A stretch of DNA of 64,000 nt from an uncultured Sunxiuqinia sp. GTDB taxonomy: Bacteria > Bacteroidota > Bacteroidia > Bacteroidales > Prolixibacteraceae. The notes beneath the pieces were generated by a model. It had not been told where the DNA came from and ran no database searches. It worked only from the letters and a program-made list of their open reading frames with translations. Made by a program: the position numbers and the translations under genes. Where the stretch lies: contig NZ_CANLZV010000003.1 of NCBI RefSeq assembly GCF_947495665.1, positions 62,001 to 126,000 of the forward strand. The letters are read 5' to 3'. Shown in pieces: positions 1 to 64,000 of this stretch (position 1 is the first letter of the stretch; each line of letters begins with the position of its first letter).

Positions 1-333
1 TTCTTTTGTTTTTTGGGCTTGCATCCAGTAGCCGGCTACCAATCCCAGTCCTCCAAACAGGAAGATCATGGAGACATAAGCCGTGCCCTCTTCAAGCGAG
101 GTGACATTATCCAAAATATTTCCGAACAATACTCCCAGAGCTACACCAATAAATAACAAGCCAGTTTTCAGTGTCAGAAAATTGGACACTTTGCCTGCTC
201 CCTTAAAAATTGTAGGGTCAGTTCCCTTTTCAATCATCGCCATCCGTTCTTTGTTGCGGGTTGTCAGAAAGACGTACACCATGGCAAAGATAAAAGCGAA
301 AAAACTTACGGGTATTACAATTGCTTCGTTCAT
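1..333 (-). CDS. DUF6249-type small membrane protein, 3' part outside window
   Basis: 111 codons are visible from ATG at 333; no stop is reached before the window edge, so the C-terminus is missing. The protein begins MNEAIVIPVSFFAFIFAMVY and has one strong N-terminal membrane segment, a short basic cytoplasmic stretch (TTRNKERMAMIEKG), and two more hydrophobic segments at about residues 55-72 and 85-102. This arrangement, with the IEKG motif after the first helix, is what I know from DUF6249 membrane proteins of Bacteroidota. Function is unknown. It is divergent from the ECF sigma factor at 630, and such proteins often occur near sigma/anti-sigma pairs, so a shared role is possible but only inferred. 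Confidence 0.75.
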   Translation of the reverse strand, partial: MNEAIVIPVSFFAFIFAMVYVFLTTRNKERMAMIEKGTDPTIFKGAGKVSNFLTLKTGLLFIGVALGVLFGNILDNVTSLEEGTAYVSMIFLFGGLGLVAGYWMQAQKTKE

Positions 334-629
334 AACTTTATGTTTTAATTGTTTCTTTTCATTTTTGTCGACCTTATGACGCAGCTTTTGGGAGTGGGTT
401 ACAAGCCTTTTACTTTTTTTTAGATCAATTTAATTTCAAGGGGCTTGCTTTTGGGGTGTTGGAGGATTGATTTTTGCTTTTCCCATACTTTGCTTTTCGC
501 TTAAGCAATTTTTGAGCGTATAACTTTTTTCCCGCAGGAAATAGCAGCCTGATTGAAGTATGCCTGAAATCAATCAAAATTTTCGTATTTTTTGTAACCG
601 AAGGTCAAATCACTCGTCAAAAATGTAGC

Positions 630-1205
630 ATGAACCTAAAGGATGATCATTATTACATTGAGCAGGTGAGGGGAGGCAACAGTTCTGCCTTTTCGTATTT
701 GGTTGAAAAGTACCGGGATATGGTCTATGGCTTAGCGTTGAAAATGCTGAAAAACACAGAAGATGCAGAAGAGCTGGCGCAAGATACTTTTGTTAAGGCC
801 TTTCAGTCCATCGGAACGTACAAGGGAAATTCGAAGTTTTCGACCTGGCTTTACCGGATTACCTACAATGGGGCGATCACGATTCTGCGAAAGCGTAAAG
901 TCGAAATCCATTCCCTGGATGAGCAGCAACTGTCGGATCAGGATGAAATGAGTATCCATAGCCGGCTGCATGAAATTGACAAGGAAGAATTGGGCCGAAG
1001 TTTGAAAAAGGCTTTGGAAACCTTGCCCGAGGACGACCAGGTGCTGATCACCTTGTTTTATTACGAAGAACAACGGGTGGAAGACATCGTGCAGATTACA
1101 GGATTGAGTGAGAGCAATGTGAAGGTGAAAATATACCGGGCACGAAAGAAAATGTATAGCTTTTTGAAAGAAAACCTGGAAGAAGCTGTTTTTAATGAAT
1201 TGTAA
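630..1205 (+). CDS. ECF-type RNA polymerase sigma factor (sigma-70 family)
   Basis: 191 aa, the normal size for an extracytoplasmic-function sigma factor. Region 2 covers about residues 20-90 (YRDMVYGLALKMLKNTEDAE, then KFSTWLYRITYN), which binds core polymerase and the -10 element. Region 4 covers about residues 125-180 (LPEDDQVLITLFYYEE, then LSESNVKVKIYRARKKM), the helix-turn-helix for the -35 element. No extra C-terminal domain is present. The next gene on the same strand encodes a small protein with two membrane segments that is likely its anti-sigma partner. The signal it answers to cannot be read from the sequence. Confidence 0.93.
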   Translation: MNLKDDHYYIEQVRGGNSSAFSYLVEKYRDMVYGLALKMLKNTEDAEELAQDTFVKAFQSIGTYKGNSKFSTWLYRITYNGAITILRKRKVEIHSLDEQQLSDQDEMSIHSRLHEIDKEELGRSLKKALETLPEDDQVLITLFYYEEQRVEDIVQITGLSESNVKVKIYRARKKMYSFLKENLEEAVFNEL

Positions 1206-1239
1206 GGAGACATTGTAAACGGAAGAGAAAGGACACGAT

Positions 1240-1647
1240 ATGGGAAAGACAGATGCTAATTTCAAGGAATTGATGAAGGCTTACCAGCCGGAGAAAGCAC
1301 CAGGCAACTTTACGCTTGAGGTGATGAACCGGATTTATGCTGAATCCAGCCAAATTTCGGAATATAAACCTGTTCTGAATAAATGGTTTTTACGTGTGTT
1401 TTATTTGCTGATTGGCAGCTATGTGCTGCTTGCTATGTTTAGCACGGGAGCAGAGCCGGCTGCATCGGGCAAAAGCAAATTCTTTGGATGGCTGCCCCAG
1501 CTTGACTGGTCGGGCGCTGCTGAAGCCGGTGAAAAAGTAACCGGTGTTTTGGGGGGCTTACCACAGTATATAGTTGTGATTTTCTTGTCGGCTACCTTTT
1601 TATTGTTGCTCGATCAATGGATTTTGAAACGCAAAAAAGCGGATTGA
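1240..1647 (+). CDS. Small two-helix membrane protein, probable anti-sigma partner
   Basis: 135 aa. A soluble N-terminal part of about 45 residues (with KAPGNFTLEVMNRIYAES) is followed by a membrane segment at about 48-66, an extramembrane stretch of about 35 residues rich in Gly and Ala, and a second membrane segment at about 105-128 ending in a basic tail (KRKKAD). It starts 34 bp after the sigma factor on the same strand. The layout, a short cytosolic N-terminus before a membrane anchor directly after an ECF sigma gene, fits an anti-sigma factor, but no zinc-binding HxxxCxxC motif is present. The role is inferred from position and topology. Confidence 0.75.
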   Translation: MGKTDANFKELMKAYQPEKAPGNFTLEVMNRIYAESSQISEYKPVLNKWFLRVFYLLIGSYVLLAMFSTGAEPAASGKSKFFGWLPQLDWSGAAEAGEKVTGVLGGLPQYIVVIFLSATFLLLLDQWILKRKKAD

Positions 1648-1648
1648 G

Positions 1649-2086
1649 TTAAGGCTTTGGTTCAAAAATGATAGGCATACTCATGCTCACGCGAACCACT
1701 TCATCGCCATTTTTCCCGGGTACCCAAGGGGGCATATTCAACAGCAGTCTCCGCACTTCCTCTTCATAATTTGGGCAGTTTTCCAGTCCTTGTCGTATTT
1801 TAACCTGGCTGATGGTGCTGTCCTTTTCAACCACAAAATATACCAGCACTTTCCCCTGACACGTAGGAGCCGGGAGCCGTAAGCTGTCTTGGACATACCG
1901 CATAAAGCTTTCGTTAAGTGATAAACCCCCTTTGTAATGAAAGGAAGGAAGCTCACTGGCAATAAACCAAATTTGCTCTTCCTGCTTCTGAGATGATGCT
2001 GAGTAGGATACCAACAACAGCAGCAGTAGCGAAACGAGTTGCCTTATAGTGTCCGTAAACGAGCAGGGGTAAGGTGTTGCTTTCAT
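1649..2086 (-). CDS. Exported protein with TonB C-terminal-like domain
   Basis: 145 aa from ATG at 2086. The reading frame extends further upstream but would then overlap the preceding gene, and the ATG at 2086 places a hydrophobic signal segment (VSLLLLLLVSYSAS) correctly near the N-terminus. The mature part contains GKVLVYFVVEKDSTISQVKI followed by MPPWVPGKNG, the usual pattern of a TonB_C domain (beta strand, polar turn, then the W-x-PG motif). There is no N-terminal TonB anchor or Pro-rich spacer, so this is more likely a stand-alone periplasmic TonB-C protein than an energy transducer. It follows the NYN gene by 37 bp and is probably cotranscribed with it. Confidence 0.8.
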   Translation of the reverse strand: MKATPYPCSFTDTIRQLVSLLLLLLVSYSASSQKQEEQIWFIASELPSFHYKGGLSLNESFMRYVQDSLRLPAPTCQGKVLVYFVVEKDSTISQVKIRQGLENCPNYEEEVRRLLLNMPPWVPGKNGDEVVRVSMSMPIIFEPKP

Positions 2087-2123
2087 TGGTTCGATGTTTT
2101 TGCGATTGTTGTCGAAAAGCGAA

Positions 2124-2897
2124 CTAATTTCGACTGCGTGTTTTTGCTTTTGCTTTCGGCTTTTCTTTTTTTCGAACATAAATTAGTTTGAGTTGCCCTT
2201 TGGTGTTTTCCCGCTGGTCAATTTCGAAGTCCGGAATCGATTTAATGAGCGGAGTTAACTTCTGGAATCCATAGTTTCGAGAGTCGAAGTTGGGTTGTTT
2301 TTTTTGAATCAGGTTGCCCACATCCCCCAGGAAAGCCCAGCCATCATCATCTGCCAAGTCCGAAATGGACGAGGCAATCAGGCGAATGACCTTAGGCGTT
2401 ATTTTGTCCAGATTACTTTTCGGAGGAGCCTTACTTTTCGTTACTTCTGATTCGTCTTCCTCTGGTTCGTTTTTCAGAATTTCAATGTAGATGAACTTAT
2501 CACAAGCCACAATGAAGGGGTCGGGAGTCTTCTTCTCGCCAATGCCAAATACTTTCATACCGGCTTCGCGCAGGCGCGTAGCCAGCCGGGTAAAATCGCT
2601 GTCGCTCGATACCAGGCAAAACCCATTCACTTTTTCCGAATAAAGAATATCCATGGCATCGATAATCATGGCCGAGTCGGTGGCATTTTTTCCTGTAGTG
2701 TATCCGTATTGCTGAATGGGAGTGATGGCGTTTTCAAGCAGGAGGTTTTTCCAGCGCGACAGGTTGGGCTTGGTCCAGTCCCCATAAATCCGCTTGATGG
2801 TGGGGTTGCCATACTTGGCGATCTCTTCCATCATTTCCTTTACATAGGCCGATGGGATATTGTCGCCATCGATTAACACCGCTAATTTTAGGTCCAT
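2124..2897 (-). CDS. NYN-domain (LabA-like) protein with C-terminal OST-HTH/LOTUS domain
   Basis: 257 aa. Residues 1-145 form a NYN/PIN-like nuclease-fold domain: LAVLIDGDNIPSAY at the N-terminus carries the first acidic residues, TDSAMIIDAMDILY the second, and FCLVSSDSDFTRLATRLREA the third. These acidic residues are the usual metal site of this superfamily. Residues about 165-240 look like an OST-HTH (LOTUS) domain, with DDDGWAFLGDVGNLIQKKQP and FDSRNYGFQKLTPLI, a domain known to bind RNA, especially G-rich or structured RNA. The C-terminus is very basic (KKEKPKAKAKTRSRN). A role in RNA binding or cleavage is inferred; no substrate is known for this subfamily. Confidence 0.9.
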   Translation of the reverse strand: MDLKLAVLIDGDNIPSAYVKEMMEEIAKYGNPTIKRIYGDWTKPNLSRWKNLLLENAITPIQQYGYTTGKNATDSAMIIDAMDILYSEKVNGFCLVSSDSDFTRLATRLREAGMKVFGIGEKKTPDPFIVACDKFIYIEILKNEPEEDESEVTKSKAPPKSNLDKITPKVIRLIASSISDLADDDGWAFLGDVGNLIQKKQPNFDSRNYGFQKLTPLIKSIPDFEIDQRENTKGQLKLIYVRKKEKPKAKAKTRSRN

Positions 2898-3008
2898 TGT
2901 TGAAAATTATTTGCTGCAAATTAGTCATAATGCGATAGAAACACACCATGAATGCTTAAAAATAAGCAAGCAAAACCTAGTATTAACGATAAGTAATTCC
3001 GTAGCCCA

Positions 3009-3965
3009 TTATATTTCCTGGCTGATGATGTAAATCGTGTATCCCACATAAATCAGCAGAAGTAAACCGGCTTCCCAACGGTCGAGTTTTTTCTTCTTTC
3101 CGGTAAACATGGCAATAAACAGCAGTGACGTTCCGAAACACAGCAGCAGCATATCGGTATTGAAAACCGGGTTGTATTCAATGGGACTCAAAAGAGAGCT
3201 GACACCAAGAATCAGGAAGATATTGAAGATGTTGGACCCGATGATGTTTCCAACAGCAATATCATTGTTCTTCTTCAGTGCGGCTACGACGGAAGTAGCC
3301 AATTCGGGCAATGAAGTTCCCAGGGCAATAATTGTTAGCCCGATAATTTTTTCGCTAACTCCCAAGGCTGTTGCCATACTGACGGCATTGGTAACTACCA
3401 GCCGCCCGCCAATCACTAAGCCAGCCATACCAACAAGAATCAAGACCCAAATTTGAAGTGGTTTGAATTGTTTTTGCTCCGGGGCAGCTTCCTGTTTGTC
3501 AGTCTTTAGTTGTTTGTATACATAAAATAGAAAAGAGCCAAACAGCGCTAAGAGAATTAGTCCGTCGAGACGGGAAAGGATATGAGCGTTTGGAAACAGC
3601 CAATCGTTGGCCAGTACAATGAGCAAGACTGCTGCAAACAGCGAAAGTGGAATCTCTTTCCAAACGGTACTCGATTGCACCACCATGGGGGTGATGAGGC
3701 CGGCAAGTCCGAGAATGACAAATAAATTAATGTTGTTACTTCCGATGACATTCCCAAAAACCAGATCGTGGTGTCCTTGAAGGGAGGAGTAAACATTGAC
3801 GACCAACTCGGGAGCAGAGGTGCCAAAAGCAACGATGGTAAGGCCAATGGCCAAATCTGAAACATGGTACTTTTTGGCCAGGGATGAGGCTCCGCTCACC
3901 ATCCAGTCAGCACCTTTTATAAGCAACACTAAGCCAACTAACAATAACAAAATCTGCAGGGTCAT
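3009..3965 (-). CDS. Calcium/sodium antiporter, CaCA superfamily (YrbG-like)
   Basis: 318 aa integral membrane protein with about ten hydrophobic segments. The two inverted alpha repeats that form the ion site are clear: VAFGTSAPELVVNV at about residues 45-60 with VFGNVIGSNNINLF after it, and ALGTSLPELATSVV at about 213-227 with AVGNIIGSNIFNIF after it. The acidic residue in each GTS-PEL motif is the cation ligand in this family. Length and architecture match bacterial YrbG. It exchanges Ca2+ (or another cation) for Na+ or H+ at the inner membrane. It stands alone on the minus strand. Confidence 0.92.
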   Translation of the reverse strand: MTLQILLLLVGLVLLIKGADWMVSGASSLAKKYHVSDLAIGLTIVAFGTSAPELVVNVYSSLQGHHDLVFGNVIGSNNINLFVILGLAGLITPMVVQSSTVWKEIPLSLFAAVLLIVLANDWLFPNAHILSRLDGLILLALFGSFLFYVYKQLKTDKQEAAPEQKQFKPLQIWVLILVGMAGLVIGGRLVVTNAVSMATALGVSEKIIGLTIIALGTSLPELATSVVAALKKNNDIAVGNIIGSNIFNIFLILGVSSLLSPIEYNPVFNTDMLLLCFGTSLLFIAMFTGKKKKLDRWEAGLLLLIYVGYTIYIISQEI

Positions 3966-4057
3966 AATCTGAGTCTAAAATTGATTCTTGTAAAAGCTAG
4001 TAACAGTAGCAAAGGTAATCAGTTTGGTCTGCTTTTGGTTTTAGCTTGAAGCCAAAA

Positions 4058-4084
4058 AAAGCGGAGTTGGTAGAACTCCGCTTT
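4058..4084 (-). terminator. Intrinsic terminator after the DUF3127 gene
   Basis: An 11-bp perfect stem (4058-4068 with 4074-4084, AAAGCGGAGTT arms) has a 5-nt loop and is followed on the minus strand by a run of seven T. It lies 12 bp past the stop of the gene ending at 4097. Confidence 0.85.
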
Positions 4085-4096
4085 AGCTGTATCTTT

Positions 4097-4465
4097 TTAG
4101 AATGGTAAATCGTCTTGATTATTTGATTCTGGTGGAATATCATCCGGAGTAAATTCAGGAGGTAACATATCCGGAGCTCCGTTGGCTGCCAGACGGTCAA
4201 TACGCCAGGCGTTGATGTTGTGGTACCAGCGACCATTAAACTCACGCGATTCAACCGAGAAAGAAACATTCACATCTTCGCCGGTATTCAATCCTTCCAG
4301 CAGTGATATTTTGTCATTGAACAGTGTAAAACAGATTTGCTTTGGAAACTGACCATCGACTACTTCAATCACAAACTCTTGTTTTTTCCAATCTTTCCCG
4401 GCTTTACTCACTCCGGAACTTACGTCTAAGATTTGGTTGATTTTTCCTTTTACTTCTAAACTCAT
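4097..4465 (-). CDS. DUF3127 protein, OB-fold-like with SSB-type acidic tip
   Basis: 122 aa. It begins MSLEVKGKINQILDVSSGVS and contains KDWKKQEFVIEVVDG, the conserved opening of DUF3127, a family largely restricted to Bacteroidota. The predicted beta-rich core with a substrate-like loop (REFNGRWYHNINAWRI) resembles an OB fold. The last 30 residues are acidic and Pro-rich and end in DDLPF. Bacterial single-stranded DNA-binding proteins end in a very similar tip (D-D-x-P-F) that docks partner proteins. The family has no settled function; a nucleic-acid role is inferred from the tail. It is monocistronic, bounded by terminators on both sides. Confidence 0.88.
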   Translation of the reverse strand: MSLEVKGKINQILDVSSGVSKAGKDWKKQEFVIEVVDGQFPKQICFTLFNDKISLLEGLNTGEDVNVSFSVESREFNGRWYHNINAWRIDRLAANGAPDMLPPEFTPDDIPPESNNQDDLPF

Positions 4466-4506
4466 TACTTCAATATTTTTCTGTTGCCAAAAATAGGGAT
4501 AAAAAA

Positions 4507-4536
4507 AGACCCCTGAGAAAAAAATTCCAGGGGTTT
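4507..4536 (-). terminator. Intrinsic terminator after the FKBP pair
   Basis: Arms at 4509-4515 (ACCCCTG) and 4528-4534 (CAGGGGT) pair perfectly around an A/T loop. Seven T follow on the minus strand. It ends the transcript of the two FKBP genes before the DUF3127 gene. Confidence 0.8.
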
Positions 4537-4559
4537 ATTAAAAAGTTTTCAAGAACTGT

Positions 4560-5255
4560 TTACTTCACAATCTCAAGCAGCTCTACTTCGAAAATAAGGG
4601 TTGCATTTGGACCAATGTCAGCACCGGCACCACGAGGGCCATAAGCCAAGTTGCCCGGAATATAAACTTTCCATTTTGATCCGACAGGCATTAGCTGTAA
4701 AGCTTCTGTCCATCCCGGAATAACTTGTCCAACTCCAAAAGTAGCAGGCTCACCGCGCTCTACTGAGCTGTCAAATACGGTTCCGTCAATCAGAGTTCCG
4801 GTATAGTGAACTTTTACTTGCTGCTCGGCTGTTGGTTTTGGCCCATTGCCTGCTTCAATAACTTCATACTGAAGACCACTTTCGGTTACAGTAACACCTT
4901 CTTTTTCTTTGTTGGCGGCTAAAAACTCAGCTCCTTCTTTTTCGTTAGCAACACCTTCTGCTTCAGCCATCTTTTGAAAATAAGACTGGATGAAGGTACG
5001 AGCTTCTTCAATGGTCATTTTAGTTTCTTCACCTTTCAGTTGCTTTTCAAAAGCAGTAACTAAAATTTCGGTGTTGAAGTCAGCAGAACCTGTTGATTCC
5101 AGCTGTTGTTTGTTTTGATCTCCAACTAAAACACCAATGGCATAACTAGCTGAATCTGCACTTGTGGCCAGGTTTTCGTTACGAGAACCTTGTGGTTGAC
5201 ATGCTGCCAGTACCACTACTGCAGCCAATAAAAAAAGAATTGATTTAAATCTCAT
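4560..5255 (-). CDS. FKBP-type peptidyl-prolyl isomerase, Mip-like lipoprotein
   Basis: 231 aa. A lipoprotein signal peptide ([20 protein letters not shown], lipobox LAAC) is followed by a helical FkpA/Mip-type N-terminal dimerisation domain (about residues 30-110) and an FKBP domain (about 120-230) with [43 protein letters not shown] and [12 protein letters not shown]. It catalyses cis-trans isomerisation of prolyl bonds in envelope proteins. It lies 21 bp downstream of a closely similar gene without a signal peptide, so the two are a tandem duplication split between cytoplasm and envelope. Confidence 0.95.
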
Positions 5256-5276
5256 GTTTGATTGTTGTAAATATAA

Positions 5277-5888
5277 TTAGACGATTTCCAGTAATTCAAC
5301 TTCGAAAATAAGGGTGCAGTTTGGGCCAATAGCACCACCAGCACCACGATCACCGTAAGCCAGTTCAGAAGGAACAAACAAGCGCCATTTTGATCCGGTT
5401 GTCATCATTTGAAGGGCTTCAACCCATCCTTGAATAACCCCGTTTACCGGGAATGTAGCAGGCTCGCCGCGCTGAACAGAACTATCGAAAACGGTTCCGT
5501 CAATCAACGTACCATGGTAGTGACATTTTACCTGATCTGCAGGACCTGGTTTTTCGCCGTCACCTTCTTCCAAAATGGTGTATTGAAGTCCGCTGGCTGT
5601 TTCATGAACGCCTTCTTTTGCGCGGTTTTCAGCTAAAAACTGAAGCCCTTGCTCCAGGTTTTCCTTGCCTTGTCCATTTTGTTGTTTTTCCATGAACTCC
5701 TGCAAGATTTTATTGGCTTGATCGGGGCTTAACTTCGGTTCTTTTCCCGTGTAAATATCTTCGAGGGCCAGCATGAAATTGCCGGGTTCAATTGTTTTAA
5801 CTCCAGATTGAATGAGATTGCTTGAAATGCTCAATCCCAATGCATAACTAAATTCTTCCAGTTCTCCTTTAAATTTGTGTTCTGACAT
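5277..5888 (-). CDS. FKBP-type peptidyl-prolyl isomerase, cytoplasmic
   Basis: 203 aa without a signal peptide. It has a helical N-terminal domain (SYALGLSISSNLIQSG, residues 14-95) like FklB/Mip proteins and a C-terminal FKBP domain with [43 protein letters not shown] and [12 protein letters not shown]. It is first in a two-gene operon with a lipoprotein paralogue. The FKBP halves of the two proteins are nearly the same, and the N-terminal halves much less so. It is most likely a folding helper in the cytoplasm. Confidence 0.94.
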   Translation of the reverse strand: MSEHKFKGELEEFSYALGLSISSNLIQSGVKTIEPGNFMLALEDIYTGKEPKLSPDQANKILQEFMEKQQNGQGKENLEQGLQFLAENRAKEGVHETASGLQYTILEEGDGEKPGPADQVKCHYHGTLIDGTVFDSSVQRGEPATFPVNGVIQGWVEALQMMTTGSKWRLFVPSELAYGDRGAGGAIGPNCTLIFEVELLEIV

Positions 5889-5952
5889 AAAATTCTAAAT
5901 TTTTTTAAGAGCTACGAATATAAGGGAATTTTTGTGATATCCCTGATCCAGA

Positions 5953-6612
5953 TCAGGCTTTCTCGCCCATTAACATTTGTCGTTTTCCAGGAGGGCCCGG
6001 AAGCCGGTGCATGAGAAAACCATTTTGCTGCAACGAACGTCGAATAACTCCTTTGGCACAGTAGGTTGTCAGGATTGCTCCGGGCTGGCATTGGGCACTT
6101 ATTTTACTGAAAATGGCATCGGTCCACAGCTCGGGTTGCTTGTCCGGGGCAAAGGCATCAAAATACACCAGGTCGAAAAAGGGGAATTGTGCAAGATCAA
6201 CCGAACAAAGGTCGGCTTGCAGCTTGGTCAGCTCAAAGCCTGGAGCAATTTGGACCGGTTTTCCCCATTCACTATGGTGTAAGTTCAAAAAAAGCGACTG
6301 GGTTTCTGTATCGTAATTTTGGGCATAGTTCAGCTGGCTGTATTCGGCTTCCGTCAGCGGATACTTTTCAAGTGAATAATAATGAATGGTTTTTTCCTGC
6401 CGATTCAACAAGCTTAGCAGGGTATTGAGTCCCGTGCCAAAACCAATCTCCAGAATGTTGATTTCGGTTTTGGTGCAGCGGTTAAGCCCGTTGGCGATAA
6501 ACACATGCATGGATTCTTGTATGGCCCCGTGTATGGAGTGAAAATGTTCATCCATTTCAGGCAAGTAAAGGGTGTGCGATCCGTCCTCGGTCAGTTTTAG
6601 GAATCGTTTCAT
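5953..6612 (-). CDS. mnmD: tRNA (mnm5s2U34) methyltransferase, standalone MnmD
   Basis: 219 aa, corresponding only to the methyltransferase half of E. coli MnmC. Diagnostic motifs are GSHTLYLPEMDEHFHSIHGA at the N-terminus, the SAM-binding ILEIGFGTGLNTLL at about 50-65, FDAFAPDKQPELW at about 150-165 and TYCAKGVIRRSLQQNGF near the C-terminus. It uses SAM to methylate 5-aminomethyl-2-thiouridine at the wobble position of tRNAs for Lys, Glu and Gln. The FAD-dependent MnmC1 oxidase half is absent, as is usual in Bacteroidota and Gram-positives, where MnmD acts alone. Confidence 0.93.
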   Translation of the reverse strand: MKRFLKLTEDGSHTLYLPEMDEHFHSIHGAIQESMHVFIANGLNRCTKTEINILEIGFGTGLNTLLSLLNRQEKTIHYYSLEKYPLTEAEYSQLNYAQNYDTETQSLFLNLHHSEWGKPVQIAPGFELTKLQADLCSVDLAQFPFFDLVYFDAFAPDKQPELWTDAIFSKISAQCQPGAILTTYCAKGVIRRSLQQNGFLMHRLPGPPGKRQMLMGEKA

Positions 6613-6730
6613 GGTATGCGTGTTTCAATTATACATTTATTGGAATCAATCAACTTCTGAATTGCTTGTGAAAAGAGTCCGTTCGGATGCTGTGATCGAT
6701 TTGCTGCGCGCGAATTTCGGCATTTTCTTC

Positions 6731-6759
6731 TTGGCTTCCACATTTTTATGCTAATTTTG
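6731..6759 (+). promoter_or_regulatory. Bacteroidota-type promoter for tsaC
   Basis: TTG at 6731-6733, an 18-bp spacer, then TAATTTTG at 6752-6759. This fits the TTTG / TAnnTTTG promoter of this phylum and predicts a start near 6766, about 15 nt before the tsaC ATG. Confidence 0.6.
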
Positions 6760-6780
6760 AAAGGCTTTTAACTGATTATT

Positions 6781-7395
6781 ATGCTGATAAAATTATACGA
6801 AGAGAATCCGAATCAGCGCGAGATTGAGAAAGTGCTGGAAGTCTTGCGAAATGGAGGAATCATTATTTATCCCACCGATACGGTTTATGGGATTGGTTGT
6901 GATATAACCAATGTGAAAGCGGTGGAGAAAATTGCGCACTACAAGAAAGTTCAAATCGAAAAGTCGAACATGTCCTTCATTTGTAGTGATTTGAGCCATT
7001 TGTCTGACTACGCCAAACCGATTTCGAATACAATTTTTAAGCTGCTGAAACGAAATTTGCCCGGTCCTTTTACCTTTATTCTGGAGGCTAATTCCAATGT
7101 TCCCAAGTACTTTAAAGGGAAAAAGAAGACGGTAGGAATTCGTGTTCCTGACAATAATATCATTCGGGAAATTGTGCACCAGTTGGGCAATCCGATTCTT
7201 TCGACTTCAGTTTACGATGAGGATGAAGTGATCGAATACACCACTGATCCGGAGTTGATACACGAAAAATTTGAAGACTTTGCTGACTTGGTTATTGATG
7301 GTGGTTATGGAGACAATGTTGCTTCAACCGTTATTGATTGCACCATGGACGTTCCAACCATTGTTCGTCAGGGTAAAGGCGTGGTGCAGGAATAG
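6781..7395 (+). CDS. L-threonylcarbamoyladenylate synthase (Sua5/YciO/TsaC family)
   Basis: 204 aa, single-domain length. The YrdC-type fold is shown by GGIIIYPTDTVYGIGCD at about residues 24-40, KRNLPGPFTFILEAN at about 93-107, the GIRVPDN motif near 120, STSVYDEDE, and STVIDCTMDVPTIVRQGKG at the C-terminus. The family condenses threonine, bicarbonate and ATP to threonylcarbamoyl-AMP for the t6A37 modification of ANN-decoding tRNAs. The missing Sua5 C-terminal domain leaves TsaC or YciO as candidates; the sequence alone does not separate them. It converges with trkH, with only 9 bp between the stops. Confidence 0.9.
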   Translation: MLIKLYEENPNQREIEKVLEVLRNGGIIIYPTDTVYGIGCDITNVKAVEKIAHYKKVQIEKSNMSFICSDLSHLSDYAKPISNTIFKLLKRNLPGPFTFILEANSNVPKYFKGKKKTVGIRVPDNNIIREIVHQLGNPILSTSVYDEDEVIEYTTDPELIHEKFEDFADLVIDGGYGDNVASTVIDCTMDVPTIVRQGKGVVQE

Positions 7396-7404
7396 CAACG
7401 CGTC

Positions 7405-8853
7405 CTATTTTTTCCAGAAAGCTGGTGAGAAAAGTACCAAAACCGTAAATAGCTCCAAGCGTCCAAGCAACATCAGAAACGATAAAAACCATTTTCCGGC
7501 CGGGTGCACATGGTGGAAATTCTCCGCCGGCCCAACATTTCCAAGTCCTGGTCCAATATTTCCCAGCGAAGTGGCAACCGCTCCCATGGCTGATTGCAGA
7601 TCCGGTTCAACCAAGGTGTAAAGAATGGTGCTGAGAAAGAAAATAATGAAGTAGAACATGAAAAAAGCCAGCACGTTGGTGATGATCTGATCGGAAACTG
7701 CGCGCCGGTTAAAGCGAACCGGGATAACCGCATTGGGATGCAGCAAGCGGCGAAGTTCGTAATAGCTGTTTTTCATGAGCAAAACAACCCGCATAATTTT
7801 GATCCCTCCGCCTGTTGATCCGGCACTTCCTCCGAAAAAGAAAAGCGCAAAGATAATAATGGTCAGGAATGGGGTCCAGGTCAGGTAATCAGCCGTGGCA
7901 AAGCCTGTTGTGGTTATGATGGATACCACCTGAAACAGAGCATCTCTAAACGCCAGTTCAAAATCCAGTTGGGTAGAAATGAGCAGTCCGCTAAAGATGA
8001 TGGCCGTAAAGCCTACAATAAAAAGAATGTAATATTTAAATTCTTCGTTTTTATAAACTTTTTCAAACTTTCCATGAATGGCCAGATAGGAGAGGGTGAA
8101 ATTGGTTCCGGCCAAGAACATGAAAAAGATGATAACATACTGAATAAATGGTGACGACCAATAGGCTACGGATGCTTGTTTGGTAGAATAACCACCGGTA
8201 GCCATTGTAGTGAATGAATGGTTAATGGCATCGAATAAGGTCATTCCGCCAGCCCATAAAAGCAGGGTTTCCAGAATGGTAAATCCCAGGTAAATAATCC
8301 ATAAACTCTTGGCTGTTTGTCGAATTCGGGGGCTGATTTTGTCGGGCGTTGGTCCCGGAACCTCAGCAGCAAACAGCTGCATTCCTCCAATTCCGAAAAT
8401 GGGTAAGATGGCTAAAGATAATACGATAATTCCCATTCCACCAAGCCATTGGGTCATGCTTCGCCAAAATAGGATTCCATTGGGAAGCGATTCAATGTCA
8501 TTTAAAATGGATGATCCGGTAGTGGTAAAACCGGACATGGTTTCGAAAAAGGCATTGGTCAAGTCAGGAATTGAATGGCTAAACAGGTAAGGCAAACTGC
8601 CGAAAAAGGAAAAGACCACCCACACCAAACTAACGATCACGAATCCTTCGTGTTTCCCAATTTTCTTTTCGGCTTTCCGTGTTGACAGCAAAGCCAAAGA
8701 GCCTACTGCAATACTGATGAGTGCTGATTTTAATAAGGCAAATAGTCCGGCATCCTGGTAGATGGCAGAGATGCTCATTGCAATTAGCATCGAGACCCCT
8801 TCAACCACCAATAAAAAACCCAAAACACGAAAAACTATCTTGAAATTGAGCAT
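7405..8853 (-). CDS. trkH: TrkH-family potassium uptake channel subunit
   Basis: 482 aa, about ten membrane segments with the four pore loops of the SKT superfamily: TMSGFTTTGSSIL (about 105), TMATGGYSTKQ (about 215), ITTTGFATADY (about 310) and SLGNIGPGLGNVGP (about 435). The GGSAGSTGGGIKIMR motif at about 342-356 is also typical of TrkH. It conducts K+ across the inner membrane and is gated by the cytosolic TrkA ring encoded 12 bp upstream in the same operon. Confidence 0.96.
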   Translation of the reverse strand: MLNFKIVFRVLGFLLVVEGVSMLIAMSISAIYQDAGLFALLKSALISIAVGSLALLSTRKAEKKIGKHEGFVIVSLVWVVFSFFGSLPYLFSHSIPDLTNAFFETMSGFTTTGSSILNDIESLPNGILFWRSMTQWLGGMGIIVLSLAILPIFGIGGMQLFAAEVPGPTPDKISPRIRQTAKSLWIIYLGFTILETLLLWAGGMTLFDAINHSFTTMATGGYSTKQASVAYWSSPFIQYVIIFFMFLAGTNFTLSYLAIHGKFEKVYKNEEFKYYILFIVGFTAIIFSGLLISTQLDFELAFRDALFQVVSIITTTGFATADYLTWTPFLTIIIFALFFFGGSAGSTGGGIKIMRVVLLMKNSYYELRRLLHPNAVIPVRFNRRAVSDQIITNVLAFFMFYFIIFFLSTILYTLVEPDLQSAMGAVATSLGNIGPGLGNVGPAENFHHVHPAGKWFLSFLMLLGRLELFTVLVLFSPAFWKK

Positions 8854-8865
8854 AGCTTGGTCGAA

Positions 8866-10200
8866 TTACTTGAAATATTTATCCAGTTTTTGAATGGCTG
8901 ATGGTAAGGCGAAAACAACTACCTTATCGTTTTCCTGAATGTGCGTATCTCCTTTGGCTACGAAGCCTTTTACTCCTCTGATGTAGCCTCCGATGATGGC
9001 ATCACTGGGGAATTCCAGATCTTTAATGGGGTGCTCGGTAATTCGGGAGCCTTCCTTGGCAATGAACTCAAAAACTTCGGCGTCGGAGGCTGTCAGACAT
9101 TTAGCCTGTGCCACTTTAGCGCCTAGTGTATATTTGTAAATGTAACTGGCTGCAATTAATTTTTTATTGACCAGGCTACCAATGTCCATATTCTCAGCAA
9201 TGCCCATAAAGTCAATGTTTTCTACTTCGGCAACCGTTCTTTTTACGCCAAGGCTTTTGGCCAGGTGGCACGATAGAATGTTGGTTTCCGAGTTGCCTGT
9301 AACAGCAATGAAGGCATCCATTCGCTCAATCCGCTCTTCTTTCAATAATTCCAGGTTTCGGCCATCACCTTGAATAACCAGTATGTTTTCAAAACGGTCG
9401 GCTACTTGCTGACTCCGGATTTTGTCACTCTCAATTACTTTTATGTTGTAGCTGTCGCCCAGGCGTTCAACCGTTTTTTGAGCGATTCGGCTACCCCCCA
9501 GGATCATGACGTTGCGAACAGCAAAAATCTCTTTCCCGGCCAATTCAAAAACCCGGTTTTGGTTGGCACGTGTAGTAATGAAAAAGACAATGTCTCCGTT
9601 GTGAATACAGTCTTTCCCGTTAGGAATAATCGTTTCACTTTCACGGTTGATGGCCACTGCCCGAATATCAGAGTTGATAGATGTTAACTCCTCAAGTGAC
9701 TTATTTAGAATGGGGGCATTCTCGCGGATTTTAATTCCCATCAGGGTGAGTTTCCCCTGCGAAAATTCAATCATTTGGCGGGTTCCCACCTGTTTAATTG
9801 AAGAGGCAATTTCTTTGGCGGCCAAACTTTCCGGATAAATAAGCTCATCAACCCCCAGTGTCCGTAGCTTTTCCTTGTACTTTTCGGTCAGGTATTCTCC
9901 TTGATTGATTCGGGCGATGGTGCGCTGAACGCCCATATCCTTGGCTTGAACACAGGCGAAAATGTTACGCTCTTCATAAGGCGTTACCGCAATAAACAGA
10001 TCGGCTTTAGCCAGTCCCGTTTCTTTTAAATCACGAAACGAATTGGCGTAGCCTGTGACGGTCAGCAGATCAACTTGACTGGAAATGTGATAAAGTTTAT
10101 CCGCATCTTCATCCATCAATACAATGTCATGGTTCTCCTTGCTCAGCATCTTGGCAAGGTGTGTTCCAACTTCGCCGGCACCTACAATAACAACCTTCAT
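8866..10200 (-). CDS. trkA: Trk system potassium transporter, peripheral regulator TrkA
   Basis: 444 aa made of two RCK units. The first begins MKVVIVGAGEVGTHLAKML, a dinucleotide-binding GxGxxG motif with an acidic residue after strand 2 (IVLMDEDAD). The second begins near residue 225 with VMILGGSRIAQKTVERLG, a degraded glycine motif. Each RCK_N is followed by an RCK_C domain (ENAPILNKSLEEL; SRITEHPIKDLEFP). It binds NAD(H) or nucleotides and gates TrkH. It is the first gene of trkA-trkH. Confidence 0.96.
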   Translation of the reverse strand: MKVVIVGAGEVGTHLAKMLSKENHDIVLMDEDADKLYHISSQVDLLTVTGYANSFRDLKETGLAKADLFIAVTPYEERNIFACVQAKDMGVQRTIARINQGEYLTEKYKEKLRTLGVDELIYPESLAAKEIASSIKQVGTRQMIEFSQGKLTLMGIKIRENAPILNKSLEELTSINSDIRAVAINRESETIIPNGKDCIHNGDIVFFITTRANQNRVFELAGKEIFAVRNVMILGGSRIAQKTVERLGDSYNIKVIESDKIRSQQVADRFENILVIQGDGRNLELLKEERIERMDAFIAVTGNSETNILSCHLAKSLGVKRTVAEVENIDFMGIAENMDIGSLVNKKLIAASYIYKYTLGAKVAQAKCLTASDAEVFEFIAKEGSRITEHPIKDLEFPSDAIIGGYIRGVKGFVAKGDTHIQENDKVVVFALPSAIQKLDKYFK

Positions 10201-10313
10201 ATCTCGTTACTCTTTATTCTAAAATTCAGCCCGGTAAAGAAAGGTATAAAAACAACAATTTCCATGTATTTGAACTTGTTTTTCGGCCCGATGAGCCTAA
10301 CGTTAACATTATG

Positions 10314-12311
10314 TTATCGGTTGCTCGGTTTAAGGTCAGCCACTAAAGCTTGTCGGACCTTCAGATTAGCCAAGTTCAAAGTCTCTTCTTTTACCAGTAC
10401 TGAATCAATTTTTGTGTCCCAAATCGGGGATGTGTTGTTTGGTAGCATCCCTTGTTTTGTCCGTTGCTTAAACATCTTGTTCGATTGGTTAACATTACGT
10501 TTATGGTAGTGGAAAGTTTGATCTATGAAAACAATTAATGCCTCGTCAATAATTAAATCGTCGCTTTGGTATTGCTTGCAGGAGTCGAGGTGAATAAGGA
10601 TGGGTGGCTCCAGATTCAGAGCATTGATTACGGGCTGAAGATTCTGTTGGTTTGGCGTCTCATTGGAAGTTTGAATCAAGTAGTTTGTTCTTCCATTTAT
10701 GAGGTGGATGTCATTATTGTCAGCATAGACAATAAACTTTTGCTGATTGAAGGTTTGTAGTTTTTGAAAGAAGCCAGCCAGAAAGAAACCGCCTAAAAGA
10801 ATCACGGACGTGAAGAAAAAAGCTTTTCGCTTGAGTTTAATGAAAAAGAGAAGGCAACCTCCCATAGTAAGCAGGAGCAGCAGTTGTGGGCTGGACAAGC
10901 TGATATTTTCAATCAATGAAAAAGGGAGTTGCTCAATTTGACGAAGCAGAAACGTGGTGGCAAAAGTAATTGTAGAAACGAGGCTTGCGAGAATTTCGGC
11001 AAGATAGCTGATTGGCGAAAAAATAAAGAACAGAAAGGTTCCGCCTAAAATGAGATAAGCGGCCGGAATTACCAGAAAGTTGCTGAGCCAGAAATACACC
11101 GGAAACTGATTGAAGTAATAGATGGATAAAGCGAATGTTCCGAGTTGGGCAGCCAGCGAAACACAAAATAGCTGCCACAGTTTTTTGGTTAGCTTGTGGC
11201 GGGGCTTAGCCAACGACTCGAGGCGAGGAAAGAAAAATACAATGCTGGTAACTGCTGCATACGACAGTTGAAAGCCAACTTCAAACAATAAATTGGGGTT
11301 GAACAGTAGTAAAATAAAGGCAGATGCTGCAATGGAATTGTAAATGGCTGCCGGGCGTTGCAGGCTGCTTCCAATCAAAATAAAGCTGAACATGACGGTT
11401 GCCCGTTGTACCGATGGCGAAAAACCGGTAAGCAAGGCATAAAACCACAGCAAGAGTCCGATGGCCAGCACATAGAACAGTCTTCCGAAGCGTGACCGTT
11501 TTAAAAAGCCCAGAAGGCTGGAGAGGAAAAGGTAAATCATGCCGACATGCAAGCCTGAAACTGCCAATACGTGCATGGCTCCGGTAGATGCAAAGTAGGA
11601 GCGGGTTTCCGGAGACAACTCCTTGCGATACCCCAGGGTCAAGGCTGAAATAACTTGCAGCGACTCTTTGTTTTTGATGTAGCTCCTAAGTAAGTTAATC
11701 ATGGTCGATCGTAAGTGTTCAGCCTGCAATAGCAGCGACTTGCTGTTGCCTTTTTGAATCCGGATATAATTTCTAGCTGAAATGTACGTACTGTAATATA
11801 TCTGGCGGTTGGCCATAAACTTTTGATAGTCAAATCCGTAAGGAGTGCCCTGGTTTCGGATGGCTTGTAACCGGCATTTTGCAACCAGCTGGTCGCCGGG
11901 CTGGAGTTGATTCACCGAATCTGTTTTTTCGAAATAAGCCAAAATGGTTTCGTTGTGGTAGGCGGCTGAGTCGGCCCGGTGGATCTTTAGCTTTGCCTGG
12001 TAGGAGTTGGGTTTCTCTGTCGGGAATTCAAGAAGTGTTGCAAGGATGTGCTGGTGTTGGTCTGGAGCAGTAATTTTGGGAGGTGGAACTGTATAAGAGG
12101 AAAAGGTTACAAGGCTGATGGCCAGCAATGAGGAGAGGTAGAGATCGAAAGGATAGGTTTTTGTTTTTAGCTTGAGCAGGCAGAAGAGTGCGGAGACAAA
12201 AAGCAGTGCCCATAAACCCAGCTTGAAGGGTGGGAAATAGTTGCCAATCAGTAAGCCGATTAGCCAAAAACTCAAGATTCGGGTGAATGGGTTATTGGTG
12301 AAAAAAGTCAC
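10314..12311 (-). CDS. ComEC/Rec2-family DNA-uptake channel protein without MBL domain
   Basis: 665 aa. N-terminal membrane segments are followed by a DUF4131/OB-like extracytoplasmic domain (about 60-190), then the Competence domain with SALTLGYRKELSPETR and GAMHVLAVSGLHVGMIY (about 245-275) and about eight further membrane helices to residue 505. This is the channel thought to carry single-stranded DNA across the inner membrane in transformation. The C-terminal part (about 510-665) has no HxHxDH metallo-beta-lactamase signature found in full ComEC; it is a short soluble tail. Shorter ComEC forms of this kind are common in Bacteroidota. No other competence gene is nearby. Confidence 0.88.
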   Translation of the reverse strand: MTFFTNNPFTRILSFWLIGLLIGNYFPPFKLGLWALLFVSALFCLLKLKTKTYPFDLYLSSLLAISLVTFSSYTVPPPKITAPDQHQHILATLLEFPTEKPNSYQAKLKIHRADSAAYHNETILAYFEKTDSVNQLQPGDQLVAKCRLQAIRNQGTPYGFDYQKFMANRQIYYSTYISARNYIRIQKGNSKSLLLQAEHLRSTMINLLRSYIKNKESLQVISALTLGYRKELSPETRSYFASTGAMHVLAVSGLHVGMIYLFLSSLLGFLKRSRFGRLFYVLAIGLLLWFYALLTGFSPSVQRATVMFSFILIGSSLQRPAAIYNSIAASAFILLLFNPNLLFEVGFQLSYAAVTSIVFFFPRLESLAKPRHKLTKKLWQLFCVSLAAQLGTFALSIYYFNQFPVYFWLSNFLVIPAAYLILGGTFLFFIFSPISYLAEILASLVSTITFATTFLLRQIEQLPFSLIENISLSSPQLLLLLTMGGCLLFFIKLKRKAFFFTSVILLGGFFLAGFFQKLQTFNQQKFIVYADNNDIHLINGRTNYLIQTSNETPNQQNLQPVINALNLEPPILIHLDSCKQYQSDDLIIDEALIVFIDQTFHYHKRNVNQSNKMFKQRTKQGMLPNNTSPIWDTKIDSVLVKEETLNLANLKVRQALVADLKPSNR

Positions 12312-12391
12312 AGCCTTTTGTTTTCAGACTTTTACGGCAGGCTGTCTTTTTCGGTTTGTAAAATATGAATTTATTTCATGAAGGGTGCCAA

Positions 12392-12418
12392 AAGAAGGGG
12401 AAAACCCCCTCTTTCAGC
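12392..12418 (-). terminator. Possible terminator after def
   Basis: On the minus strand AAAGAGGGGG and CCCCTTCTTTT arms can pair around a short T loop, with one mismatch. It lies just beyond the def stop at 12427. The stem is less regular than others in the window. Confidence 0.4.
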
Positions 12419-12426
12419 CTATGAGC

Positions 12427-12990
12427 TTACTTCTTGCCCGGCAAAACAATGCGGTAAGAAGTCTTTACTTTTCCTTTTGAAATAGCTGTCAACTTTCCTT
12501 TCAACATGCGTTTTTTCAACGGAGAAAGGTAATCGATCAGTAAAATACCATCCAGGTGATCATATTCATGCTGAATGACACGAGCGGCGAAACCACCATA
12601 TTCTTCGATGTGTTCTTCCAGGTTTTCATCCAGGTATTTGATTTTTACTCGTTCCGGACGACTAATATCTTCACGGATTTCGGGCAAACTCAGACAGCCT
12701 TCATTCATCACCCATTCGTCGCCGGTGCGTTCCAGAATTTCGGGATTGATAAAGGCTTTTTTGAAGCCTTCCAGTTCGGGTTCGTCTTCGTCAGCAGCTG
12801 AGCTGGCATCAACGACAAAGATGCGCAGCGATTTGCCAATTTGCGGAGCGGCCAGGCCAACGCCATCAGAGTGGTACATGGTTGCATACATATTGTCAAC
12901 CAGCTCTTTTAATTCTTCAGAGTTGGTGTCAATTGGTTCGGCTACTTTACGTAAAAGTGGATCGCCGTATACGGTTACCGGATAAATCAT
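12427..12990 (-). CDS. def: Peptide deformylase
   Basis: 187 aa. All three metal/catalytic motifs are present: GVGLAAPQIG (about residues 43-52), EGCLSLP (about 115-121, Cys ligand) and QHEYDHLDG (about 157-165, the HExxH motif). It removes the N-formyl group from new polypeptides using Fe2+. An acidic insert (SSAADEDEPELEG) lies between motifs 1 and 2. Its start overlaps the stop of ruvX by 4 bp (ATGA), so the two are translationally coupled, a pairing seen widely in Bacteroidota. Confidence 0.97.
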   Translation of the reverse strand: MIYPVTVYGDPLLRKVAEPIDTNSEELKELVDNMYATMYHSDGVGLAAPQIGKSLRIFVVDASSAADEDEPELEGFKKAFINPEILERTGDEWVMNEGCLSLPEIREDISRPERVKIKYLDENLEEHIEEYGGFAARVIQHEYDHLDGILLIDYLSPLKKRMLKGKLTAISKGKVKTSYRIVLPGKK

Positions 12991-13409
12991 GATCTGTATT
13001 TTTGTTGTTCCATATATGATTGAAGGATAATTGTTGCACTTACGGCATCAATCGTTCCTTTGTCTTGTCTGTCTTTCTTTTTCACCCCTGCATCAATCAT
13101 GGTCTGAAAAGCCATTTTGGAGGTGAAACGTTCGTCAACTTGCTCAATGGGCATATCCGGATAAAGCTTCTGAAAACGCTTTAAAAACGGATTGATATAC
13201 TGAACGGCTTCAGAGGGTTCATTGTTCATCTGAAGCGGATAGCCGATAATCACTTTTTCAACGTTTTCCTGCTGAAAATAATCTTTCAAGAAATCAAAAA
13301 TCAGATGAGTCCGAACCGTAGTTAGTTTTGTGGCAATAATTTGCAGCGGGTCAGTAACTGCAAGCCCAACCCGTTTTTTCCCATAATCAATTGCCAGAAT
13401 TCTTCCCAT
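12987..13409 (-). CDS. ruvX: Holliday junction resolvase-like protein RuvX (YqgF)
   Basis: 140 aa from ATG at 13409; the open frame runs 22 codons further upstream, but the conserved N-terminus is MGRILAIDYGKKRVGLAVTD, so this ATG is the start. The RNase H-like fold is shown by the first catalytic Asp in IDYG, GYPLQMNNEPSE (about 70-82) and DERFTSKMA (about 100), and a late Asp in DAVSATIILQSYM. YqgF proteins act in 16S rRNA 5' end maturation and were proposed as junction resolvases. It overlaps def by 4 bp. Confidence 0.93.
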   Translation of the reverse strand: MGRILAIDYGKKRVGLAVTDPLQIIATKLTTVRTHLIFDFLKDYFQQENVEKVIIGYPLQMNNEPSEAVQYINPFLKRFQKLYPDMPIEQVDERFTSKMAFQTMIDAGVKKKDRQDKGTIDAVSATIILQSYMEQQKYRS

Positions 13410-13518
13410 TGGTATAAAATTTTGTGCAAAATTAATATTCTCCGGGCAGAAAAAAAGTAGAAGCGTAAAAAACATCGAATTGAGAAGGGGCTGTACGCGG
13501 CTGTTTTTTAGTGCGATG

Positions 13519-13526
13519 TAGCTTTG
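13519..13526 (+). promoter_or_regulatory. Possible -7 element for the His-rich protein gene
   Basis: TAGCTTTG matches TAnnTTTG. No good upstream TTTG is seen, so support is weak. It would give a leader of about 80 nt before the ATG at 13612. Confidence 0.3.
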
Positions 13527-13611
13527 GCACGCCGTTTGCTTCTTTGGGGCAACTGATTACCGGTAAATACAGGCACCAGCACAATGATGTTAAACTTAAA
13601 AACTGGAAGCC

Positions 13612-14223
13612 ATGAAAACACGAAATAAACAACTGATTGCTTTGATGATTACACTGGCAGCAGTGATGACAGGAGTTAATGCAGAGGCGCAACGCCGAGA
13701 AACAGGTAACGAGATAAATCATACACGCAAGGAAGTTCGTCAGCTAAAGAAGAACAAGCATTTTAAGGATAAACGGGCTTGTAGTAGTTATGCGAAGAAA
13801 AGTAAATTGAGACATTCGAAACATGCCTACAAGCACCCCAACTGGAAAGCATCGCAGAAGAAGGCCCATCACTCAAAGCACTGGGCTAAGCAAAACAGCT
13901 ACAGTAAAAAGTATGCTTATCATCATCCGAGCTATGGGCAGGTTTACCGCCGGTTTTATGCTGACCCCGTTCGGATTCATCACCATCAGCACGGTAATTA
14001 TTATTTCTTTGGAGGACATTATTACAGGCACTACCGTGGAGTAGGTTATGTGCGGGTTGAAATTCCGGGGCAGGTTGTTTTTGCCCATTTGCCCGTTCAA
14101 TGTGAACAGGTTCGTGTAGGACCTTCTGTGTATTACCGCTCGGGCAATTTATATTTTGAATCGTATAATCACGGATATCGCCTGGCGCCATCCATCAATA
14201 TTCAACTTTCGGCTCATTTTTAA
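13612..14223 (+). CDS. Exported His/Lys/Tyr-rich hypothetical protein
   Basis: 203 aa. It has a signal peptide (about residues 1-26, LIALMITLAAVMTGVNAEA). The mature N-terminal half is strongly basic and rich in His and Lys (KHAYKHPNWKASQKKAHHSK and similar), followed by an HHHQHGNYYFFGGHYYRHY cluster near residue 125-143. The last 60 residues are more ordinary and beta-like (RVEIPGQVVFAHLPV, GPSVYYRSGNLYFE). I do not recognise a named family, although similar His-rich exported proteins with a C-terminal beta segment are common in this phylum. Metal binding or a surface role is possible but not shown. It has its own terminator. Confidence 0.8.
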   Translation: MKTRNKQLIALMITLAAVMTGVNAEAQRRETGNEINHTRKEVRQLKKNKHFKDKRACSSYAKKSKLRHSKHAYKHPNWKASQKKAHHSKHWAKQNSYSKKYAYHHPSYGQVYRRFYADPVRIHHHQHGNYYFFGGHYYRHYRGVGYVRVEIPGQVVFAHLPVQCEQVRVGPSVYYRSGNLYFESYNHGYRLAPSINIQLSAHF

Positions 14224-14247
14224 GCGCAATAAACTCAATCAATTTTG

Positions 14248-14282
14248 AAGCCATTCGTCTTTTGTGACGGATGGCTTTTTTT
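14248..14282 (+). terminator. Intrinsic terminator after the His-rich protein gene
   Basis: Arms 14248-14259 (AAGCCATTCGTC) and 14266-14277 (GACGGATGGCTT) pair over 12 positions with one G-U, followed by seven T. Confidence 0.85.
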
Positions 14283-14293
14283 GTTAATTCGAA

Positions 14294-14827
14294 TCAGGAG
14301 TGATGAACAATGATAGCTCCGGCCTTCTGCATTTCCTGCCAGGCTTTTTCTTCATCGCCTGGCTGGGCATTTACCGCGGCAACAGCTTCTTTTACCACAA
14401 AGGTTTGGAAGCCTGCTTTCAAGGAATCGAAAACGGTATTTTTAACACAGTACTCCGTTGTTAGTCCACAAATATAGAGCTGGTCTACCTGCTTTTCATT
14501 GAGGTAGTTGGTGAGTTCAAGGTTGGTGGCTTCAAAAGCGGAATAGCCGTCATCGCTGTTGCGGGTGCCTTTTAAAAGTACCGTTTCAATTTTTTGGTGA
14601 TGAAGCTCTTCAGGGAAGGCTGCTCCAGCGGAATCGGCCAGGCAATGAACCGGCCATTTTTGAAAGTGAATGGAGTCTTGCGGATGCCAGTCTTTGGAAG
14701 CAATTACCAAATCAAACTGATCAAGGAGGGCGTTGACCACAGGGATGATGGTTCGCCCTTTGGCTGCGGGAAGCGCACCTCCGGGTAAGAAATCATTTTG
14801 CAAATCAACAATCAAAAGTGCTTTCAT
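14294..14827 (-). CDS. pncA: Nicotinamidase (PncA)
   Basis: 177 aa isochorismatase-fold hydrolase. The catalytic Asp is in LIVDLQNDFLPGGALP at the N-terminus, the metal-site region is SKDWHPQDSIHF (about 45-56), and the nucleophile Cys is in YICGLTTEYCVKNTVFDS (about 122-139). It hydrolyses nicotinamide to nicotinate. It lies 14 bp downstream of pncB, whose product uses nicotinate, so the two genes form a complete NAD salvage step from nicotinamide to NaMN. Confidence 0.95.
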   Translation of the reverse strand: MKALLIVDLQNDFLPGGALPAAKGRTIIPVVNALLDQFDLVIASKDWHPQDSIHFQKWPVHCLADSAGAAFPEELHHQKIETVLLKGTRNSDDGYSAFEATNLELTNYLNEKQVDQLYICGLTTEYCVKNTVFDSLKAGFQTFVVKEAVAAVNAQPGDEEKAWQEMQKAGAIIVHHS

Positions 14828-14841
14828 AGTCGTTAAGGTGT

Positions 14842-16269
14842 TTATGAATTGAATGAATCCTTTTTTAAATATTGTTTGGCCATCTCGTTGCGGGCATCCT
14901 GTAACTTCTGACTGATTCCGACCTTATAAACATGCGGGTTTAAGAAGCGTTTGTGCTCTTCAGGGAGCTGCAGAAGACGTGACTTGGTATAAGCCGCATT
15001 TGCTGCTGGTGTTTGTAGTTGAAGGGTGATTGTTCCCTGATTCATTACTTGCTGGATTAACTCTTCGCTTTGGCAGCCCGAAATGTCTTTGTGCTTCCCA
15101 GCTTCGGTGGGATGATAAATCTGATCGTATGCTTGTTCATGGGCAAGGGAAATTCCATCGGCGCAGAAAAGATTATCCTGATCAATGAACCGATGAATGT
15201 TTTTCACGCCGGGAAGTGTCATCTTAGCCAGGTTTTCAGATACTTTAATGGAAGGTTTTTCGTCGTAGAATGCAAGTTTGTAAACGCCATCCAGTGCCGC
15301 ATCCGATTTTCCGGTAGCCAGCGAAGTTCCTACTCCAAAAACATCAATGGGCGCCCCTTGTGCCAGTAAACTTTGAATGATATTTTCATCCAATTGGTTT
15401 GAAGCAACAATTTTAACCATGTGCAGGCCGGCTTCATCCAGCATTTGGCGTGCTTTTTTGCTGAGGTAGGTCAGATCGCCGCTGTCAAGCCGTATGCCGG
15501 CTAGCTGGTGTCCTTGTGCGCTGAGTTCACGTGCGATGGTAATCGCATTGGGAATGCCGCTTTTTAAGGTGTTGTAGGTGTCAACCAACAAGACGCATTC
15601 TTCCGGAAAAAAACGTGCATAAGTGCGGAAGGCTTCCAGTTCATCATCAAAACTTTGAATCCAGGAATGCGCCATGGTTCCGCTGCTGTCGATTTTGAAA
15701 TGATAAGCGCTGTAAACGTTGGATGTTTTATCAAACCCACCGCTGATGGCTGCTTTGCTGGCATGGATTCCTCCCAGGCCCTGTGCGCGTCGTAAGCCAA
15801 ATTCCAACAGCACACGGTCGCCGGCAGCCAGGCGCATGCGGCAGGCTTTGGTCGCAATCAGCGATTCGAAATTCAAGATATTTAAAAGTAAAGTTTCAAC
15901 CAGCTGGGTTTCAATGATGGTTCCTTCTACCCGTAATGCGGGTTCATTGGGGAAGATTAATTCACCCTCTTTGACAGAATAGATGTTTCCCTGGAAGGAA
16001 AACTGACTGAGGTAGTCAATAAAGCTTTCATCAAATCCAAGGCTTTTTAAATAAGTTAACTCCGTTGGTGAAAAGCGAAATTTTTGGATCATTTCCAAGA
16101 CTGACGATAAGCCGGAGAAAACAACGAAACTTCCTCCAAAAGGTGCTTTTCTGAAAAAATAGTCGAAACTGGCTTGCTTTTCATGGCGTTGGCTTAAAAA
16201 GTAGCCTTGTGCCATGGTCAGTTCGTAATGGTCGGTATAAAGTCCGGTGGTTGATGGAAACGAAAGCAT
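14842..16269 (-). CDS. pncB: Nicotinate phosphoribosyltransferase
   Basis: 475 aa from ATG at 16269; an upstream TTG would add three residues, but the family N-terminus begins here (GLYTDHYELTMAQGYF). Other family motifs are LLEFGLRRAQGLGG, the HSWIQSF segment holding the autophosphorylated His, GIRLDSGDLTYLS and DVFGVGTSLATGKSDAALDGVYKL split over about 310-335. It joins nicotinate and PRPP to make nicotinate mononucleotide, with ATP. First gene of the pncB-pncA operon. Confidence 0.95.
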   Translation of the reverse strand: MLSFPSTTGLYTDHYELTMAQGYFLSQRHEKQASFDYFFRKAPFGGSFVVFSGLSSVLEMIQKFRFSPTELTYLKSLGFDESFIDYLSQFSFQGNIYSVKEGELIFPNEPALRVEGTIIETQLVETLLLNILNFESLIATKACRMRLAAGDRVLLEFGLRRAQGLGGIHASKAAISGGFDKTSNVYSAYHFKIDSSGTMAHSWIQSFDDELEAFRTYARFFPEECVLLVDTYNTLKSGIPNAITIARELSAQGHQLAGIRLDSGDLTYLSKKARQMLDEAGLHMVKIVASNQLDENIIQSLLAQGAPIDVFGVGTSLATGKSDAALDGVYKLAFYDEKPSIKVSENLAKMTLPGVKNIHRFIDQDNLFCADGISLAHEQAYDQIYHPTEAGKHKDISGCQSEELIQQVMNQGTITLQLQTPAANAAYTKSRLLQLPEEHKRFLNPHVYKVGISQKLQDARNEMAKQYLKKDSFNS

Positions 16270-16617
16270 AAGTAACAATTTTTAGTTCACGAATCAATTC
16301 TGCAAAGACCTTGCAAAATACGCATAAAATCAGCGATAAACCAGATGGGGCCCATGATGTGTGGGAACCGAACTCTGGGTAGGGAAGAAATACAGCCTTG
16401 GAGTGTGGATTTTTTACCTCAAAAGGTGGAGCTTTCCATACATGGTCTGAAGTAATTTCTGAAGGAGCTGATTAGTGGCTAGATTTGATTTATTGTATTG
16501 TTGATTAGTGTTTTAGATGGGTTTTGTTTGGTTTTGAGTTTTCGAGTTAAACGATTCGGCACCAGCTTTGATGTAGAGTGGACTAGCAATTTCAAGTTAC
16601 TTTAAAAATATAAAACT
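16270..16617 (+). other. Gene-free stretch between pncB and the OsmC gene
   Basis: 348 bp between divergent genes. No convincing ORF, hairpin terminator or complete TTTG/TAnnTTTG promoter is visible, although both flanking promoters must lie here. Confidence 0.6.
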
Positions 16618-17046
16618 ATGAAGATTAATAAAGCACATGCCTATTGGCAGGGAAATTTGAAAGAAGGAAACGGACGTATGCAGTTTGAAAACAGCGACAC
16701 GGAATTTCCATTTAGTTTTAAATCCAGGTTTGAGGATGGTGTGGGTGCCAATCCTGAAATGCTGATTGGTTCAGCTCATGCCGGTTGCTTCTCCATGGCC
16801 TTTTCAAATATTCTGGCAGGAGAAGGCTACAAGCCTGTGGAGGTGAAAACTGTTGCCAGTATAAAACTGGATATGGTCGACGGCGGTTTTAAAATTACTG
16901 AAAGCCACCTGGATGTTGTGGCTGAAGTGGAAGGTATTGCTGAAGATACTTTTCAGGAGTTGGCAACCAAGGCCAAAGAAAACTGCCCGGTTTCGCAGGC
17001 GCTTGCAGCTATCAAAATTACCATGAACGCCCAATTGAAGAAATAG
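16618..17046 (+). CDS. OsmC-family peroxiredoxin-like protein
   Basis: 142 aa, the usual OsmC length. The two redox cysteines are seen in SAHAGCFSMAFSNILAGEG (about residues 52-70) and in KENCPVSQALAAIKI (about 120-134). N-terminal KAHAYWQGNLKEGNGRMQFE is also typical of the OsmC branch rather than Ohr. These proteins reduce organic hydroperoxides and are usually induced by osmotic or oxidative stress. It stands alone, convergent with ppdK. Confidence 0.93.
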   Translation: MKINKAHAYWQGNLKEGNGRMQFENSDTEFPFSFKSRFEDGVGANPEMLIGSAHAGCFSMAFSNILAGEGYKPVEVKTVASIKLDMVDGGFKITESHLDVVAEVEGIAEDTFQELATKAKENCPVSQALAAIKITMNAQLKK

Positions 17047-17111
17047 AAAATTAATCAGGACAGGAACCGGAAAGACTTTCCGCTTTCTTGTTTTCATAAC
17101 AGACCGATTGA

Positions 17112-17146
17112 AAAAGCCGCTTCAGTATTGCTGAAACGGCTTTTGT
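17112..17146. terminator. Bidirectional terminator between osmC-type gene and ppdK
   Basis: Arms 17112-17125 and 17131-17144 (AAAAGCCGCTTCAG) pair over 14 positions with one mismatch. A/T runs flank it on both sides, so it can serve both convergent genes. Confidence 0.8.
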
Positions 17147-17165
17147 TATAAAATCAGTTTATAAA

Positions 17166-19877
17166 TTAGTTGCGGTGCTTAATGTTGGCTAAAGCTGCCG
17201 CAACACGTGCGATAGGCACCCGGTAGGGTGAGCAGCTGACATAGTCAAGATTAACGCTGTCGCAGAATTCTACAGAGCTTGGTTCTCCTCCATGCTCGCC
17301 GCAGATACCAACTTTTAAGTTAGGTTTGGCTGAGCGTCCTTTGTCAACTCCCATTTGCACCAACTGCCCAACCCCATTCCGGTCAAGTACCTGGAAGGGG
17401 TCTTGCTTTAAGATACCATTTTCAAGGTAAACGGGCAGGAATTTTCCAGCATCATCGCGGGAGTATCCCAGTGTCATTTGGGTCAGGTCATTGGTTCCGA
17501 AAGAGAAGAAGTCAGCCTCGGCCGCAATATGATCAGCGGTTAAGGCGGCACGTGGAATTTCAATCATTGTACCCACGAGGTAGTCAATCCGATCACCTTT
17601 TTCTTCAAAGACCTTTTCGGCTGTTGAGCGAATGATATCAGCCTGGTTTTTCAATTCGGCAACGGTTCCAACCAGTGGCACCATAATTTCCGGACGGGCA
17701 TCTACACCTTTTGCTTTTAGATTTAGGGCAGCCTCAATAATGGCACGGGCCTGCATGGCTGTAATCTCAGGATAAGTGATTCCCAGGCGGCAGCCACGGT
17801 GTCCCAGCATGGGGTTAAATTCTTCCAGATCTGAAATTTTGGACTTAACAGCTTCAATGGAGATACCCATTTCTTTGGCCAGCTCTTTTTGAGTAGCTTG
17901 CTGGTGAGGAACAAACTCGTGTAATGGCGGATCCAACAGGCGTACCGTAACACCATAACCTTCCATGGCTTCAAAAATTCCTTCGAAATCTTCCCGTTGG
18001 TAGGGCAGAAGTTTGGCCAGTGCTTTTTCACGTCCTTCTTTTGTCGACGACAGAATCATTTCGCGCATGGCTTTGATTCGAGCGCCTTCAAAGAACATGT
18101 GCTCGGTCCGACAAAGGCCAATTCCCTGAGCTCCGAAATTGCGGGCTACCTGGGCATCATGTGGGGTGTCGGCATTGGTGCGAACGGTCATCCGGGCAAA
18201 TTTATCCGAAAGATCCATCACTTTTCCAAAATCACCACCAAGGTCAGGGTTCATGGTTTTTACTTTTCCTTCATAAACCTGACCTGTTGTTCCGTTTAGC
18301 GAGATCCAGTCACCTTCCTTGAATTCTTGTCCATTAATGTTCATTATCCGGGACTTGTAGTTGATTTTAACAGCTCCGGCTCCGGAAACACAGCATTTCC
18401 CCATACCACGGGCCACTACAGCCGCGTGTGAGGTCATGCCTCCGCGTGCGGTTAAAATACCACGGGCAATATTCATTCCTTCCAAATCTTCGGGCGATGT
18501 TTCAATCCGCACAAGAATGGAGTTCTCGTATTGCGAAGCTTCATCGGCAAAGAAAACGATCTGGCCGGTTGCAGCTCCGGGTGAAGCCGGAAGTCCTTTG
18601 GCCAGCACTTGGGCACTTTGAAGCGCTGTGGTGTCAAATACCGGGTGAAGCAACTCATCCAGTTTGTTCGGTTCAATGCGTAGCAGGGCTGTTTTTTCAT
18701 CAATCATGCCTTGTTCCAGCATGTCAACCGCAATTTTTACCATGGCCGCTCCGGTACGTTTTCCGTTTCGGGTTTGCAGCAACCAGAGTTTACCATCCTG
18801 AATCGTGAATTCAAGATCCTGCATGTCTTTATAATGGTCTTCAAGTTTTTCCTGAATGTCCATCAGTTCTTTGTACAGGGCAGGCATGGTTTCTTCAAGC
18901 GATGGAAACTCTTTTTGGCGCACTTCTTCGCTTACTTCAGCCAATTCGGCCCAGCGCTTACTGCCTTCAAGGGTAATTTGCTGAGGTGTACGTGTTCCGG
19001 CAACCACATCTTCACCTTGTGCATTGATCAGGTATTCACCATTGAAAATGTCTTCGCCGGTAGCGGCATCGCGCGTAAAGGCCACGCCGGTAGCTGATGT
19101 TTCTCCCATGTTTCCATAAACCATGGCCTGAACGTTTACCGCAGTTCCCCATTCAGCAGGGATATTATTCAGCTTGCGGTAGTAAATGGCACGTTCGTTC
19201 ATCCAGCTGTCAAATACCGCAGAAACTGCTCCCCAGAGTTGTTCCCATGGATCATCCGGAAAACTTTTGCCGGTAACTTTAAGCACGGCTTCTTTAAAAC
19301 GGATGACCAGTAATTTTAGGTCGGCTGTGGTAAAGTCGGTATCCAGTTCAATGCCTTTTTCTTCTTTCAGATCTTCCATGATGGCCTCGAACGGATCGAT
19401 GTCTTCCTTGCTTTCCGGTTTCATGCCTAAAACAACATCGCCGTACATTTGAACAAAGCGACGGTAAGAGTCCCAGGCAAAGCGCTCATTGCCTGATTTT
19501 TGAGCAATCCCTTGCACGGCCAGATCATTTAGTCCGAGGTTCAATACGGTGTCCATCATGCCGGGCATGGAAACCCGGGCTCCGGAGCGAACCGAAACGA
19601 GACAGGGATTGTCTTTGTCTCCGAATTTGGTGTGGGTAAGTTCTTCAATAAGAGCGACAGCCTCTTCAACTTCTTTTTTAATCGTTGAAACTGCTGCATC
19701 GTGGCCCTGCTGCGTATAAATGGTACAAACTTCCGTTGTAATTGTAAAGCCAGGAGGAACAGGCACTCCAATAAGATTCATCTCTGCCAGGTTTGCTCCT
19801 TTTCCTCCAAGGAGGTTCTTCATGCCGGCTTTACCTTCGGCTTTACCGTTTCCAAACGTATAAACATACTTTGTCAT
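17166..19877 (-). CDS. ppdK: Pyruvate, phosphate dikinase
   Basis: 903 aa, close to the usual 875-900. The ATP-grasp domain starts at the N-terminus ([37 protein letters not shown]). The swivelling phospho-histidine domain has [19 protein letters not shown] with His at residue 484. The PEP/pyruvate barrel contains [11 protein letters not shown] and, at the C-terminus, [19 protein letters not shown] and [15 protein letters not shown]. It interconverts pyruvate, ATP and Pi with PEP, AMP and PPi, letting the cell run glycolysis or gluconeogenesis at this step. No regulatory kinase (PDRP) gene is adjacent. Confidence 0.97.
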
Positions 19878-20171
19878 AAAACGTTTTTTGTGGGTTAGTT
19901 AAAATAATATCTATTCAATTAGTGTTTATTCTTTTTGCTCACCATACAAAAATGGGGAATACTATTCTTATTTTTCAATCAGAAAGCGTGTTCTACAGCC
20001 TTTTTTAGCACTTTGTACCGTATTTTTACTTCAATTAGCTTAGGTGGTTATAAATATATGAAAAACAGAATAAATGTCACTTCCTTTCTATTCTAAAATT
20101 AGGGTAGAAGCTGAAATAGAACTCTTAACATTTATTAACGTTGGTTGAAGGTTCTTAACTATAAATCAGCC
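19878..20171. other. Upstream region of ppdK, no gene seen
   Basis: This A/T-rich stretch of 294 bp must hold the ppdK promoter on the minus strand. I see no clean TAnnTTTG on that strand and no ORF. Confidence 0.5.
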
Positions 20172-20272
20172 TACATTTGTAGTGTTAGTTTTAATAAAGA
20201 GACAAGTAATTTTTTTCATAGAGATAGGTTTGGTTAAGTTAGAAAAAGGATGGTCCCAGCCATCCTTTTTTT
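20172..20272 (+). ncRNA. Candidate small RNA: orphan promoter element plus terminator
   Basis: TACATTTG at 20172-20179 fits the TAnnTTTG -7 consensus; a TTG lies 24 bp further upstream, slightly beyond the usual spacing. About 60 nt further on is a strong intrinsic terminator: arms 20243-20253 and 20260-20270 (AAAAAGGATGG) with a 6-nt loop and a T run. There is no ORF between, and no gene upstream on this strand for the terminator to serve. A transcript of roughly 85-90 nt is therefore predicted. It matches no RNA family I can name. It could also be the end of a longer unannotated transcript. Confidence 0.45.
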
Positions 20273-20274
20273 TA
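20243..20274 (+). terminator. Strong intrinsic terminator with no annotated gene upstream
   Basis: An 11-bp perfect stem, 6-nt loop (TCCCAG) and eight or more T. On the plus strand the nearest upstream gene ends at 17046 and is already terminated at 17146, so this hairpin belongs to something else, most likely the small transcript starting near 20186. Confidence 0.85.
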
Positions 20275-20344
20275 TGCTTATCTGTCAAAAATGCTTGTAG
20301 ATAGCATCCCACCAGTAATTTTTTCCTGTAAAATCATTTCGTTA

Positions 20345-20382
20345 AGACAAAATGTCTCATTCGACTGGATTTCTTAATTTTG
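20345..20382 (+). promoter_or_regulatory. clpB promoter region with a palindrome at the -33 position
   Basis: TAATTTTG at 20375-20382 matches the -7 consensus. At the place of the -33 box is a perfect palindrome AGACA-AAA-TGTCT (20345-20357) instead of TTTG. It could be an operator or a stress-specific element. It is not CIRCE or a HAIR site. The predicted start is near 20389, 42 nt before the ATG. Confidence 0.45.
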
Positions 20383-20430
20383 GTTAGCTTCTTGCTTGTA
20401 GTCTAGCAGTTAAGAAAAAAGGAGGAACCT

Positions 20431-23019
20431 ATGAATTTTAATAATTTTACGATCAAATCGCAGGAAGCCTTGCAGCATGCGTTTGAGGTTGCTCAGGCAA
20501 ATCATCAACAAGCCATTGAAAACGGCCATGTGATGAAAGGATTGTTGCATGCAGCAGAAAATGTGACTGGATTTTTACTGAAAAAACTAGGGGTAAATAC
20601 CGGTATTTTTCAGCAAGCACTTAATAAAATAATTGAATCGTACCCCAAAGTAAGTGGCGGCGAGCAATACTTGTCGGCCAATACGAATAAGGCGCTTCAG
20701 AAATCAATTGATATTTCGCGGAAAATGGGCGATGAGTTTGTCTCTGTTGAGCATATCCTGATGGCTTTGCTGGAGACGGGCGATACTGTTTCATCGCTGA
20801 TGAAGGATAGTGGCGTTGGACGGAAGGAGCTGAATGCCGCCGTTGCCGAACTTCGCAAAGGAGCCAAGGTTGAGAGTCAGACTGCTGAAGATCAGTTTAA
20901 CTCATTGAATCGCTTTGCGGTCAACTTGAATGAGAAAGCGCGCAGTGGCAAGCTGGATCCGGTTATTGGACGGGATGATGAAATCCGGCGGATCTTGCAG
21001 ATTTTGTCGCGGAGAACCAAAAATAATCCCGTACTGATTGGGGAGCCCGGTACCGGGAAAACGGCTATTGCTGAAGGGCTGGCCCATCGAATTGTACGGG
21101 GGGATGTTCCGGAGAACCTGAAATCGAAACAATTGTTTTCCCTGGATATGGGTGCTTTGATTGCCGGAGCCAAGTACAAAGGCGAGTTTGAAGAGCGCTT
21201 GAAAGCCGTGGTGAATGAAGTTGTGAAGTCGGATGGGGAAATCATTTTGTTTATTGATGAGATTCACACCCTGGTGGGTGCAGGAAAAAGCGATGGCGCC
21301 ATGGATGCCGCAAACATCTTGAAACCGGCATTGGCCAGGGGCGAACTGCGTGCTATTGGTGCAACAACTTTAAACGAGTATCAAAAATACTTTGAAAAAG
21401 ATAAAGCCCTGGAACGCCGCTTTCAGATTGTGATGGTGAATGAGCCGGACACGCTGAGTGCCATTTCTATTCTTCGAGGCTTGAAGGAGCGTTATGAGGG
21501 ACATCATAAGGTGCGCATCAAAGACAATGCGATTATTGCGGCTGTTGAATTGTCTCAACGCTATATATCAGATCGCTTTTTGCCTGACAAGGCCATTGAC
21601 CTGATGGATGAAGCCGCGGCGAAGCTGCGTTTGGAAATGGACTCGGTGCCGGAAGAACTGGATGAAATTGAACGTCGGATTAAGCAACTCGAAATTGAAC
21701 GTGAGGCGATAAAGCGTGAAAAAGACGAAGGCAAACTGGCTTTGCTGAATGAAGAAATTGCCAATTTGAAAGAAGAGCAATCGCGCTATCGGGCTCAGTG
21801 GGAAATGGAGAAATCATTGATCGACCAGATTCAGCAGAATAAAACCAATATTGAGAATTTCAAGTTCGAAGCAGAGCAGGCTGAGCGTTCAGGTGATTAT
21901 GGCAAGGTAGCCGAAATCAGGTATGGGAAGATTAAAGAGGCCGAAGAAGCCATTGTGCATTTACAGGAAGAATTGCAGAAAATTCAGGGTGATTCGTTGA
22001 TTAAAGAGGAAGTGGATGCGGAAGATATTGCCGATGTGGTGGCCCGCTGGACCGGGATTCCGGTTGCTAAAATGTTGCAAAGCGAACGCGAAAAGCTCTT
22101 GCACCTGGAAGAAGAATTGCACAAACGCGTGGTAGGGCAGCAGGAAGCCATTCATGCGGTGGCCGATGCGGTGCGCCGCAGTCGCGCGGGCTTGCAGGAC
22201 GAAAAACGTCCGATTGGCTCGTTTATTTTCCTGGGAACTACCGGTGTGGGAAAAACCGAGTTGGCCAAAGCACTGGCAGAATACCTGTTTGACAATGAGA
22301 ATATGATTACCCGGATTGATATGTCTGAGTACCAGGAAAAATTCTCGGTTACAAGGCTTATTGGTTCGCCTCCGGGTTATGTTGGGTATGATGAAGGTGG
22401 TCAGTTGAGTGAAGCTGTGCGCCGGAAGCCTTATTCCGTAGTGCTGTTTGACGAAATTGAGAAGGCCCATCCCGACGTGTTTAACGTCTTACTGCAAGTG
22501 CTTGACGACGGGCGTTTGACCGACAACAAGGGACGGACAGTGAACTTTAAGAATACCATCATCATCATGACGTCAAATTTGGGATCGCAGATTATTCAGG
22601 AAGGTTTTGAGCGGATGAATGAGGAAAACAAGGGCGAGATTTACGAGCAGACCCGCGAAGCCATCTTTAACTTGCTTCGGAAAACCATTCGTCCTGAATT
22701 TCTGAACCGGATTGATGAAACAATCATGTTCACGCCTTTGTCACGCGAAGATGTCAAAGAGATTGTGAAAATTCAATTCGACCGGATTGTGAAACGCTTG
22801 AGTAACCAGGATTTGAAAATTGAAATTTCAGATGAGGCTGTTTCCTGGTTGGCGACCATCGGTTATGATCCGCAATACGGAGCTCGCCCGGTGAACCGCT
22901 TACTGCAGAAGTATGTGCTGAATGAGCTGTCAAAACGAATTTTGGCAGGCGATGTTCGGGTTGACCAGACCATCCGGATTGTGATGGAAGAAGATGAGTT
23001 GAAGTTCAAAGGCATGTAA
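20431..23019 (+). CDS. clpB: ATP-dependent disaggregase ClpB
   Basis: 862 aa. Domain order is the N-terminal Clp repeat domain (1-145), AAA1 with Walker [11 protein letters not shown] at about 205 and Walker [14 protein letters not shown], the long coiled-coil middle domain (about 410-530, rich in Glu/Lys heptads) that defines ClpB against ClpA/C, AAA2 with [10 protein letters not shown] and [14 protein letters not shown], and the D2-small domain with [19 protein letters not shown]. It extracts polypeptides from aggregates together with DnaK. An AGGAGG-like sequence (20421-20425) precedes the ATG, unusual for this phylum. A terminator follows directly. Confidence 0.98.
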
Positions 23020-23027
23020 AAAAAACG

Positions 23028-23060
23028 AAGAGGCATTTTTCTGTAAAATGCCTCTTTTTT
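23028..23060. terminator. Bidirectional terminator between clpB and the Hpt gene
   Basis: Arms 23028-23039 and 23045-23056 (AAGAGGCATTTT) form a 12-bp perfect stem. It has six T on the plus side and a run of A before it, so it can end both clpB and the convergent Hpt gene. Confidence 0.88.
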
Positions 23061-23415
23061 ATGCTAGTTGATCCATCACTTCCTGAAGTTCCAGTTCGGC
23101 TTGGCCAATAACCAGATCAAACTCACTGATGTAGTCGGGATACGATTCAATATCTTCCAGTTTCTGGGTTTTTAGTTGCAGCTCTTTCAGCTTCCATCCC
23201 AAATCTTCCATTCCAAAGGTCATAACGGATGATTTGGCTTTGTGTGCCAACTCGCCAAGCTCTTTATATCTTTTATGGCTTAGATGTTCGTGTAGGCCAA
23301 TCTTAAATTCAGGAAGTTGATCAAAAAACAAGGTGATAAATTCTTTCAAAATATCATCCTGACCTCCTGTAATCTCTTTTAGATAGTCTAAATTGGTGTA
23401 TCTTTTTTCAGGCAT
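23059..23415 (-). CDS. Hpt-domain (histidine phosphotransfer) protein
   Basis: 118 aa from ATG at 23415; an ATG four codons upstream exists, but the paralogue at 24147 aligns from here. The all-helical protein contains GELAHKAKSSVMTFGM, an Hpt phospho-acceptor motif with His58 followed by the Lys and small residues that pack in the bundle. It would receive phosphate from a receiver domain and pass it on. No kinase or regulator is adjacent, so partners are unknown. A paralogue without the His lies 375 bp upstream on the same strand. Confidence 0.8.
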   Translation of the reverse strand: MPEKRYTNLDYLKEITGGQDDILKEFITLFFDQLPEFKIGLHEHLSHKRYKELGELAHKAKSSVMTFGMEDLGWKLKELQLKTQKLEDIESYPDYISEFDLVIGQAELELQEVMDQLA

Positions 23416-23790
23416 AGCTCTGTACATCAGTTAAAACATGCAATTATAGGTAAATTTTGGCTATTATGCCAGAGGTTAAACGGGTAGTTCTGTTTTAGTT
23501 GCTGTTTCCTGCTTATTGAGCGTTTGTTTGTAAGGTAGTGTTTGGTCAAAATGTTGAGGGAAGCTGTGTTTTGCTGATCAAATCAGAAAGGAAAAAGGCT
23601 GGGGGAGTGGTCTTGTTTTCAGAATGAGTGGAGCAATGGTTGAGTGGTTTTTGGGACAAATAGTTCTTAACGGTTTTACGGAGTAAAATCAACAGTGAAA
23701 CATCATTAATGGCATATCAATGACGTTTGGTCGTCAGATGTTACGTTCAGGCTTGTGCTGGTCAGGCAGGAATCAAATTGCTGAACGTGT
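23416..23790 (-). other. Gene-free stretch between the two Hpt-like genes
   Basis: 375 bp. I see no ORF. A weak 5-bp inverted repeat, TGACG-TTTGGT-CGTCA, lies near 23720-23737. A short G-rich stretch around 23590-23610 (GGCTGGGGGAG) resembles parts of the intergenic hairpin at 43212. Otherwise nothing is recognisable. Confidence 0.5.
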
Positions 23791-24147
23791 CTAGGAAAAC
23801 TTACGCAGGGCCTCTCTTAACTCCAGGTCTGCCGCTTGTGTTACAGACTCAAACTCTTCAACATACTTGGGGTATGAATCGAGCCCAATTTGTTTGTAGG
23901 TCTTCGCATGAAGAATTCGTAGGTTGTGAGACAAGTCAAACATGCCAAAGGTCAGCACCGATGAGTTGGCCATTCGCGCCAAATTTCCCAGCTCTTTCCA
24001 TTGTTTGTTGTCGAGGTAGCGTCTAAAATCTCTCCGAAATTTGGGAATTTGCTCGAAATACAACTGGATGAATTCTTTCATAATTTTAGCCTCTCCTCCT
24101 GTGGCTTTCTCCAGATACCTTAAGTTGGTCAATCGTTTGGTTTTCAT
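23791..24147 (-). CDS. Degenerate Hpt-like protein lacking the phospho-acceptor His
   Basis: 118 aa, aligned end to end with the gene at 23059-23415 (shared TNLxYL, ATGG/ITGG, KEFI, WKELGNLA, LTFGM, DLELREAL). In the acceptor motif the paralogue has LAHKAKSS, while this protein has LARMANSS: His58 is Arg58 and the following Lys is Asn. The fold should be kept but phosphotransfer cannot work through that position. It may have become a binding or decoy protein for a receiver domain. The frame is intact, so it is not an obvious pseudogene. Confidence 0.75.
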   Translation of the reverse strand: MKTKRLTNLRYLEKATGGEAKIMKEFIQLYFEQIPKFRRDFRRYLDNKQWKELGNLARMANSSVLTFGMFDLSHNLRILHAKTYKQIGLDSYPKYVEEFESVTQAADLELREALRKFS

Positions 24148-24294
24148 AGTTATTCTTTATTGGTGGAACTAGAAAGATACAACATCTGACAGTAATTTCA
24201 TATAATAGTTGCTATACAGCAGTATTTTTCTGATATTCCTCATGAAAAAGCGGTGGCATAAGCTCTATTTTTACCAATTCAAACTAAGAAATCA

Positions 24295-25386
24295 ATGAAA
24301 AAAACAGCTTTAAATCAACTCCATAAGCAAGCAGGAGGGAAGATGGTTGAATTTGCAGGCTATGAAATGCCGGTGGAATTCAGCGGAATTAAAGATGAAC
24401 ATTTAACAGTCAGAAACGGTGTTGGCGTTTTTGATGTTTCTCATATGGGGGAGTTTTGGGTAAAAGGGCCTAAAGCTGCCGCCTTGGTACAGAAATTAAC
24501 CACAAACGATATCTCCAAACTTCGGATGGGGCAGGCCCAGTACACTTGTTTTCCCAATGGAAAAGGGGGCATTGTGGATGATTTACTGGTTTATTATTAC
24601 GAGCCGGAGAAGTATCTGCTGGTCGTCAACGCTTCCAATATTGAAAAAGACTGGGATTGGGTGGTTAGTCAAAACCAAGAGGGAGCCGAACTGGAAAATG
24701 CTTCAGACCGAATCAGCCTGCTGGCCATTCAAGGTCCCAAAGCCATGGAAGTACTGCAAAAGCTGACCCGGGTTAACCTTAGCGATATCCCGTTTTACAC
24801 CTTTGTAACCGACGAGTTTGCGGGGATCGACGATGTCATCATTTCAGCAACCGGTTATACAGGTTCTGGTGGTTTTGAGCTGTATTTTGACAATGCACAT
24901 GCCGAGGCCATATACAAGGCTATTTTTGAAGCCGGAGAAGAGTTTGGCATTAAACCGATTGGCTTGGGTGCCCGCGATACGCTGCGTTTGGAAATGGGAT
25001 TCTGCCTGTATGGCAACGATATTGACGACACCACTTCGCCAATCGAAGCTGGTCTGGGATGGATTACCAAGTTCAATGAAGACAATGACTTTATTGACAA
25101 GGAATTGCTGTCGGTTCAAAAAACGGAAGGCGTTGAACGCAAGTTAAGAGGCTTTGAAATGATTGATCGTGGCATTCCGCGCCATGGCTACGAACTGACT
25201 GACCAGAACGGCGTGGTTATCGGACAAGTTACTTCCGGTACCCAGTCGCCCATGCTAAATAAAGGCATTGGAATGGGCTACGTTGCCAAGGAATATTCTG
25301 CTTTCGGAACAGAAATTTATGTGAAAGTACGGACGAAATTATTAAAAGCAAAGGTAGTTAAAGTACCTTTTGTAAGTCTTCAATAA
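24295..25386 (+). CDS. gcvT: Glycine cleavage system T protein (aminomethyltransferase)
   Basis: 363 aa, the standard length. Typical motifs are [36 protein letters not shown] (about 43-60), [27 protein letters not shown], the [15 protein letters not shown] segment and [20 protein letters not shown] (about 222-241), whose Asp region binds tetrahydrofolate. It transfers the aminomethyl carbon of glycine from the H protein to tetrahydrofolate, releasing ammonia. The other gcv genes (P, H) are not in the window. It has its own terminator. Confidence 0.96.
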
Positions 25387-25415
25387 GGGGATTGACTTAC
25401 TTGTTACTAATCTTT

Positions 25416-25442
25416 AAACCCACTACACCAGTGGGTTTTTTT
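25416..25442 (+). terminator. Intrinsic terminator after gcvT
   Basis: Arms 25416-25424 (AAACCCACT) and 25430-25438 (AGTGGGTTT) with a 5-nt loop and a following T run. It separates gcvT from the repeat element just downstream. Confidence 0.85.
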
Positions 25443-25480
25443 GTGTCCTGAAGCCAACGTGCCCTGCAGGAATAAAACCT

Positions 25481-25627
25481 ATGAAGAAGTATAAAAACTT
25501 GATGCAGAATGCTGTTCTGGTCATGCAGAATTTAAAAATGGAGTTGCAGAATTGTGATATGGGCTTGCAGAAGGCGTATTTGCTTTTGCAGAACCATTCT
25601 GCAAAAGCAAATACGCCTTCTGCATAG
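25481..25627 (+). CDS. Possible 48-aa heptad-repeat peptide built from a 21-bp DNA repeat
   Basis: ATG at 25481, stop TAG at 25625. The reading frame follows the 21-bp DNA repeat, so each repeat gives seven residues. Successive heptads start MKKYKNL, MQNAVLV, MQNLKME, LQNCDMG, LQKAYLL and LQN, followed by a Ser/Ala/Lys tail. The first residue is always Met or Leu, then Gln/Lys, then Asn/Lys. The frame is open throughout, which favours a peptide, but the conserved part at DNA level is only TGCAGAA, which favours a DNA or RNA element instead. No RBS or full promoter is seen, and there is no family I recognise. Treat as a candidate only. Confidence 0.35.
   Translation: MKKYKNLMQNAVLVMQNLKMELQNCDMGLQKAYLLLQNHSAKANTPSA
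25482..25624 (+). repeat. 21-bp-periodic TGCAGAA array ending in a perfect 28-bp inverted repeat
   Basis: TGCAGAA occurs at 25503, 25524, 25545, 25566 and 25587, each exactly 21 bp apart; TGAAGAA at 25482 is in the same phase with one change. The 14 bp between copies differ. The reverse complement TTCTGCA follows at 25597 and 25618, again 21 bp apart. As a result 25566-25593 is a perfect 28-bp inverted repeat of 25597-25624, with only CCA between the arms. It is not a CRISPR array (repeats too short, spacers 14 bp) and not a simple terminator (no T run). No further copies of the cluster are seen in the window. Confidence 0.9.
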
Positions 25628-25760
25628 CAATTTATGCTACAGGAATAGTGGGAAAGGGTAGTATGGCTTTAAAATTGAAACCAGGAAGGGGTAAAATTTA
25701 ACAAATAGACAATTTGCCGGAATTGTTGAGCTTAATTCTGATTTATTTTGAATAGAGCTT

Positions 25761-25768
25761 TATCTTTG
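25761..25768 (+). promoter_or_regulatory. Possible -7 element for the ComB-family gene
   Basis: TATCTTTG matches TAnnTTTG and predicts transcription from about 25775. That supports the ATG at 25793 rather than any upstream start. The -33 box is not clear. Confidence 0.45.
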
Positions 25769-25792
25769 CTCTCCGAACCCTTATTGGACACG

Positions 25793-26551
25793 ATGAATAC
25801 GAAAAAACGCTCGCTGGAAGTTTGTTTGACTCCGGCTATTTACGATAAACATGCCAAAGACGAAAACATCGTGGTGGTGATTGATGTGCTGCGTGCCACT
25901 TCATCGATCTGCACGGCGTTTGCCAATGGTGTTAAATGTTTGATACCAGTTGCCACGGTTGAAGAAGCCCGCCAAAAGAAAGAGGAGGGCTACATTGTGG
26001 CTTCCGAGCGCGATGGCTACGTGCTGGACTTTGCTGATTTTGGCAACTCACCATTCAATTTCACCCCCGAAAAAGTGAAAGGCAAAGAAATTGTGTACTC
26101 CACTACAAATGGCACCCGCTGCATCCACATGGCCAGTCATTCGCGCGAAGTGGTGATTGGTTCATTTTTGAACTTGTCGGCATTGGCTGATTATTTGATT
26201 CAGCAGGATGCACCGGTTCTTATTTTTTGCGCATCGTGGAAAGACCGCTTTAGCCTGGAAGATACCGTTTGTGCCGGCGCTTTAGCCGAGCTGTTGCTGG
26301 CATCCGATAAGTACGAAACCATTTGTGATGCTGTAACTGCATCGATGGATTTATGGTCGGTAGCAAAAAACAACCTGGATGCTTACAGCCAGAAAGCTGC
26401 GCAGAAGGGACGTCTGGCCTCCAAAGGACTGGATGATTGCATCGGTTTTTGCCATCAGTTGGATTTTACCAGCCTGATCCCATATTACACCGATAGCATG
26501 CTGCTCGCCAAAAGCCCGGGCATTAATGGCAAGTCGCAAGCTGCTGAATGA
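25793..26551 (+). CDS. 2-phosphosulfolactate phosphatase family protein (ComB-like)
   Basis: 252 aa from ATG at 25793; the open frame upstream lacks family residues. ComB-family motifs are VVVIDVLRATSSICTAFANG (about 32-51), ASERDG and FGNSPFNF in the first half, then STTNGTRCIHMA (about 103-114) and FCASWKDRFSLEDTVCAGAL (about 142-161). In methanogens ComB removes phosphate from 2-phosphosulfolactate in coenzyme M synthesis. No coenzyme M or sulfolactate genes are nearby, so the bacterial substrate is open; a phosphatase role is inferred from the family. Confidence 0.88.
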   Translation: MNTKKRSLEVCLTPAIYDKHAKDENIVVVIDVLRATSSICTAFANGVKCLIPVATVEEARQKKEEGYIVASERDGYVLDFADFGNSPFNFTPEKVKGKEIVYSTTNGTRCIHMASHSREVVIGSFLNLSALADYLIQQDAPVLIFCASWKDRFSLEDTVCAGALAELLLASDKYETICDAVTASMDLWSVAKNNLDAYSQKAAQKGRLASKGLDDCIGFCHQLDFTSLIPYYTDSMLLAKSPGINGKSQAAE

Positions 26552-26719
26552 TATCAGCAGGGAAGTCAGTGTCTTAAATAATAATGTTTTATAACCTGTA
26601 TTTGAAGCAGGTGGACTGATTTTTCTCAGATATCCGGCAGACAATTTTCCGTTAATTTGATAGGAATACGTAATTTTAAAAACAAAATATAATTTAAACC
26701 CTTTTAAAATAGACCCAAT

Positions 26720-27796
26720 ATGAAGAAGCATAATTTTTCAGCCGGACCTTCAATTTTACCACAATTTACTATTGAGAAGACAGCTGAAGCCATTAAAGAC
26801 TTTGCAGGAACCAATCTTTCTGTGATGGAAGTATCGCATCGTGGGAAAGAGTTCATTGCCGTAATGGATGAAGCGCAGGCTTTGTTTCGTGAACTGTTGA
26901 ATATTCCTGAAGACTATTCGGTCTTGTTTCTTGGTGGTGGTGCTTCAATGCAGTTTTGCATGGTGCCTTACAACCTGATGAAAAGCAAGGCGGCTTACCT
27001 GAATACAGGAGCCTGGTCGGCTAAAGCCATCAAAGAAGCAAAATTCTTTGGAGAGGTGGTTGAAGTAGCTTCTTCAAAAGATACGGTTTACAACTACATT
27101 CCGAAAGATTTTGAAATTCCGGCGGATGCTGATTACTTCCACTTCACATCAAACAACACCATTTACGGAACGCAAATTCGCAAGGATTTTGATTTGGATA
27201 TTCCGGTTATCTGCGACATGTCGTCCGATATTTTCTCTCGTCAGATTGACGTTTCAAAATATGGAATCATTTACGGTGGTGCCCAGAAAAACCTGGCTCC
27301 GGCAGGGGTGGCTTTCGTTATTGTTAAAAATGAATTGCTTGGAAAAGTAGACCGCCCAATTCCAACCATGCTGAACTATCAAACACATATTGATGGGGGC
27401 TCCATGTTTAACACGCCTCCGGTAGTACCAATTTACGCAGCCTTGCAAACCCTGAAGTGGTTGAAAGACAATGGCGGCATTGCAGCTATGGAAAAAATTA
27501 ACGAAGAAAAGGCTGCCCTTCTTTATGATGAAATTGACCGCAATCCTTTATTTAAAGGAACGGTATTGAATAAAGAAGACCGTTCATTAATGAATGTTTG
27601 CTTCATCATGAATGATGGCTACGAAGCGTTGGAAAAAGAATTCTTCGACTTTGCCACCGCACAAGGAATGTCTGGAATTAAAGGACACCGCTCAGTTGGT
27701 GGTTTCCGGGCTTCAATCTACAATGCCATGCCTAAAGAAAGCATTCAGGCCTTGATTGATGCCATGCAGGCCTTCGAGAAAAAGCATGTAAAATAG
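26720..27796 (+). CDS. serC: Phosphoserine aminotransferase
   Basis: 358 aa class V PLP enzyme. The N-terminus [11 protein letters not shown] is diagnostic, followed by [29 protein letters not shown] (about 75-90) and the PLP-lysine motif [12 protein letters not shown] with Lys190. C-terminal [20 protein letters not shown] binds the substrate phosphate. It makes 3-phosphoserine from 3-phosphohydroxypyruvate and glutamate. The next gene is serA, so the first two serine steps are together; serB is not in the window. Confidence 0.97.
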
Positions 27797-27941
27797 TTCT
27801 TTTAAAATAGGAAGGTGAACGGTCGTTTGCCTTCCACTTTTTCAAAGTCATTTAAAGCATGAGGTACGGCTAAAGCAATCAAGGGATTGCTTCGATTTGG
27901 CTTGCAATGACATTTTATTTTAACCCTAAACATGGAATAAA

Positions 27942-28865
27942 ATGACGAAAGTATTAATTGCAACCGAAAAACCGTTTGCCCCGGCTGCGGTTGCGCAGAT
28001 CAGTGAAGTCTGTCAACAGGCAGGTTACCAGGTTCAGTTGTTGGAAAAGTATACCGACGAACAAGCCCTGCTGGACGCAGTTAGTGATGCGCAAGCGTTG
28101 ATTGTTCGAAGTGATAAAGTAGACCAGCAAGTGCTGGATGCGGCTTCGGAGTTGAAAATTGTAGTGCGTGCCGGTGCTGGCTACGACAATGTAGACACGG
28201 CTTATGCCAAAGAAAAAGGCATTTGTGTGATGAATACGCCCGGACAAAACTCCAATGCCGTGGCCGAATTAGCTATTGGACTGGCCATTTACGGAATCCG
28301 TAACTTTTTTGATGGAACTTCTGGTGGCGAACTTCGTGGTCGCACACTTGGTTTGCATGGCTATGGCTATGTGGCACGCAATGTGCATCGCATTGCCCGC
28401 GGACTGGGAATGAATGTCAAAGTATTTACGCGCTACAGCAAAGCTCAGGCTTCGTCTGAAGGGCTGGAAGTAACAAGTTCTCTGGAAGAACTGTATGCTG
28501 CCTCTGACATTGTATCCATCCATGTACCAGCCCGCGGAGAGCATCTGAAATCAGTGAGTAAAGAGGTGTTGCAACACCTGAAGGAAAATGCACTGATCAT
28601 TAACACTGCCCGGAAAGAGGTGGTTAATGAAGAAGACCTTTGCGCATTTATGGCCAGCCGGAAAGATGCGAAGTACCTTTCGGATATTACACCCGACTGT
28701 GCCGACAAGTTTAAAGCTGAGTTTGAAGGACGGTATTTCTTTAGTCCTAAAAAGATTGGAGCGCAAACGGCTGAAGCCAACCTGAATGCCGGAGTAGCTG
28801 CTGCCGAACAAATTGTGGCTTACCTGGAAAATGGAGATAACACCTTCCAGGTGAACAAAAACTAA
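27942..28865 (+). CDS. serA: D-3-phosphoglycerate dehydrogenase, short form
   Basis: 307 aa D-2-hydroxyacid dehydrogenase without the C-terminal ACT domain, so serine feedback through ACT is not expected. The substrate/cofactor residues are in VVRAGAGYDNVD (about 69-80), MNTPGQNSNAVAELAIG, the nucleotide-binding loop LGLHGYGYVARNV (about 129-141, HGYGYV in place of GxGxxG), and the Arg in NTARKEVVNEED (about 222-233). The usual catalytic His of the TPHxGA motif is replaced: the sequence reads SPKKIGAQTAEA. Position beside serC supports the serine pathway role. Confidence 0.93.
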   Translation: MTKVLIATEKPFAPAAVAQISEVCQQAGYQVQLLEKYTDEQALLDAVSDAQALIVRSDKVDQQVLDAASELKIVVRAGAGYDNVDTAYAKEKGICVMNTPGQNSNAVAELAIGLAIYGIRNFFDGTSGGELRGRTLGLHGYGYVARNVHRIARGLGMNVKVFTRYSKAQASSEGLEVTSSLEELYAASDIVSIHVPARGEHLKSVSKEVLQHLKENALIINTARKEVVNEEDLCAFMASRKDAKYLSDITPDCADKFKAEFEGRYFFSPKKIGAQTAEANLNAGVAAAEQIVAYLENGDNTFQVNKN

Positions 28866-29038
28866 ACGAAGACCAAAAGAGCCAGGCTTATCAGTTTTGC
28901 TGCAACAAGACTATAGTCTGGCTTAGCAATAAGTTAAAGTCGCTTAATTTTTGAGATTGAGCGATGTGTAAGTGGAATATCCATTGTAAATTCGCTGACA
29001 ATTGATGTTCTACGATATTAATTTGAAAATTTTTAAAG

Positions 29039-30289
29039 ATGGCTATAATAAAACCTTTTAGAGGCCTTCGCCCGCCTCGTGAGATTGTTCAGGATTTGGC
29101 ATGCTTGCCTTACGATGTGATGAATTCAGAAGAAGCTGCACGGATGGCTGAGGGGAAGGAAAACTCCTTGTTGCACATTACGCGTGCTGAAATTGATTGT
29201 CCGGCCGGAACAGACATCCACTCTGAGGAGGTCTACAACAAATCGGTTGAAAATTTCGAGAAATTTCAGCAAAATGGCTGGCTTCAGCAGGACGAAAATG
29301 ACAAGTATTACATCTACGCACAAACCATGAATGGACGTACCCAGTACGGAATTGTGGGGGCAGCAGCCTGTGATGATTACCACAACGGCATCATTAAAAA
29401 ACATGAGCTTACACGTCCGGATAAAGAAGAGGATCGAATGATTCTGACCCGGTACCTGAATGCCAATATTGAGCCGGTTTTCTTTTCGTATAAGGCGGTT
29501 CCTGAGATTGACGCGATTGTGGAGTCGATTGTTCAGAACAAAGAGGCCGATTACTCTTTTGTGGCTGAAGATGGATTTGGACACCAGTTTTGGGTTATAA
29601 ATGAAAGCGGCGTTAACCAGCAAATTGAAGAGTTGTTTGCTACACAGGTTCCTGCCACTTATGTTGCCGACGGGCACCACCGTACGGCTGCAGCAGCTCG
29701 CATTGGTCTGGAGAAAAAAGCGCAAAACCCTTCCCATACCGGCGAGGAGTCATACAATTATTTTATGGCTGTTCATTTTCCGGATAATCAATTGCAGATT
29801 ATTGATTACAACCGGGTAGTGAAAGACCTGAATGGCTTAAGCGAAGAGCAATTGCTGGAACAATTGAGCACAGGTTTTGAGGTTGAAAAAATGGGCACTG
29901 AAATTTACAGACCTTCGGCCTTGCATGAAATGAGTATGTATCTGAATGAAAACTGGTACAAGCTGACGGCTAAAAGCGGAACGTATGATGATTCAGACCC
30001 GATTGGGGTGTTGGATGTAACCATTTTGTCGAACCAGGTGCTGGATCCTATTCTGGATATTAAGGATTTGAGAACTTCCAACCGGATTGATTTTGTTGGC
30101 GGAATTCGTGGATTGGGTGAACTTAAAAAACGAGTTGATAGCGGCGAAATGAAAGTGGCCTTTGCCTTGTATCCTGTATCCATGCAGCAGCTGATTGATA
30201 TTGCAGACAGTGGCAATATTATGCCTCCCAAAACAACTTGGTTTGAACCCAAATTGCGTTCAGGTCTGGTTATTCATAAATTGGATTAA
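29039..30289 (+). CDS. DUF1015 family protein
   Basis: 416 aa. It begins MAIIKPFRGLRPPREIVQDL with LPYDVMNSEEA, the usual DUF1015 opening, and contains NANIEPVFFSY and ATYVADGHHRTAAAARIG (about 210-227), a DGHHR motif that may be catalytic or bind a ligand. The later part is IRGLGELKKRVDSGEMKVAF and MPPKTTWFEPKLRSGLVIH. The biochemical role of the family is not settled. It follows serC and serA on the same strand, an order that recurs in related genomes as far as I recall, which hints at a link to serine or hydroxyacid metabolism. Confidence 0.88.
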   Translation: MAIIKPFRGLRPPREIVQDLACLPYDVMNSEEAARMAEGKENSLLHITRAEIDCPAGTDIHSEEVYNKSVENFEKFQQNGWLQQDENDKYYIYAQTMNGRTQYGIVGAAACDDYHNGIIKKHELTRPDKEEDRMILTRYLNANIEPVFFSYKAVPEIDAIVESIVQNKEADYSFVAEDGFGHQFWVINESGVNQQIEELFATQVPATYVADGHHRTAAAARIGLEKKAQNPSHTGEESYNYFMAVHFPDNQLQIIDYNRVVKDLNGLSEEQLLEQLSTGFEVEKMGTEIYRPSALHEMSMYLNENWYKLTAKSGTYDDSDPIGVLDVTILSNQVLDPILDIKDLRTSNRIDFVGGIRGLGELKKRVDSGEMKVAFALYPVSMQQLIDIADSGNIMPPKTTWFEPKLRSGLVIHKLD

Positions 30290-30302
30290 GCATTGGTTTA
30301 AA

Positions 30303-30488
30303 ATGAAAGTAATCCCGACAACACTCGTGCTGTCGGGATTTTTTTTGTTTTTTTCTGGATCAGACTTTTACAAAGCGGTTCTTTCGCTTTTAGCCATATG
30401 TTTTTCTTTATTTTTTTCTAAATTGCTAGATGGTAAAAAAATCGTCGGCTTTGTTTTTTCTTCTTTAGCTGGCGGCGTAACCGAATAA
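30303..30488 (+). CDS. Possible 61-aa small membrane protein upstream of the kinase
   Basis: ATG at 30303, stop at 30486-30488, one base before the kinase ATG. The product starts MKVIPTTLVLSGFFLFFSG and has two hydrophobic segments (residues 6-30 and 40-58) with a basic LDGKKIVG stretch between. The first codons overlap an intrinsic terminator (30311-30347), and part of the Phe-rich sequence comes from its T run, so the ORF could be accidental. The tight junction to the kinase gene is what suggests that it may be translated. No family recognised. Confidence 0.3.
   Translation: MKVIPTTLVLSGFFLFFSGSDFYKAVLSLLAICFSLFFSKLLDGKKIVGFVFSSLAGGVTE
30311..30348 (+). terminator. Intrinsic terminator after the DUF1015 gene
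   Basis: Arms 30311-30320 (AATCCCGACA) and 30331-30340 (TGTCGGGATT) form a perfect 10-bp stem with a 10-nt loop, followed by eight T. It lies inside the start of the small ORF at 30303. Confidence 0.85.
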
Positions 30489-30489
30489 A

Positions 30490-31806
30490 ATGAATATGAG
30501 GTCAGGCGGATTGTCGTTGGTGTTAAAAATGTTGATTGGGTTTTGCCTGGGAAGTGTCCTGCTTCTCCTGTTGTTTACGATTCATGATTATTCTACAGCT
30601 GAAACTCATTTGAGCTGGAACGAAGTGCTGCTGGTTGTTCTGTTTGGCGGAATAGCTGGCTTACTGGTTAGCCTGTTGCTGATTGCCAATATTAAGCAAA
30701 CCCGGAAACTGCGCGATAGTGAAAAGAAATACCAAACTTTAATTGATCAGTCGCTGGATGGAATTTACATTGAAGATGAACGGGGAAATATACTGGAATG
30801 CAATGTGCAGGGCTATAAAATGTTTGGGTATACCAAAGAGGAAATGTTAAAGCTATCCTTGAGGGATTTGGTTCCCCCTGAATTCAGTAAGCTCTTGCCC
30901 GATGTGATTCCCGATGAAATGGAAACAGGAGATGTTTACCTGGAACGTGAAAACATAAAAAAGGATGGTACCATTTTCCCGACAGAAATCAATACCAAAT
31001 TTATTACCCTGAATGGAGAACGACGGCTACTGGCTTATGTGAAAGACAATACCGAAAAAAAGAAAGCAGAGCAAGCACTGAAGGAAAGTGAAGGTAACCT
31101 GAAAGCGCTGAATGCCGCCAAAGACAAAATCTTATCCATTATTGCACATGATCTTAAAAACCAGTTTGGAGCAATTCTTGGATTCAGTGAAATGATAGCA
31201 GATGAGGCTGAACACCATCAGCTGACTACCTTGAATGATTACGCCAATGAAATTAACCTGGCGGCTTCTCAGGCCAATAGCTTGCTCGAAAATATGCTGA
31301 GTTGGGCCATGATGCAAAAGAAAATGGCCTCATTTAAACCCATGGCACTTTGTTTGTCCGAACTGGTGGATAAAGTCTGTGACACACTCCGTGGAACCGC
31401 AAACATCAAGAAAATTCAACTACAGAACCGGGTACTTGCAGATTTGAAGGTGTATGCTGATGGTGATATGATGCTAACGGTACTCCGGAATCTGCTGTCG
31501 AATGCCATCAAGTTTACCTCTCGAAATGGCTTGGTTGAGATTTTATCAGATGGCCCCGGAGAGCTGGGAGAAGTGGTGATTGAGGTCAGAGACAATGGCG
31601 TGGGAATTGCTCCCGAAAAAATCGCTAAGCTGTTTCGACCGGGGGAGTATCAATCCACTTTGGGGACCGAGCAGGAAATTGGCACTGGCCTTGGCTTGGC
31701 CGTATGTCAGGAGTTTATTGAAAAGCATGGCGGGCGCATTTGGGTGGAGAGTGAATTGGGGAAAGGGTCTTCCTTTTTTATGAAACTGCCGACATGTAAG
31801 GATTGA
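30490..31806 (+). CDS. PAS-domain membrane sensor histidine kinase
   Basis: 438 aa. Two membrane segments (about 8-28 and 43-64) are followed by a PAS domain (about 80-195; LIDQSLDGIYIEDERGN, YTKEEMLKLSLRDLVP), HisKA with the phospho-acceptor in SIIAHDLKNQFGAILGFSEM (about 215-234), and HATPase_c with the N box NLLSNAIKFTS, G1 DNGVGIAPEKI and G2 GTGLGLAVCQEF. It phosphorylates an unknown response regulator; none lies next to it. An in-frame second ATG two codons on is an alternative start. Confidence 0.95.
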   Translation: MNMRSGGLSLVLKMLIGFCLGSVLLLLLFTIHDYSTAETHLSWNEVLLVVLFGGIAGLLVSLLLIANIKQTRKLRDSEKKYQTLIDQSLDGIYIEDERGNILECNVQGYKMFGYTKEEMLKLSLRDLVPPEFSKLLPDVIPDEMETGDVYLERENIKKDGTIFPTEINTKFITLNGERRLLAYVKDNTEKKKAEQALKESEGNLKALNAAKDKILSIIAHDLKNQFGAILGFSEMIADEAEHHQLTTLNDYANEINLAASQANSLLENMLSWAMMQKKMASFKPMALCLSELVDKVCDTLRGTANIKKIQLQNRVLADLKVYADGDMMLTVLRNLLSNAIKFTSRNGLVEILSDGPGELGEVVIEVRDNGVGIAPEKIAKLFRPGEYQSTLGTEQEIGTGLGLAVCQEFIEKHGGRIWVESELGKGSSFFMKLPTCKD

Positions 31807-31863
31807 GTAAGCTCCAGCCTGCTGGCTGTTGAAGTTCCATAAGTCCAAGCCTGATAAAATAAG

Positions 31864-31900
31864 AAAAGCCGGTTCAATCTGACTGAACCGGCTTTTTATT
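31864..31900. terminator. Bidirectional terminator between the kinase and carB
   Basis: Arms 31864-31876 and 31884-31896 (AAAAGCCGGTTCA) form a perfect 13-bp stem with a 7-nt loop. A/T runs on both sides let it serve the convergent kinase and carAB transcripts. Confidence 0.88.
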
Positions 31901-31918
31901 GTAATCAATTACGATTTT

Positions 31919-34900
31919 CTATTTGTATTCTCCCCAGTGTTTGATAGTGATATCTTCCAGCTTATGCTTGCAAATGGCATAGATGAAAGCACTGGCCACA
32001 CGGGCGTTGGTGATCAGCGGCACGTTGTAGTCAATGGAGTTCCGGCGGATTTTGTAGCCATTACTCAATTCACGTTTTGTATAGTTTTTAGGGATATTGA
32101 CAACCAGGTCAATTTTCTTTTCGCGAAGGTATTCAACCGTGTTCGGATGTTGGTCTTCCTCATCGGGCCAGTGCAGCATGGTTGACTCTACTTTGTTTTC
32201 GCGCAGGAAGCGGTGTGTTCCTTCGGTGGCAAAAACATTGTAGCCATGTTCAACCAGCATACGGGCGCTGTTCAGCATTTCCAGCTTCGAGCGGGCAGGT
32301 CCGGAAGAAATCAGGATATTCTTTTTAGGGAATTTGTAACCAACCGAAAGCATTGATTTCAGAATGGCCTCGTAGAAGTTTTCACCGATACAGGCAACTT
32401 CTCCGGTTGATGACATGTCTACACCTAAAACCGGGTCGGCATTCAGCAGACGGGCAAAAGAGAACTGAGGAGCTTTTACGCCAACGTATTCCAGCTCAAA
32501 CAGCGATTTGTCCGGCTTTTGATAAGGAACTCCAAGCATCACCTGAGTGGCAATCTCAATCAGGTTGATCTTCATGACTTTCGACACGAATGGGAAACTA
32601 CGCGATGCACGCAGGTTACATTCGATAACTTTGATGTCATTGTCTTTAGCCAGAAACTGCATGTTGAAAGGTCCTGAAATATTCAGCGCCTTGGCAATTT
32701 CGCGTGAAATTTTCTTCACCCGGCGAATGGTTTCAACATAAAGCTTTTGTGGTGGGAAAACGATGGTGGCATCACCGGAGTGAACACCCGCAAATTCCAC
32801 GTGCTCTGAGATGGCGTAAGCTACCATTTCACCTTTGTCGGCCACAGCGTCAATCTCAATTTCCTTGGCCAGCTCAATAAATTCAGACACAACTACCGGG
32901 TGTTCTTTGGAAACATCGGCAGCCAGCTGCAGGAAGTGTTCCAGTTGCTCCTCGTTTGAAACCACATTCATGGCAGCGCCCGAAAGAACGTAAGAAGGAC
33001 GGATAAGCAGCGGATAGCCCACTTCATCTACAAACTTGTAGATGTCGTCAATACTGGTCAGCTCGTTCCATCGAGGCTGGTCAATGCCCAGGTCATCAAG
33101 TAGCGAACTGAATTTCTTGCGGTCTTCCGCATTGTCAATCTTTTGTGCTGATGTTCCCAGAATTGGGACATCCTGAGCCGCCAGTTTCATGGCCAGGTTA
33201 TTGGGGATCTGACCACCCACTGAGAGAATTACTCCTTTCGGGCTTTCCAGGTCAATCACATCCATCACCCGCTCAAAAGTCAATTCGTCGAAGAACAGGC
33301 GGTCGCAAGTGTCATAATCAGTACTCACCGTTTCAGGGTTGTAGTTGATCATGATGGAGCGGTAACCTTCCTTGCGAATGGTGTTGATGGCATTTACCGA
33401 ACACCAGTCAAATTCCACTGAACTACCAATACGGTATGCACCTGAACCCAGAACGATCACAGAGTTGTTATCCTTCGGAAACTCAATGTCGTGTTCGGTA
33501 CCATTGTAGGTCATGTACAGGTAGTTGGTTTGCGCAGGATACTCTCCGGCCAGCGTGTCAATTTGCTTGACAACAGGCAAAATGTTATGCGCTTTCCGGT
33601 GTTCCCGAACTTCAATCAGTTTCGCCGTCATTTCTTTGTTCGGGGCATCGAGCACCAAACGGGCGATCTGGAAGTCGGAGAAACCAGCTTGTTTAACCTG
33701 AAGCAACAACTCGTTATTCAAATCCTGCAGGCTGTTAACTTCTTTGAGCTCTTCATTCAGCTTGTGAATTTTATAAAGCTTCTGCAAAAACCAGCGATCG
33801 ATTTTTGTTTTCTCGTGAATGTCTTCAATGGTGTATCCTTGAGCAAAAGCGGCGGCGATAGCAAAAATCCGTCGATCCGTTGGATGAATCAACTCTTCAT
33901 CAATTTGCTCAATGGTAATTTCTTCTTTGTTGCCCACAAAACCGTGCATGCCGATGCCCACCATGCGGATTCCCTTCTGAATGGCTTCTTCAAAGCTACG
34001 TCCGATAGACATGATTTCACCAACAGACTTCATCGAGCTGCCCAGGTTTTTGGAAACACCACTAAACTTGTTCAAATCCCAACGAGGAATTTTACAAACG
34101 ACGTAGTCCAGAGCAGGCTCAAAACAAGCTGTAGTAACCTTGGTTACCGAGTTGCTTAGTTCGTGCAAACCATAACCCAGTCCAAGTTTGGCAGCCACAA
34201 AAGCCAGCGGATAACCTGTTGCTTTTGATGCCAAGGCTGAAGAGCGTGAAAGTCGTGCGTTCACTTCAATTACACGGTAATCTTCAGAGTATGGGTCCAG
34301 GGCAAACTGAACGTTACACTCTCCAATAACGCCAATGTGGCGAATGATTTTGATGGAGATTGCACGTAGTTTGTGGTATTCTCTGTTAGATAGTGTTTGA
34401 GAAGGGGCAACAACAATACTCTCTCCGGTGTGAATTCCCAGCGGATCGAAGTTTTCCATGTTACACACCGTAATACAGTTGTCGTACTGGTCACGTACCA
34501 CTTCATATTCTACCTCTTTCCAGCCTTTCAGCGATTCTTCAACCAAAATTTGAGGCGAGTAAGAAAAGGCACTTGAGGCCAGGTCTTTAAGTTCCTGGTC
34601 ATTTTTGCAGAATCCGCTTCCTAAACCACCCAGGGTGTAAGCTGCGCGGATGATGATGGGGTAGCCCAGTTTTGTTGCTGCATCCTGCGCTTCAGCCATG
34701 TTAGTACAGGCAATACTGCGTGGAGTAAACACATCAATTTCGGCTAGTTTGCCGGCAAAAATCTGGCGGTCTTCGGTATCGATAATCGATTGAACCGGTG
34801 TTCCAACAACCTCGATGTTGTATTTTTCAAGAACACCGCTTTCGAATAGTTCTACCCCGCAGTTCAGGGCTGTTTGACCACCAAAGGCCAGCAGGATACC

Positions 34901-35158
34901 ATCCGGATTTTCCTTCTTGATTACTTGCTCGACAAAGAAGGCTGTAACCGGTAAGAAGTAAATCTTGTCGGCAATTTCCTGCGAAGTCTGGATTGTAGCA
35001 ATATTCGGGTTGATCAGTACGGTTTCAACGCCTTCTTCCTTCAAGGCTTTCAGTGCTTGTGAACCGGAGTAGTCAAACTCACCGGCCTCACCAATTTTCA
35101 GTGCACCTGAACCCAGAACGATTGCTTTTTTTATGTTTTTATTTATTTGGTTACTCAT
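31919..35158 (-). CDS. carB: Carbamoyl-phosphate synthase large subunit
   Basis: 1079 aa, the normal length. Two homologous halves each have a pre-ATP-grasp and an ATP-grasp domain: the first has AIVLGSGALKIGEAGEFDYS at the N-terminus and VIEVNARLSRSSALASKATG (about 297-316); the second has VIVLGSGAYRIGSSVEFDWC (about 565-584) and ECNLRASRSFPFVSKV (about 840-855). The last 140 residues form the MGS-like allosteric domain (LISSGPARSKLEM, NIPKNYTKRELSNGYKIRRN), where UMP and ornithine act in other species. It makes carbamoyl phosphate from bicarbonate, ATP and ammonia supplied by CarA. It follows carA by 20 bp. Confidence 0.98.
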   Translation of the reverse strand: MSNQINKNIKKAIVLGSGALKIGEAGEFDYSGSQALKALKEEGVETVLINPNIATIQTSQEIADKIYFLPVTAFFVEQVIKKENPDGILLAFGGQTALNCGVELFESGVLEKYNIEVVGTPVQSIIDTEDRQIFAGKLAEIDVFTPRSIACTNMAEAQDAATKLGYPIIIRAAYTLGGLGSGFCKNDQELKDLASSAFSYSPQILVEESLKGWKEVEYEVVRDQYDNCITVCNMENFDPLGIHTGESIVVAPSQTLSNREYHKLRAISIKIIRHIGVIGECNVQFALDPYSEDYRVIEVNARLSRSSALASKATGYPLAFVAAKLGLGYGLHELSNSVTKVTTACFEPALDYVVCKIPRWDLNKFSGVSKNLGSSMKSVGEIMSIGRSFEEAIQKGIRMVGIGMHGFVGNKEEITIEQIDEELIHPTDRRIFAIAAAFAQGYTIEDIHEKTKIDRWFLQKLYKIHKLNEELKEVNSLQDLNNELLLQVKQAGFSDFQIARLVLDAPNKEMTAKLIEVREHRKAHNILPVVKQIDTLAGEYPAQTNYLYMTYNGTEHDIEFPKDNNSVIVLGSGAYRIGSSVEFDWCSVNAINTIRKEGYRSIMINYNPETVSTDYDTCDRLFFDELTFERVMDVIDLESPKGVILSVGGQIPNNLAMKLAAQDVPILGTSAQKIDNAEDRKKFSSLLDDLGIDQPRWNELTSIDDIYKFVDEVGYPLLIRPSYVLSGAAMNVVSNEEQLEHFLQLAADVSKEHPVVVSEFIELAKEIEIDAVADKGEMVAYAISEHVEFAGVHSGDATIVFPPQKLYVETIRRVKKISREIAKALNISGPFNMQFLAKDNDIKVIECNLRASRSFPFVSKVMKINLIEIATQVMLGVPYQKPDKSLFELEYVGVKAPQFSFARLLNADPVLGVDMSSTGEVACIGENFYEAILKSMLSVGYKFPKKNILISSGPARSKLEMLNSARMLVEHGYNVFATEGTHRFLRENKVESTMLHWPDEEDQHPNTVEYLREKKIDLVVNIPKNYTKRELSNGYKIRRNSIDYNVPLITNARVASAFIYAICKHKLEDITIKHWGEYK

Positions 35159-35178
35159 TTGAAGCTGTGTTATAAAAA

Positions 35179-36267
35179 TTAGGCTTTCTGCTTAAATTCA
35201 ACAATGTTTTGAATGAACTCATCAAACAAATATTCTGTATCAACCGGACCACTGGAAGCTTCCGGGTGGAACTGAGTAGAGAAGAATGGTTTTGTTTTGT
35301 GTCGGATGCCCTCGTTGGTTTTATCATTTACATTGACAAACATGCTTTCCCAGTCTTCCGGAAGAGTGTTGGGGTCAATAACATAGCCGTGGTTTTGCGA
35401 AGTGATAAAACAGCGGTCAGTTCCGGCAAGTAAAACCGGTTGGTTATGGCTTCGGTGTCCGAATTTCAGTTTGTAGGTATCAGCACCGGCAGCACGGGCC
35501 AGCAGCTGGTTCCCAAGGCAAATTCCCATGATGGGCTTTTCGGTCGCCATTACTTTTTTAATAGTCTCAACGGTTTTGTCGCAGCGGGCAGGGTCGCCCG
35601 GGCCATTTGAAATGAAGACCCCGTCAAATTCTTCTTCCGAGAAATCGTAATCCCAGGGAACGCGAATGACCGTTGTGTTGCGTTGGAGTAAACAGCGAAT
35701 GATGTTGTTTTTTACGCCACAGTCAATTAAAACAACTTTGTGTTCCCCATTACCATACACTTCCTTTTTCTCTATACTGGCAACAGCTACCAGGTTTTCC
35801 TTGTTTGGATCGTAAAAATCAATTGGCTCTTCTTCAAACTCGATTTTTCCTAACATCGATCCTTTCACGCGTAACACTTTGGTTAGTGCACGTGTGTCAA
35901 TCCCATACAGTCCGGGAACTTTTGATTCTTTTAACCAGTCACCGAGGCTTTTGCTTGCATTCCAGTGGCTGTATTCCGAAGAGTAGTCCGAAATAATCAA
36001 TCCGCTGATGTGCATTTTGTGTGACTCGTAGTGAGCGTGCACGCCTTCATCCGAAAGATCTGTTGGAACACCATAATTCCCAATCATTGGATAGGTCGAA
36101 ACCAAAATCTGACCGGTATATGAAGGATCTGTTAAACTTTCCGGGTATCCGGTCATAGCAGTATAAAAAACCACTTCGCCGGCAATGGACTGTTCATATC
36201 CGAAAGATTTTCCCTCAAACCTGGTCCCGTCTTCTAAAACCAAACTGACTTTCTTTGCCTTTGTCAT
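35179..36267 (-). CDS. carA: Carbamoyl-phosphate synthase small (glutaminase) subunit
   Basis: 362 aa. The N-terminal CPSase_sm domain has LEDGTRFEGKSFG and GEVVFYTAMTGYPESLTDPS. The C-terminal class I glutaminase has the oxyanion region FISNGPGDPARCD, the nucleophile Cys in IMGICLGNQLLARAAGA (about 255-271) and the His/Glu pair in TQFHPEASSGP. It hydrolyses glutamine and feeds ammonia to CarB. It is the first gene of carA-carB, which shares a divergent intergenic region with argR. The leader carries a terminator and a short ORF, so expression is probably attenuated. Confidence 0.97.
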   Translation of the reverse strand: MTKAKKVSLVLEDGTRFEGKSFGYEQSIAGEVVFYTAMTGYPESLTDPSYTGQILVSTYPMIGNYGVPTDLSDEGVHAHYESHKMHISGLIISDYSSEYSHWNASKSLGDWLKESKVPGLYGIDTRALTKVLRVKGSMLGKIEFEEEPIDFYDPNKENLVAVASIEKKEVYGNGEHKVVLIDCGVKNNIIRCLLQRNTTVIRVPWDYDFSEEEFDGVFISNGPGDPARCDKTVETIKKVMATEKPIMGICLGNQLLARAAGADTYKLKFGHRSHNQPVLLAGTDRCFITSQNHGYVIDPNTLPEDWESMFVNVNDKTNEGIRHKTKPFFSTQFHPEASSGPVDTEYLFDEFIQNIVEFKQKA

Positions 36268-36279
36268 TGTACTAATCGC

Positions 36280-36372
36280 TTATAGATTAAAAAAAATGCG
36301 TCTGACTACCGAAAGTAGGGCAAACGCATTGTGCTTATTTTCTTTTGAATAATGTTTTTTCTTCACCGTCAT
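36280..36372 (-). CDS. Possible 30-codon leader peptide of carAB
   Basis: On the minus strand ATG at 36372 opens a 30-codon frame that stops at 36280, 12 nt before the carA ATG. The product starts MTVKKKHYSKENKHNAF, continues with a hydrophobic LLSVV, and then has two adjacent Arg codons (residues 24-25) before IFFNL. The last third is read through the intrinsic terminator at 36287-36330. This is the arrangement of the E. coli pyrBI leader, where a ribosome close behind the polymerase blocks the terminator. The Arg pair would alternatively allow arginine sensing. Whether it is translated is unknown. Confidence 0.5.
   Translation of the reverse strand: MTVKKKHYSKENKHNAFALLSVVRRIFFNL
36287..36330 (-). 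terminator. Intrinsic terminator inside the carA leader (candidate attenuator)
   Basis: Outer arms 36295-36301 and 36324-36330 (AATGCGT/ACGCATT) and an inner CTAC/GTAG stem (36306-36309 with 36315-36318) are followed on the minus strand by eight T. It sits between the predicted carA start site and the carA ATG, only about 20 nt before the latter, so it can only act as an attenuator and not as an end-of-gene terminator. Confidence 0.75.
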
Positions 36373-36383
36373 ATTGTATTGCT

Positions 36384-36420
36384 ACCAAAAACACTCATCG
36401 TGACAAAATGTTTTTTGGTG
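36384..36420 (-). promoter_or_regulatory. Hairpin near the 5' end of the carA leader
   Basis: Near-perfect arms ACCAAAAACA (36384-36393) and TGTTTTTTGGT (36408-36418), with one bulged base. It is just downstream of the predicted carA start near 36427. It may pause polymerase or stabilise the leader. Confidence 0.45.
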
Positions 36421-36433
36421 AGCGTTTCGGCTA

Positions 36434-36441
36434 CAAAAATA
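36434..36441 (-). promoter_or_regulatory. -7 element of the carA promoter
   Basis: Minus-strand TATTTTTG matches TAnnTTTG. It predicts a leader of about 160 nt holding two hairpins and a short ORF. The -33 box is weak. It is only about 45 bp from the argR -7 element, so both promoters share one small control region. Confidence 0.45.
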
Positions 36442-36462
36442 GAAATAATTCTGGAATAAAAA

Positions 36463-36516
36463 TTTGATTTTTACAGAAAATGCATAATTTTGCATAGGAT
36501 TTGCATATATATACAG
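36463..36516 (+). promoter_or_regulatory. argR promoter overlapped by probable ARG-box-like palindromes
   Basis: TTTG at 36463-36466, 18-bp spacer and TAATTTTG at 36485-36492 make one of the best promoter matches in the window. ATGCATAATTTTGCAT (36480-36495), a near-perfect 16-bp palindrome, covers the -7 box. A second related TTGCATATATATACA lies at 36501-36515. Two A/T-rich palindromes of this size are the pattern of ArgR operators, so ArgR probably represses its own promoter and perhaps carA. Confidence 0.6.
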
Positions 36517-36519
36517 AAA

Positions 36520-37002
36520 ATGAAGAATCGCACGAAAAGACAATTGGCTATTAAAAAAATAGTTACATCAAAGGAGATTAGTAGCCAGGAGGAACTGCTG
36601 GGGCAACTGAAAGAAGAAGGTTATGAGTTGACCCAGGCGACCTTGTCACGTGATTTAAAAATATTAAAGGTGGCTAAAGTGGCACATCCGAACAAAGGAT
36701 ACGTATATGTTTTCCCGGAAGGGGTGAATGTTGATCCTCAGTATGAGAATTCACGGGTGAATTTTTTGGCCGATGGATTTCGTGATTTGCAGTTTTCCGG
36801 AAACCTGGCGGTGTTAAGAACACGTCCGGGCTATGCAAGCAGCTTAGCTGCGGTGTTGGACCATGCAGATCCGTATGAGATTATAGGAAGTATTGCTGGA
36901 GATGACACCATTTTACTGGTGATGCGAGAGGGAGTAACTCCCAGCGATTTAATTAATAGTTTGATTTTGGTAATGCCAAAATTAGAAGACAAAATTGGAT
37001 AG
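36520..37002 (+). CDS. argR: Arginine repressor ArgR
   Basis: 160 aa from ATG at 36520; a TTG ten codons upstream would lie in the operator region. The N-terminal winged helix domain (RQLAIKKIVTSKEISSQEEL; GYELTQATLSRDLKILKV) and the C-terminal hexamerisation and arginine-binding domain (VLRTRPGYASSLAAVLDHAD, then GSIAGDDTILLVMREG) are both complete. The GDDT segment contains the Asp residues that bind arginine in this family. It leads the arginine/proline gene series and should repress it when arginine is plentiful. Confidence 0.96.
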   Translation: MKNRTKRQLAIKKIVTSKEISSQEELLGQLKEEGYELTQATLSRDLKILKVAKVAHPNKGYVYVFPEGVNVDPQYENSRVNFLADGFRDLQFSGNLAVLRTRPGYASSLAAVLDHADPYEIIGSIAGDDTILLVMREGVTPSDLINSLILVMPKLEDKIG

Positions 37003-37023
37003 ATGGATAGGATTTTAGATTAA

Positions 37024-37725
37024 ATGAAAAACATTAAGGATATTAAAGTTATTGCAGCAAATGTTGCGCACTTGGACTATGTTGCCAAGATTAATGACAG
37101 TATTGATCTGGCTTCCAAGGAGAGAGGGACTGGTATTGCCCGTCGATCAGATGAGTATATTACTCAAAAGATTGTGGAGGGAAAAGCCATTATTGCTTTA
37201 GAGGGCACCGCTTTTGCCGGTTTCTGTTACATTGAATCGTGGGGGCACAATCGGTTTGTGGCCAACTCGGGTTTGATTGTTGTTCGCGATTACCGGGGAA
37301 TTGGACTGGCACGTGAAATTAAGCGGAAAGCTTTTGAATTGTCACGAGAAAAGTTCCCGAATGCTAAAATATTTGGATTGACAACGGGGCTGGCGGTTAT
37401 GAAAATTAACCATGAGTTGGGCTATCGCCCGGTTACTTTTTCAGAACTTACGGATGATGAGGATTTCTGGAAGGGATGCCAGAGTTGTGTAAATTATGAT
37501 ATTCTAACGCGTACCGGGCGTTCTAAATGCTTGTGTACCGGAATGCTTTTTGATCCGGAGTGGGAAAAGAAGAAGGTGAAGAAGGTCGAAAAAAGTAAAA
37601 AAATATCATTGACGGAAATCATCGGTAAATTGAAACCTAAAAGTCATTCAGGCGGTAAAGAATCAGGAGATAATCGTTTTAAAAAAATAATTCAGAACTT
37701 AAGTGATGGCACTGTTCGGCAATAA
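37024..37725 (+). CDS. GNAT acyltransferase of the arginine cluster with Cys-rich C-terminal segment
   Basis: 233 aa. Residues 7-150 are a GNAT domain: LDYVAKINDSIDLASK, FAGFCYIESWGHNRFVANSG, the acyl-CoA binding loop VRDYRGIGLAREIKRKAFE (about 91-109, R-x-x-G-I-G/A type) and NHELGYRPVTFSEL. After it come four Cys in CQSC and KCLC about 17 residues apart, then a basic tail. It lies 21 bp after argR and before argG. Its place makes it the best candidate for the first step, acylation of glutamate, in a cluster that otherwise lacks argA/argJ. That function is inferred. Confidence 0.8.
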   Translation: MKNIKDIKVIAANVAHLDYVAKINDSIDLASKERGTGIARRSDEYITQKIVEGKAIIALEGTAFAGFCYIESWGHNRFVANSGLIVVRDYRGIGLAREIKRKAFELSREKFPNAKIFGLTTGLAVMKINHELGYRPVTFSELTDDEDFWKGCQSCVNYDILTRTGRSKCLCTGMLFDPEWEKKKVKKVEKSKKISLTEIIGKLKPKSHSGGKESGDNRFKKIIQNLSDGTVRQ

Positions 37726-37749
37726 TTTCAGGATTAATTTTCTTTAAAT

Positions 37750-37767
37750 ATTTCCAATTATGGAAAT
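37750..37767 (+). promoter_or_regulatory. Inverted repeat upstream of argG
   Basis: ATTTCCA-ATTA-TGGAAAT, perfect 7-bp arms, 113 bp before the argG ATG. It could be an operator. It does not resemble the ARG-box-like sites at 36480. Confidence 0.35.
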
Positions 37768-37880
37768 GGATTAAGCTTAGTGAGCTGCATAACAGTTTAG
37801 GGAAAAAAGGTTAGTAAAGTTGTAAGTTTTCAGTAGAAATGCTGAATTGGTGTCATCACTTTTTATAAAAAACAAATCAA

Positions 37881-39074
37881 ATGAAAGAGAAAGTAGTATT
37901 AGCATACAGCGGAGGTTTGGATACTTCATTTTGCGCAAAGTATTTATCGGTTGAAAAAAATCTTGAAGTTTATACGGCTCTTGCTAATACCGGCGGTTTT
38001 GGTGCCGAAGAGCTGGAAGATATTGAGACGAAAGCGTATGAGTTAGGCTCGGCCAAACACGTTACGCTGGATGTAACCGATACCTATTATAGTAAGTGTA
38101 TCCGATACATGGTTTATGGCAATGTTCTCCGGAATAATACTTATCCGATTTCGGTTAGTTCTGAACGGGTTTTTCAAGCGATTGCCATCATTGAATATGC
38201 CAAGAAAATTGGGGCAAAATATGTTGCTCACGGAAGTACTGGGGCCGGAAACGACCAGGTACGTTTCGACCTTACTTTTGAAGTTCTGGCTCCGGATATT
38301 GAAATTTTGACACCCACACGCGACTTGCAACTCAGCCGTCAGGAAGAGATTGACTACCTGAAAAAACACGGTGTTGAGGCCGATTGGTCTAAAATGGCTT
38401 ACTCGATTAATAAAGGCTTGTGGGGAACCAGTATTGGAGGAAAAGAAACACTGACTTCAGATAAAACCTTACCCGAAGAAGCTTATCCGTCTCAATTGGA
38501 AGCGAAGGGAGAGAAAGAGATTTCACTTGATTTTGTAAAAGGTGAGCTGAAAGGTGTTGATGGTAAAAAATACTTCAATACGGTAGATGCGATCCGCGCT
38601 TTGGAAGCTTTGGCTGCTCCATACGCTATTGGCCGCGATATGCATATTGGTGATACCATTATTGGTATTAAAGGGCGTGTTGGCTTTGAAGCGGCAGCTC
38701 CCATGCTGATCATTAAAGCGCACCAAATGCTGGAAAAACACACGCTTACCAAATGGCAAATGTACTGGAAAGAGCAGTTGTCGAACTGGTATGGCATGTT
38801 CCTGCACGAATCGCTTTATCTGGATCCGGTGATGCGCGACATTGAAAAATTCCTGGAAAACACGCAGGAAACGGTTACCGGTAAAGTAATTGTAACACTG
38901 AAGCCTTACCACTATGTGTTGGTTGGTGTTGAGTCAGATTATGATTTGATGAAATCAGACTTTGGTGAGTATGGTGAGATGAATAAAGCCTGGACCAGCG
39001 AAGATGTTAAAGGCTTTACCAAAATTTTAGGAACTTCGTTGAAAATTTACAATTCAGTTAATAAAAAATACTAA
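37881..39074 (+). CDS. argG: Argininosuccinate synthase
   Basis: 397 aa, standard length. The P-loop is VVLAYSGGLDTSFCAKYL at the N-terminus; the citrulline/aspartate-binding segment HGSTGAGNDQVRFDLTFEV is at about residues 113-131; SINKGLWGTSIGGKET is at about 175-190. It joins citrulline and aspartate with ATP. In the succinylated pathway of this phylum the citrulline comes from N-succinylcitrulline after deacylation. argH, the next step, is not in the window. Confidence 0.97.
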   Translation: MKEKVVLAYSGGLDTSFCAKYLSVEKNLEVYTALANTGGFGAEELEDIETKAYELGSAKHVTLDVTDTYYSKCIRYMVYGNVLRNNTYPISVSSERVFQAIAIIEYAKKIGAKYVAHGSTGAGNDQVRFDLTFEVLAPDIEILTPTRDLQLSRQEEIDYLKKHGVEADWSKMAYSINKGLWGTSIGGKETLTSDKTLPEEAYPSQLEAKGEKEISLDFVKGELKGVDGKKYFNTVDAIRALEALAAPYAIGRDMHIGDTIIGIKGRVGFEAAAPMLIIKAHQMLEKHTLTKWQMYWKEQLSNWYGMFLHESLYLDPVMRDIEKFLENTQETVTGKVIVTLKPYHYVLVGVESDYDLMKSDFGEYGEMNKAWTSEDVKGFTKILGTSLKIYNSVNKKY

Positions 39075-39087
39075 GCAGGAGCGATAC

Positions 39088-40056
39088 ATGATTCAAGTAG
39101 GAATAATAGGAGGGGCAGGATACACTGCCGGAGAATTGATTCGTATTTTATTGAACCATCCACAGGCGGAAATCGCTTTTGTGCAAAGTAGCAGCAATGG
39201 CGGCAATCCGGTAACCAATGTTCATCGTGATTTGTTGGGAGAAACTGACCTGCAGTTTGTTGCTGAACCTGATTTTGGTAAGGTTGATGTTATTTTTCTG
39301 TGCATGGGCCACGGAAAATCCAAAGCATTTGTTGAAGCCAACTCGTTGCCTGAGTCGCTTAAGGTGATTGATTTGAGTCACGACTACCGGTTAAAAGCAG
39401 CGGGAAATGAGTTTGTTTATGGTTTGCCCGAAATTAACCGCGAAGCCATTCGAACAGCTCAATATATTGCCAATCCGGGCTGTTTCGCCACCGGAATTCA
39501 ATTGGCAGTTTTGCCACTGGCAGCAGCTGGTTTAGTCAAAAATGAAATTCATGTCCACGCCATTACCGGGTCAACCGGGGCAGGACAAGCACCAAGTGCT
39601 ACCTCGCATTTTAGCTGGCGCAACAGCAATGTGTCGGTGTACAAGGCTTTTCAGCACCAGCATTTAGGCGAAATTGGCCAAAGCTTTAAGCAGTTGCAGG
39701 ACTCCTTCGACTTCGATATCAACTTTGTGCCGGTTCGTGGAAATCATACCCGGGGTATTTTTGCTTCGGTTTATACTGATTTTGACGGAAGTCTGGAAGA
39801 GGCTGTTCAGCTTTATGAAACGTATTATGCGACACATCCTTTTGTGTTTGTTACCAGCGAAAACCCGGATGTAAAACAAGTGGTGAACACCAATAAGGCG
39901 GTTCTTCACCTGGAAAAACACGGCCGGAAACTATTGATCCTAAGTGTAACGGATAACCTGCTGAAAGGGGCTTCCGGACAAGCCGTTCAGAACATGAACC
40001 TGCAGTTTGGTCTGGATGAAAAGGCCGGGTTGAACTTAAAACCGGTATCATTTTAA
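39088..40056 (+). CDS. argC: N-acyl-gamma-glutamyl-phosphate reductase
   Basis: 322 aa. NADP-binding loop IIGGAGYTAGELIRIL at the N-terminus, catalytic Cys132 in NPGCFATGIQL, and PVRGNHTRGIFASVY (about 210-224), which contains the conserved RG motif before the substrate His. It reduces N-acyl-glutamyl phosphate to the semialdehyde. Given the downstream argF', the acyl group is probably succinyl. Gap of 13 bp from argG, 9 bp to argD. Confidence 0.96.
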   Translation: MIQVGIIGGAGYTAGELIRILLNHPQAEIAFVQSSSNGGNPVTNVHRDLLGETDLQFVAEPDFGKVDVIFLCMGHGKSKAFVEANSLPESLKVIDLSHDYRLKAAGNEFVYGLPEINREAIRTAQYIANPGCFATGIQLAVLPLAAAGLVKNEIHVHAITGSTGAGQAPSATSHFSWRNSNVSVYKAFQHQHLGEIGQSFKQLQDSFDFDINFVPVRGNHTRGIFASVYTDFDGSLEEAVQLYETYYATHPFVFVTSENPDVKQVVNTNKAVLHLEKHGRKLLILSVTDNLLKGASGQAVQNMNLQFGLDEKAGLNLKPVSF

Positions 40057-40065
40057 TTGATTAGT

Positions 40066-41211
40066 ATGAATTTATTCGATGTATATCCCTTGTTTGATAT
40101 TACTCCGGTGAAAGCCGAAGGATGCTACGTATGGGACGATGCCGGTAACCGGTATCTGGATTTATATGGAGGCCATGCTGTAATTTCAGTCGGGCACAGC
40201 CACCCCAAATATGTTGCTCAAATTAGTGAGCAGCTGCAACAAATCGGGTTTTACAGCAACTCGGTAAAGATTCCTCAGCAGCAGGAACTGGCCACTAAAT
40301 TGGGGCAGCTTTCCGGATGCGATGACTATCAGTTGTTTTTGTGTAACTCGGGGGCTGAGGCCAATGAAAATGCCTTGAAACTGGCTTCGTTTACAACTGG
40401 CCGGAAAAAAGTGATCAGCTTTAAAAAGGGTTTTCACGGGCGTACTTCGGCTGCAGTGGCCATTACCGATAATCCAAAAATTGTTGCTCCGGTCAATGAA
40501 ACAGAGCATGCGGTGATTTTACCTTTAAACGATATTGCTGCGGTTGAGCAGCAATTGAAAGCGGAAGATGTTGCGGCAGTCATTGTGGAAGGCATTCAGG
40601 GAATCGGAGGGATTCATGTTCCGGATTCGGCTTTCCTTGAAAAATTGAGCCAGTTATGTAAACAGTACGGAAGCTTGCTTGTTCTGGATGAAATCCAATC
40701 AGGGTATGGCCGAAGTGGCAAGTTCTTTGCTTATCAATACACCGCTGTACAGCCCGATATGATTACTATGGCCAAAGGTATGGGCAATGGATTTCCCATT
40801 GGTGGCGTGCTGATTAGCCCCGAACTGAAACCATGGCATGGCATGCTGGGCACGACCTTTGGAGGCAACTACCTGGCTTGTGCTGCCGGTATTGCTGTAT
40901 TGGATATTATGGCTGAAGAACAGTTGGTAACCAATGCGGAGCAAGTAGGAAACTTCTTGATTGAAAAGCTGACAGCTATTGGGGGAATTAAAGAAGTTCG
41001 GGGAGAAGGATTGATGATTGGTATTGAGTTTGCCGAAGAAGTGAAACCCATCCGTCAGAAACTGCTTTTCGACGAAAAAATATTTACCGGAGTTTCCGGA
41101 GCACATATTATTCGATTGCTGCCACCCTTAAGTTTAACCATGGAACAAGCAGCTTATTTTATCGAAAAATTTGAAAAGGTATTGAAGGAACTTGCCGTTC
41201 ATTCAAACTAA
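40066..41211 (+). CDS. argD: N-acylornithine aminotransferase
   Basis: 381 aa from ATG at 40066, 9 bp after the argC stop; a TTG directly at the stop is less likely. Class III PLP aminotransferase with LDLYGGHAVISVGHSHP, LFLCNSGAEANENALKLA (about 90-107), LVLDEIQSGYGRSGKFFAYQ (about 206-225) and the PLP Lys237 in MAKGMGNGFPIGG. It transfers an amino group from glutamate to the N-acylglutamate semialdehyde. Confidence 0.95.
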   Translation: MNLFDVYPLFDITPVKAEGCYVWDDAGNRYLDLYGGHAVISVGHSHPKYVAQISEQLQQIGFYSNSVKIPQQQELATKLGQLSGCDDYQLFLCNSGAEANENALKLASFTTGRKKVISFKKGFHGRTSAAVAITDNPKIVAPVNETEHAVILPLNDIAAVEQQLKAEDVAAVIVEGIQGIGGIHVPDSAFLEKLSQLCKQYGSLLVLDEIQSGYGRSGKFFAYQYTAVQPDMITMAKGMGNGFPIGGVLISPELKPWHGMLGTTFGGNYLACAAGIAVLDIMAEEQLVTNAEQVGNFLIEKLTAIGGIKEVRGEGLMIGIEFAEEVKPIRQKLLFDEKIFTGVSGAHIIRLLPPLSLTMEQAAYFIEKFEKVLKELAVHSN

Positions 41212-41222
41212 AAAAGAACAAA

Positions 41223-42020
41223 ATGAAAGTTGGAAAAATTACCATAATTGGCGCCGGAAATATGGGCGGAGCAATTGCCAACGGCTTGTTGAAGTCGGGC
41301 TATGTTGAACCTTCAGCAATTAGCATCTCCGATCCGCGCAAACCTGTTTTAGAAGGCTTTAAGGCTCGCGGATTGAATACGTTTCAGGATAACCTGGAAG
41401 CTGTAAAGACAGCGGACGTGATTATTTTTGCAGTGAAGCCGTATCATATTGAGAAGGTGATCAATGGGGTAAAACCAGCTTTAACTTCAGATAAAATTAT
41501 TGTTTCCATTGCAGCGGGCGTAAGCCTGGCTGAATTGGGCGGGATGATTGGTGAAGATGCCCGGATTTTGCGCGTAATGCCCAACACGGCCATTTCCTTG
41601 CAGGAATCCATGACTTGCATTTCAGGCAATGGCAATTCAGAAGGAGACCTTGATACGGTTAAGGAATTGTTCGACCAACTGGGTTCTACCGTGGTAATCA
41701 ATGAGGAGTTGATGGCTGCGGCAACGGTGCTGGCCTCCTGCGGTACCGCATTCGCTTTGCGCTATGTGCGGGCAGCTATGCAAGGAGGTATCGAAATGGG
41801 CTTTAATGCCGAAATGGCGCAGTTTATTACTGCTCAAACGGTAAAGGGGGCTGTTCAGTTGATTATGAATACCGGCCATCATCCGGAGCGGGAAATTGAT
41901 AAGGTGACTACCCCCCGGGGAATTACCATTACCGGAATCAATGAGATGGAACATAAAGGTTTCAGCTCTTCGGTAATTCAGGGACTGATAGCCTCATTCA
42001 ATAAAGTGGAACGTGGATAG
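41223..42020 (+). CDS. proC: Pyrroline-5-carboxylate reductase
   Basis: 265 aa. N-terminal Rossmann motif ITIIGAGNMGGAIANGLL, the ADVIIFAVKPYHIEKV segment, SIAAGVSLAEL and RVMPNTAISLQESMTCI, and the C-terminal dimer domain with TVKGAVQLI and VTTPRGITITGINEME. It performs the last step of proline synthesis with NAD(P)H. It begins a proC-proB-proA block within the arginine series, 11 bp after argD. Confidence 0.96.
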   Translation: MKVGKITIIGAGNMGGAIANGLLKSGYVEPSAISISDPRKPVLEGFKARGLNTFQDNLEAVKTADVIIFAVKPYHIEKVINGVKPALTSDKIIVSIAAGVSLAELGGMIGEDARILRVMPNTAISLQESMTCISGNGNSEGDLDTVKELFDQLGSTVVINEELMAAATVLASCGTAFALRYVRAAMQGGIEMGFNAEMAQFITAQTVKGAVQLIMNTGHHPEREIDKVTTPRGITITGINEMEHKGFSSSVIQGLIASFNKVERG

Positions 42021-42032
42021 AGCCCGGAGGAC

Positions 42033-43124
42033 ATGAGTTTTAATTATAAGAAAATTACCATAAAAGTAGGTAGTAACGTTCTAACCAAGTCTGATGGGAC
42101 ATTGAATGTTGCCCGAATGGAGCATCTGGTGGACCAAATTGCCCTGCTTCACCAGAAAGGAGTCGAAGTCATTTTGGTTTCGTCCGGTGCGGTTGCTGCC
42201 GGTCGCAGCGAAATGAAACTGAACCGGAAGCTGGATACGGTTTCCTCTCGTCAGCTGTGGTCGGCCATTGGGCAGGTGAAGATGATCAACCAATACGCTG
42301 CTTTTTTCAATAAGCATGGCATTACCTGTGCACAGGTGCTGACCACCAAAGATAACTTTGGCGACCGGAATCATTACCTGAATATGAAAAACTGTTTTAC
42401 CACCTTGCTGGAAAACAGGGTGGTGCCGGTGGTCAATGAGAATGATACCATTTCGGTTACCGAACTGATGTTTACCGATAATGATGAGTTGTCGGGGCTG
42501 ATTGCCTCGATGCAAAATTCAGAAGCTTTGATTATTCTCAGTAACATTGATGGCATTTACGATGGCGATCCCAAGTTGCCGGAATCGCAGATCATTGAAG
42601 AGATCAACCTGAAAGACCGCGACTGGATGAAGAATATCTTAACCCAGAAGTCGGGCTTCGGACGTGGAGGCATGCTAACCAAGAGCTCCATTGCCCGCAA
42701 GACGGCTAAAGATGGCATTGCGGTGCACATTGCCAACGGGTTGCGCGATCATATTCTGACGGATATTCTGAGCAAGGACCGGGAGGTAAAACATACCTGG
42801 TTTAAGGCCGGTAAACGCAAGTCGTCGAATGTGAAAAAATGGATCGCTTATTCGCATAGCTTTGCCAAAGGCGAGCTGGTCATTAATCAAGGAGCCAAAG
42901 ATGCGTTGAACTCAGCCAAAGCCACCAGTTTGTTACCCATCGGGGTAACCGAAGTGAAAGGGCTGTTTAAGCGGGGCGACATTGTAAAAATTATCGATGA
43001 ACAAGGCCGGCTGGTCGGCTGGGGAAAATCGCAATATTCGGCGGATAAAGTGAAAGCCGAAGGCGAGAGTCTTAAGCAAAAACCAGTGGTGCATTACGAT
43101 TATTTGTATTTAAGTGAAGATTAG
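42033..43124 (+). CDS. proB: Glutamate 5-kinase with PUA domain
   Basis: 363 aa. The amino acid kinase domain (1-255) has ITIKVGSNVLTKSDG, VILVSSGAVAAGRSEM (about 45-60), VVPVVNENDTISVTEL (about 129-144) and FGRGGMLTKSSIARKTAKDG (about 208-227). A C-terminal PUA domain (about 280-355; KGELVINQGAKDAL, GLFKRGDIVKII) is present, as in E. coli ProB. It phosphorylates glutamate as the first and usually feedback-inhibited step of proline synthesis. It follows proC by 12 bp. Confidence 0.96.
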   Translation: MSFNYKKITIKVGSNVLTKSDGTLNVARMEHLVDQIALLHQKGVEVILVSSGAVAAGRSEMKLNRKLDTVSSRQLWSAIGQVKMINQYAAFFNKHGITCAQVLTTKDNFGDRNHYLNMKNCFTTLLENRVVPVVNENDTISVTELMFTDNDELSGLIASMQNSEALIILSNIDGIYDGDPKLPESQIIEEINLKDRDWMKNILTQKSGFGRGGMLTKSSIARKTAKDGIAVHIANGLRDHILTDILSKDREVKHTWFKAGKRKSSNVKKWIAYSHSFAKGELVINQGAKDALNSAKATSLLPIGVTEVKGLFKRGDIVKIIDEQGRLVGWGKSQYSADKVKAEGESLKQKPVVHYDYLYLSED

Positions 43125-43211
43125 TGAATTAATAAAAATAAGCTCAGGATAGTTAGTTTCTTATCTTAACAATCCCCTTTTTTTGTTGACTTCAACAAGA
43201 TATTCTGAGTT

Positions 43212-43243
43212 GTCCCCTTCCTCCCCCAGGGAAGGGGACTTTT
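43212..43243 (+). repeat. G/C-rich hairpin between proB and proA
   Basis: Arms 43212-43221 (GTCCCCTTCC) and 43230-43239 (GGAAGGGGAC) are a perfect 10-bp stem with loop TCCCCCAG, followed by TTTT. It ends about 20 bp before the proA ATG. It may be a weak terminator that tunes the downstream genes, or a dispersed intergenic repeat: CTGGGGGA also occurs in G-rich stretches near 23600 and 53270. Confidence 0.55.
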
Positions 43244-43262
43244 AATAGAAACAGGAGGTACT

Positions 43263-44513
43263 ATGGAGGTTAAAAAACAATTGGAATTAACGCTGAAAGC
43301 CAGCAGAAATCTGGCTTTGCTAAGCGAAAGCAAGATTAATGATGTTTTGTTGGAGCTTGCTGAAGCAGCCGTTGAAAACACCGAAGCGATTTTAGTGGAA
43401 AACCAAAAAGACTTAAGCCGGATGGATCCGGAAGACCCTAAGTTTGATCGTTTGAAACTTACGCCGGAGCGAATTCAGAGCATTGCGGATGATATCCGGA
43501 ATGTAGCTTCCTTACCTTCTCCACTGGGGCGCATTTTGAGCGAAACAACCCGTCCAAACGGAATGCGTATCAAAAAAGTATCGGTAGCCTTTGGGGTGAT
43601 TGGAATCATTTATGAAGCCCGTCCCAATGTTACCTTTGATGTGTTTTCACTGTGCCTGAAATCGGGAAATGCCTGTGTGTTGAAAGGCGGAAGTGACGCG
43701 ATTGACTCCAACACGGCTATTGTGAAGGTCATTCATGAGGTGCTGGAAAAGCATGGTATTGATCAGAACGTTCTGGCGCTATTGCCAGCCGACCGTGCCG
43801 CAACCGCTGAAATTCTGAACGCACAAGGCTATGTCGATCTGATTATACCTCGCGGTTCGCAGGGACTGATCAACTATGTGCGAGAGAATGCCACCATTCC
43901 GGTGATTGAAACCGGAGCCGGTATTTGTCATACTTATTTTGACGAATATGGCGATGCGGACAAAGGACAAGCCATTGTAGAAAATGCCAAAACCCGGCGT
44001 CCAAGTGTTTGCAATGCACTGGACTGTCTGGTAATTCATGAAAGCCGGTTGGCTGATTTACCTCAGCTTTGTGCCGACTTGCCCCAAAGCAAGGTGGTGG
44101 TTTATGCCGATGAGAAAGCTTATGCCGCACTTGCAGGCAACTATCCGGCCGAGCTGCTGGAGAAAGCCACTGAAGAGTCTTTTGGAACGGAGTTTTTAGG
44201 CTACAAAATGTCGGTGAAAACGGTTCCGGCTTTTCTTGATGCTTTGGATCACATTGCTGCCTACAGCTCGAAACACAGCGAAGCCATTGTTTCAGAAAAT
44301 GAAGAACGGCTGGATTTATTCCGCAAAATGGTCGATGCGTCTTCGGTGTATTGCAATGTGTCTACCGCTTTTACAGATGGAGCGCAGTTTGGTCTGGGGG
44401 CTGAAATTGGCATTTCAACCCAAAAATTACATGCCCGCGGACCGATGGCCCTGGAAGAACTGACCAGTTACAAATACCTCATTGATGGGGATGGACAGGT
44501 AAGACCGAAATAG
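43263..44513 (+). CDS. proA: Glutamate-5-semialdehyde dehydrogenase
   Basis: 416 aa. Aldehyde-dehydrogenase fold with [20 protein letters not shown] (about 110-129), [35 protein letters not shown] (about 198-217) and the catalytic Cys in [16 protein letters not shown] (about 243-258). C-terminal [20 protein letters not shown] is typical. It reduces glutamyl-5-phosphate to the semialdehyde that cyclises for proline. An AGGAGGT-like sequence lies just before the ATG, rare in this phylum. Confidence 0.97.
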
Positions 44514-44583
44514 ATTGATGATTGATGATTGCTAATTGGAAACTTGAAATGTAAAACTTGAAACTTGAAATTTTATACGAACT
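44514..44583 (+). repeat. Short tandem repeats between proA and argF'
   Basis: Two kinds of short direct repeat fill this gap: ATTGATG units at 44514-44529, and ACTTGAA units at 44542-44571. They look like slippage products. No promoter consensus is seen. Confidence 0.55.
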
Positions 44584-45534
44584 ATGAAGCACTTTACGTC
44601 TGTACACGACCTTGATAACTTGGATGAAGCCCTGAAATTGGCGCTTGAATTGAAAAAAGATCCTTACCAATATCAAACTCTCGGAAAGAATAAAACCCTG
44701 TTGCTGGTGTTCTTTAATTCCAGCCTGCGCACCCGCCTAAGCACCCAGAAGGCTGGTTTAAACCTGGGGATGAACGTAATTGTCTTCGATATAAATGAAG
44801 GTGGCTGGAAGCTGGAAACAGAACTGGGCGTCATTATGGATAGTGACAAACCCGAGCATATTCGCGAAGCAGTACCCGTTATTGGCAAGTATTGCGACAT
44901 CATTGGTGTTCGCTCCTTTGCCAAATTTGAAAGCCGGGAGGATGATTACCAGGAAAAAATTATTCAGCAGTTTATCGATTATGCCGGCGTACCGGTAGTG
45001 AGCATGGAAGCAGCTACCCGCCATCCGCTGCAGTCATTTGCCGACCTGATAACTATTGAGGAGCATAAAACCAAGGAGCGTCCTAAAGTGGTAATGACTT
45101 GGGCACCGCATCCGCGTGCTTTGCCGCAAGCAGTACCCAACTCGTTTGTGGAATGGATGCGCGAAACAGACTATGAACTGGTGGTTACTCATCCGGAAGG
45201 GTATGAGCTGGCGCCTGAGTTTATGGGTGACCTGAAACCGGAATACGATCAAATGAAAGCCTTTGAGGGGGCTGACTTTATCTACGCGAAAAGCTGGGCG
45301 GCTTACAACGATTATGGCAAGGTGTTGTCGCAAGACCGGGACTGGACTGTTTCGGACCGGCAAATGGCGGTAACCAACAACGCCAAATTTATGCACTGCC
45401 TGCCTGTACGGCGAAACATGATTGTGAGCGATTCGGTGATTGACGGACCAAACTCCATCGTGGTTGCTGAAGCTGAGAACCGCTTGTTTTCTGCTCAAGC
45501 CGTATTGAAAATGTTGCTGGAGCAGATGAAGTAA
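44584..45534 (+). CDS. argF': N-succinyl-L-ornithine carbamoyltransferase (ArgF')
   Basis: 316 aa carbamoyltransferase. The carbamoyl-phosphate motif is NSSLRTRLSTQKA (about 45-57) rather than STRTR, and HCLPVRRNMIVSD replaces HCLP of ordinary OTCases; both are features of the acylornithine group. Residue 90 is Pro (SDKPEHIREA). In the characterised B. fragilis enzyme Pro90 gives succinylornithine specificity, and Glu at the equivalent site gives acetylornithine specificity, so the substrate is predicted to be N-succinylornithine. It uses carbamoyl phosphate from CarAB. Confidence 0.93.
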   Translation: MKHFTSVHDLDNLDEALKLALELKKDPYQYQTLGKNKTLLLVFFNSSLRTRLSTQKAGLNLGMNVIVFDINEGGWKLETELGVIMDSDKPEHIREAVPVIGKYCDIIGVRSFAKFESREDDYQEKIIQQFIDYAGVPVVSMEAATRHPLQSFADLITIEEHKTKERPKVVMTWAPHPRALPQAVPNSFVEWMRETDYELVVTHPEGYELAPEFMGDLKPEYDQMKAFEGADFIYAKSWAAYNDYGKVLSQDRDWTVSDRQMAVTNNAKFMHCLPVRRNMIVSDSVIDGPNSIVVAEAENRLFSAQAVLKMLLEQMK

Positions 45535-45630
45535 AAAAGCAATGTCATTTATGGTCATTTTAGAGTCATTCATGTTTTTGCTGAAATGACTTAATGACGA
45601 TCAACGACTGAATAAATACAAAGAAGATTG

Positions 45631-46407
45631 ATGAGCAAACAGAAATTAACCCTCGTAAAAGTAGGGGGCAAGGTGGTTGAAGAAAAGGATTCGCTGCAGG
45701 ATTTGCTGGCACGTTTTGCCCAACTGGACGGCTTGAAAGTGCTGGTGCATGGTGGAGGCCGTTCGGCAACTGCCATGGCCGAACGCATGGGCGTTGAAAC
45801 CCAAATGGTGGATGGCCGGCGCATAACCGATGCCAATATGCTGGAAGTAGTAACCATGGTGTATGGCGGTCTGGTCAATAAAAATATTGTGGCTCAGCTG
45901 CAGGCCAATGGTATCAACGCCATCGGGCTGACTGGCGCCGACCTGAACTACATGCAGGCCGTGAAGCGTCCGGTGGCAACCATCGACTATGGCTTTGTGG
46001 GCGATGTTGTTTCGGTGCATGTGGATCAACTGAAGTTGTTGGTGGAAAACCAGGTGGTGCCGGTATTGGCGCCTTTAACCCATGATAAAAACGGACAATT
46101 GCTGAACACCAATGCCGATACCATTGCGGCTGAAGCGGCCATTGGTTTTAGTGAGTATTTTGATGTGGAGCTGGTCTTTTGCTTTGAAAAACCGGGTGTG
46201 TTGGAAGATGCTGAAGATGATTGCTCGGTGATTGCCTCGCTTAATCATGCCCAGTTTAAAGACCTGCAAGCATCAGGGGCTATTCATGCCGGCATGATCC
46301 CTAAGCTGGACAACAGTTTCAATGCCATTCAAAAAGGGGTGAGCCAGGTTCGCATCACCAATATCGAAGGCCTTCAAAAAGGAGGAACCTTGCTGGTAGG
46401 CGAATAA
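45631..46407 (+). CDS. argB: N-acylglutamate kinase
   Basis: 258 aa from ATG at 45631 (a TTG one codon upstream is ignored). Amino acid kinase fold: LVKVGGKVVEE at the N-terminus, VLVHGGGRSATAMAERMGVE (about 36-55), GLTGADLNYMQAVKRP, and LLNTNADTIAAEAA (about 155-168), with GGTLLVGE at the end. It phosphorylates N-acylglutamate, the second step of the pathway. It is the last gene of the arginine/proline series before a strong terminator. Confidence 0.95.
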   Translation: MSKQKLTLVKVGGKVVEEKDSLQDLLARFAQLDGLKVLVHGGGRSATAMAERMGVETQMVDGRRITDANMLEVVTMVYGGLVNKNIVAQLQANGINAIGLTGADLNYMQAVKRPVATIDYGFVGDVVSVHVDQLKLLVENQVVPVLAPLTHDKNGQLLNTNADTIAAEAAIGFSEYFDVELVFCFEKPGVLEDAEDDCSVIASLNHAQFKDLQASGAIHAGMIPKLDNSFNAIQKGVSQVRITNIEGLQKGGTLLVGE

Positions 46408-46433
46408 AAGACTTTAAGAATTAACTCGTAAGC

Positions 46434-46478
46434 AACAAGGGGTCTGATCGTTTTAGTGATCGGATCCCTTGTTTTATT
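46434..46478 (+). terminator. Terminator of the arginine/proline gene series
   Basis: Arms of 16 nt (starting AACAAGGG at 46434 and ending CCCTTGTT at about 46473), with G-U pairs in the middle and an 8-10-nt loop, followed by TTATT. Strong, and located 26 bp after argB. Confidence 0.85.
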
Positions 46479-46534
46479 CTTAAGTAAAACCCTTCAATAA
46501 AATTTAAAGGAAGGGGCATGCTAAATTTATTTGC

Positions 46535-46542
46535 TACTTTTG
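46535..46542 (+). promoter_or_regulatory. -7 element for the DUF1456 gene
   Basis: TACTTTTG matches TAnnTTTG and predicts a start near 46549, about 70 nt before the ATG. The -33 box is not clear. Confidence 0.45.
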
Positions 46543-46619
46543 ACCATGCGTTTACGGCTCCAACCTTAAAAGCGGGAGCAGCGTTATTAGCCATCAATTT
46601 TCACTAAAAAAGAGAGTAT

Positions 46620-46883
46620 ATGCCCCTTACCAATAATGACATTCTGAAAAAGCTACGCGTAGCCCTGAAATTGCGCGATGAAGATATTGTGGAGATTCTA
46701 AACCTGGTGGATTACAAGGTGACCAAGAGTGAGTTGGGAGCTTTTTTCCGAAGTGTTGAACATCCTAATTACAAGCCACTTCAGGATCAGATTTTACGAA
46801 ATTTTCTGAATGGGCTGATTATTTACAAGCGTGGCCCGCGGGAGCAGAAACCTGCGAAAGGCCCGGATAAAAAGCAGGAATAG
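46620..46883 (+). CDS. DUF1456 (YehS-like) protein, single-domain form
   Basis: 87 aa. The motif NNDILKKLRVALKLRDEDIV, then LVDYKVTKSELGAFFRSVEH and RNFLNGLIIYKRG, is the DUF1456 repeat. E. coli YehS has two such repeats in about 156 aa; here there is only one, followed by a short basic tail (KPAKGPDKKQE). The function of the family is unknown. It stands alone with its own promoter element and terminator. Confidence 0.88.
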   Translation: MPLTNNDILKKLRVALKLRDEDIVEILNLVDYKVTKSELGAFFRSVEHPNYKPLQDQILRNFLNGLIIYKRGPREQKPAKGPDKKQE

Positions 46884-46930
46884 GCTTTTCAAGTTTAATT
46901 CCGCACCGTATCAATATAGGCGGGTTGAAG

Positions 46931-46987
46931 GCGGTTGCATGCAACAGGAAATTCTGAAAGTCCGTTGTATACAACCGCTTTCTTTTT
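46931..46987 (+). terminator. Long hairpin terminator after the DUF1456 gene
   Basis: Arms 46931-46945 (GCGGTTGCATGCAAC) and 46964-46978 (GTTGTATACAACCGC) pair at 13 of 15 positions around an 18-nt loop, followed by TTTCTTTTT. Each arm also contains a smaller palindrome (TTGCATGCAA and TTGTATACAA). Confidence 0.7.
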
Positions 46988-47017
46988 GCTTTAGGTGAAG
47001 TCTGCGAATATGGGCAT

Positions 47018-47464
47018 TCAGCAATAGGGAAGCAGATACAACAGAAAAATAAGAATGATGGTAAGTGAGGAAACGCCTAGCGGAAACCAGATCGGGGCAA
47101 TCCAGGGCCGGGGAATGAGGAAAAGTACGTCGGTGGTGGTGAGTTTGGGGGGCCAGCCGATGAGCAGGTAAAGCGATACGTAATAGAACAAATCCCAAAA
47201 GGCGAAGGTCCACAGAAACACCATGATCTGATGGAGCAGGTTTTCACCCACCAGCCAGGCCAGACTGACCAGCATGACAATGGTAGCTGCTTCACGCGTC
47301 ATTTCAATTTGCACATAGCGGCGTGGAACTTGCTCCAGTGCTTGCCGGTTGTCTGCTTCCGGGTCGAGCAAGCCAATGGCTTTTCGAAGATAAACCACTA
47401 CCACTCCTTCAACATGTGCCATGGCCATTCCGAACAGGGCCAATACGATAAATTGCAGTAACAT
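47018..47464 (-). CDS. Small integral membrane protein of unknown function
   Basis: 148 aa with four predicted membrane segments (about 3-25, 58-76, 82-104 and 120-145). The second extramembrane part has DPEADNRQALEQVPRRYVQI followed by EMTREAATIVML. Trp, Tyr and Phe are frequent in the TM3-TM4 half (WTFAFWDLFYYVSLYLL). I do not recognise a family. It is divergent from the exported methyltransferase gene and has no obvious partner. Confidence 0.75.
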   Translation of the reverse strand: MLLQFIVLALFGMAMAHVEGVVVVYLRKAIGLLDPEADNRQALEQVPRRYVQIEMTREAATIVMLVSLAWLVGENLLHQIMVFLWTFAFWDLFYYVSLYLLIGWPPKLTTTDVLFLIPRPWIAPIWFPLGVSSLTIILIFLLYLLPYC

Positions 47465-47610
47465 GGGTTGTGCGTTTTCAGGGGCTTACGTTTCTGAAGC
47501 AGCAAAGTTTACCGTTCCGGGGAAGATCGACTGGCAGGCCTTTGGACGATAACCTCTTCTCACCTGTTGCGTAGATGGCTACAGGAAACCGATTGTAAAC
47601 GTTTGAAGCC

Positions 47611-48318
47611 ATGGCTCTTTCACTTGTCCCTTTTTTGTGGGTTGTTTTAAGCTTCACCATTCCGTTGGCTGGTGCTCAGCCCGAAGCCTTCGTGCAAGCG
47701 CGCAAACAAATGGTACGCATGCAAATTCAAGCCCGCGGCATCCACGATCAGGAGGTGTTGGAGGCCATGCGAACCGTACCCCGTCATCAGTTTGTTCCGC
47801 TGGACTATCTGGCAGAAGCCTACCGCGACGGGCCCTTGCCAATTGGCTACGGACAAACCATATCGCAGCCTTACATTGTTGCCTATATGACCGAACAGGT
47901 TCGTCCCCAATCTGACTTTAAAGTGTTGGAGATTGGCACAGGGTCGGGCTATCAGGCTGCTGTGCTGGCCGAAATTGTTGATTCGGTTTATACCATTGAA
48001 ATTGTGGAGGCGTTGGGGCAGGCGGCCAGACAACGCTTGCGCGATTTGAACTACAACAACGTCCGGGTAAAGATTGCCGATGGGTATTATGGTTGGGCTG
48101 AAGCTGGACCTTTTGATGCCATTGTGGTGACGGCAGCGGCCAACTACATTCCGCCTCTTTTAATTGAACAGCTCAAGGACGGTGGACGGATGATTATTCC
48201 GGTAGGTTCTCCTTTTCAGGTTCAAATGCTGAAATTGATTGAGAAAAAGCAGGACAAAGTCCGGACAAAAAACTTGCTTCCGGTGCGGTTTGTCCCTTTT
48301 ACCCGACAAGATGACTAG
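47611..48318 (+). CDS. Protein-L-isoaspartate O-methyltransferase, exported form
   Basis: 235 aa. The first 22 residues (LVPFLWVVLSFTIPLAGA) form a signal-like hydrophobic segment, followed by the standard Pcm domain: RMQIQARGIHDQEVLEAM, TVPRHQFVP, IGYGQTISQPYIVAYMTE (about 83-100), SAM-binding VLEIGTGSGYQAAVLAE (about 112-128) and GGRMIIPVGSPFQVQ. A stop codon lies four codons upstream of the ATG in frame, so the start is firm. It methylates isoaspartate in damaged proteins. A periplasmic location would need imported SAM, so the location is inferred only. It overlaps the next gene by 8 bp. Confidence 0.9.
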   Translation: MALSLVPFLWVVLSFTIPLAGAQPEAFVQARKQMVRMQIQARGIHDQEVLEAMRTVPRHQFVPLDYLAEAYRDGPLPIGYGQTISQPYIVAYMTEQVRPQSDFKVLEIGTGSGYQAAVLAEIVDSVYTIEIVEALGQAARQRLRDLNYNNVRVKIADGYYGWAEAGPFDAIVVTAAANYIPPLLIEQLKDGGRMIIPVGSPFQVQMLKLIEKKQDKVRTKNLLPVRFVPFTRQDD

Positions 48319-50671
48319 GACCACCACGCCGCATATCAACCGGGTTGGGTTGGGCATTGGTTTGATGTCGGCCGCACTCATTGCTTTTCAACTGGCTTTG
48401 ATGCAATTGTTTTCCATTACCCAATGGTATCATTTTGCCCATTTAATTATATCGTTGGCCTTACTGGGCTTTGGGGCTTCCGGCACATTTCTGGCGTTTT
48501 TCAGAAAAGGTCTTGTCCGGAACTTTACTACGGTTTATCCGGTTTTGCTGCTGCTCTGCTCCCTTACAATGGCTGTTAGCCCCTTGGTTATTCAGTCCGA
48601 AGCTTTTCGTTTCGACACTTACCTGCTGTTTAAGGACAGCCGCCATCTGCTTCGCCTGGCTTTAACGTGCTTGTTTTTGCTGCTACCTTTTTTTCTGGGA
48701 GCCTTGGCTATCGGCTTGAGCTTTGTGCAATATGGCACCGGGATTGGGCGGCTCTATTTTGCCAACTTGCTGGGCTCGGGCTTGGGAGGAGGGCTGGCGC
48801 TGGCGCTTATGTGGCTTTCTCCTACAGCAGGAATACCGGCCTTACTGGCAATCCTTCCGTTCTTTGGCGGTTTTTGGCTGCCTGCTTCCAGCCGCTTGCG
48901 CATTGTCTTCTGGGTGAGTTTGCTTGTTTTGCTTGTGATGAATGCGGATGTTCCTCCCTTGGTCCGATCGGAATATAAAAGCATTGAAAAGACCTTGCTG
49001 CTTCCCGATGCCCGGGTAATTCGTGAGCACCACAGCCCTTATGGTTTGCTGGAAGTGGTGGTTTCGCCGGCTTTACGTTATGCTCCTGGTTTGAGCCTGA
49101 GCTACCGCGGGAATATTCCTGCACGCCCGGGAGTTTTTAATAATGGCGACGGGGTGGGCGTGTTGCTTCCCCGCACGGATTCAATTTTACGGTATACCAC
49201 GCAGGCATTGCCTTATCAGATACAGCCGGTTGAAAGAGCCTTGATTTTGCGCAGCGGTACAGGGGAGCAAATAAGCCTGGCCTTGTCGTTTGGTGTTCAG
49301 CAGATTGATGCGGTAGAGCCCAGCCGGGGGCTGATTGCTTTGCTGGACGAAGATTCGACAGGGAATTTCCAGTACGATTCAACCATCCGGATAATGCCGT
49401 TGGAACCTCGTTCGTTTTTGCGTAGCAGCCGTGCTTTTTACGACCTGATTCAGTTGCCCGAAATTGGCTCTTTTTGGGGGTCTTCGGGGCTCAATGCGCT
49501 GGAGCAACGCTACGACCTGACTCGCGAAGCGATGGATGAGCTTTGGTTGCGACTAACTCCTGACGGGCTTCTCAGTGTAAGTTGCTGGATGGATTATCCG
49601 ATCCGAAGTCCACTAAGAATGCTGGCTACTTTTTCTGATTTGCTTGAAGGGGAGGGGCTGCAAAAGAAGGATCATTTGGTGGTTATTCGCAGTTGGAGCA
49701 CCCTCACATTTGTGGCTAAAAAATCGCCATTTACCTCTCAGGAGCTTGACCGGATCCGAACGTTTTGTGCGGAGCAGTATTACGATCCATTGATTTTGCC
49801 GGGAGATGGTAATTTTAAGCGAGATGATTACAACCAGCTGGATGACCCTTGGTTTTTTCAGGCTGTTGATCAGTTGATGACCGATTCGGTTGAGGCGCTC
49901 TACCGGCAGTACGCTTTTCGCATTCAACCGGCCACCGATAACCGGCCCTATTTTTTTCAGTTTCTGCGCTTGTCCGGTTTGCCCCAACTCAAAACATTGT
50001 TTGGAGATCAAACGATCCCTTTCATGGAACTGGGCTATGTAGTGCTCTGGCTCACTTTCATTTTGCTGGTGGCAGCTTCGCTGATTTTTATTTTAGTGCC
50101 GCTGTTGCCTGCTGCCACCAAACTGCAAGAAAAGGGCAAGCTGTTTTTCTATTTTGCGGGCATTGGTTTGGGCTATCTTTTTGTAGAAATGGTGTTTATA
50201 CAGCAGTTCACACTCTTTCTGGGGCTTCCAATTTATGCGGCATCCGGAGTTATCAGCCTGCTGTTGCTATCATCAGGCATTGGCAGTTATTTTTCCGGTC
50301 GAATGGTAAGCACCTCCCAGCATTTAATGGTTATCAGCCTGGGTATTGCGGTCTTGATTTTAGGCTATGCGCTTGTGTTGAGTCCGGTGCTTCGGGGTTT
50401 AAATTTCCTTCCCATGCCACTAAAAGTTGGCCTCATGGTTTTACTTGTTTGTATTCCGGGCTTCTTTATGGGTTTGCCTTTCCCCATGGGTTTAAGTAAA
50501 GTCAGCAGTCAGCAGGCGGCGGCTGTTCCCTGGGCTTGGGCTGTTAATGGTTGTGCCTCGGTGGTGAGCACCAGCCTGGCCATGTTGGTATCGGTTGAGG
50601 CCGGATTTGTTTGGGTGATGGTGGGAGCAGCATTGGCTTATGCTCTTGCAGGCTTTTCTCAAAAGAGCTAA
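48311..50671 (+). CDS. Polytopic membrane protein with spermidine-synthase-like domain
   Basis: 786 aa from ATG at 48311, whose codons overlap the pcm stop (ATGACTAG). The open frame extends 24 codons upstream, but within pcm. N-terminal membrane segments (about 12-215) are followed by a soluble part (about 230-560) with a spermidine synthase/methyltransferase-like core, RALILRSGTGEQISLALSFG and QQIDAVEPSRGL, but no clear catalytic Asp-Asp pattern. About seven more membrane segments follow (AGIGLGYLFVEMVFIQQF at about 630; IPGFFMGLPFPMGL at about 735). Proteins with this split layout are known in bacteria but their substrate is not. The coupling to exported Pcm suggests a shared envelope task. 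Confidence 0.82.
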   Translation: MTRTTTPHINRVGLGIGLMSAALIAFQLALMQLFSITQWYHFAHLIISLALLGFGASGTFLAFFRKGLVRNFTTVYPVLLLLCSLTMAVSPLVIQSEAFRFDTYLLFKDSRHLLRLALTCLFLLLPFFLGALAIGLSFVQYGTGIGRLYFANLLGSGLGGGLALALMWLSPTAGIPALLAILPFFGGFWLPASSRLRIVFWVSLLVLLVMNADVPPLVRSEYKSIEKTLLLPDARVIREHHSPYGLLEVVVSPALRYAPGLSLSYRGNIPARPGVFNNGDGVGVLLPRTDSILRYTTQALPYQIQPVERALILRSGTGEQISLALSFGVQQIDAVEPSRGLIALLDEDSTGNFQYDSTIRIMPLEPRSFLRSSRAFYDLIQLPEIGSFWGSSGLNALEQRYDLTREAMDELWLRLTPDGLLSVSCWMDYPIRSPLRMLATFSDLLEGEGLQKKDHLVVIRSWSTLTFVAKKSPFTSQELDRIRTFCAEQYYDPLILPGDGNFKRDDYNQLDDPWFFQAVDQLMTDSVEALYRQYAFRIQPATDNRPYFFQFLRLSGLPQLKTLFGDQTIPFMELGYVVLWLTFILLVAASLIFILVPLLPAATKLQEKGKLFFYFAGIGLGYLFVEMVFIQQFTLFLGLPIYAASGVISLLLLSSGIGSYFSGRMVSTSQHLMVISLGIAVLILGYALVLSPVLRGLNFLPMPLKVGLMVLLVCIPGFFMGLPFPMGLSKVSSQQAAAVPWAWAVNGCASVVSTSLAMLVSVEAGFVWVMVGAALAYALAGFSQKS

Positions 50672-50776
50672 GCGGATGACGAATTCGTCTGACTTTTTAT
50701 TGAGAGAGTAGCAATACCAGTAGATACAAATGGAGACTTTGAATTGCGGGTGGTGTTTCGCGTATTCAAGTGAAAA

Positions 50777-50812
50777 AAAGGGAAAGAGCGTTTGGTCATG
50801 CTCTTTCCCTTT
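50777..50812 (-). terminator. Terminator after cydB
   Basis: A 13-bp stem (50777-50789 with 50800-50812, AAAGGGAAAGAGC) with a 10-nt loop. The minus strand continues with T, so it ends cydAB; it also faces the convergent membrane protein gene. Confidence 0.85.
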
Positions 50813-50822
50813 CGTATTGGGT

Positions 50823-51821
50823 TTATTCTTTGTCGTCAAATTTGAATGTTTTGTACAGATAGCCGGTAAAAGGCAAAATAACAAACACACCAAATATGAG
50901 CGCAATCAGCAGTTGAAGTTGAACTTGATGAGGAGCGCTGGAGCTTTGAACTGTAATGTCTGTACCATCATTAATTTTAACCAGCACCGGAAACTGAATG
51001 GCAAACCAGCCCACCATAATCATCGTTGTTTGAAAGCCGGCAATTAGTCGAAGCCAGTTGCGGTTGTTGCGGTTCAAATTGATCCAGAGCAAGGGCAGTG
51101 CCAGCGTTGCCAGTACAATGCTGATTAAACTCGGCAGCGAATGGTAAAACTCATAAAACAGCGGATGCCCTTCTATCTCGGCGGTTGCAAAGACCACTGC
51201 GCCTGCAATAACCAAGGTTACGATCAGGTATTTCGCCATTTTGGTAAATCGTTCCACATGTTCTTTTTCTTTCGTTTCTCCTAAGGTGAAAATGGTTGCC
51301 AAAAATGCAAACAAAACCACCAGGAAAATGCCCATGGCAAATGAAAACCAGTTGAGCCAAGGGTGAATGTAGATGGCATAAAATCCTTTGGAATAGTCCA
51401 TGGAAATGTCGCCCAGGATCACTCCGCCCATGGTTACCCCCAGAAAAAAGGTGGTAAACAGGCTTGAATAACGGAAAATGGAGGAATAGATGGCTTTGGA
51501 ACGTTCAGCCTCCAAATCGTAATGCCGGAAGGTAAAGGCCGATCCTCTCATAATAATACCGATGAGGGCCAGTAAAACCGGAATGTGCAAAGCCGTTAGA
51601 ATGGTGGAGTAAACCGTTGGGAAACCAACGAACAAGATCACCACAACCAGAATGAGCCAAACATGGTTAGCCTCCCAAACCGGGGCGATGGCCCGCGACA
51701 CGATCTTGGATGCTTTTCCACGTGACAGCAATTCCAGTATTCCGCCTCCAAAGTCAGCGCCTCCAAGCAGTACGTATAGCAGGAGGGAAATTCCGAGTAT
51801 AATTAAAATTGTTTCAGTCAT
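50823..51821 (-). CDS. cydB: Cytochrome bd oxidase subunit II
   Basis: 332 aa, about eight to nine membrane helices. The N-terminus LLYVLLGGADFGGGILELLS is the diagnostic CydB motif, with VWEANHVWLILVVVILFVGF (about 48-67) next. It supports the haem-bearing subunit CydA, encoded just upstream with an 8-bp overlap. The complex reduces O2 to water with quinol electrons and works at low oxygen. Confidence 0.96.
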   Translation of the reverse strand: MTETILIILGISLLLYVLLGGADFGGGILELLSRGKASKIVSRAIAPVWEANHVWLILVVVILFVGFPTVYSTILTALHIPVLLALIGIIMRGSAFTFRHYDLEAERSKAIYSSIFRYSSLFTTFFLGVTMGGVILGDISMDYSKGFYAIYIHPWLNWFSFAMGIFLVVLFAFLATIFTLGETKEKEHVERFTKMAKYLIVTLVIAGAVVFATAEIEGHPLFYEFYHSLPSLISIVLATLALPLLWINLNRNNRNWLRLIAGFQTTMIMVGWFAIQFPVLVKINDGTDITVQSSSAPHQVQLQLLIALIFGVFVILPFTGYLYKTFKFDDKE

Positions 51822-53124
51822 GAGAACGATATTTGTTTTGAAGCATTTTTATTTGTCGGCTCATCAGCCAGGCAACAATAAAAGTCAAGAGCAGATACAC
51901 GGCCGTAATGGTGTAAAAGGTGTACTGAATTCCCGGCATCGGGGTTAGGGCATCTTTTGTTTTCATGATACCGTAAATGATCCAGGGTTGGCGGCCAACT
52001 TCGGTGACCACCCATCCGGCTTGAATAGCAATAAACCCCAGGGGAGTAGCGATCATCAACAACTTGAGCCACCAGCGTTTCTCAAGCCAGTGTTTCCATT
52101 TGTAGGTTCCGGCTAAAAATATGACAGCCAGTAAAATCAGGAACATACCAATGCCCACCATCAGTTGAAAGGAATAATGGACAATAGGCACGGGTGGCCA
52201 TTCGTCTTCCGGAAATTCTTCCAGTCCTTTTACTTCGGCGTTGAAATCGCCATGAGCCAAAAAGCTCAGAAAGCCAGGCAATTTAATGGCATAATTCACT
52301 TCACGGTTTTCAACATCCGGAATTCCTCCAATAATAAGCGGAGCTGACTTTTGTGTTTCAAAGTGTGCTTCAAAAGCAGCCAGCTTGGCCGGTTGAAGTT
52401 TAGCCACATTCTTAGCGGCAAGGTCACCACTAAGCGGTTGCAACAAGGCTGCAACCGAGGCAAAAGCCAGTGCAATGGTCAGTGCCTTGGCATGAATCTC
52501 CAGTTTATTTCTGAGGTAGAGCATTGCATGAACTCCGGCAACGGCAAATCCTGTAGCCGAAAAAGCAGCAATAATCATGTGATGGGTTTGTGAAAACCAA
52601 GCTTTGTTAAACATGGCAGCCACCGGATCAATGTTATACGCTTGCCCGTCAATCCAGTCGAAGCCGGCAGGGGCATTCATCCAGGCATTAGCCGAAATAA
52701 CAAAGACTCCTGACATTACGCCGGCAATACCGACCACCATGCCAATATACAAGTGAACCTTTTTATTGAGGCGGTTCCAGCCGTAAAGCCACAGTCCTAA
52801 GGCGATGGCTTCAACAAAAAAGGCCGTTCCTTCATACGAGAAAGGCATCCCGAAAATGGGGCCTGCATGTTCCATAAATGTGGGCCATAGCATTCCGAGT
52901 TCAAACGAAAGAACTGTTCCGGATACGGCACCAACAGCAAAAAAGATGGCGACACCCTTTGCCCAGGCTTTGGCCAAATCAAGGTAAACAGGATTGTTGG
53001 TCCGAAGCCACTTCCATTCAGCCACAAACATAAACCACGGCATCACCATGCCTATACAGGCAAAAACAATATGAAACCCAAGAGAGACGGCCATCTGCAA
53101 ACGTGCAGCCAAAAACTCATCCAT
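51814..53124 (-). CDS. cydA: Cytochrome bd oxidase subunit I
   Basis: 436 aa, shorter than E. coli CydA (about 520), because the Q-loop C-terminal insert is small. The b595 ligand His is in AVSLGFHIVFACIGM near residue 18, the b558 His lies in WFSQTHHMIIAAF (about 178-190), and the quinol region contains GWVVTEVGRQPWIIYGIMKT (about 368-387). The short Q-loop resembles the CioA/short type, but cyanide sensitivity cannot be read from sequence. The gene leads the cydAB operon. No cydX-like or DUF4492 gene is visible in front of it. Confidence 0.96.
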   Translation of the reverse strand: MDEFLAARLQMAVSLGFHIVFACIGMVMPWFMFVAEWKWLRTNNPVYLDLAKAWAKGVAIFFAVGAVSGTVLSFELGMLWPTFMEHAGPIFGMPFSYEGTAFFVEAIALGLWLYGWNRLNKKVHLYIGMVVGIAGVMSGVFVISANAWMNAPAGFDWIDGQAYNIDPVAAMFNKAWFSQTHHMIIAAFSATGFAVAGVHAMLYLRNKLEIHAKALTIALAFASVAALLQPLSGDLAAKNVAKLQPAKLAAFEAHFETQKSAPLIIGGIPDVENREVNYAIKLPGFLSFLAHGDFNAEVKGLEEFPEDEWPPVPIVHYSFQLMVGIGMFLILLAVIFLAGTYKWKHWLEKRWWLKLLMIATPLGFIAIQAGWVVTEVGRQPWIIYGIMKTKDALTPMPGIQYTFYTITAVYLLLTFIVAWLMSRQIKMLQNKYRSHD

Positions 53125-53390
53125 AGTGCGATTTTTTAAACAATTAATTTTACTCCTTGAACACCTAAAAAGGCTTTCTGTTTGATGCCGGAAAAGATAA
53201 AAAAGAAGCCAATTAATTATCAGGAACTTGTAAGGCCATTTTTATGGGCGCTAGTAGGAGGGAAGGGGGCTGGGGGAAGAATAAGGAGGACACTGCTGGT
53301 TTTTGTTTGCCTTGTAGCGAAGAGCGTATTTTCTCCTTTTGTCAAATTCGTGATAGGAGCACATAGACGAGCCAGAAGGATCTACTTGAT

Positions 53391-54356
53391 TTACTCCCTG
53401 ACCTCTGCCTTTCTAATGGCCGAACGGAAAAACTCCAACACTTCTTCTTTTACCACTTGAGGGTGTTGATGGCCAATTTGAGGATACGTTTTTACGGTGG
53501 CGTTTATTCTGTGATTGCGATAAATTTCGCGGCAACGGTTCCATCGTTGAGGTTGCATCTCTTCTCCCAACAGCAGGTAAATTAAATCACGCTCATCAGT
53601 ATCGTAGCCATCGGAAAAGGGAATGGCATCATTGTCGTCCAACTCACCCATAAACAAAAATTGCGGAAGCGATTGAAATGCTTGGTTGTTAAAGGTTTTT
53701 TCAAAGCGGCTTTCAAAATCATGGGTTCCCAAGGGATAGCTCAAGGGTTTTCCCAGGAGACTGTCTGTTGGAAGCATTAGCAGACCATTGAGTCCTCCGG
53801 CAGCAAGCGCCAAAATCTCTTCAGGATGCAGAAGGGAAAAACGGTTGGCAAACGTTCCTGAAGCCGAAAAACCAGTCATTAAAATCTTGTCATTTGTAAT
53901 AAATCCCATGCTATTTAAGCGTTTTTTTGCATCATCAATCATTGCCAGGAGTTGCAGATCCAAGCGCTCGAGTTCATTATCGTGCTGGTTCATGACATCG
54001 CGGTCGAGGGCGTGCGTATATATCTGCCAATCTGTTTTTGACCTTGGAAATACCGGGACCAGTAGCGGATGTTGAAGTTGCTGAGCGATGTAATTCCCCA
54101 GATAATAGGAGTTGGAAGCCAGCCTTCGTGCTTTTTCCAGATGCTCTTCAAACTTGTCGCTGGCAAATCCGGAGTTATTGGGTTCTACAATCAGGTAGTG
54201 CTCCTTATCCGCAGGCATTTCGTTGGGGAGGAAGACGAAATAAGGGAAATTGAATCCCTGTTGTTGGTTGGCTTCGACATAAACTAATTGACCTTTCTCT
54301 TTGGAACAAGAGCAGAGCAAGAATACCAGGATGAAAAACAGTGGACTATATCTCAT
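53391..54356 (-). CDS. Alpha/beta-hydrolase-fold lipoprotein
   Basis: 321 aa. Lipoprotein signal MRYSPLFFILVFLLCSCSKE with Cys at the LLCSC site. The motif MTGFSASGTFANRFSLLHPE (about 165-184) is a nucleophile elbow, G-x-S-x-S/G, typical of alpha/beta hydrolases; LFMGELDDNDAIPFSDGYD carries a likely Asp and QIGHQHPQVVKEE the likely His. The substrate is unknown; the family includes esterases and depolymerases. It is an isolated gene. Confidence 0.82.
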   Translation of the reverse strand: MRYSPLFFILVFLLCSCSKEKGQLVYVEANQQQGFNFPYFVFLPNEMPADKEHYLIVEPNNSGFASDKFEEHLEKARRLASNSYYLGNYIAQQLQHPLLVPVFPRSKTDWQIYTHALDRDVMNQHDNELERLDLQLLAMIDDAKKRLNSMGFITNDKILMTGFSASGTFANRFSLLHPEEILALAAGGLNGLLMLPTDSLLGKPLSYPLGTHDFESRFEKTFNNQAFQSLPQFLFMGELDDNDAIPFSDGYDTDERDLIYLLLGEEMQPQRWNRCREIYRNHRINATVKTYPQIGHQHPQVVKEEVLEFFRSAIRKAEVRE

Positions 54357-54445
54357 TGCTTTTTGTTTTCAATGGATTAGTCTTTTTGATTCAGGAAATA
54401 TTACACTTTTGTAGGAAATTACTAGCACCCATAAGTCCAGACGAG

Positions 54446-55855
54446 TTATTGCGGAACAATCTGAAGTACCCTGTCGGGGCTGTTGGTTAATACGTAAAGT
54501 TGTCCGTTTGGTCCGAATTTAAGGTCGCGAATCCGGCCCATTCCTTTCAGCAGAATTTCTTGTCTCCTGACCTTTTCACCCCGAAGCTCCAGTCGGCGAA
54601 GCTCCTGAAACGCCAGCCCTCCAAGCAGCAGGTTGTTATGCCATTTGGGGAATAAGGGGCTGGTTACAAACTCAGTGGGACAAACGGCAATGGAAGGTGT
54701 CCACTGCACCACGGGTTGCTCCATCCCTTTCTTTCGATTCTTTCTGGAAATGACTTCTCCGTTGTATCCGATTCCGTGGGTAATGACCGGCCAACCATAG
54801 TTGGCTCCTTTTTGCAAAATGTTCAGTTCGTCGCCTCCTTGCGGCCCATGATCTGTTGACCAAATGGCTCCGGTTTGGGGGTGAAGTGCCAGTCCTTGCG
54901 TGTTACGATTTCCCAGGGTGTAAATCGCCGGTAGGGCATTGGGTGTGTCAACAAAGGGATTGTCTATCGGAATAGCCCCGTCCGGATGAATGCGAAAGAC
55001 CTTACCGGAAGGTTTGTTCAGTTTTTGCGAGTCTTTGGCCCGCCCCATATCACCAATGGAAAAATACAGAAGCCCTTCCCGATCGAAAAGCAGGCGGCAC
55101 CCCCAGCGGTCTCCATGCACCACCTTTTGGGAATCGGGCACTTCAAACAGGGTTTGCTCTTGCTGCCAATGGTTATTGCTAATTTTTCCACGTACGATTT
55201 TAGTCATCCCCAGTGCTTCTTTGTCTTTGGGGTGTCCATTGGTGTGGCTATAGGCCAGGTAGATCCATCTGTTTTCGTCGAAATCCGGATCCAGGGCAAT
55301 GTCCATAAAACCTCCGGTACTGCTTGCCAAGTGAGGCTTAGGCAGCCCTTCGATGAAGCTGGTATCCAATTTTCCTTGAATGAGCCATTTCAATCGTCCC
55401 TTTTTTTCAGAAATCAGGGCACTGTCCGAATTAACAAATTCAATTCCCCAGGGAGTGGTTAAATGCTCAACCACTATCTTTTCGATTTTCAGCGTGTATT
55501 GGTTGGTTTCAATGGTTTCCGGCTCCGTATTAACTTCAAAAGCTTCTTGGGTGCCTTGTGTTTCAATCAGGTAGTTTGTAATGGCATCGACCTCCTTATT
55601 GGTTAGGGCTTTTTCCCAACTGATCATGGTGGTACTGGGAATGCCAAATTTTACAGTACTTCTGATGTAGTCTCTTCCTTCTTCGTTTTTCCAGTGCGGA
55701 TTAAGGAGCTTAACGCCGGAGCTGGTGCCTTCCAGGTTTAGTCCGTGGCACCCGGCGCAGTGGGTTTTATAAAGTTCCTGTCCGTTGGGTGATTGACAGG
55801 AATAGAAGATAAAAATGAAGCTTGAAACAAACGTGGAAAACAGTAAATTTTTCAT
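54446..55855 (-). CDS. Lipoprotein fusing cytochrome c to a PQQ-type sugar dehydrogenase
   Basis: 469 aa from ATG at 55855; an alternative TTG six codons upstream is less likely. A lipoprotein-like signal (FIFIFYSCQS) is followed by a cytochrome c domain with the haem motif CAGCH (about 35-39) and a Met-containing C-terminal half to about residue 100. The rest is a six-bladed GSDH/SMP30-like propeller of the soluble PQQ aldose dehydrogenase family (LTTPWGIEFVNSDSALISEK, GDRWGCRLLFDREGLLYFS, NRNTQGLALHPQTGAIWSTDH, GANYGWPVITHGIGYNG). It probably oxidises a sugar and passes electrons to its own haem in the periplasm. Confidence 0.9.
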   Translation of the reverse strand: MKNLLFSTFVSSFIFIFYSCQSPNGQELYKTHCAGCHGLNLEGTSSGVKLLNPHWKNEEGRDYIRSTVKFGIPSTTMISWEKALTNKEVDAITNYLIETQGTQEAFEVNTEPETIETNQYTLKIEKIVVEHLTTPWGIEFVNSDSALISEKKGRLKWLIQGKLDTSFIEGLPKPHLASSTGGFMDIALDPDFDENRWIYLAYSHTNGHPKDKEALGMTKIVRGKISNNHWQQEQTLFEVPDSQKVVHGDRWGCRLLFDREGLLYFSIGDMGRAKDSQKLNKPSGKVFRIHPDGAIPIDNPFVDTPNALPAIYTLGNRNTQGLALHPQTGAIWSTDHGPQGGDELNILQKGANYGWPVITHGIGYNGEVISRKNRKKGMEQPVVQWTPSIAVCPTEFVTSPLFPKWHNNLLLGGLAFQELRRLELRGEKVRRQEILLKGMGRIRDLKFGPNGQLYVLTNSPDRVLQIVPQ

Positions 55856-56038
55856 AAAGGGCGCAATAAGCACGTTTCACACATACCATATTTTTGGATA
55901 TGTGTGTGTCTTTTATTTTTCCATCCACGCTAAATTATGGTCATAAACAAACTTTAAGAGTTTATGTTTTATGTTGTTTCGAATTCATTTTTGAATGGCT
56001 TGTGTATCTAAACCAGAGATTTCTGTTTTTGCAGGATG

Positions 56039-56072
56039 TAAAAAAAGGCCTTTCATTGCTGAAAGGCCTTTG
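56039..56072 (-). terminator. Terminator after speA
   Basis: Arms 56044-56055 and 56060-56071 (AAAGGCCTTTCA) form a perfect 12-bp stem with loop TTGC. The minus strand continues with T. It lies 26 bp after the speA stop. Confidence 0.85.
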
Positions 56073-56097
56073 GGCTGTATCATGTGTTGTGTTCTGC

Positions 56098-57990
56098 TTA
56101 CTCAAGATAGGTGTAGCCATACAAACCAGAACGGTAGTTGGATAGGAACTCTTTCCCTTCGGTAGCCGAAATGGTCCCTGCTTTTACCGATGAAGTTACC
56201 CAGGTTTCTACGGTGCGTACCATCTTCTTCGGATTGTATTGCACGTAATCCAATACTTCGGCCACGGTTTCGCCGTCAATGATCTGGTCGATGGAGTAGC
56301 TGTCTCCGTCAACTGAAACGTGTACGGCATTCGTATCGCCAAACAGGTTGTGCAGGTCGCCCAGAATTTCCTGGTAGGCTCCCACTAAGAACACGCCGAT
56401 GTAATAAGGCTCTTTCGCTTTTAATTTGTGCACTGGCAAATAGTGCGAAAGGTTCCGGGTTGAAATAAAGTTATCGATTTGGCCATCTGAATCGCAGGTA
56501 ATATCCTGCAGGGTGGCTGCACGATCTGGTTTTTCATCCAACCGATGAATCGGCATAATCGGGAAAATCTGATCAATTGCCCAGGAATCGGGTAAAGACT
56601 GGAACAAGGAGAAGTTGCAAAAGTACTTATCTGCCAGTAATTTATCCAGCTGATGCAATTCATGTGGGACATGTCTGATTTTCCCAATCATTTCCTGAAT
56701 TTCGCGGGCGATGGACCAGAATAAACGTTCCACCTGGGCACGTGTTTTCAGGTCGAGCAGGCCAAGACTGAAGCGGTCCAGGGCTTCTTCCCTGATTTGT
56801 TGGGCATCGTGCCAGGTTTCGAGCATCCGGGGCTGATTAATCGCATCCCAGAGTGAATAAAGTTCTTTTACCAATTCATGATCATCTTCTTGTAGGTCAA
56901 TTTCCTCTTCCCAGGCAGGTAGCGAAGCCGATTCCAACACTTCAAAAATAAGCACCGAATGATGGGCCGTGAGCGAACGTCCGGACTCGGTAATGATGTT
57001 CGGATGTGGAATGTTATTTTTTTCGCTGACATCCACCATCGTTGAAATGGCATCGTTTACGTATTCCTGAATGCTGTAATTGACGCTGCTTTCATTGTTG
57101 GCAGAACGGGTTCCGTCATAGTCAACGCCCAAGCCACCGCCAATGTCAACAAACTCAATGTTGAAGCCATTTAAACACATTTGGGCATAAAACTGCGAGG
57201 CTTCGCGCAAGGCTATTTTGATACGACGAATTTTATTAACCTGACTTCCGATGTGAAAGTGAACCAATTTAAGGCAGTCTTCCAATTCATTCTCTTTCAG
57301 GTATTCCATGGCGTCAAGCAATTCGCTCGAAGTCAGTCCGAATTTGCTGCCATCGCCACCAGAATTTTCCCACTTGCCACTTCCTGAGCTTGCCAGTTTA
57401 ATCCGGATACCCAGATTCGGCTTAATCTTCAGCCTGCGTGCAATTCGCGCTATCAGCTTTAGCTCGTTCATTTTTTCAACAACGATGTAGATGCGCCGTC
57501 CCATTTTTTGGGCTAGCAAGGCCAGTTCAATGTAATCTTCATCTTTATAGCCATTGCAGATAATCAGCGAATCGTTGTTGGTGTTGGTGGCAATTACTGC
57601 GTGCAGCTCCGGTTTTGACCCGGCCTCAAGTCCAATGTTAAATTTTCGGCCATGACTTACAATCTCTTCCACAACAGGTCGCATTTGATTGACCTTGATG
57701 GGATAGATGATGAAGTTCTGGGCTTTGTAATTGTACTCTTTGGCAGCAAGTTTAAAGCAGTTTGCCATTTTCTCAATCCGACTATCAAGAATATCCGGAA
57801 AGCGGATTAACATTGGAGCAGCAACATCCCTGATTTGCAGTTCGTCGACGAGTTCTTTCAAATCAATCTTCACACCGTCTTTCTGGGGGGTAACTACGAC
57901 ATTGCCTTTTTCATTCACTGAAAAATAATTGATTCCCCAACCATTTATGTTGTAGAGCTCCTCTGTGTCTTCAATGCGCCATTTTCTCAT
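56098..57990 (-). CDS. speA: Biosynthetic arginine decarboxylase
   Basis: 630 aa, the normal SpeA length. The fold III PLP barrel starts at about 60 (AAKEYNYKAQNFIIYPIKVN, holding the PLP Lys) and has GLEAGSKPELHAVI, FHIGSQVNKIRRIKIAL (about 247-263), FVDIGGGLGVDYDGTRS (about 286-302) and ITESGRSLTAHHSVLIFEV (about 343-361). The C-terminal part contains FLVGAYQEILGDLHNLFGD. It makes agmatine, the entry to polyamines, from arginine. It lies outside the arginine operon. A palindrome overlaps its likely promoter. Confidence 0.97.
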   Translation of the reverse strand: MRKWRIEDTEELYNINGWGINYFSVNEKGNVVVTPQKDGVKIDLKELVDELQIRDVAAPMLIRFPDILDSRIEKMANCFKLAAKEYNYKAQNFIIYPIKVNQMRPVVEEIVSHGRKFNIGLEAGSKPELHAVIATNTNNDSLIICNGYKDEDYIELALLAQKMGRRIYIVVEKMNELKLIARIARRLKIKPNLGIRIKLASSGSGKWENSGGDGSKFGLTSSELLDAMEYLKENELEDCLKLVHFHIGSQVNKIRRIKIALREASQFYAQMCLNGFNIEFVDIGGGLGVDYDGTRSANNESSVNYSIQEYVNDAISTMVDVSEKNNIPHPNIITESGRSLTAHHSVLIFEVLESASLPAWEEEIDLQEDDHELVKELYSLWDAINQPRMLETWHDAQQIREEALDRFSLGLLDLKTRAQVERLFWSIAREIQEMIGKIRHVPHELHQLDKLLADKYFCNFSLFQSLPDSWAIDQIFPIMPIHRLDEKPDRAATLQDITCDSDGQIDNFISTRNLSHYLPVHKLKAKEPYYIGVFLVGAYQEILGDLHNLFGDTNAVHVSVDGDSYSIDQIIDGETVAEVLDYVQYNPKKMVRTVETWVTSSVKAGTISATEGKEFLSNYRSGLYGYTYLE

Positions 57991-58545
57991 ATTTATTCGT
58001 ACTGGAATTGTTCTTTATATCTTTTTAAATTTGGGCCCAAATATAGTTCTTCAAGCAATACAAAAAGCAATATTAAAACGCAAAAGCGAGTCACGCAATT
58101 TTTTTTGCCTAAAAAGCTGTTTGGAAGGGAAATAATCTGGGCTTTGTACAAGTTTAAGGCTTTGTTTTGGAGGGGAAAAGTGACTGGCGGAATTTTAACG
58201 TCAGGATCGTGCTTCGGATTCCGATTTTTTTCTTGGGAATTGTGGTTCTTTTGACTCCGATTTGGTCGGGCTTTTGCCAGGCCGTGGAAAATGAATCCAA
58301 TTTACGAAGGCATGTGAGTGTTTTGGGGCATTAAGTCGTATTAAAGAAACTGTGAAACGTTAATTTCGTAATCAGACAAACGATGCGTTGATCCGCGAAT
58401 TAATGCATTGTATTCTGTATTTGCCAAAAGTTTTGCGTTGGAAAGGGAAGCTTCCCGGGCAGGTTGTTTTCTTTGCAGCTCATATTGCCCAAATGAATAG
58501 GAAAGAAGAACGAGAATTATTTCAACTGAATAGAAAATATAAAAA
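57991..58545. other. Divergent intergenic region between speA and the GH125 gene
   Basis: 555 bp. Apart from the speA promoter element at 58029-58045 nothing is recognisable. A 98-codon minus-strand ORF (58341-58637) overlaps the GH125 start and is judged a chance frame. Confidence 0.5.
58029..58045 (-). promoter_or_regulatory. speA promoter with a perfect 14-bp palindrome
   Basis: Minus-strand TATATTTG (58038-58045) matches the -7 consensus. Just downstream and overlapping it is the palindrome ATTTGGGCCCAAAT (58029-58042). It would be covered by the polymerase, so it may be a repressor site. The -33 box is about 22 bp away (TTG), slightly long. Confidence 0.45.
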
Positions 58546-59979
58546 ATGAGAACGAGAAGAGATTTTCTGAAAAAAGGAACGTTAACTGTAACCGGACTGG
58601 CCGTAGCCGGATCGGGTAGTTTACTGGCAGCAAGCAAGCCAGCGTCTTATGTAACAAACCGGCCAGCTTCCGGAGAAAGACATTTTACGTCGAAAGCGGT
58701 AGAGGAAACCATTGTGGCAACTAAAGCCAGGTTGAAGGATCCGAAACTGGCCTGGATGTTTGAAAACTGTTTCCCAAATACGCTGGATACGACTGTTGAA
58801 TATGGAACAAAAAATGGAAAGCCCGACACTTTCGTGATTACCGGTGATATTCATGCCATGTGGCTGCGCGACTCAACGGCTCAGGTGTGGCCCTACATGC
58901 CCTTGGCTAAAAAAGACAAGGAATTGCAATCGTTGCTAGCCGGGGTTGTTAATCGTCAAACACAATGTATTTTGATCGATCCGTATGCCAATGCTTTCAA
59001 TAAAACAAAAGAAGAAGAGGTGCATTGGATGAGTGACTTAACTGATATGAAACCGGGCTTGCATGAGCGAAAATGGGAAATTGACTCGCTGTGTTATGCG
59101 GTTCGGTTGGCCTACAATTATTGGAAAACCACCGGAGATGCCTCTGTTTTTGATGCCGATTGGCAGAAAGCTGCGAAATTGATTTTGAAAACATTCCTGG
59201 AGCAACAACGAAAGGATGGTTTGGGACCATACAAATTCATGCGTGAAACAGCCCGTCAGTTGGATACCTTGTCTAATTTGGGATATGGTCGTCCGTTAAA
59301 AGCAGTAGGATTGATCAATTCTTCTTTCCGCCCTTCGGATGATGCAGCTACTTATGGTTTTCTCATTCCCTCTAACTTATTCGCAGTGGTGTCTCTTCGT
59401 CAAATGGCCGAAATCAGCGAAGAAGTTACCGGTGAAAAGTCGTTTGCCAAAGATTGCCTGAAACTGGCTGCGGAAGTGGATGAAGCCATTCGCGCGTATG
59501 GCGTGGTGGAGCACCCTAAATATGGTAAGGTGTATGCTTTTGAAGTAGATGGTTATGGGAATCATACGTTTATGGATGATGCCAATGTTCCCAGTTTGCT
59601 AGCGTTGCCCTACCTGGGGCTGGTGGATCAAGCGGATGAAATCTATCAGAATACACGTAAATTGGTTTGGAGCGAGGACAATCCTTACTTTTTTAAGGGA
59701 AAAGCAGCTGAAGGCATTGGTGGACCGCATGTAGGCTATTACATGGTGTGGCCCATGAGTATTATTATGAAAGCCATGACCAGTTCAGATGACAAAGAGA
59801 TTGCCTGGTGTGTAAAAACATTGCGTAATACGGATGCCGACACTGGTTTTATGCATGAAACCTTTCATATGGATGATCCGACAAACTTTACCCGGTCCTG
59901 GTTTGCATGGGCCAATACGCTGTTTGGCGAGTTAATTTTGAAGTTGGTGCAGGAAGGAAAAGAAGACCTGCTGAGCTAA
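58546..59979 (+). CDS. Glycoside hydrolase family 125 (exo-alpha-1,6-mannosidase-like), Tat-exported
   Basis: 477 aa. The N-terminus MRTRRDFLKKGTLTVTGL is a twin-arginine signal (RRDFLK), followed by Ala-rich hydrophobic residues. GH125 (formerly DUF1237) features are DTFVITGDIHAMWLRDSTAQ (about 96-115), FMDDANVPSLLALPYLG (about 344-360), GGPHVGYYMVWPMSII (about 391-406) and GFMHETFHMDDPTNFTRSWF (about 432-451). Characterised members are metal-independent exo-alpha-1,6-mannosidases acting on N-glycans or mannan. The nearest nutrient-uptake genes are the SusD/SusC pair at 62 kb. Confidence 0.93.
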   Translation: MRTRRDFLKKGTLTVTGLAVAGSGSLLAASKPASYVTNRPASGERHFTSKAVEETIVATKARLKDPKLAWMFENCFPNTLDTTVEYGTKNGKPDTFVITGDIHAMWLRDSTAQVWPYMPLAKKDKELQSLLAGVVNRQTQCILIDPYANAFNKTKEEEVHWMSDLTDMKPGLHERKWEIDSLCYAVRLAYNYWKTTGDASVFDADWQKAAKLILKTFLEQQRKDGLGPYKFMRETARQLDTLSNLGYGRPLKAVGLINSSFRPSDDAATYGFLIPSNLFAVVSLRQMAEISEEVTGEKSFAKDCLKLAAEVDEAIRAYGVVEHPKYGKVYAFEVDGYGNHTFMDDANVPSLLALPYLGLVDQADEIYQNTRKLVWSEDNPYFFKGKAAEGIGGPHVGYYMVWPMSIIMKAMTSSDDKEIAWCVKTLRNTDADTGFMHETFHMDDPTNFTRSWFAWANTLFGELILKLVQEGKEDLLS

Positions 59980-60010
59980 TAGCTTTTTCCGCTTGGCGGG
60001 AAGAATGATA

Positions 60011-60062
60011 AAAAAAGGGCACGATGCTTATCAAAATACGATAGCTATCGGGCCCTTTTTTA
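60011..60062. terminator. Bidirectional terminator between the GH125 and M81 genes
   Basis: Outer arms 60012-60020 (AAAAAGGGC) and 60052-60060 (GCCCTTTTT) enclose an inner CGAT/ATCG stem. Runs of A and T flank it, so it can serve the convergent pair. Confidence 0.75.
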
Positions 60063-60100
60063 CTGAGGATTAGAGAAGGTTCACATCGTTTCGTGCTGTT

Positions 60101-61666
60101 TTATTCTTGATTTGTTCCCGACAAGGGAATAAAACGAGCTGAAAGGTCGGGATCAGCCATGTCCTTATCCAGCGGATACATGGGGCGAATGATGCGTTGA
60201 TAGTCCAACCGTTCCAAGTCCTGGTCAACACCACCTGGCGTAAGCGCAAGCAGCCAGTCGGCCTGCATGTTGTACAATTCAGGAACAAGGTAGCCAATTT
60301 TAACCATCACAATGTCGGCTTCCCTTGGATTTAGTCCAAGTCTTGTAAAGTCGGCTTCGGTATGGTAGGGCTTACGCTTTTTGGTCACAATTACATCGAC
60401 ACTTCCCACGCGCACCACAACTTCAGTTTCGGCATTCTTATCGCCCTGAACAATGGCTTGAACCGTGCCTGAAATGGGCAGTGGCGGTGCGTAACGATCA
60501 TCCACCATAGCTCCAACCGTGCCACTCACTTGCTTGCCTACTCCGGCTTCAAGGGCCTTTTCAATAAAGTCGGGTCCCGGAATGGAAGCATAAATCAGCG
60601 AAGGGCCGTTGGCGGATTTAAACTCCGGCCTTTTCAATACTTCAGTTAAAGTCCAGGTAACATCGCCGGCTCCTCCGGCTGTGGGGTTGTCACCTGAGTC
60701 ACTAATGAAAAATGGTTTCTTTGTGCTTTTGATGGCTTGATCCAGACACTCTTCGAGGTTACCGGTGGGGGCTACAAAAGAAAACTCTTTGCGTACATCC
60801 CAGAAGTGTTGAGCCAGCTTTTCAGCTACTTCTCCAACTTGGTTCTGGTCATCTCCATAAGCCATCACCACTGCGTGGTTACGAGGCTCATCGGCCCAGG
60901 CATAACCAACCCAAATGGCTGCGTCAATGACACCATCTTTTGCTGTTGCCGGAGCTACTTCCTGGTATAGGCTTTTGGCGGGCTCAATACGTGTGCTGGT
61001 TTTTTCTCCGGGCAATAAAATAGGAACAGGAATCCAGGCTTTATAAGCAGGTTTGCCTTTTTCGTTTTCAACCCGGTCAAGCAGGTTCTCCAGTGCCCGT
61101 TGCCGCGACTCCCAGGCATCTTCGTGTGGTGCCATGCGGTAGCAGGTAATCATATCCGAGTTTTCGGCCAAACGCAAAGAGACATTTCCGTGAAGGTCCA
61201 TGGAGGTGGAGATTAGTGTTTCGTAACCGATGACATCGCGGATGCATTGGATAAAATCACCCTCCGGATCATCCAGTCCAACGACGCTCATGGCGCCGTG
61301 AATATCTAAAAAGAGTCCGTCGTAGGGCTTGTTTTTTTCCAGCAGGTCGAGGGTTTGTCCCACCAACGATTCATAGGTTTCGCGGGTAACAGTACCTCCC
61401 GGAAGTGAACGGCTCAGTTTTGTGGGCGACCATTCGGCGCGCTGATAAAGCGAAGAGTCGGAAAAAAACGGGTAATAGGAAAAAATTTCGTCACCTTCCC
61501 AGGTGTGAAAGGCATCTTCGTGGGTTCTTGCCGGGGAAAAGGTGCTTGATTCTATTCCCAGACCGGCAATGGCAATGTGTGGTTTTTTATCCTGGTGGCC
61601 CGATTGACTACAGCCGAAAGTCATGGCAACCAATGATAAAACAATAAGTCTTAATTTTCTTTTCAT
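60101..61666 (-). CDS. M81-family metallopeptidase (MlrC-like) lipoprotein
   Basis: 521 aa. A lipoprotein signal ends at MTFGCSQSG. The M81 N-terminal domain (DUF1485) has IAGLGIESSTFSPARTHEDA (about 33-52), FLDIHGAMSVVGLDDPEGD (about 118-136) and STSMDLHGNVSLRLAENSDM (about 151-170), whose Asp and His residues bind zinc. DSGDNPTAGGAGD (about 320-332) opens the C-terminal MlrC domain. MlrC cleaves linear microcystin fragments; this relative is an envelope protein with unknown natural substrate, so a general small-peptide role is likely. Confidence 0.9.
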   Translation of the reverse strand: MKRKLRLIVLSLVAMTFGCSQSGHQDKKPHIAIAGLGIESSTFSPARTHEDAFHTWEGDEIFSYYPFFSDSSLYQRAEWSPTKLSRSLPGGTVTRETYESLVGQTLDLLEKNKPYDGLFLDIHGAMSVVGLDDPEGDFIQCIRDVIGYETLISTSMDLHGNVSLRLAENSDMITCYRMAPHEDAWESRQRALENLLDRVENEKGKPAYKAWIPVPILLPGEKTSTRIEPAKSLYQEVAPATAKDGVIDAAIWVGYAWADEPRNHAVVMAYGDDQNQVGEVAEKLAQHFWDVRKEFSFVAPTGNLEECLDQAIKSTKKPFFISDSGDNPTAGGAGDVTWTLTEVLKRPEFKSANGPSLIYASIPGPDFIEKALEAGVGKQVSGTVGAMVDDRYAPPLPISGTVQAIVQGDKNAETEVVVRVGSVDVIVTKKRKPYHTEADFTRLGLNPREADIVMVKIGYLVPELYNMQADWLLALTPGGVDQDLERLDYQRIIRPMYPLDKDMADPDLSARFIPLSGTNQE

Positions 61667-62008
61667 ACCAGTGTATTTTCTAAGTGGTTAATACAGAGTC
61701 GGCTGCTGTTCTGAAAAATCGTCACAGGAGAAAGCCGATTTGAAGCACTAATTTAAGCATATTAGGAACCGTTTCATTATTTATTTCGGATGAATTTGGG
61801 AACTATTTTGCAGCCTTGGGCTGTTTGTTTTGGGCCGGCTTTAACCGGGGCTTTTCATTTTCACCAGAATAGCAATTGTATTGCCGTTGAAGGATTATTG
61901 CCTGTAGGTTGTTGGGGAGGTGTTTGCAGAAAAAAAAACATCCTTCAGCAAAAATAAACTGAAGGATGTTTGTCGGCATCTATGGTGGATGACTAAAGCT
62001 TAGTTGGC
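61667..62008 (-). other. Gap between SusD and the M81 gene
   Basis: 342 bp holding the susD terminator at 61936-61971 and presumably the promoter of the M81 gene. No ORF or clear promoter consensus is seen. Confidence 0.6.
61936..61971 (-). terminator. Terminator after the SusC/SusD operon
   Basis: Arms 61936-61948 (AAACATCCTTCAG) and 61959-61971 form a perfect 13-bp stem with an A/T loop, followed on the minus strand by a T run. Confidence 0.85.
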
Positions 62009-63694
62009 TTATTTAGCCCACCACAATTTAGTTGCCTGAATATCCTGCCCTTGCGAGCTTAAAGCTTGCTGCAGGTTGTCGTTGTTGGTGCTGTATGGGC
62101 TTGAGCCATAACGCATGCGTTGTGGATAAGCTCCATTCAAGTTACCCGGACCAAAGATATCAAAGTCACTGATTCCCTCGGCTAGAGATGCCGGGTAGCC
62201 ATTTTTTCGAACAATGGACCAGGCTTCAAAACCTTCGGTGTAGTTGGCCAGCCAGCGTTGGACGACTACTTTTTCCATATCATTAGCTCCATCAAGATTG
62301 GCCATTGGTGAGCTGGCCAGGAAGTCTTCAACGTCGGCTTCTTCCACATCCCAAAGCAAGAGAGCGTGTCGTAGTCCTTCGCGATACAGCGTGTTGGCCG
62401 TTCCGCTGCCATAGCCGAGAAGAACAGCGTGTGCTTGCATAAGGTATGATTCCGCAGTGGTCAGTACTATTTCAGGAGCGATGTCGGCTCCTTCGTTTTT
62501 TGCCTGAATAATATACTGCGCGGGCTTACTGAAAAATTCATAGCGTGCGTAGGAAGGCATTCTGGACCCCATGCGGACTGGTTGGCCTACATAGTAGGTG
62601 TTCTCGGCCATTGAAATGACCGATTCGCCTTGCGCATTGGTGGTTTCTGTAAACTCAGCGCCAGCGTCGGTAAGTGCTGCCAGAATGAAATTTTTGCGTT
62701 TGGCATACAATTCATTCGAGTCGCTTTCGGGTTTGGGAATCGTAATTTCGCTTCCGCCAACAGCGGGTTGAGCATATTTGGAGAGGCGAGGATCTCCATT
62801 TTTCTGAAGGTAATTAATAACCAGATTGCTAACAGTCCAGTCAGAACCTACACCAAAGTTATACCACACATCGCCATAGCAAGAGCTGTTCCATTGGTCA
62901 ATTAGGGCATCTTTCGGAAGCAGGCAGTTGTCTGTTTCATCGCTAAGCAAAGGTTGCGCCATTGCTTCATTGATGGCCTGTTCTGCAAAAGTGGCTCCAC
63001 TGGCACCAAGTGCGCGCAAGGCAACCTTTAGTTTGAGTGTGTTGGCTAGTTTTTTCCACTGTTGCAGGTTCCCTCCATAAAACAGGTCGTTTTCACCCAA
63101 ATCTTCCGTTCCAACCCCGGTGCTGCTTTCGCTGCCAATCAGGTTCATGGCTTCCGTAAGGTCATTGATAATGCCTTGGTAGATGTCGGCCTGGGCGTCG
63201 AACTTGGGTTGCAGAATTTCCAGGTTGCCACTCTCAGAATACGGAACTTGCCCGAAGGTGTCTGTAAATTTTTGGTAAAACATACTTTTCATAATCAGAG
63301 CAGTGGCGTATGTTAGCGGATTTTCCAGGTCACCACCTGGCTCAGTGAGTTGCAGGTAGGTGTTAATGGTACTATTGTATCCTTCAAAATAATCCCAGGC
63401 GGCATCGGTATACCCTGAATTGTAGGTATATCCGAGTTCGTCGGACCACCAGGACCCACTAAACCCGAAGCAGAACATACCGGCATAGCGGTCGGCATGA
63501 ATTAACTGGGCGCGCCAGTAAGGGAACCGGTTGGGTGCAAATAGTTGCACTTGCGTTCCGGTGATGAAGTATTTGGCTGATATTTGATCGCCAAGAATTG
63601 CGTTGGGGTCTTTATTTATTTCCTCAAAATCTGAAGTACATTGAGTCAACCCGAAAACGGCAATTATTGCTATAAGATATCTTGTTAATTTCAT
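62009..63694 (-). CDS. SusD/RagB-family outer membrane lipoprotein (SusD-like 2)
   Basis: 561 aa from ATG at 63694; an ATG three codons upstream (63703) is equally possible. The signal MKLTRYLIAIIAVFGLTQCT has its lipobox Cys at LTQC and is followed by FEEINKDPNAIL, the usual start of SusD-like 2 proteins, then mainly TPR-like helices (YFEGYNSTINTYLQLTEPG, AEARA-type helices near ATALIMKSMFYQKFTDTFGQ). It captures a nutrient at the cell surface and hands it to the SusC porin encoded 19 bp upstream. The substrate cannot be told, since no degradative enzyme is in the same operon within the window. Confidence 0.94.
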   Translation of the reverse strand: MKLTRYLIAIIAVFGLTQCTSDFEEINKDPNAILGDQISAKYFITGTQVQLFAPNRFPYWRAQLIHADRYAGMFCFGFSGSWWSDELGYTYNSGYTDAAWDYFEGYNSTINTYLQLTEPGGDLENPLTYATALIMKSMFYQKFTDTFGQVPYSESGNLEILQPKFDAQADIYQGIINDLTEAMNLIGSESSTGVGTEDLGENDLFYGGNLQQWKKLANTLKLKVALRALGASGATFAEQAINEAMAQPLLSDETDNCLLPKDALIDQWNSSCYGDVWYNFGVGSDWTVSNLVINYLQKNGDPRLSKYAQPAVGGSEITIPKPESDSNELYAKRKNFILAALTDAGAEFTETTNAQGESVISMAENTYYVGQPVRMGSRMPSYARYEFFSKPAQYIIQAKNEGADIAPEIVLTTAESYLMQAHAVLLGYGSGTANTLYREGLRHALLLWDVEEADVEDFLASSPMANLDGANDMEKVVVQRWLANYTEGFEAWSIVRKNGYPASLAEGISDFDIFGPGNLNGAYPQRMRYGSSPYSTNNDNLQQALSSQGQDIQATKLWWAK

Positions 63695-63713
63695 AATCGT
63701 CATTTTTAAAGCT

Positions 63714-64000
63714 TTAGAAATTTAAATTTAGGTTGAAACCAACACTCCGGGCTGTTGGTAGTGGATAGTAAACCAGCCCTTGTGAGTAAGATGAAGTACT
63801 GTAGCTTGACTCCGGGTCAAAGTTGTCCACCTTCTTGTGAATGAAAAACAAGTTGCGGCCAACAACGCCAATGGATGCTTTCTGAATGAATGTATCGGTC
63901 AGCCAGGCGGAGGGCAGGTTCCATACCAGTGAAACTTCTCGCAAGCGAATATTAGTTTGATCGTAGATGTATTCAGAAGTGATGTCGTTTATATTTCCCC
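63714..64000 (-). CDS. SusC/RagA-family TonB-linked outer membrane receptor, C-terminal end
   Basis: Only the last 95 codons are inside the window; the gene continues past 64000. The visible part reads as antiparallel beta strands typical of the end of a TonB-dependent barrel: TNIRLREVSLVWNLPSAWL, ASIGVVGRNLFFIHKKVDNF, DPESSYSTSSYSQGLVYYPL, and a final TARSVGFNLNLNF, which ends in Phe as most outer membrane barrels do. Together with SusD it forms a nutrient uptake complex. No start codon in this window. Confidence 0.92.
   Translation of the reverse strand, partial: GNINDITSEYIYDQTNIRLREVSLVWNLPSAWLTDTFIQKASIGVVGRNLFFIHKKVDNFDPESSYSTSSYSQGLVYYPLPTARSVGFNLNLNF

Follow-up and report, generated by a model that had tools for sequence, protein, structure and literature searches.

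The array analysed here lies in an uncultured Sunxiuqinia sp., within a stretch of 64,000 nucleotides (hereafter, the window), beyond the intrinsic terminator of gcvT and next to a gene that matches PF04029 (2-phosphosulpholactate phosphatase). The features of the locus, in window coordinates, are the following.

25416 to 25438, + strand: intrinsic terminator behind gcvT (9-pair stem and T run), upstream of the array
25481 to 25627, + strand: whole array (six direct words, dyad centre, two mirrored words), which coincides with an open frame, judged incidental, of 48 codons and a stop
25482 to 25488, + strand: direct word 1, TGAAGAA, with one mismatch
25503 to 25509, + strand: direct word 2, TGCAGAA
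25524 to 25530, + strand: direct word 3, TGCAGAA
25545 to 25551, + strand: direct word 4, TGCAGAA
25566 to 25572, + strand: direct word 5, TGCAGAA
25587 to 25603, no strand assigned: dyad centre TGCAGAA-CCA-TTCTGCA, made of direct word 6 and the first mirrored word
25566 to 25624, no strand assigned: 28-bp perfect inverted repeat with a 3-nt loop
25618 to 25624, - strand: outer mirrored word, which reads TTCTGCA on the + strand

Re-reading of the sequence bore out the anatomy given in the preliminary description, i.e. exact TGCAGAA words at 25503, 25524, 25545, 25566 and 25587 in 21-bp steps, an in-phase TGAAGAA word with one mismatch at 25482, mirrored TTCTGCA words at 25597 and 25618, a perfect hairpin in which the 28 nt of 25566-25593 are 100% complementary to 25597-25624 across the 3-nt loop CCA, and an open frame at 25481-25627 that encodes 48 amino acids and ends in TAG. 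The contrast drawn there between a conserved word and a free spacer held for the window array, whose first five direct units show a mean pairwise identity of 0.94 in the 7-bp word and 0.36 in the 14-bp spacer. It does not hold everywhere, because the spacers of three arrays from a genome of the same genus (G001) are more alike (0.60-0.67, with words at 0.83-0.88) and an A/T tract is kept in mid-spacer in the arrays linked to the gene family X (see below). A phased 6-mer scan revealed no second array in the 64-kb window, and a terminator scan of 25300-25850 returned 25416-25438 only, with no intrinsic terminator at the array itself. The array is flanked by CTGCAGGAATA and CTACAGGAATA, which by eye are 10/11 alike and might be a target-site duplication. 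Elsewhere in the window, two neighbouring small proteins encoded on the - strand (23059-23427 and 23791-24147) are similar in sequence and presumably resemble histidine phosphotransfer domains.

The seven genomes of the genus (G000 to G006, G000 being that of the window) were searched with a three-word pattern allowing up to 3 mismatches, followed by a reading for 21-bp rows and by a centre-plus-flank pattern. The same design was found at seven further places, namely C15 of G000, C34 of G003, C4 of G004, C15 of G006, and C133, C162 and C306 of G001, which with the window array gives eight arrays in five of the seven genomes, with steps of 21 bp and occasionally 20 bp. A centre made of a word, 3 bp and the mirrored word, with a 3-nt loop, was present in all eight arrays compared, a count made with a pattern written so as to admit the word variants seen. 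The reversed control pattern (three words, up to 3 mismatches) had no match in the genome of the window, which excludes chance for the window array, and one match each in G004 and G005. The possibility of a one-off slippage product, for which the preliminary description had proposed a search for similar arrays, was therefore discarded, since such arrays turned up both in the genome and in its relatives. Beyond the genus, the centre with the TGCAGAA word was found in none of 394 other Bacteroidota genomes (up to 1 mismatch) and in no viral contig. With 2 mismatches tolerated, matches occurred in 44 of the family's 140 genomes, 39 of which are outside the genus; the matches in these 39 look by eye, though not judged one by one, like coding sequence or chance, and the reversed control likewise gave scattered matches.

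Four of these arrays (G000, G003, G004 and G006, from four species) share one locus, termed locus A, where they lie right at the stop codon of a member, 244-261 codons long, of the gene family designated X here; a nearby gene we take to be adenosine-deaminase-like. The design is kept at locus A although the spacers differ greatly among the four genomes, and the G003 array begins inside the X frame, which continues into it. G005 carries an X gene with the word CAAGAAT about 2 kb from the locus-A neighbour gene, probably at the same locus. Of the eight words in the G000 locus-A array, five are TGCAGCA, found to either side of the centre, two are TGCAGAA and one is AGCAGAA; its centre word is TGCAGAA, as in the window array, and most other places have a one-letter variant.

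The association with X was then quantified in 70 of 120 table rows of X copies, i.e. 30 first loci and 40 follow-up copies chosen by hand while their flanks were still unseen. The 3' flanks of the first 30 loci carry arrays of the same design with other words, recognized at first by eye, such as TGCGAGG six times with CCTCGCA six times (one mismatch allowed), or CCCTGTT followed by AACAGGG. The commonest 6-mer exceeded the best of 20 plain shuffles in 20 of 30 3' flanks versus 1 of 28 5' flanks. When the distances between identical 6-mers within 400 bp of the X stop codon were pooled over the 30 copies, 123 pairs fell at a lag of 20, 259 at 21, 394 at 40-42 and 248 at 61-63, and any other lag between 7 and 70 had at most 11; the highest values in the controls were 18 for the 5' flanks (lag 21) and 34 for coding ends (lag 12). 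A downstream array of at least two phased steps (one exact 6-mer, 20-21 bp) was present in 64 of the 70 copies, compared with a mean of 0.7 of 70 and a maximum of 4 in 20 rounds of dinucleotide shuffles, and with 3 of 28 5' flanks. At least three steps were reached by 52 of the 70, versus none in the shuffles and none of the 28 5' flanks; 6 copies thus fall short of two steps and 18 short of three. In the follow-up set, 36 of 40 reached p<=0.005, the smallest value possible with 200 dinucleotide-preserving shuffles for each copy.

Nine of ten 19-kb stretches around X contained exactly one array, beside X, with nothing else passing, and the tenth contained no array at the scan threshold; in these stretches, therefore, the array goes with X rather than with gene ends at large. 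These data bear on whether tandem duplication, slippage or template switching could have produced the array as a neutral by-product. The perfect 28-bp repeat does look as if template switching had recently copied the final one and a half units, but a neutral origin is very improbable in view of the gap in identity between words and spacers in the window array, of a design fixed in four species and of its occurrence only beside X in the ten stretches, and as a full account neutral slippage is refuted by these same observations.

In the X-linked arrays, the unit consists of a 6-7-bp word plus a spacer, and steps of 20 and 21 bp are mixed. Profiling of 20 arrays put the A/T content at 0.74-0.77 in the tract at +11 to +14 relative to the word, roughly a helical turn away from the centre of the word, and at about 0.5 around this tract; the profile fixed the words exactly, which biases the word columns and leaves the spacer columns unbiased. 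The mirrored half often begins about 10 bp (roughly one turn) or 31 bp from the last direct word; some arrays have words on one strand only, and the L432 array is very unequal, with a 1:9 split of its words between the two sides. The window array has the same arrangement, with 21-bp steps and a mirrored word at 10 bp. As seen by eye, several X-linked arrays lie, like that of the window, behind a terminator-like hairpin and T run, and others begin at the stop codon, which favours an element acting at the DNA level.

This geometry also weighs against a small gene for a heptad-repeat peptide, which was proposed in the preliminary description. The window frame is open from ATG to TAG, and the direct half is free of stops in five of the seven other arrays, but the frame is not kept among relatives. 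The direct half is interrupted in two of the eight arrays (two stops in G003, four in C133 of G001), the 20-bp steps of many X-linked arrays are incompatible with any reading frame, and the peptide has no Pfam match. We consider such a gene hardly credible.

Another explanation is that the mirrored halves pair and that the resulting hairpin acts as RNA (at the 3' end, in stability or as an sRNA) or, extruded as a cruciform, as single-stranded DNA. In favour of it, the z-score of the sense-strand fold is -7.3 for the window array (-7.2 in a separate fold of 25470-25650), -5.5 in G006, -5.2 at C133 of G001, -5.0 in G004 and -3.9 at locus A of G000, the commonest word at the latter stands on both sides, and the loop of the centre is 3 nt in all eight arrays. 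Nevertheless, the z-scores are weak in G003 (-2.4) and at C162 (-2.1) and C306 (-1.1) of G001, so that with three of eight arrays folding weakly pairing is not a constant. Furthermore, some arrays, that of the window included, lie behind an intrinsic terminator, very unequal arrays such as that of L432 exist, and Rfam gave no match at gathering level, only matches below it, for 25300-25900. The period of 20-21 bp suits B-DNA (10.5 bp per turn) rather than A-form RNA (about 11). A structured RNA or cruciform is therefore unlikely to be what the arrays are for.

X is a multicopy gene family with members in 48 of the 140 genomes examined from the family of the window, with one to nine matches per genome having any, and in none of 394 other Bacteroidota genomes sampled; this sample is apparently the draw used for the centre search, and its list shows no other member of the window's family. 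X was not found in plasmids (one query), and no occurrence in viral contigs was confirmed. One X protein had no match in Pfam, PADLOC or PHROG, and 18 members searched against Pfam yielded only nine weak hits, each from a single member (best E 5e-4), with no transposase among them; a profile of these 18 proteins found no solved relative in the PDB. In NCBIfam, 17 of the 18 matched NF052641 (PQLLE family protein) weakly at E<=1 (best E 4.3e-12), two members scoring 25 and 22.6 bits against a cut-off of 80, and the only other hits were three from single members; the term PQLLE was not found in the open-access literature searched. Of 30 X copies, 20 have an isoelectric point of 5.8 or lower, an acidity that argues against X itself binding DNA in the majority of copies; the five X proteins of the locus-A type are basic (8.8-9.7).

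The window itself holds no X gene: none was detected by hmmsearch among ORF segments of at least 50 amino acids at E<=1, and tblastn gave nothing convincing, its best E value being 0.15 over 20 residues far from the array. The window array thus differs from its class in having no X gene directly upstream, i.e. it is an orphan (solo copy). A comparable case is C133 of G001, where the array follows an X remnant of 42 residues (E 4.6e-10) and which is an intermediate towards a solo array; no X remnant was found at C162 and C306 of the same genome. Elsewhere in its own genome, G000 has the locus-A X gene on another contig, two X copies (L443 and L444) with other phased words, and one broken X copy. 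The words of L443 and L444 lie behind a terminator, as judged by eye, and were equalled in 0 of 200 and 1 of 200 shuffles, respectively. L443 and L444 show 73% overall similarity over 969 bp, and by eye their leaders, 200 bp ahead of the X start, are also alike and include a CCGCCGGC...GCCGGCGG-like hairpin. At the window locus in relatives, G002 has no array (by eye), G003 and G004 have at most one word-like site, and no clean junction was seen; the single TTCTGCA-like word in G003 and G004 was considered as a remnant and rejected as too little to claim. The window array is either a leftover of an earlier X locus or a non-autonomous copy that has dispersed.

The word itself changes from copy to copy. 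Four X copies that are 82-88% identical have the words GGGAGAAC, TGTAGGA, TGCGGA and CAAGGA (the CAAGGA array, that of L435, being weak and mixed), and three syntenic copies that are 90-92% identical have AACAGGA, TGCAAAG and CACAGGA. At the same time, the nearest relatives of X (C-terminal part) share the word in 29 of 64 cases versus a mean of 7.2 and a maximum of 18 in 2000 trials with shuffled labels, a shuffle that ignores common descent and a comparison in which two copies had no usable protein alignment. Taken together, these comparisons indicate that the words follow X loosely and change faster than X does. Words were shared in 3 of 40 same-genome pairs versus 223 of 1976 other pairs, and there is no clear sign of enforced distinctness within a genome.

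The number and distribution of X copies could suggest that X and its array form a transposable unit, with X as a new transposition protein, the array as its recognition end and solo arrays as non-autonomous derivatives, as REPs are to RAYTs. Such mobility would fit the multicopy nature of X, the location of the 82-88% identical copies (L450-L453) amid mostly unrelated neighbours (L450 and L453 share some), the restriction of the similarity between L424 and L433 to some 1.2 kb that begins 260 bp ahead of X and reaches into the array, and the arrays without an intact X in G000 and G001. On the other hand, no target-site duplication or empty site has been shown, no catalytic motif is evident by eye in X, the X loci of L454-L456 are syntenic and locus A is fixed in four species, and the array word does not always travel with X. 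On balance, we regard a transposable unit as rather unlikely.

The reading that we prefer, with a confidence somewhat better than even, is that the window array is an orphan of a class of DNA elements normally located behind X genes, most likely a row of helically phased, putative protein sites around a dyad. A row of such sites at a spacing of two turns was among the options in the preliminary description, and it fits best the 20-21-bp spacing and the mirrored words at about 10 or 31 bp in dozens of arrays, with the binding itself deduced from this regularity. Each word would be a half-site for a sequence-specific DNA-binding protein, and the protomers, because the words recur every 20-21 bp (two helical turns) and reverse about the dyad, would line up on one face of the helix and spread both ways from the central palindromic site, possibly with the help in their alignment of the A/T tracts about one turn from each word. 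In some arrays the mirrored spacers also pair, which binding to the words only would not need. The protein serving the X copy at locus A of G000 may also bind the orphan in trans, a link that is only suggestive given that the G000 X array consists mostly of TGCAGCA. Our leading guess is that the array would function in the maintenance or mobility of the X unit; autoregulation, insulation or silencing are other candidate roles.

More tentatively, and with rather less than even confidence, we propose that X and the array represent a new type of genetic unit, in which an uncharacterised protein gene is tied to a rewritable address. This address would be an array with helical phasing and dyad symmetry in which the 6-7-bp word varies little within any one array but is replaced between copies, even at syntenic loci, faster than the protein changes. 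Some process of recognition or copying would then have to keep the words in step while the spacers drift, and the window would contain an address without its gene. The results point to an undescribed module across a family of Bacteroidota, with an uncharacterised gene and, behind most copies examined, phased sites whose word varies among copies. A row of words that change together while the spacers drift poses a testable question on DNA recognition and concerted evolution, and the arrays, used as bait, offer a handle on the function of the X family.

A scan for TGCAGAA arrays across phyla, covering at least 120 stretches, returned many coding coiled-coils, 7-bp microsatellites and plain minisatellites (by eye), together with some genuinely phased or mirrored arrays in MAG bin.11, Actinobacteria and Acidobacteria; a scan that selects for TGCAGAA cannot show that this word is special. 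No X relative was found at the loci of these arrays (ORF segments of at least 50 amino acids), and ten proteins encoded beside seven of them shared no common family, so the cross-phyla arrays were not merged with the X-linked class. In MAG bin.11, an uncultured genome, several TGCAGAA arrays (L051 7480-7710, L074 1-230 and L101 3306-3556) step by 21 bp and have their mirrored words at 31 bp from the final direct word; no X relative was found, and the genome has 31 overlapping pattern matches. In two actinobacterial loci (L052 4747-4965 and L045 1411-1620, from Microbacterium and a MAG), mirrored words come first, followed by a gap of about 60-110 bp and then direct TGCAGAACG-N8-TCCC units; the L052 array lies between apparently convergent genes. 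The acidobacterial L057 has 21-bp arrays around an inverted core (4316-4520 and 6375-6480), adjoining a small ORF weakly similar to a REP-associated tyrosine transposase (22 bits versus a cut-off of 80). Prauserella (L054, L078 and L082) has many dispersed 21-bp arrays with a unit near TGCAGRACACGCGGTGCTGAG and 55 overlapping pattern matches in one genome, and in the Pyrinomonadaceae arrays of L136 2831-2960 some units combine the word with its mirror, as TGCAGAA-NNN-TTCTGCA with 4 bp more.

Among the matches listed in a search of the open-access literature, no description of such a gene-plus-array module was found, and the arrays can be set against four known systems. Plasmid iterons, direct repeats with a length of about two helical turns, are recognized at an origin by a cognate Rep protein, whereas the X arrays lie in chromosome-sized contigs, are mirrored about a dyad and occur several times per genome; no replication gene came to notice with them. 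CRISPR arrays combine unique spacers with longer, uniformly oriented repeats and are accompanied by cas genes; the window array, with a 7-bp word, a 14-bp spacer and an orientation that flips at the centre, is not CRISPR-like in its repeat architecture. REP/BIME elements and REPtrons, in which a RAYT gene is flanked by REPs, resemble the X arrays in being short, palindromic and extragenic, linked to a gene in places and solitary elsewhere (PMC3733652). However, RAYT is an HUH tyrosine (Y1) transposase and X has no match to such a protein, REP units are imperfect palindromes of 20-40 bp each whereas array units are one-way words in a row with the palindrome at the centre, and, unlike REPs, the X arrays have no common tag (a few words hold GTAG) and keep a fixed 20-21-bp phase. 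Finally, the TAACTGA-type heptamers are conserved intergenic 7-mers that occur in sets, also in some Bacteroidetes (PMC4679880). In the available portion of that report, they are direct repeats of one fixed word that in the main genome lie mostly just before start codons, and no linked gene family was found for them, whereas the arrays described here are linked to X and vary in their words.
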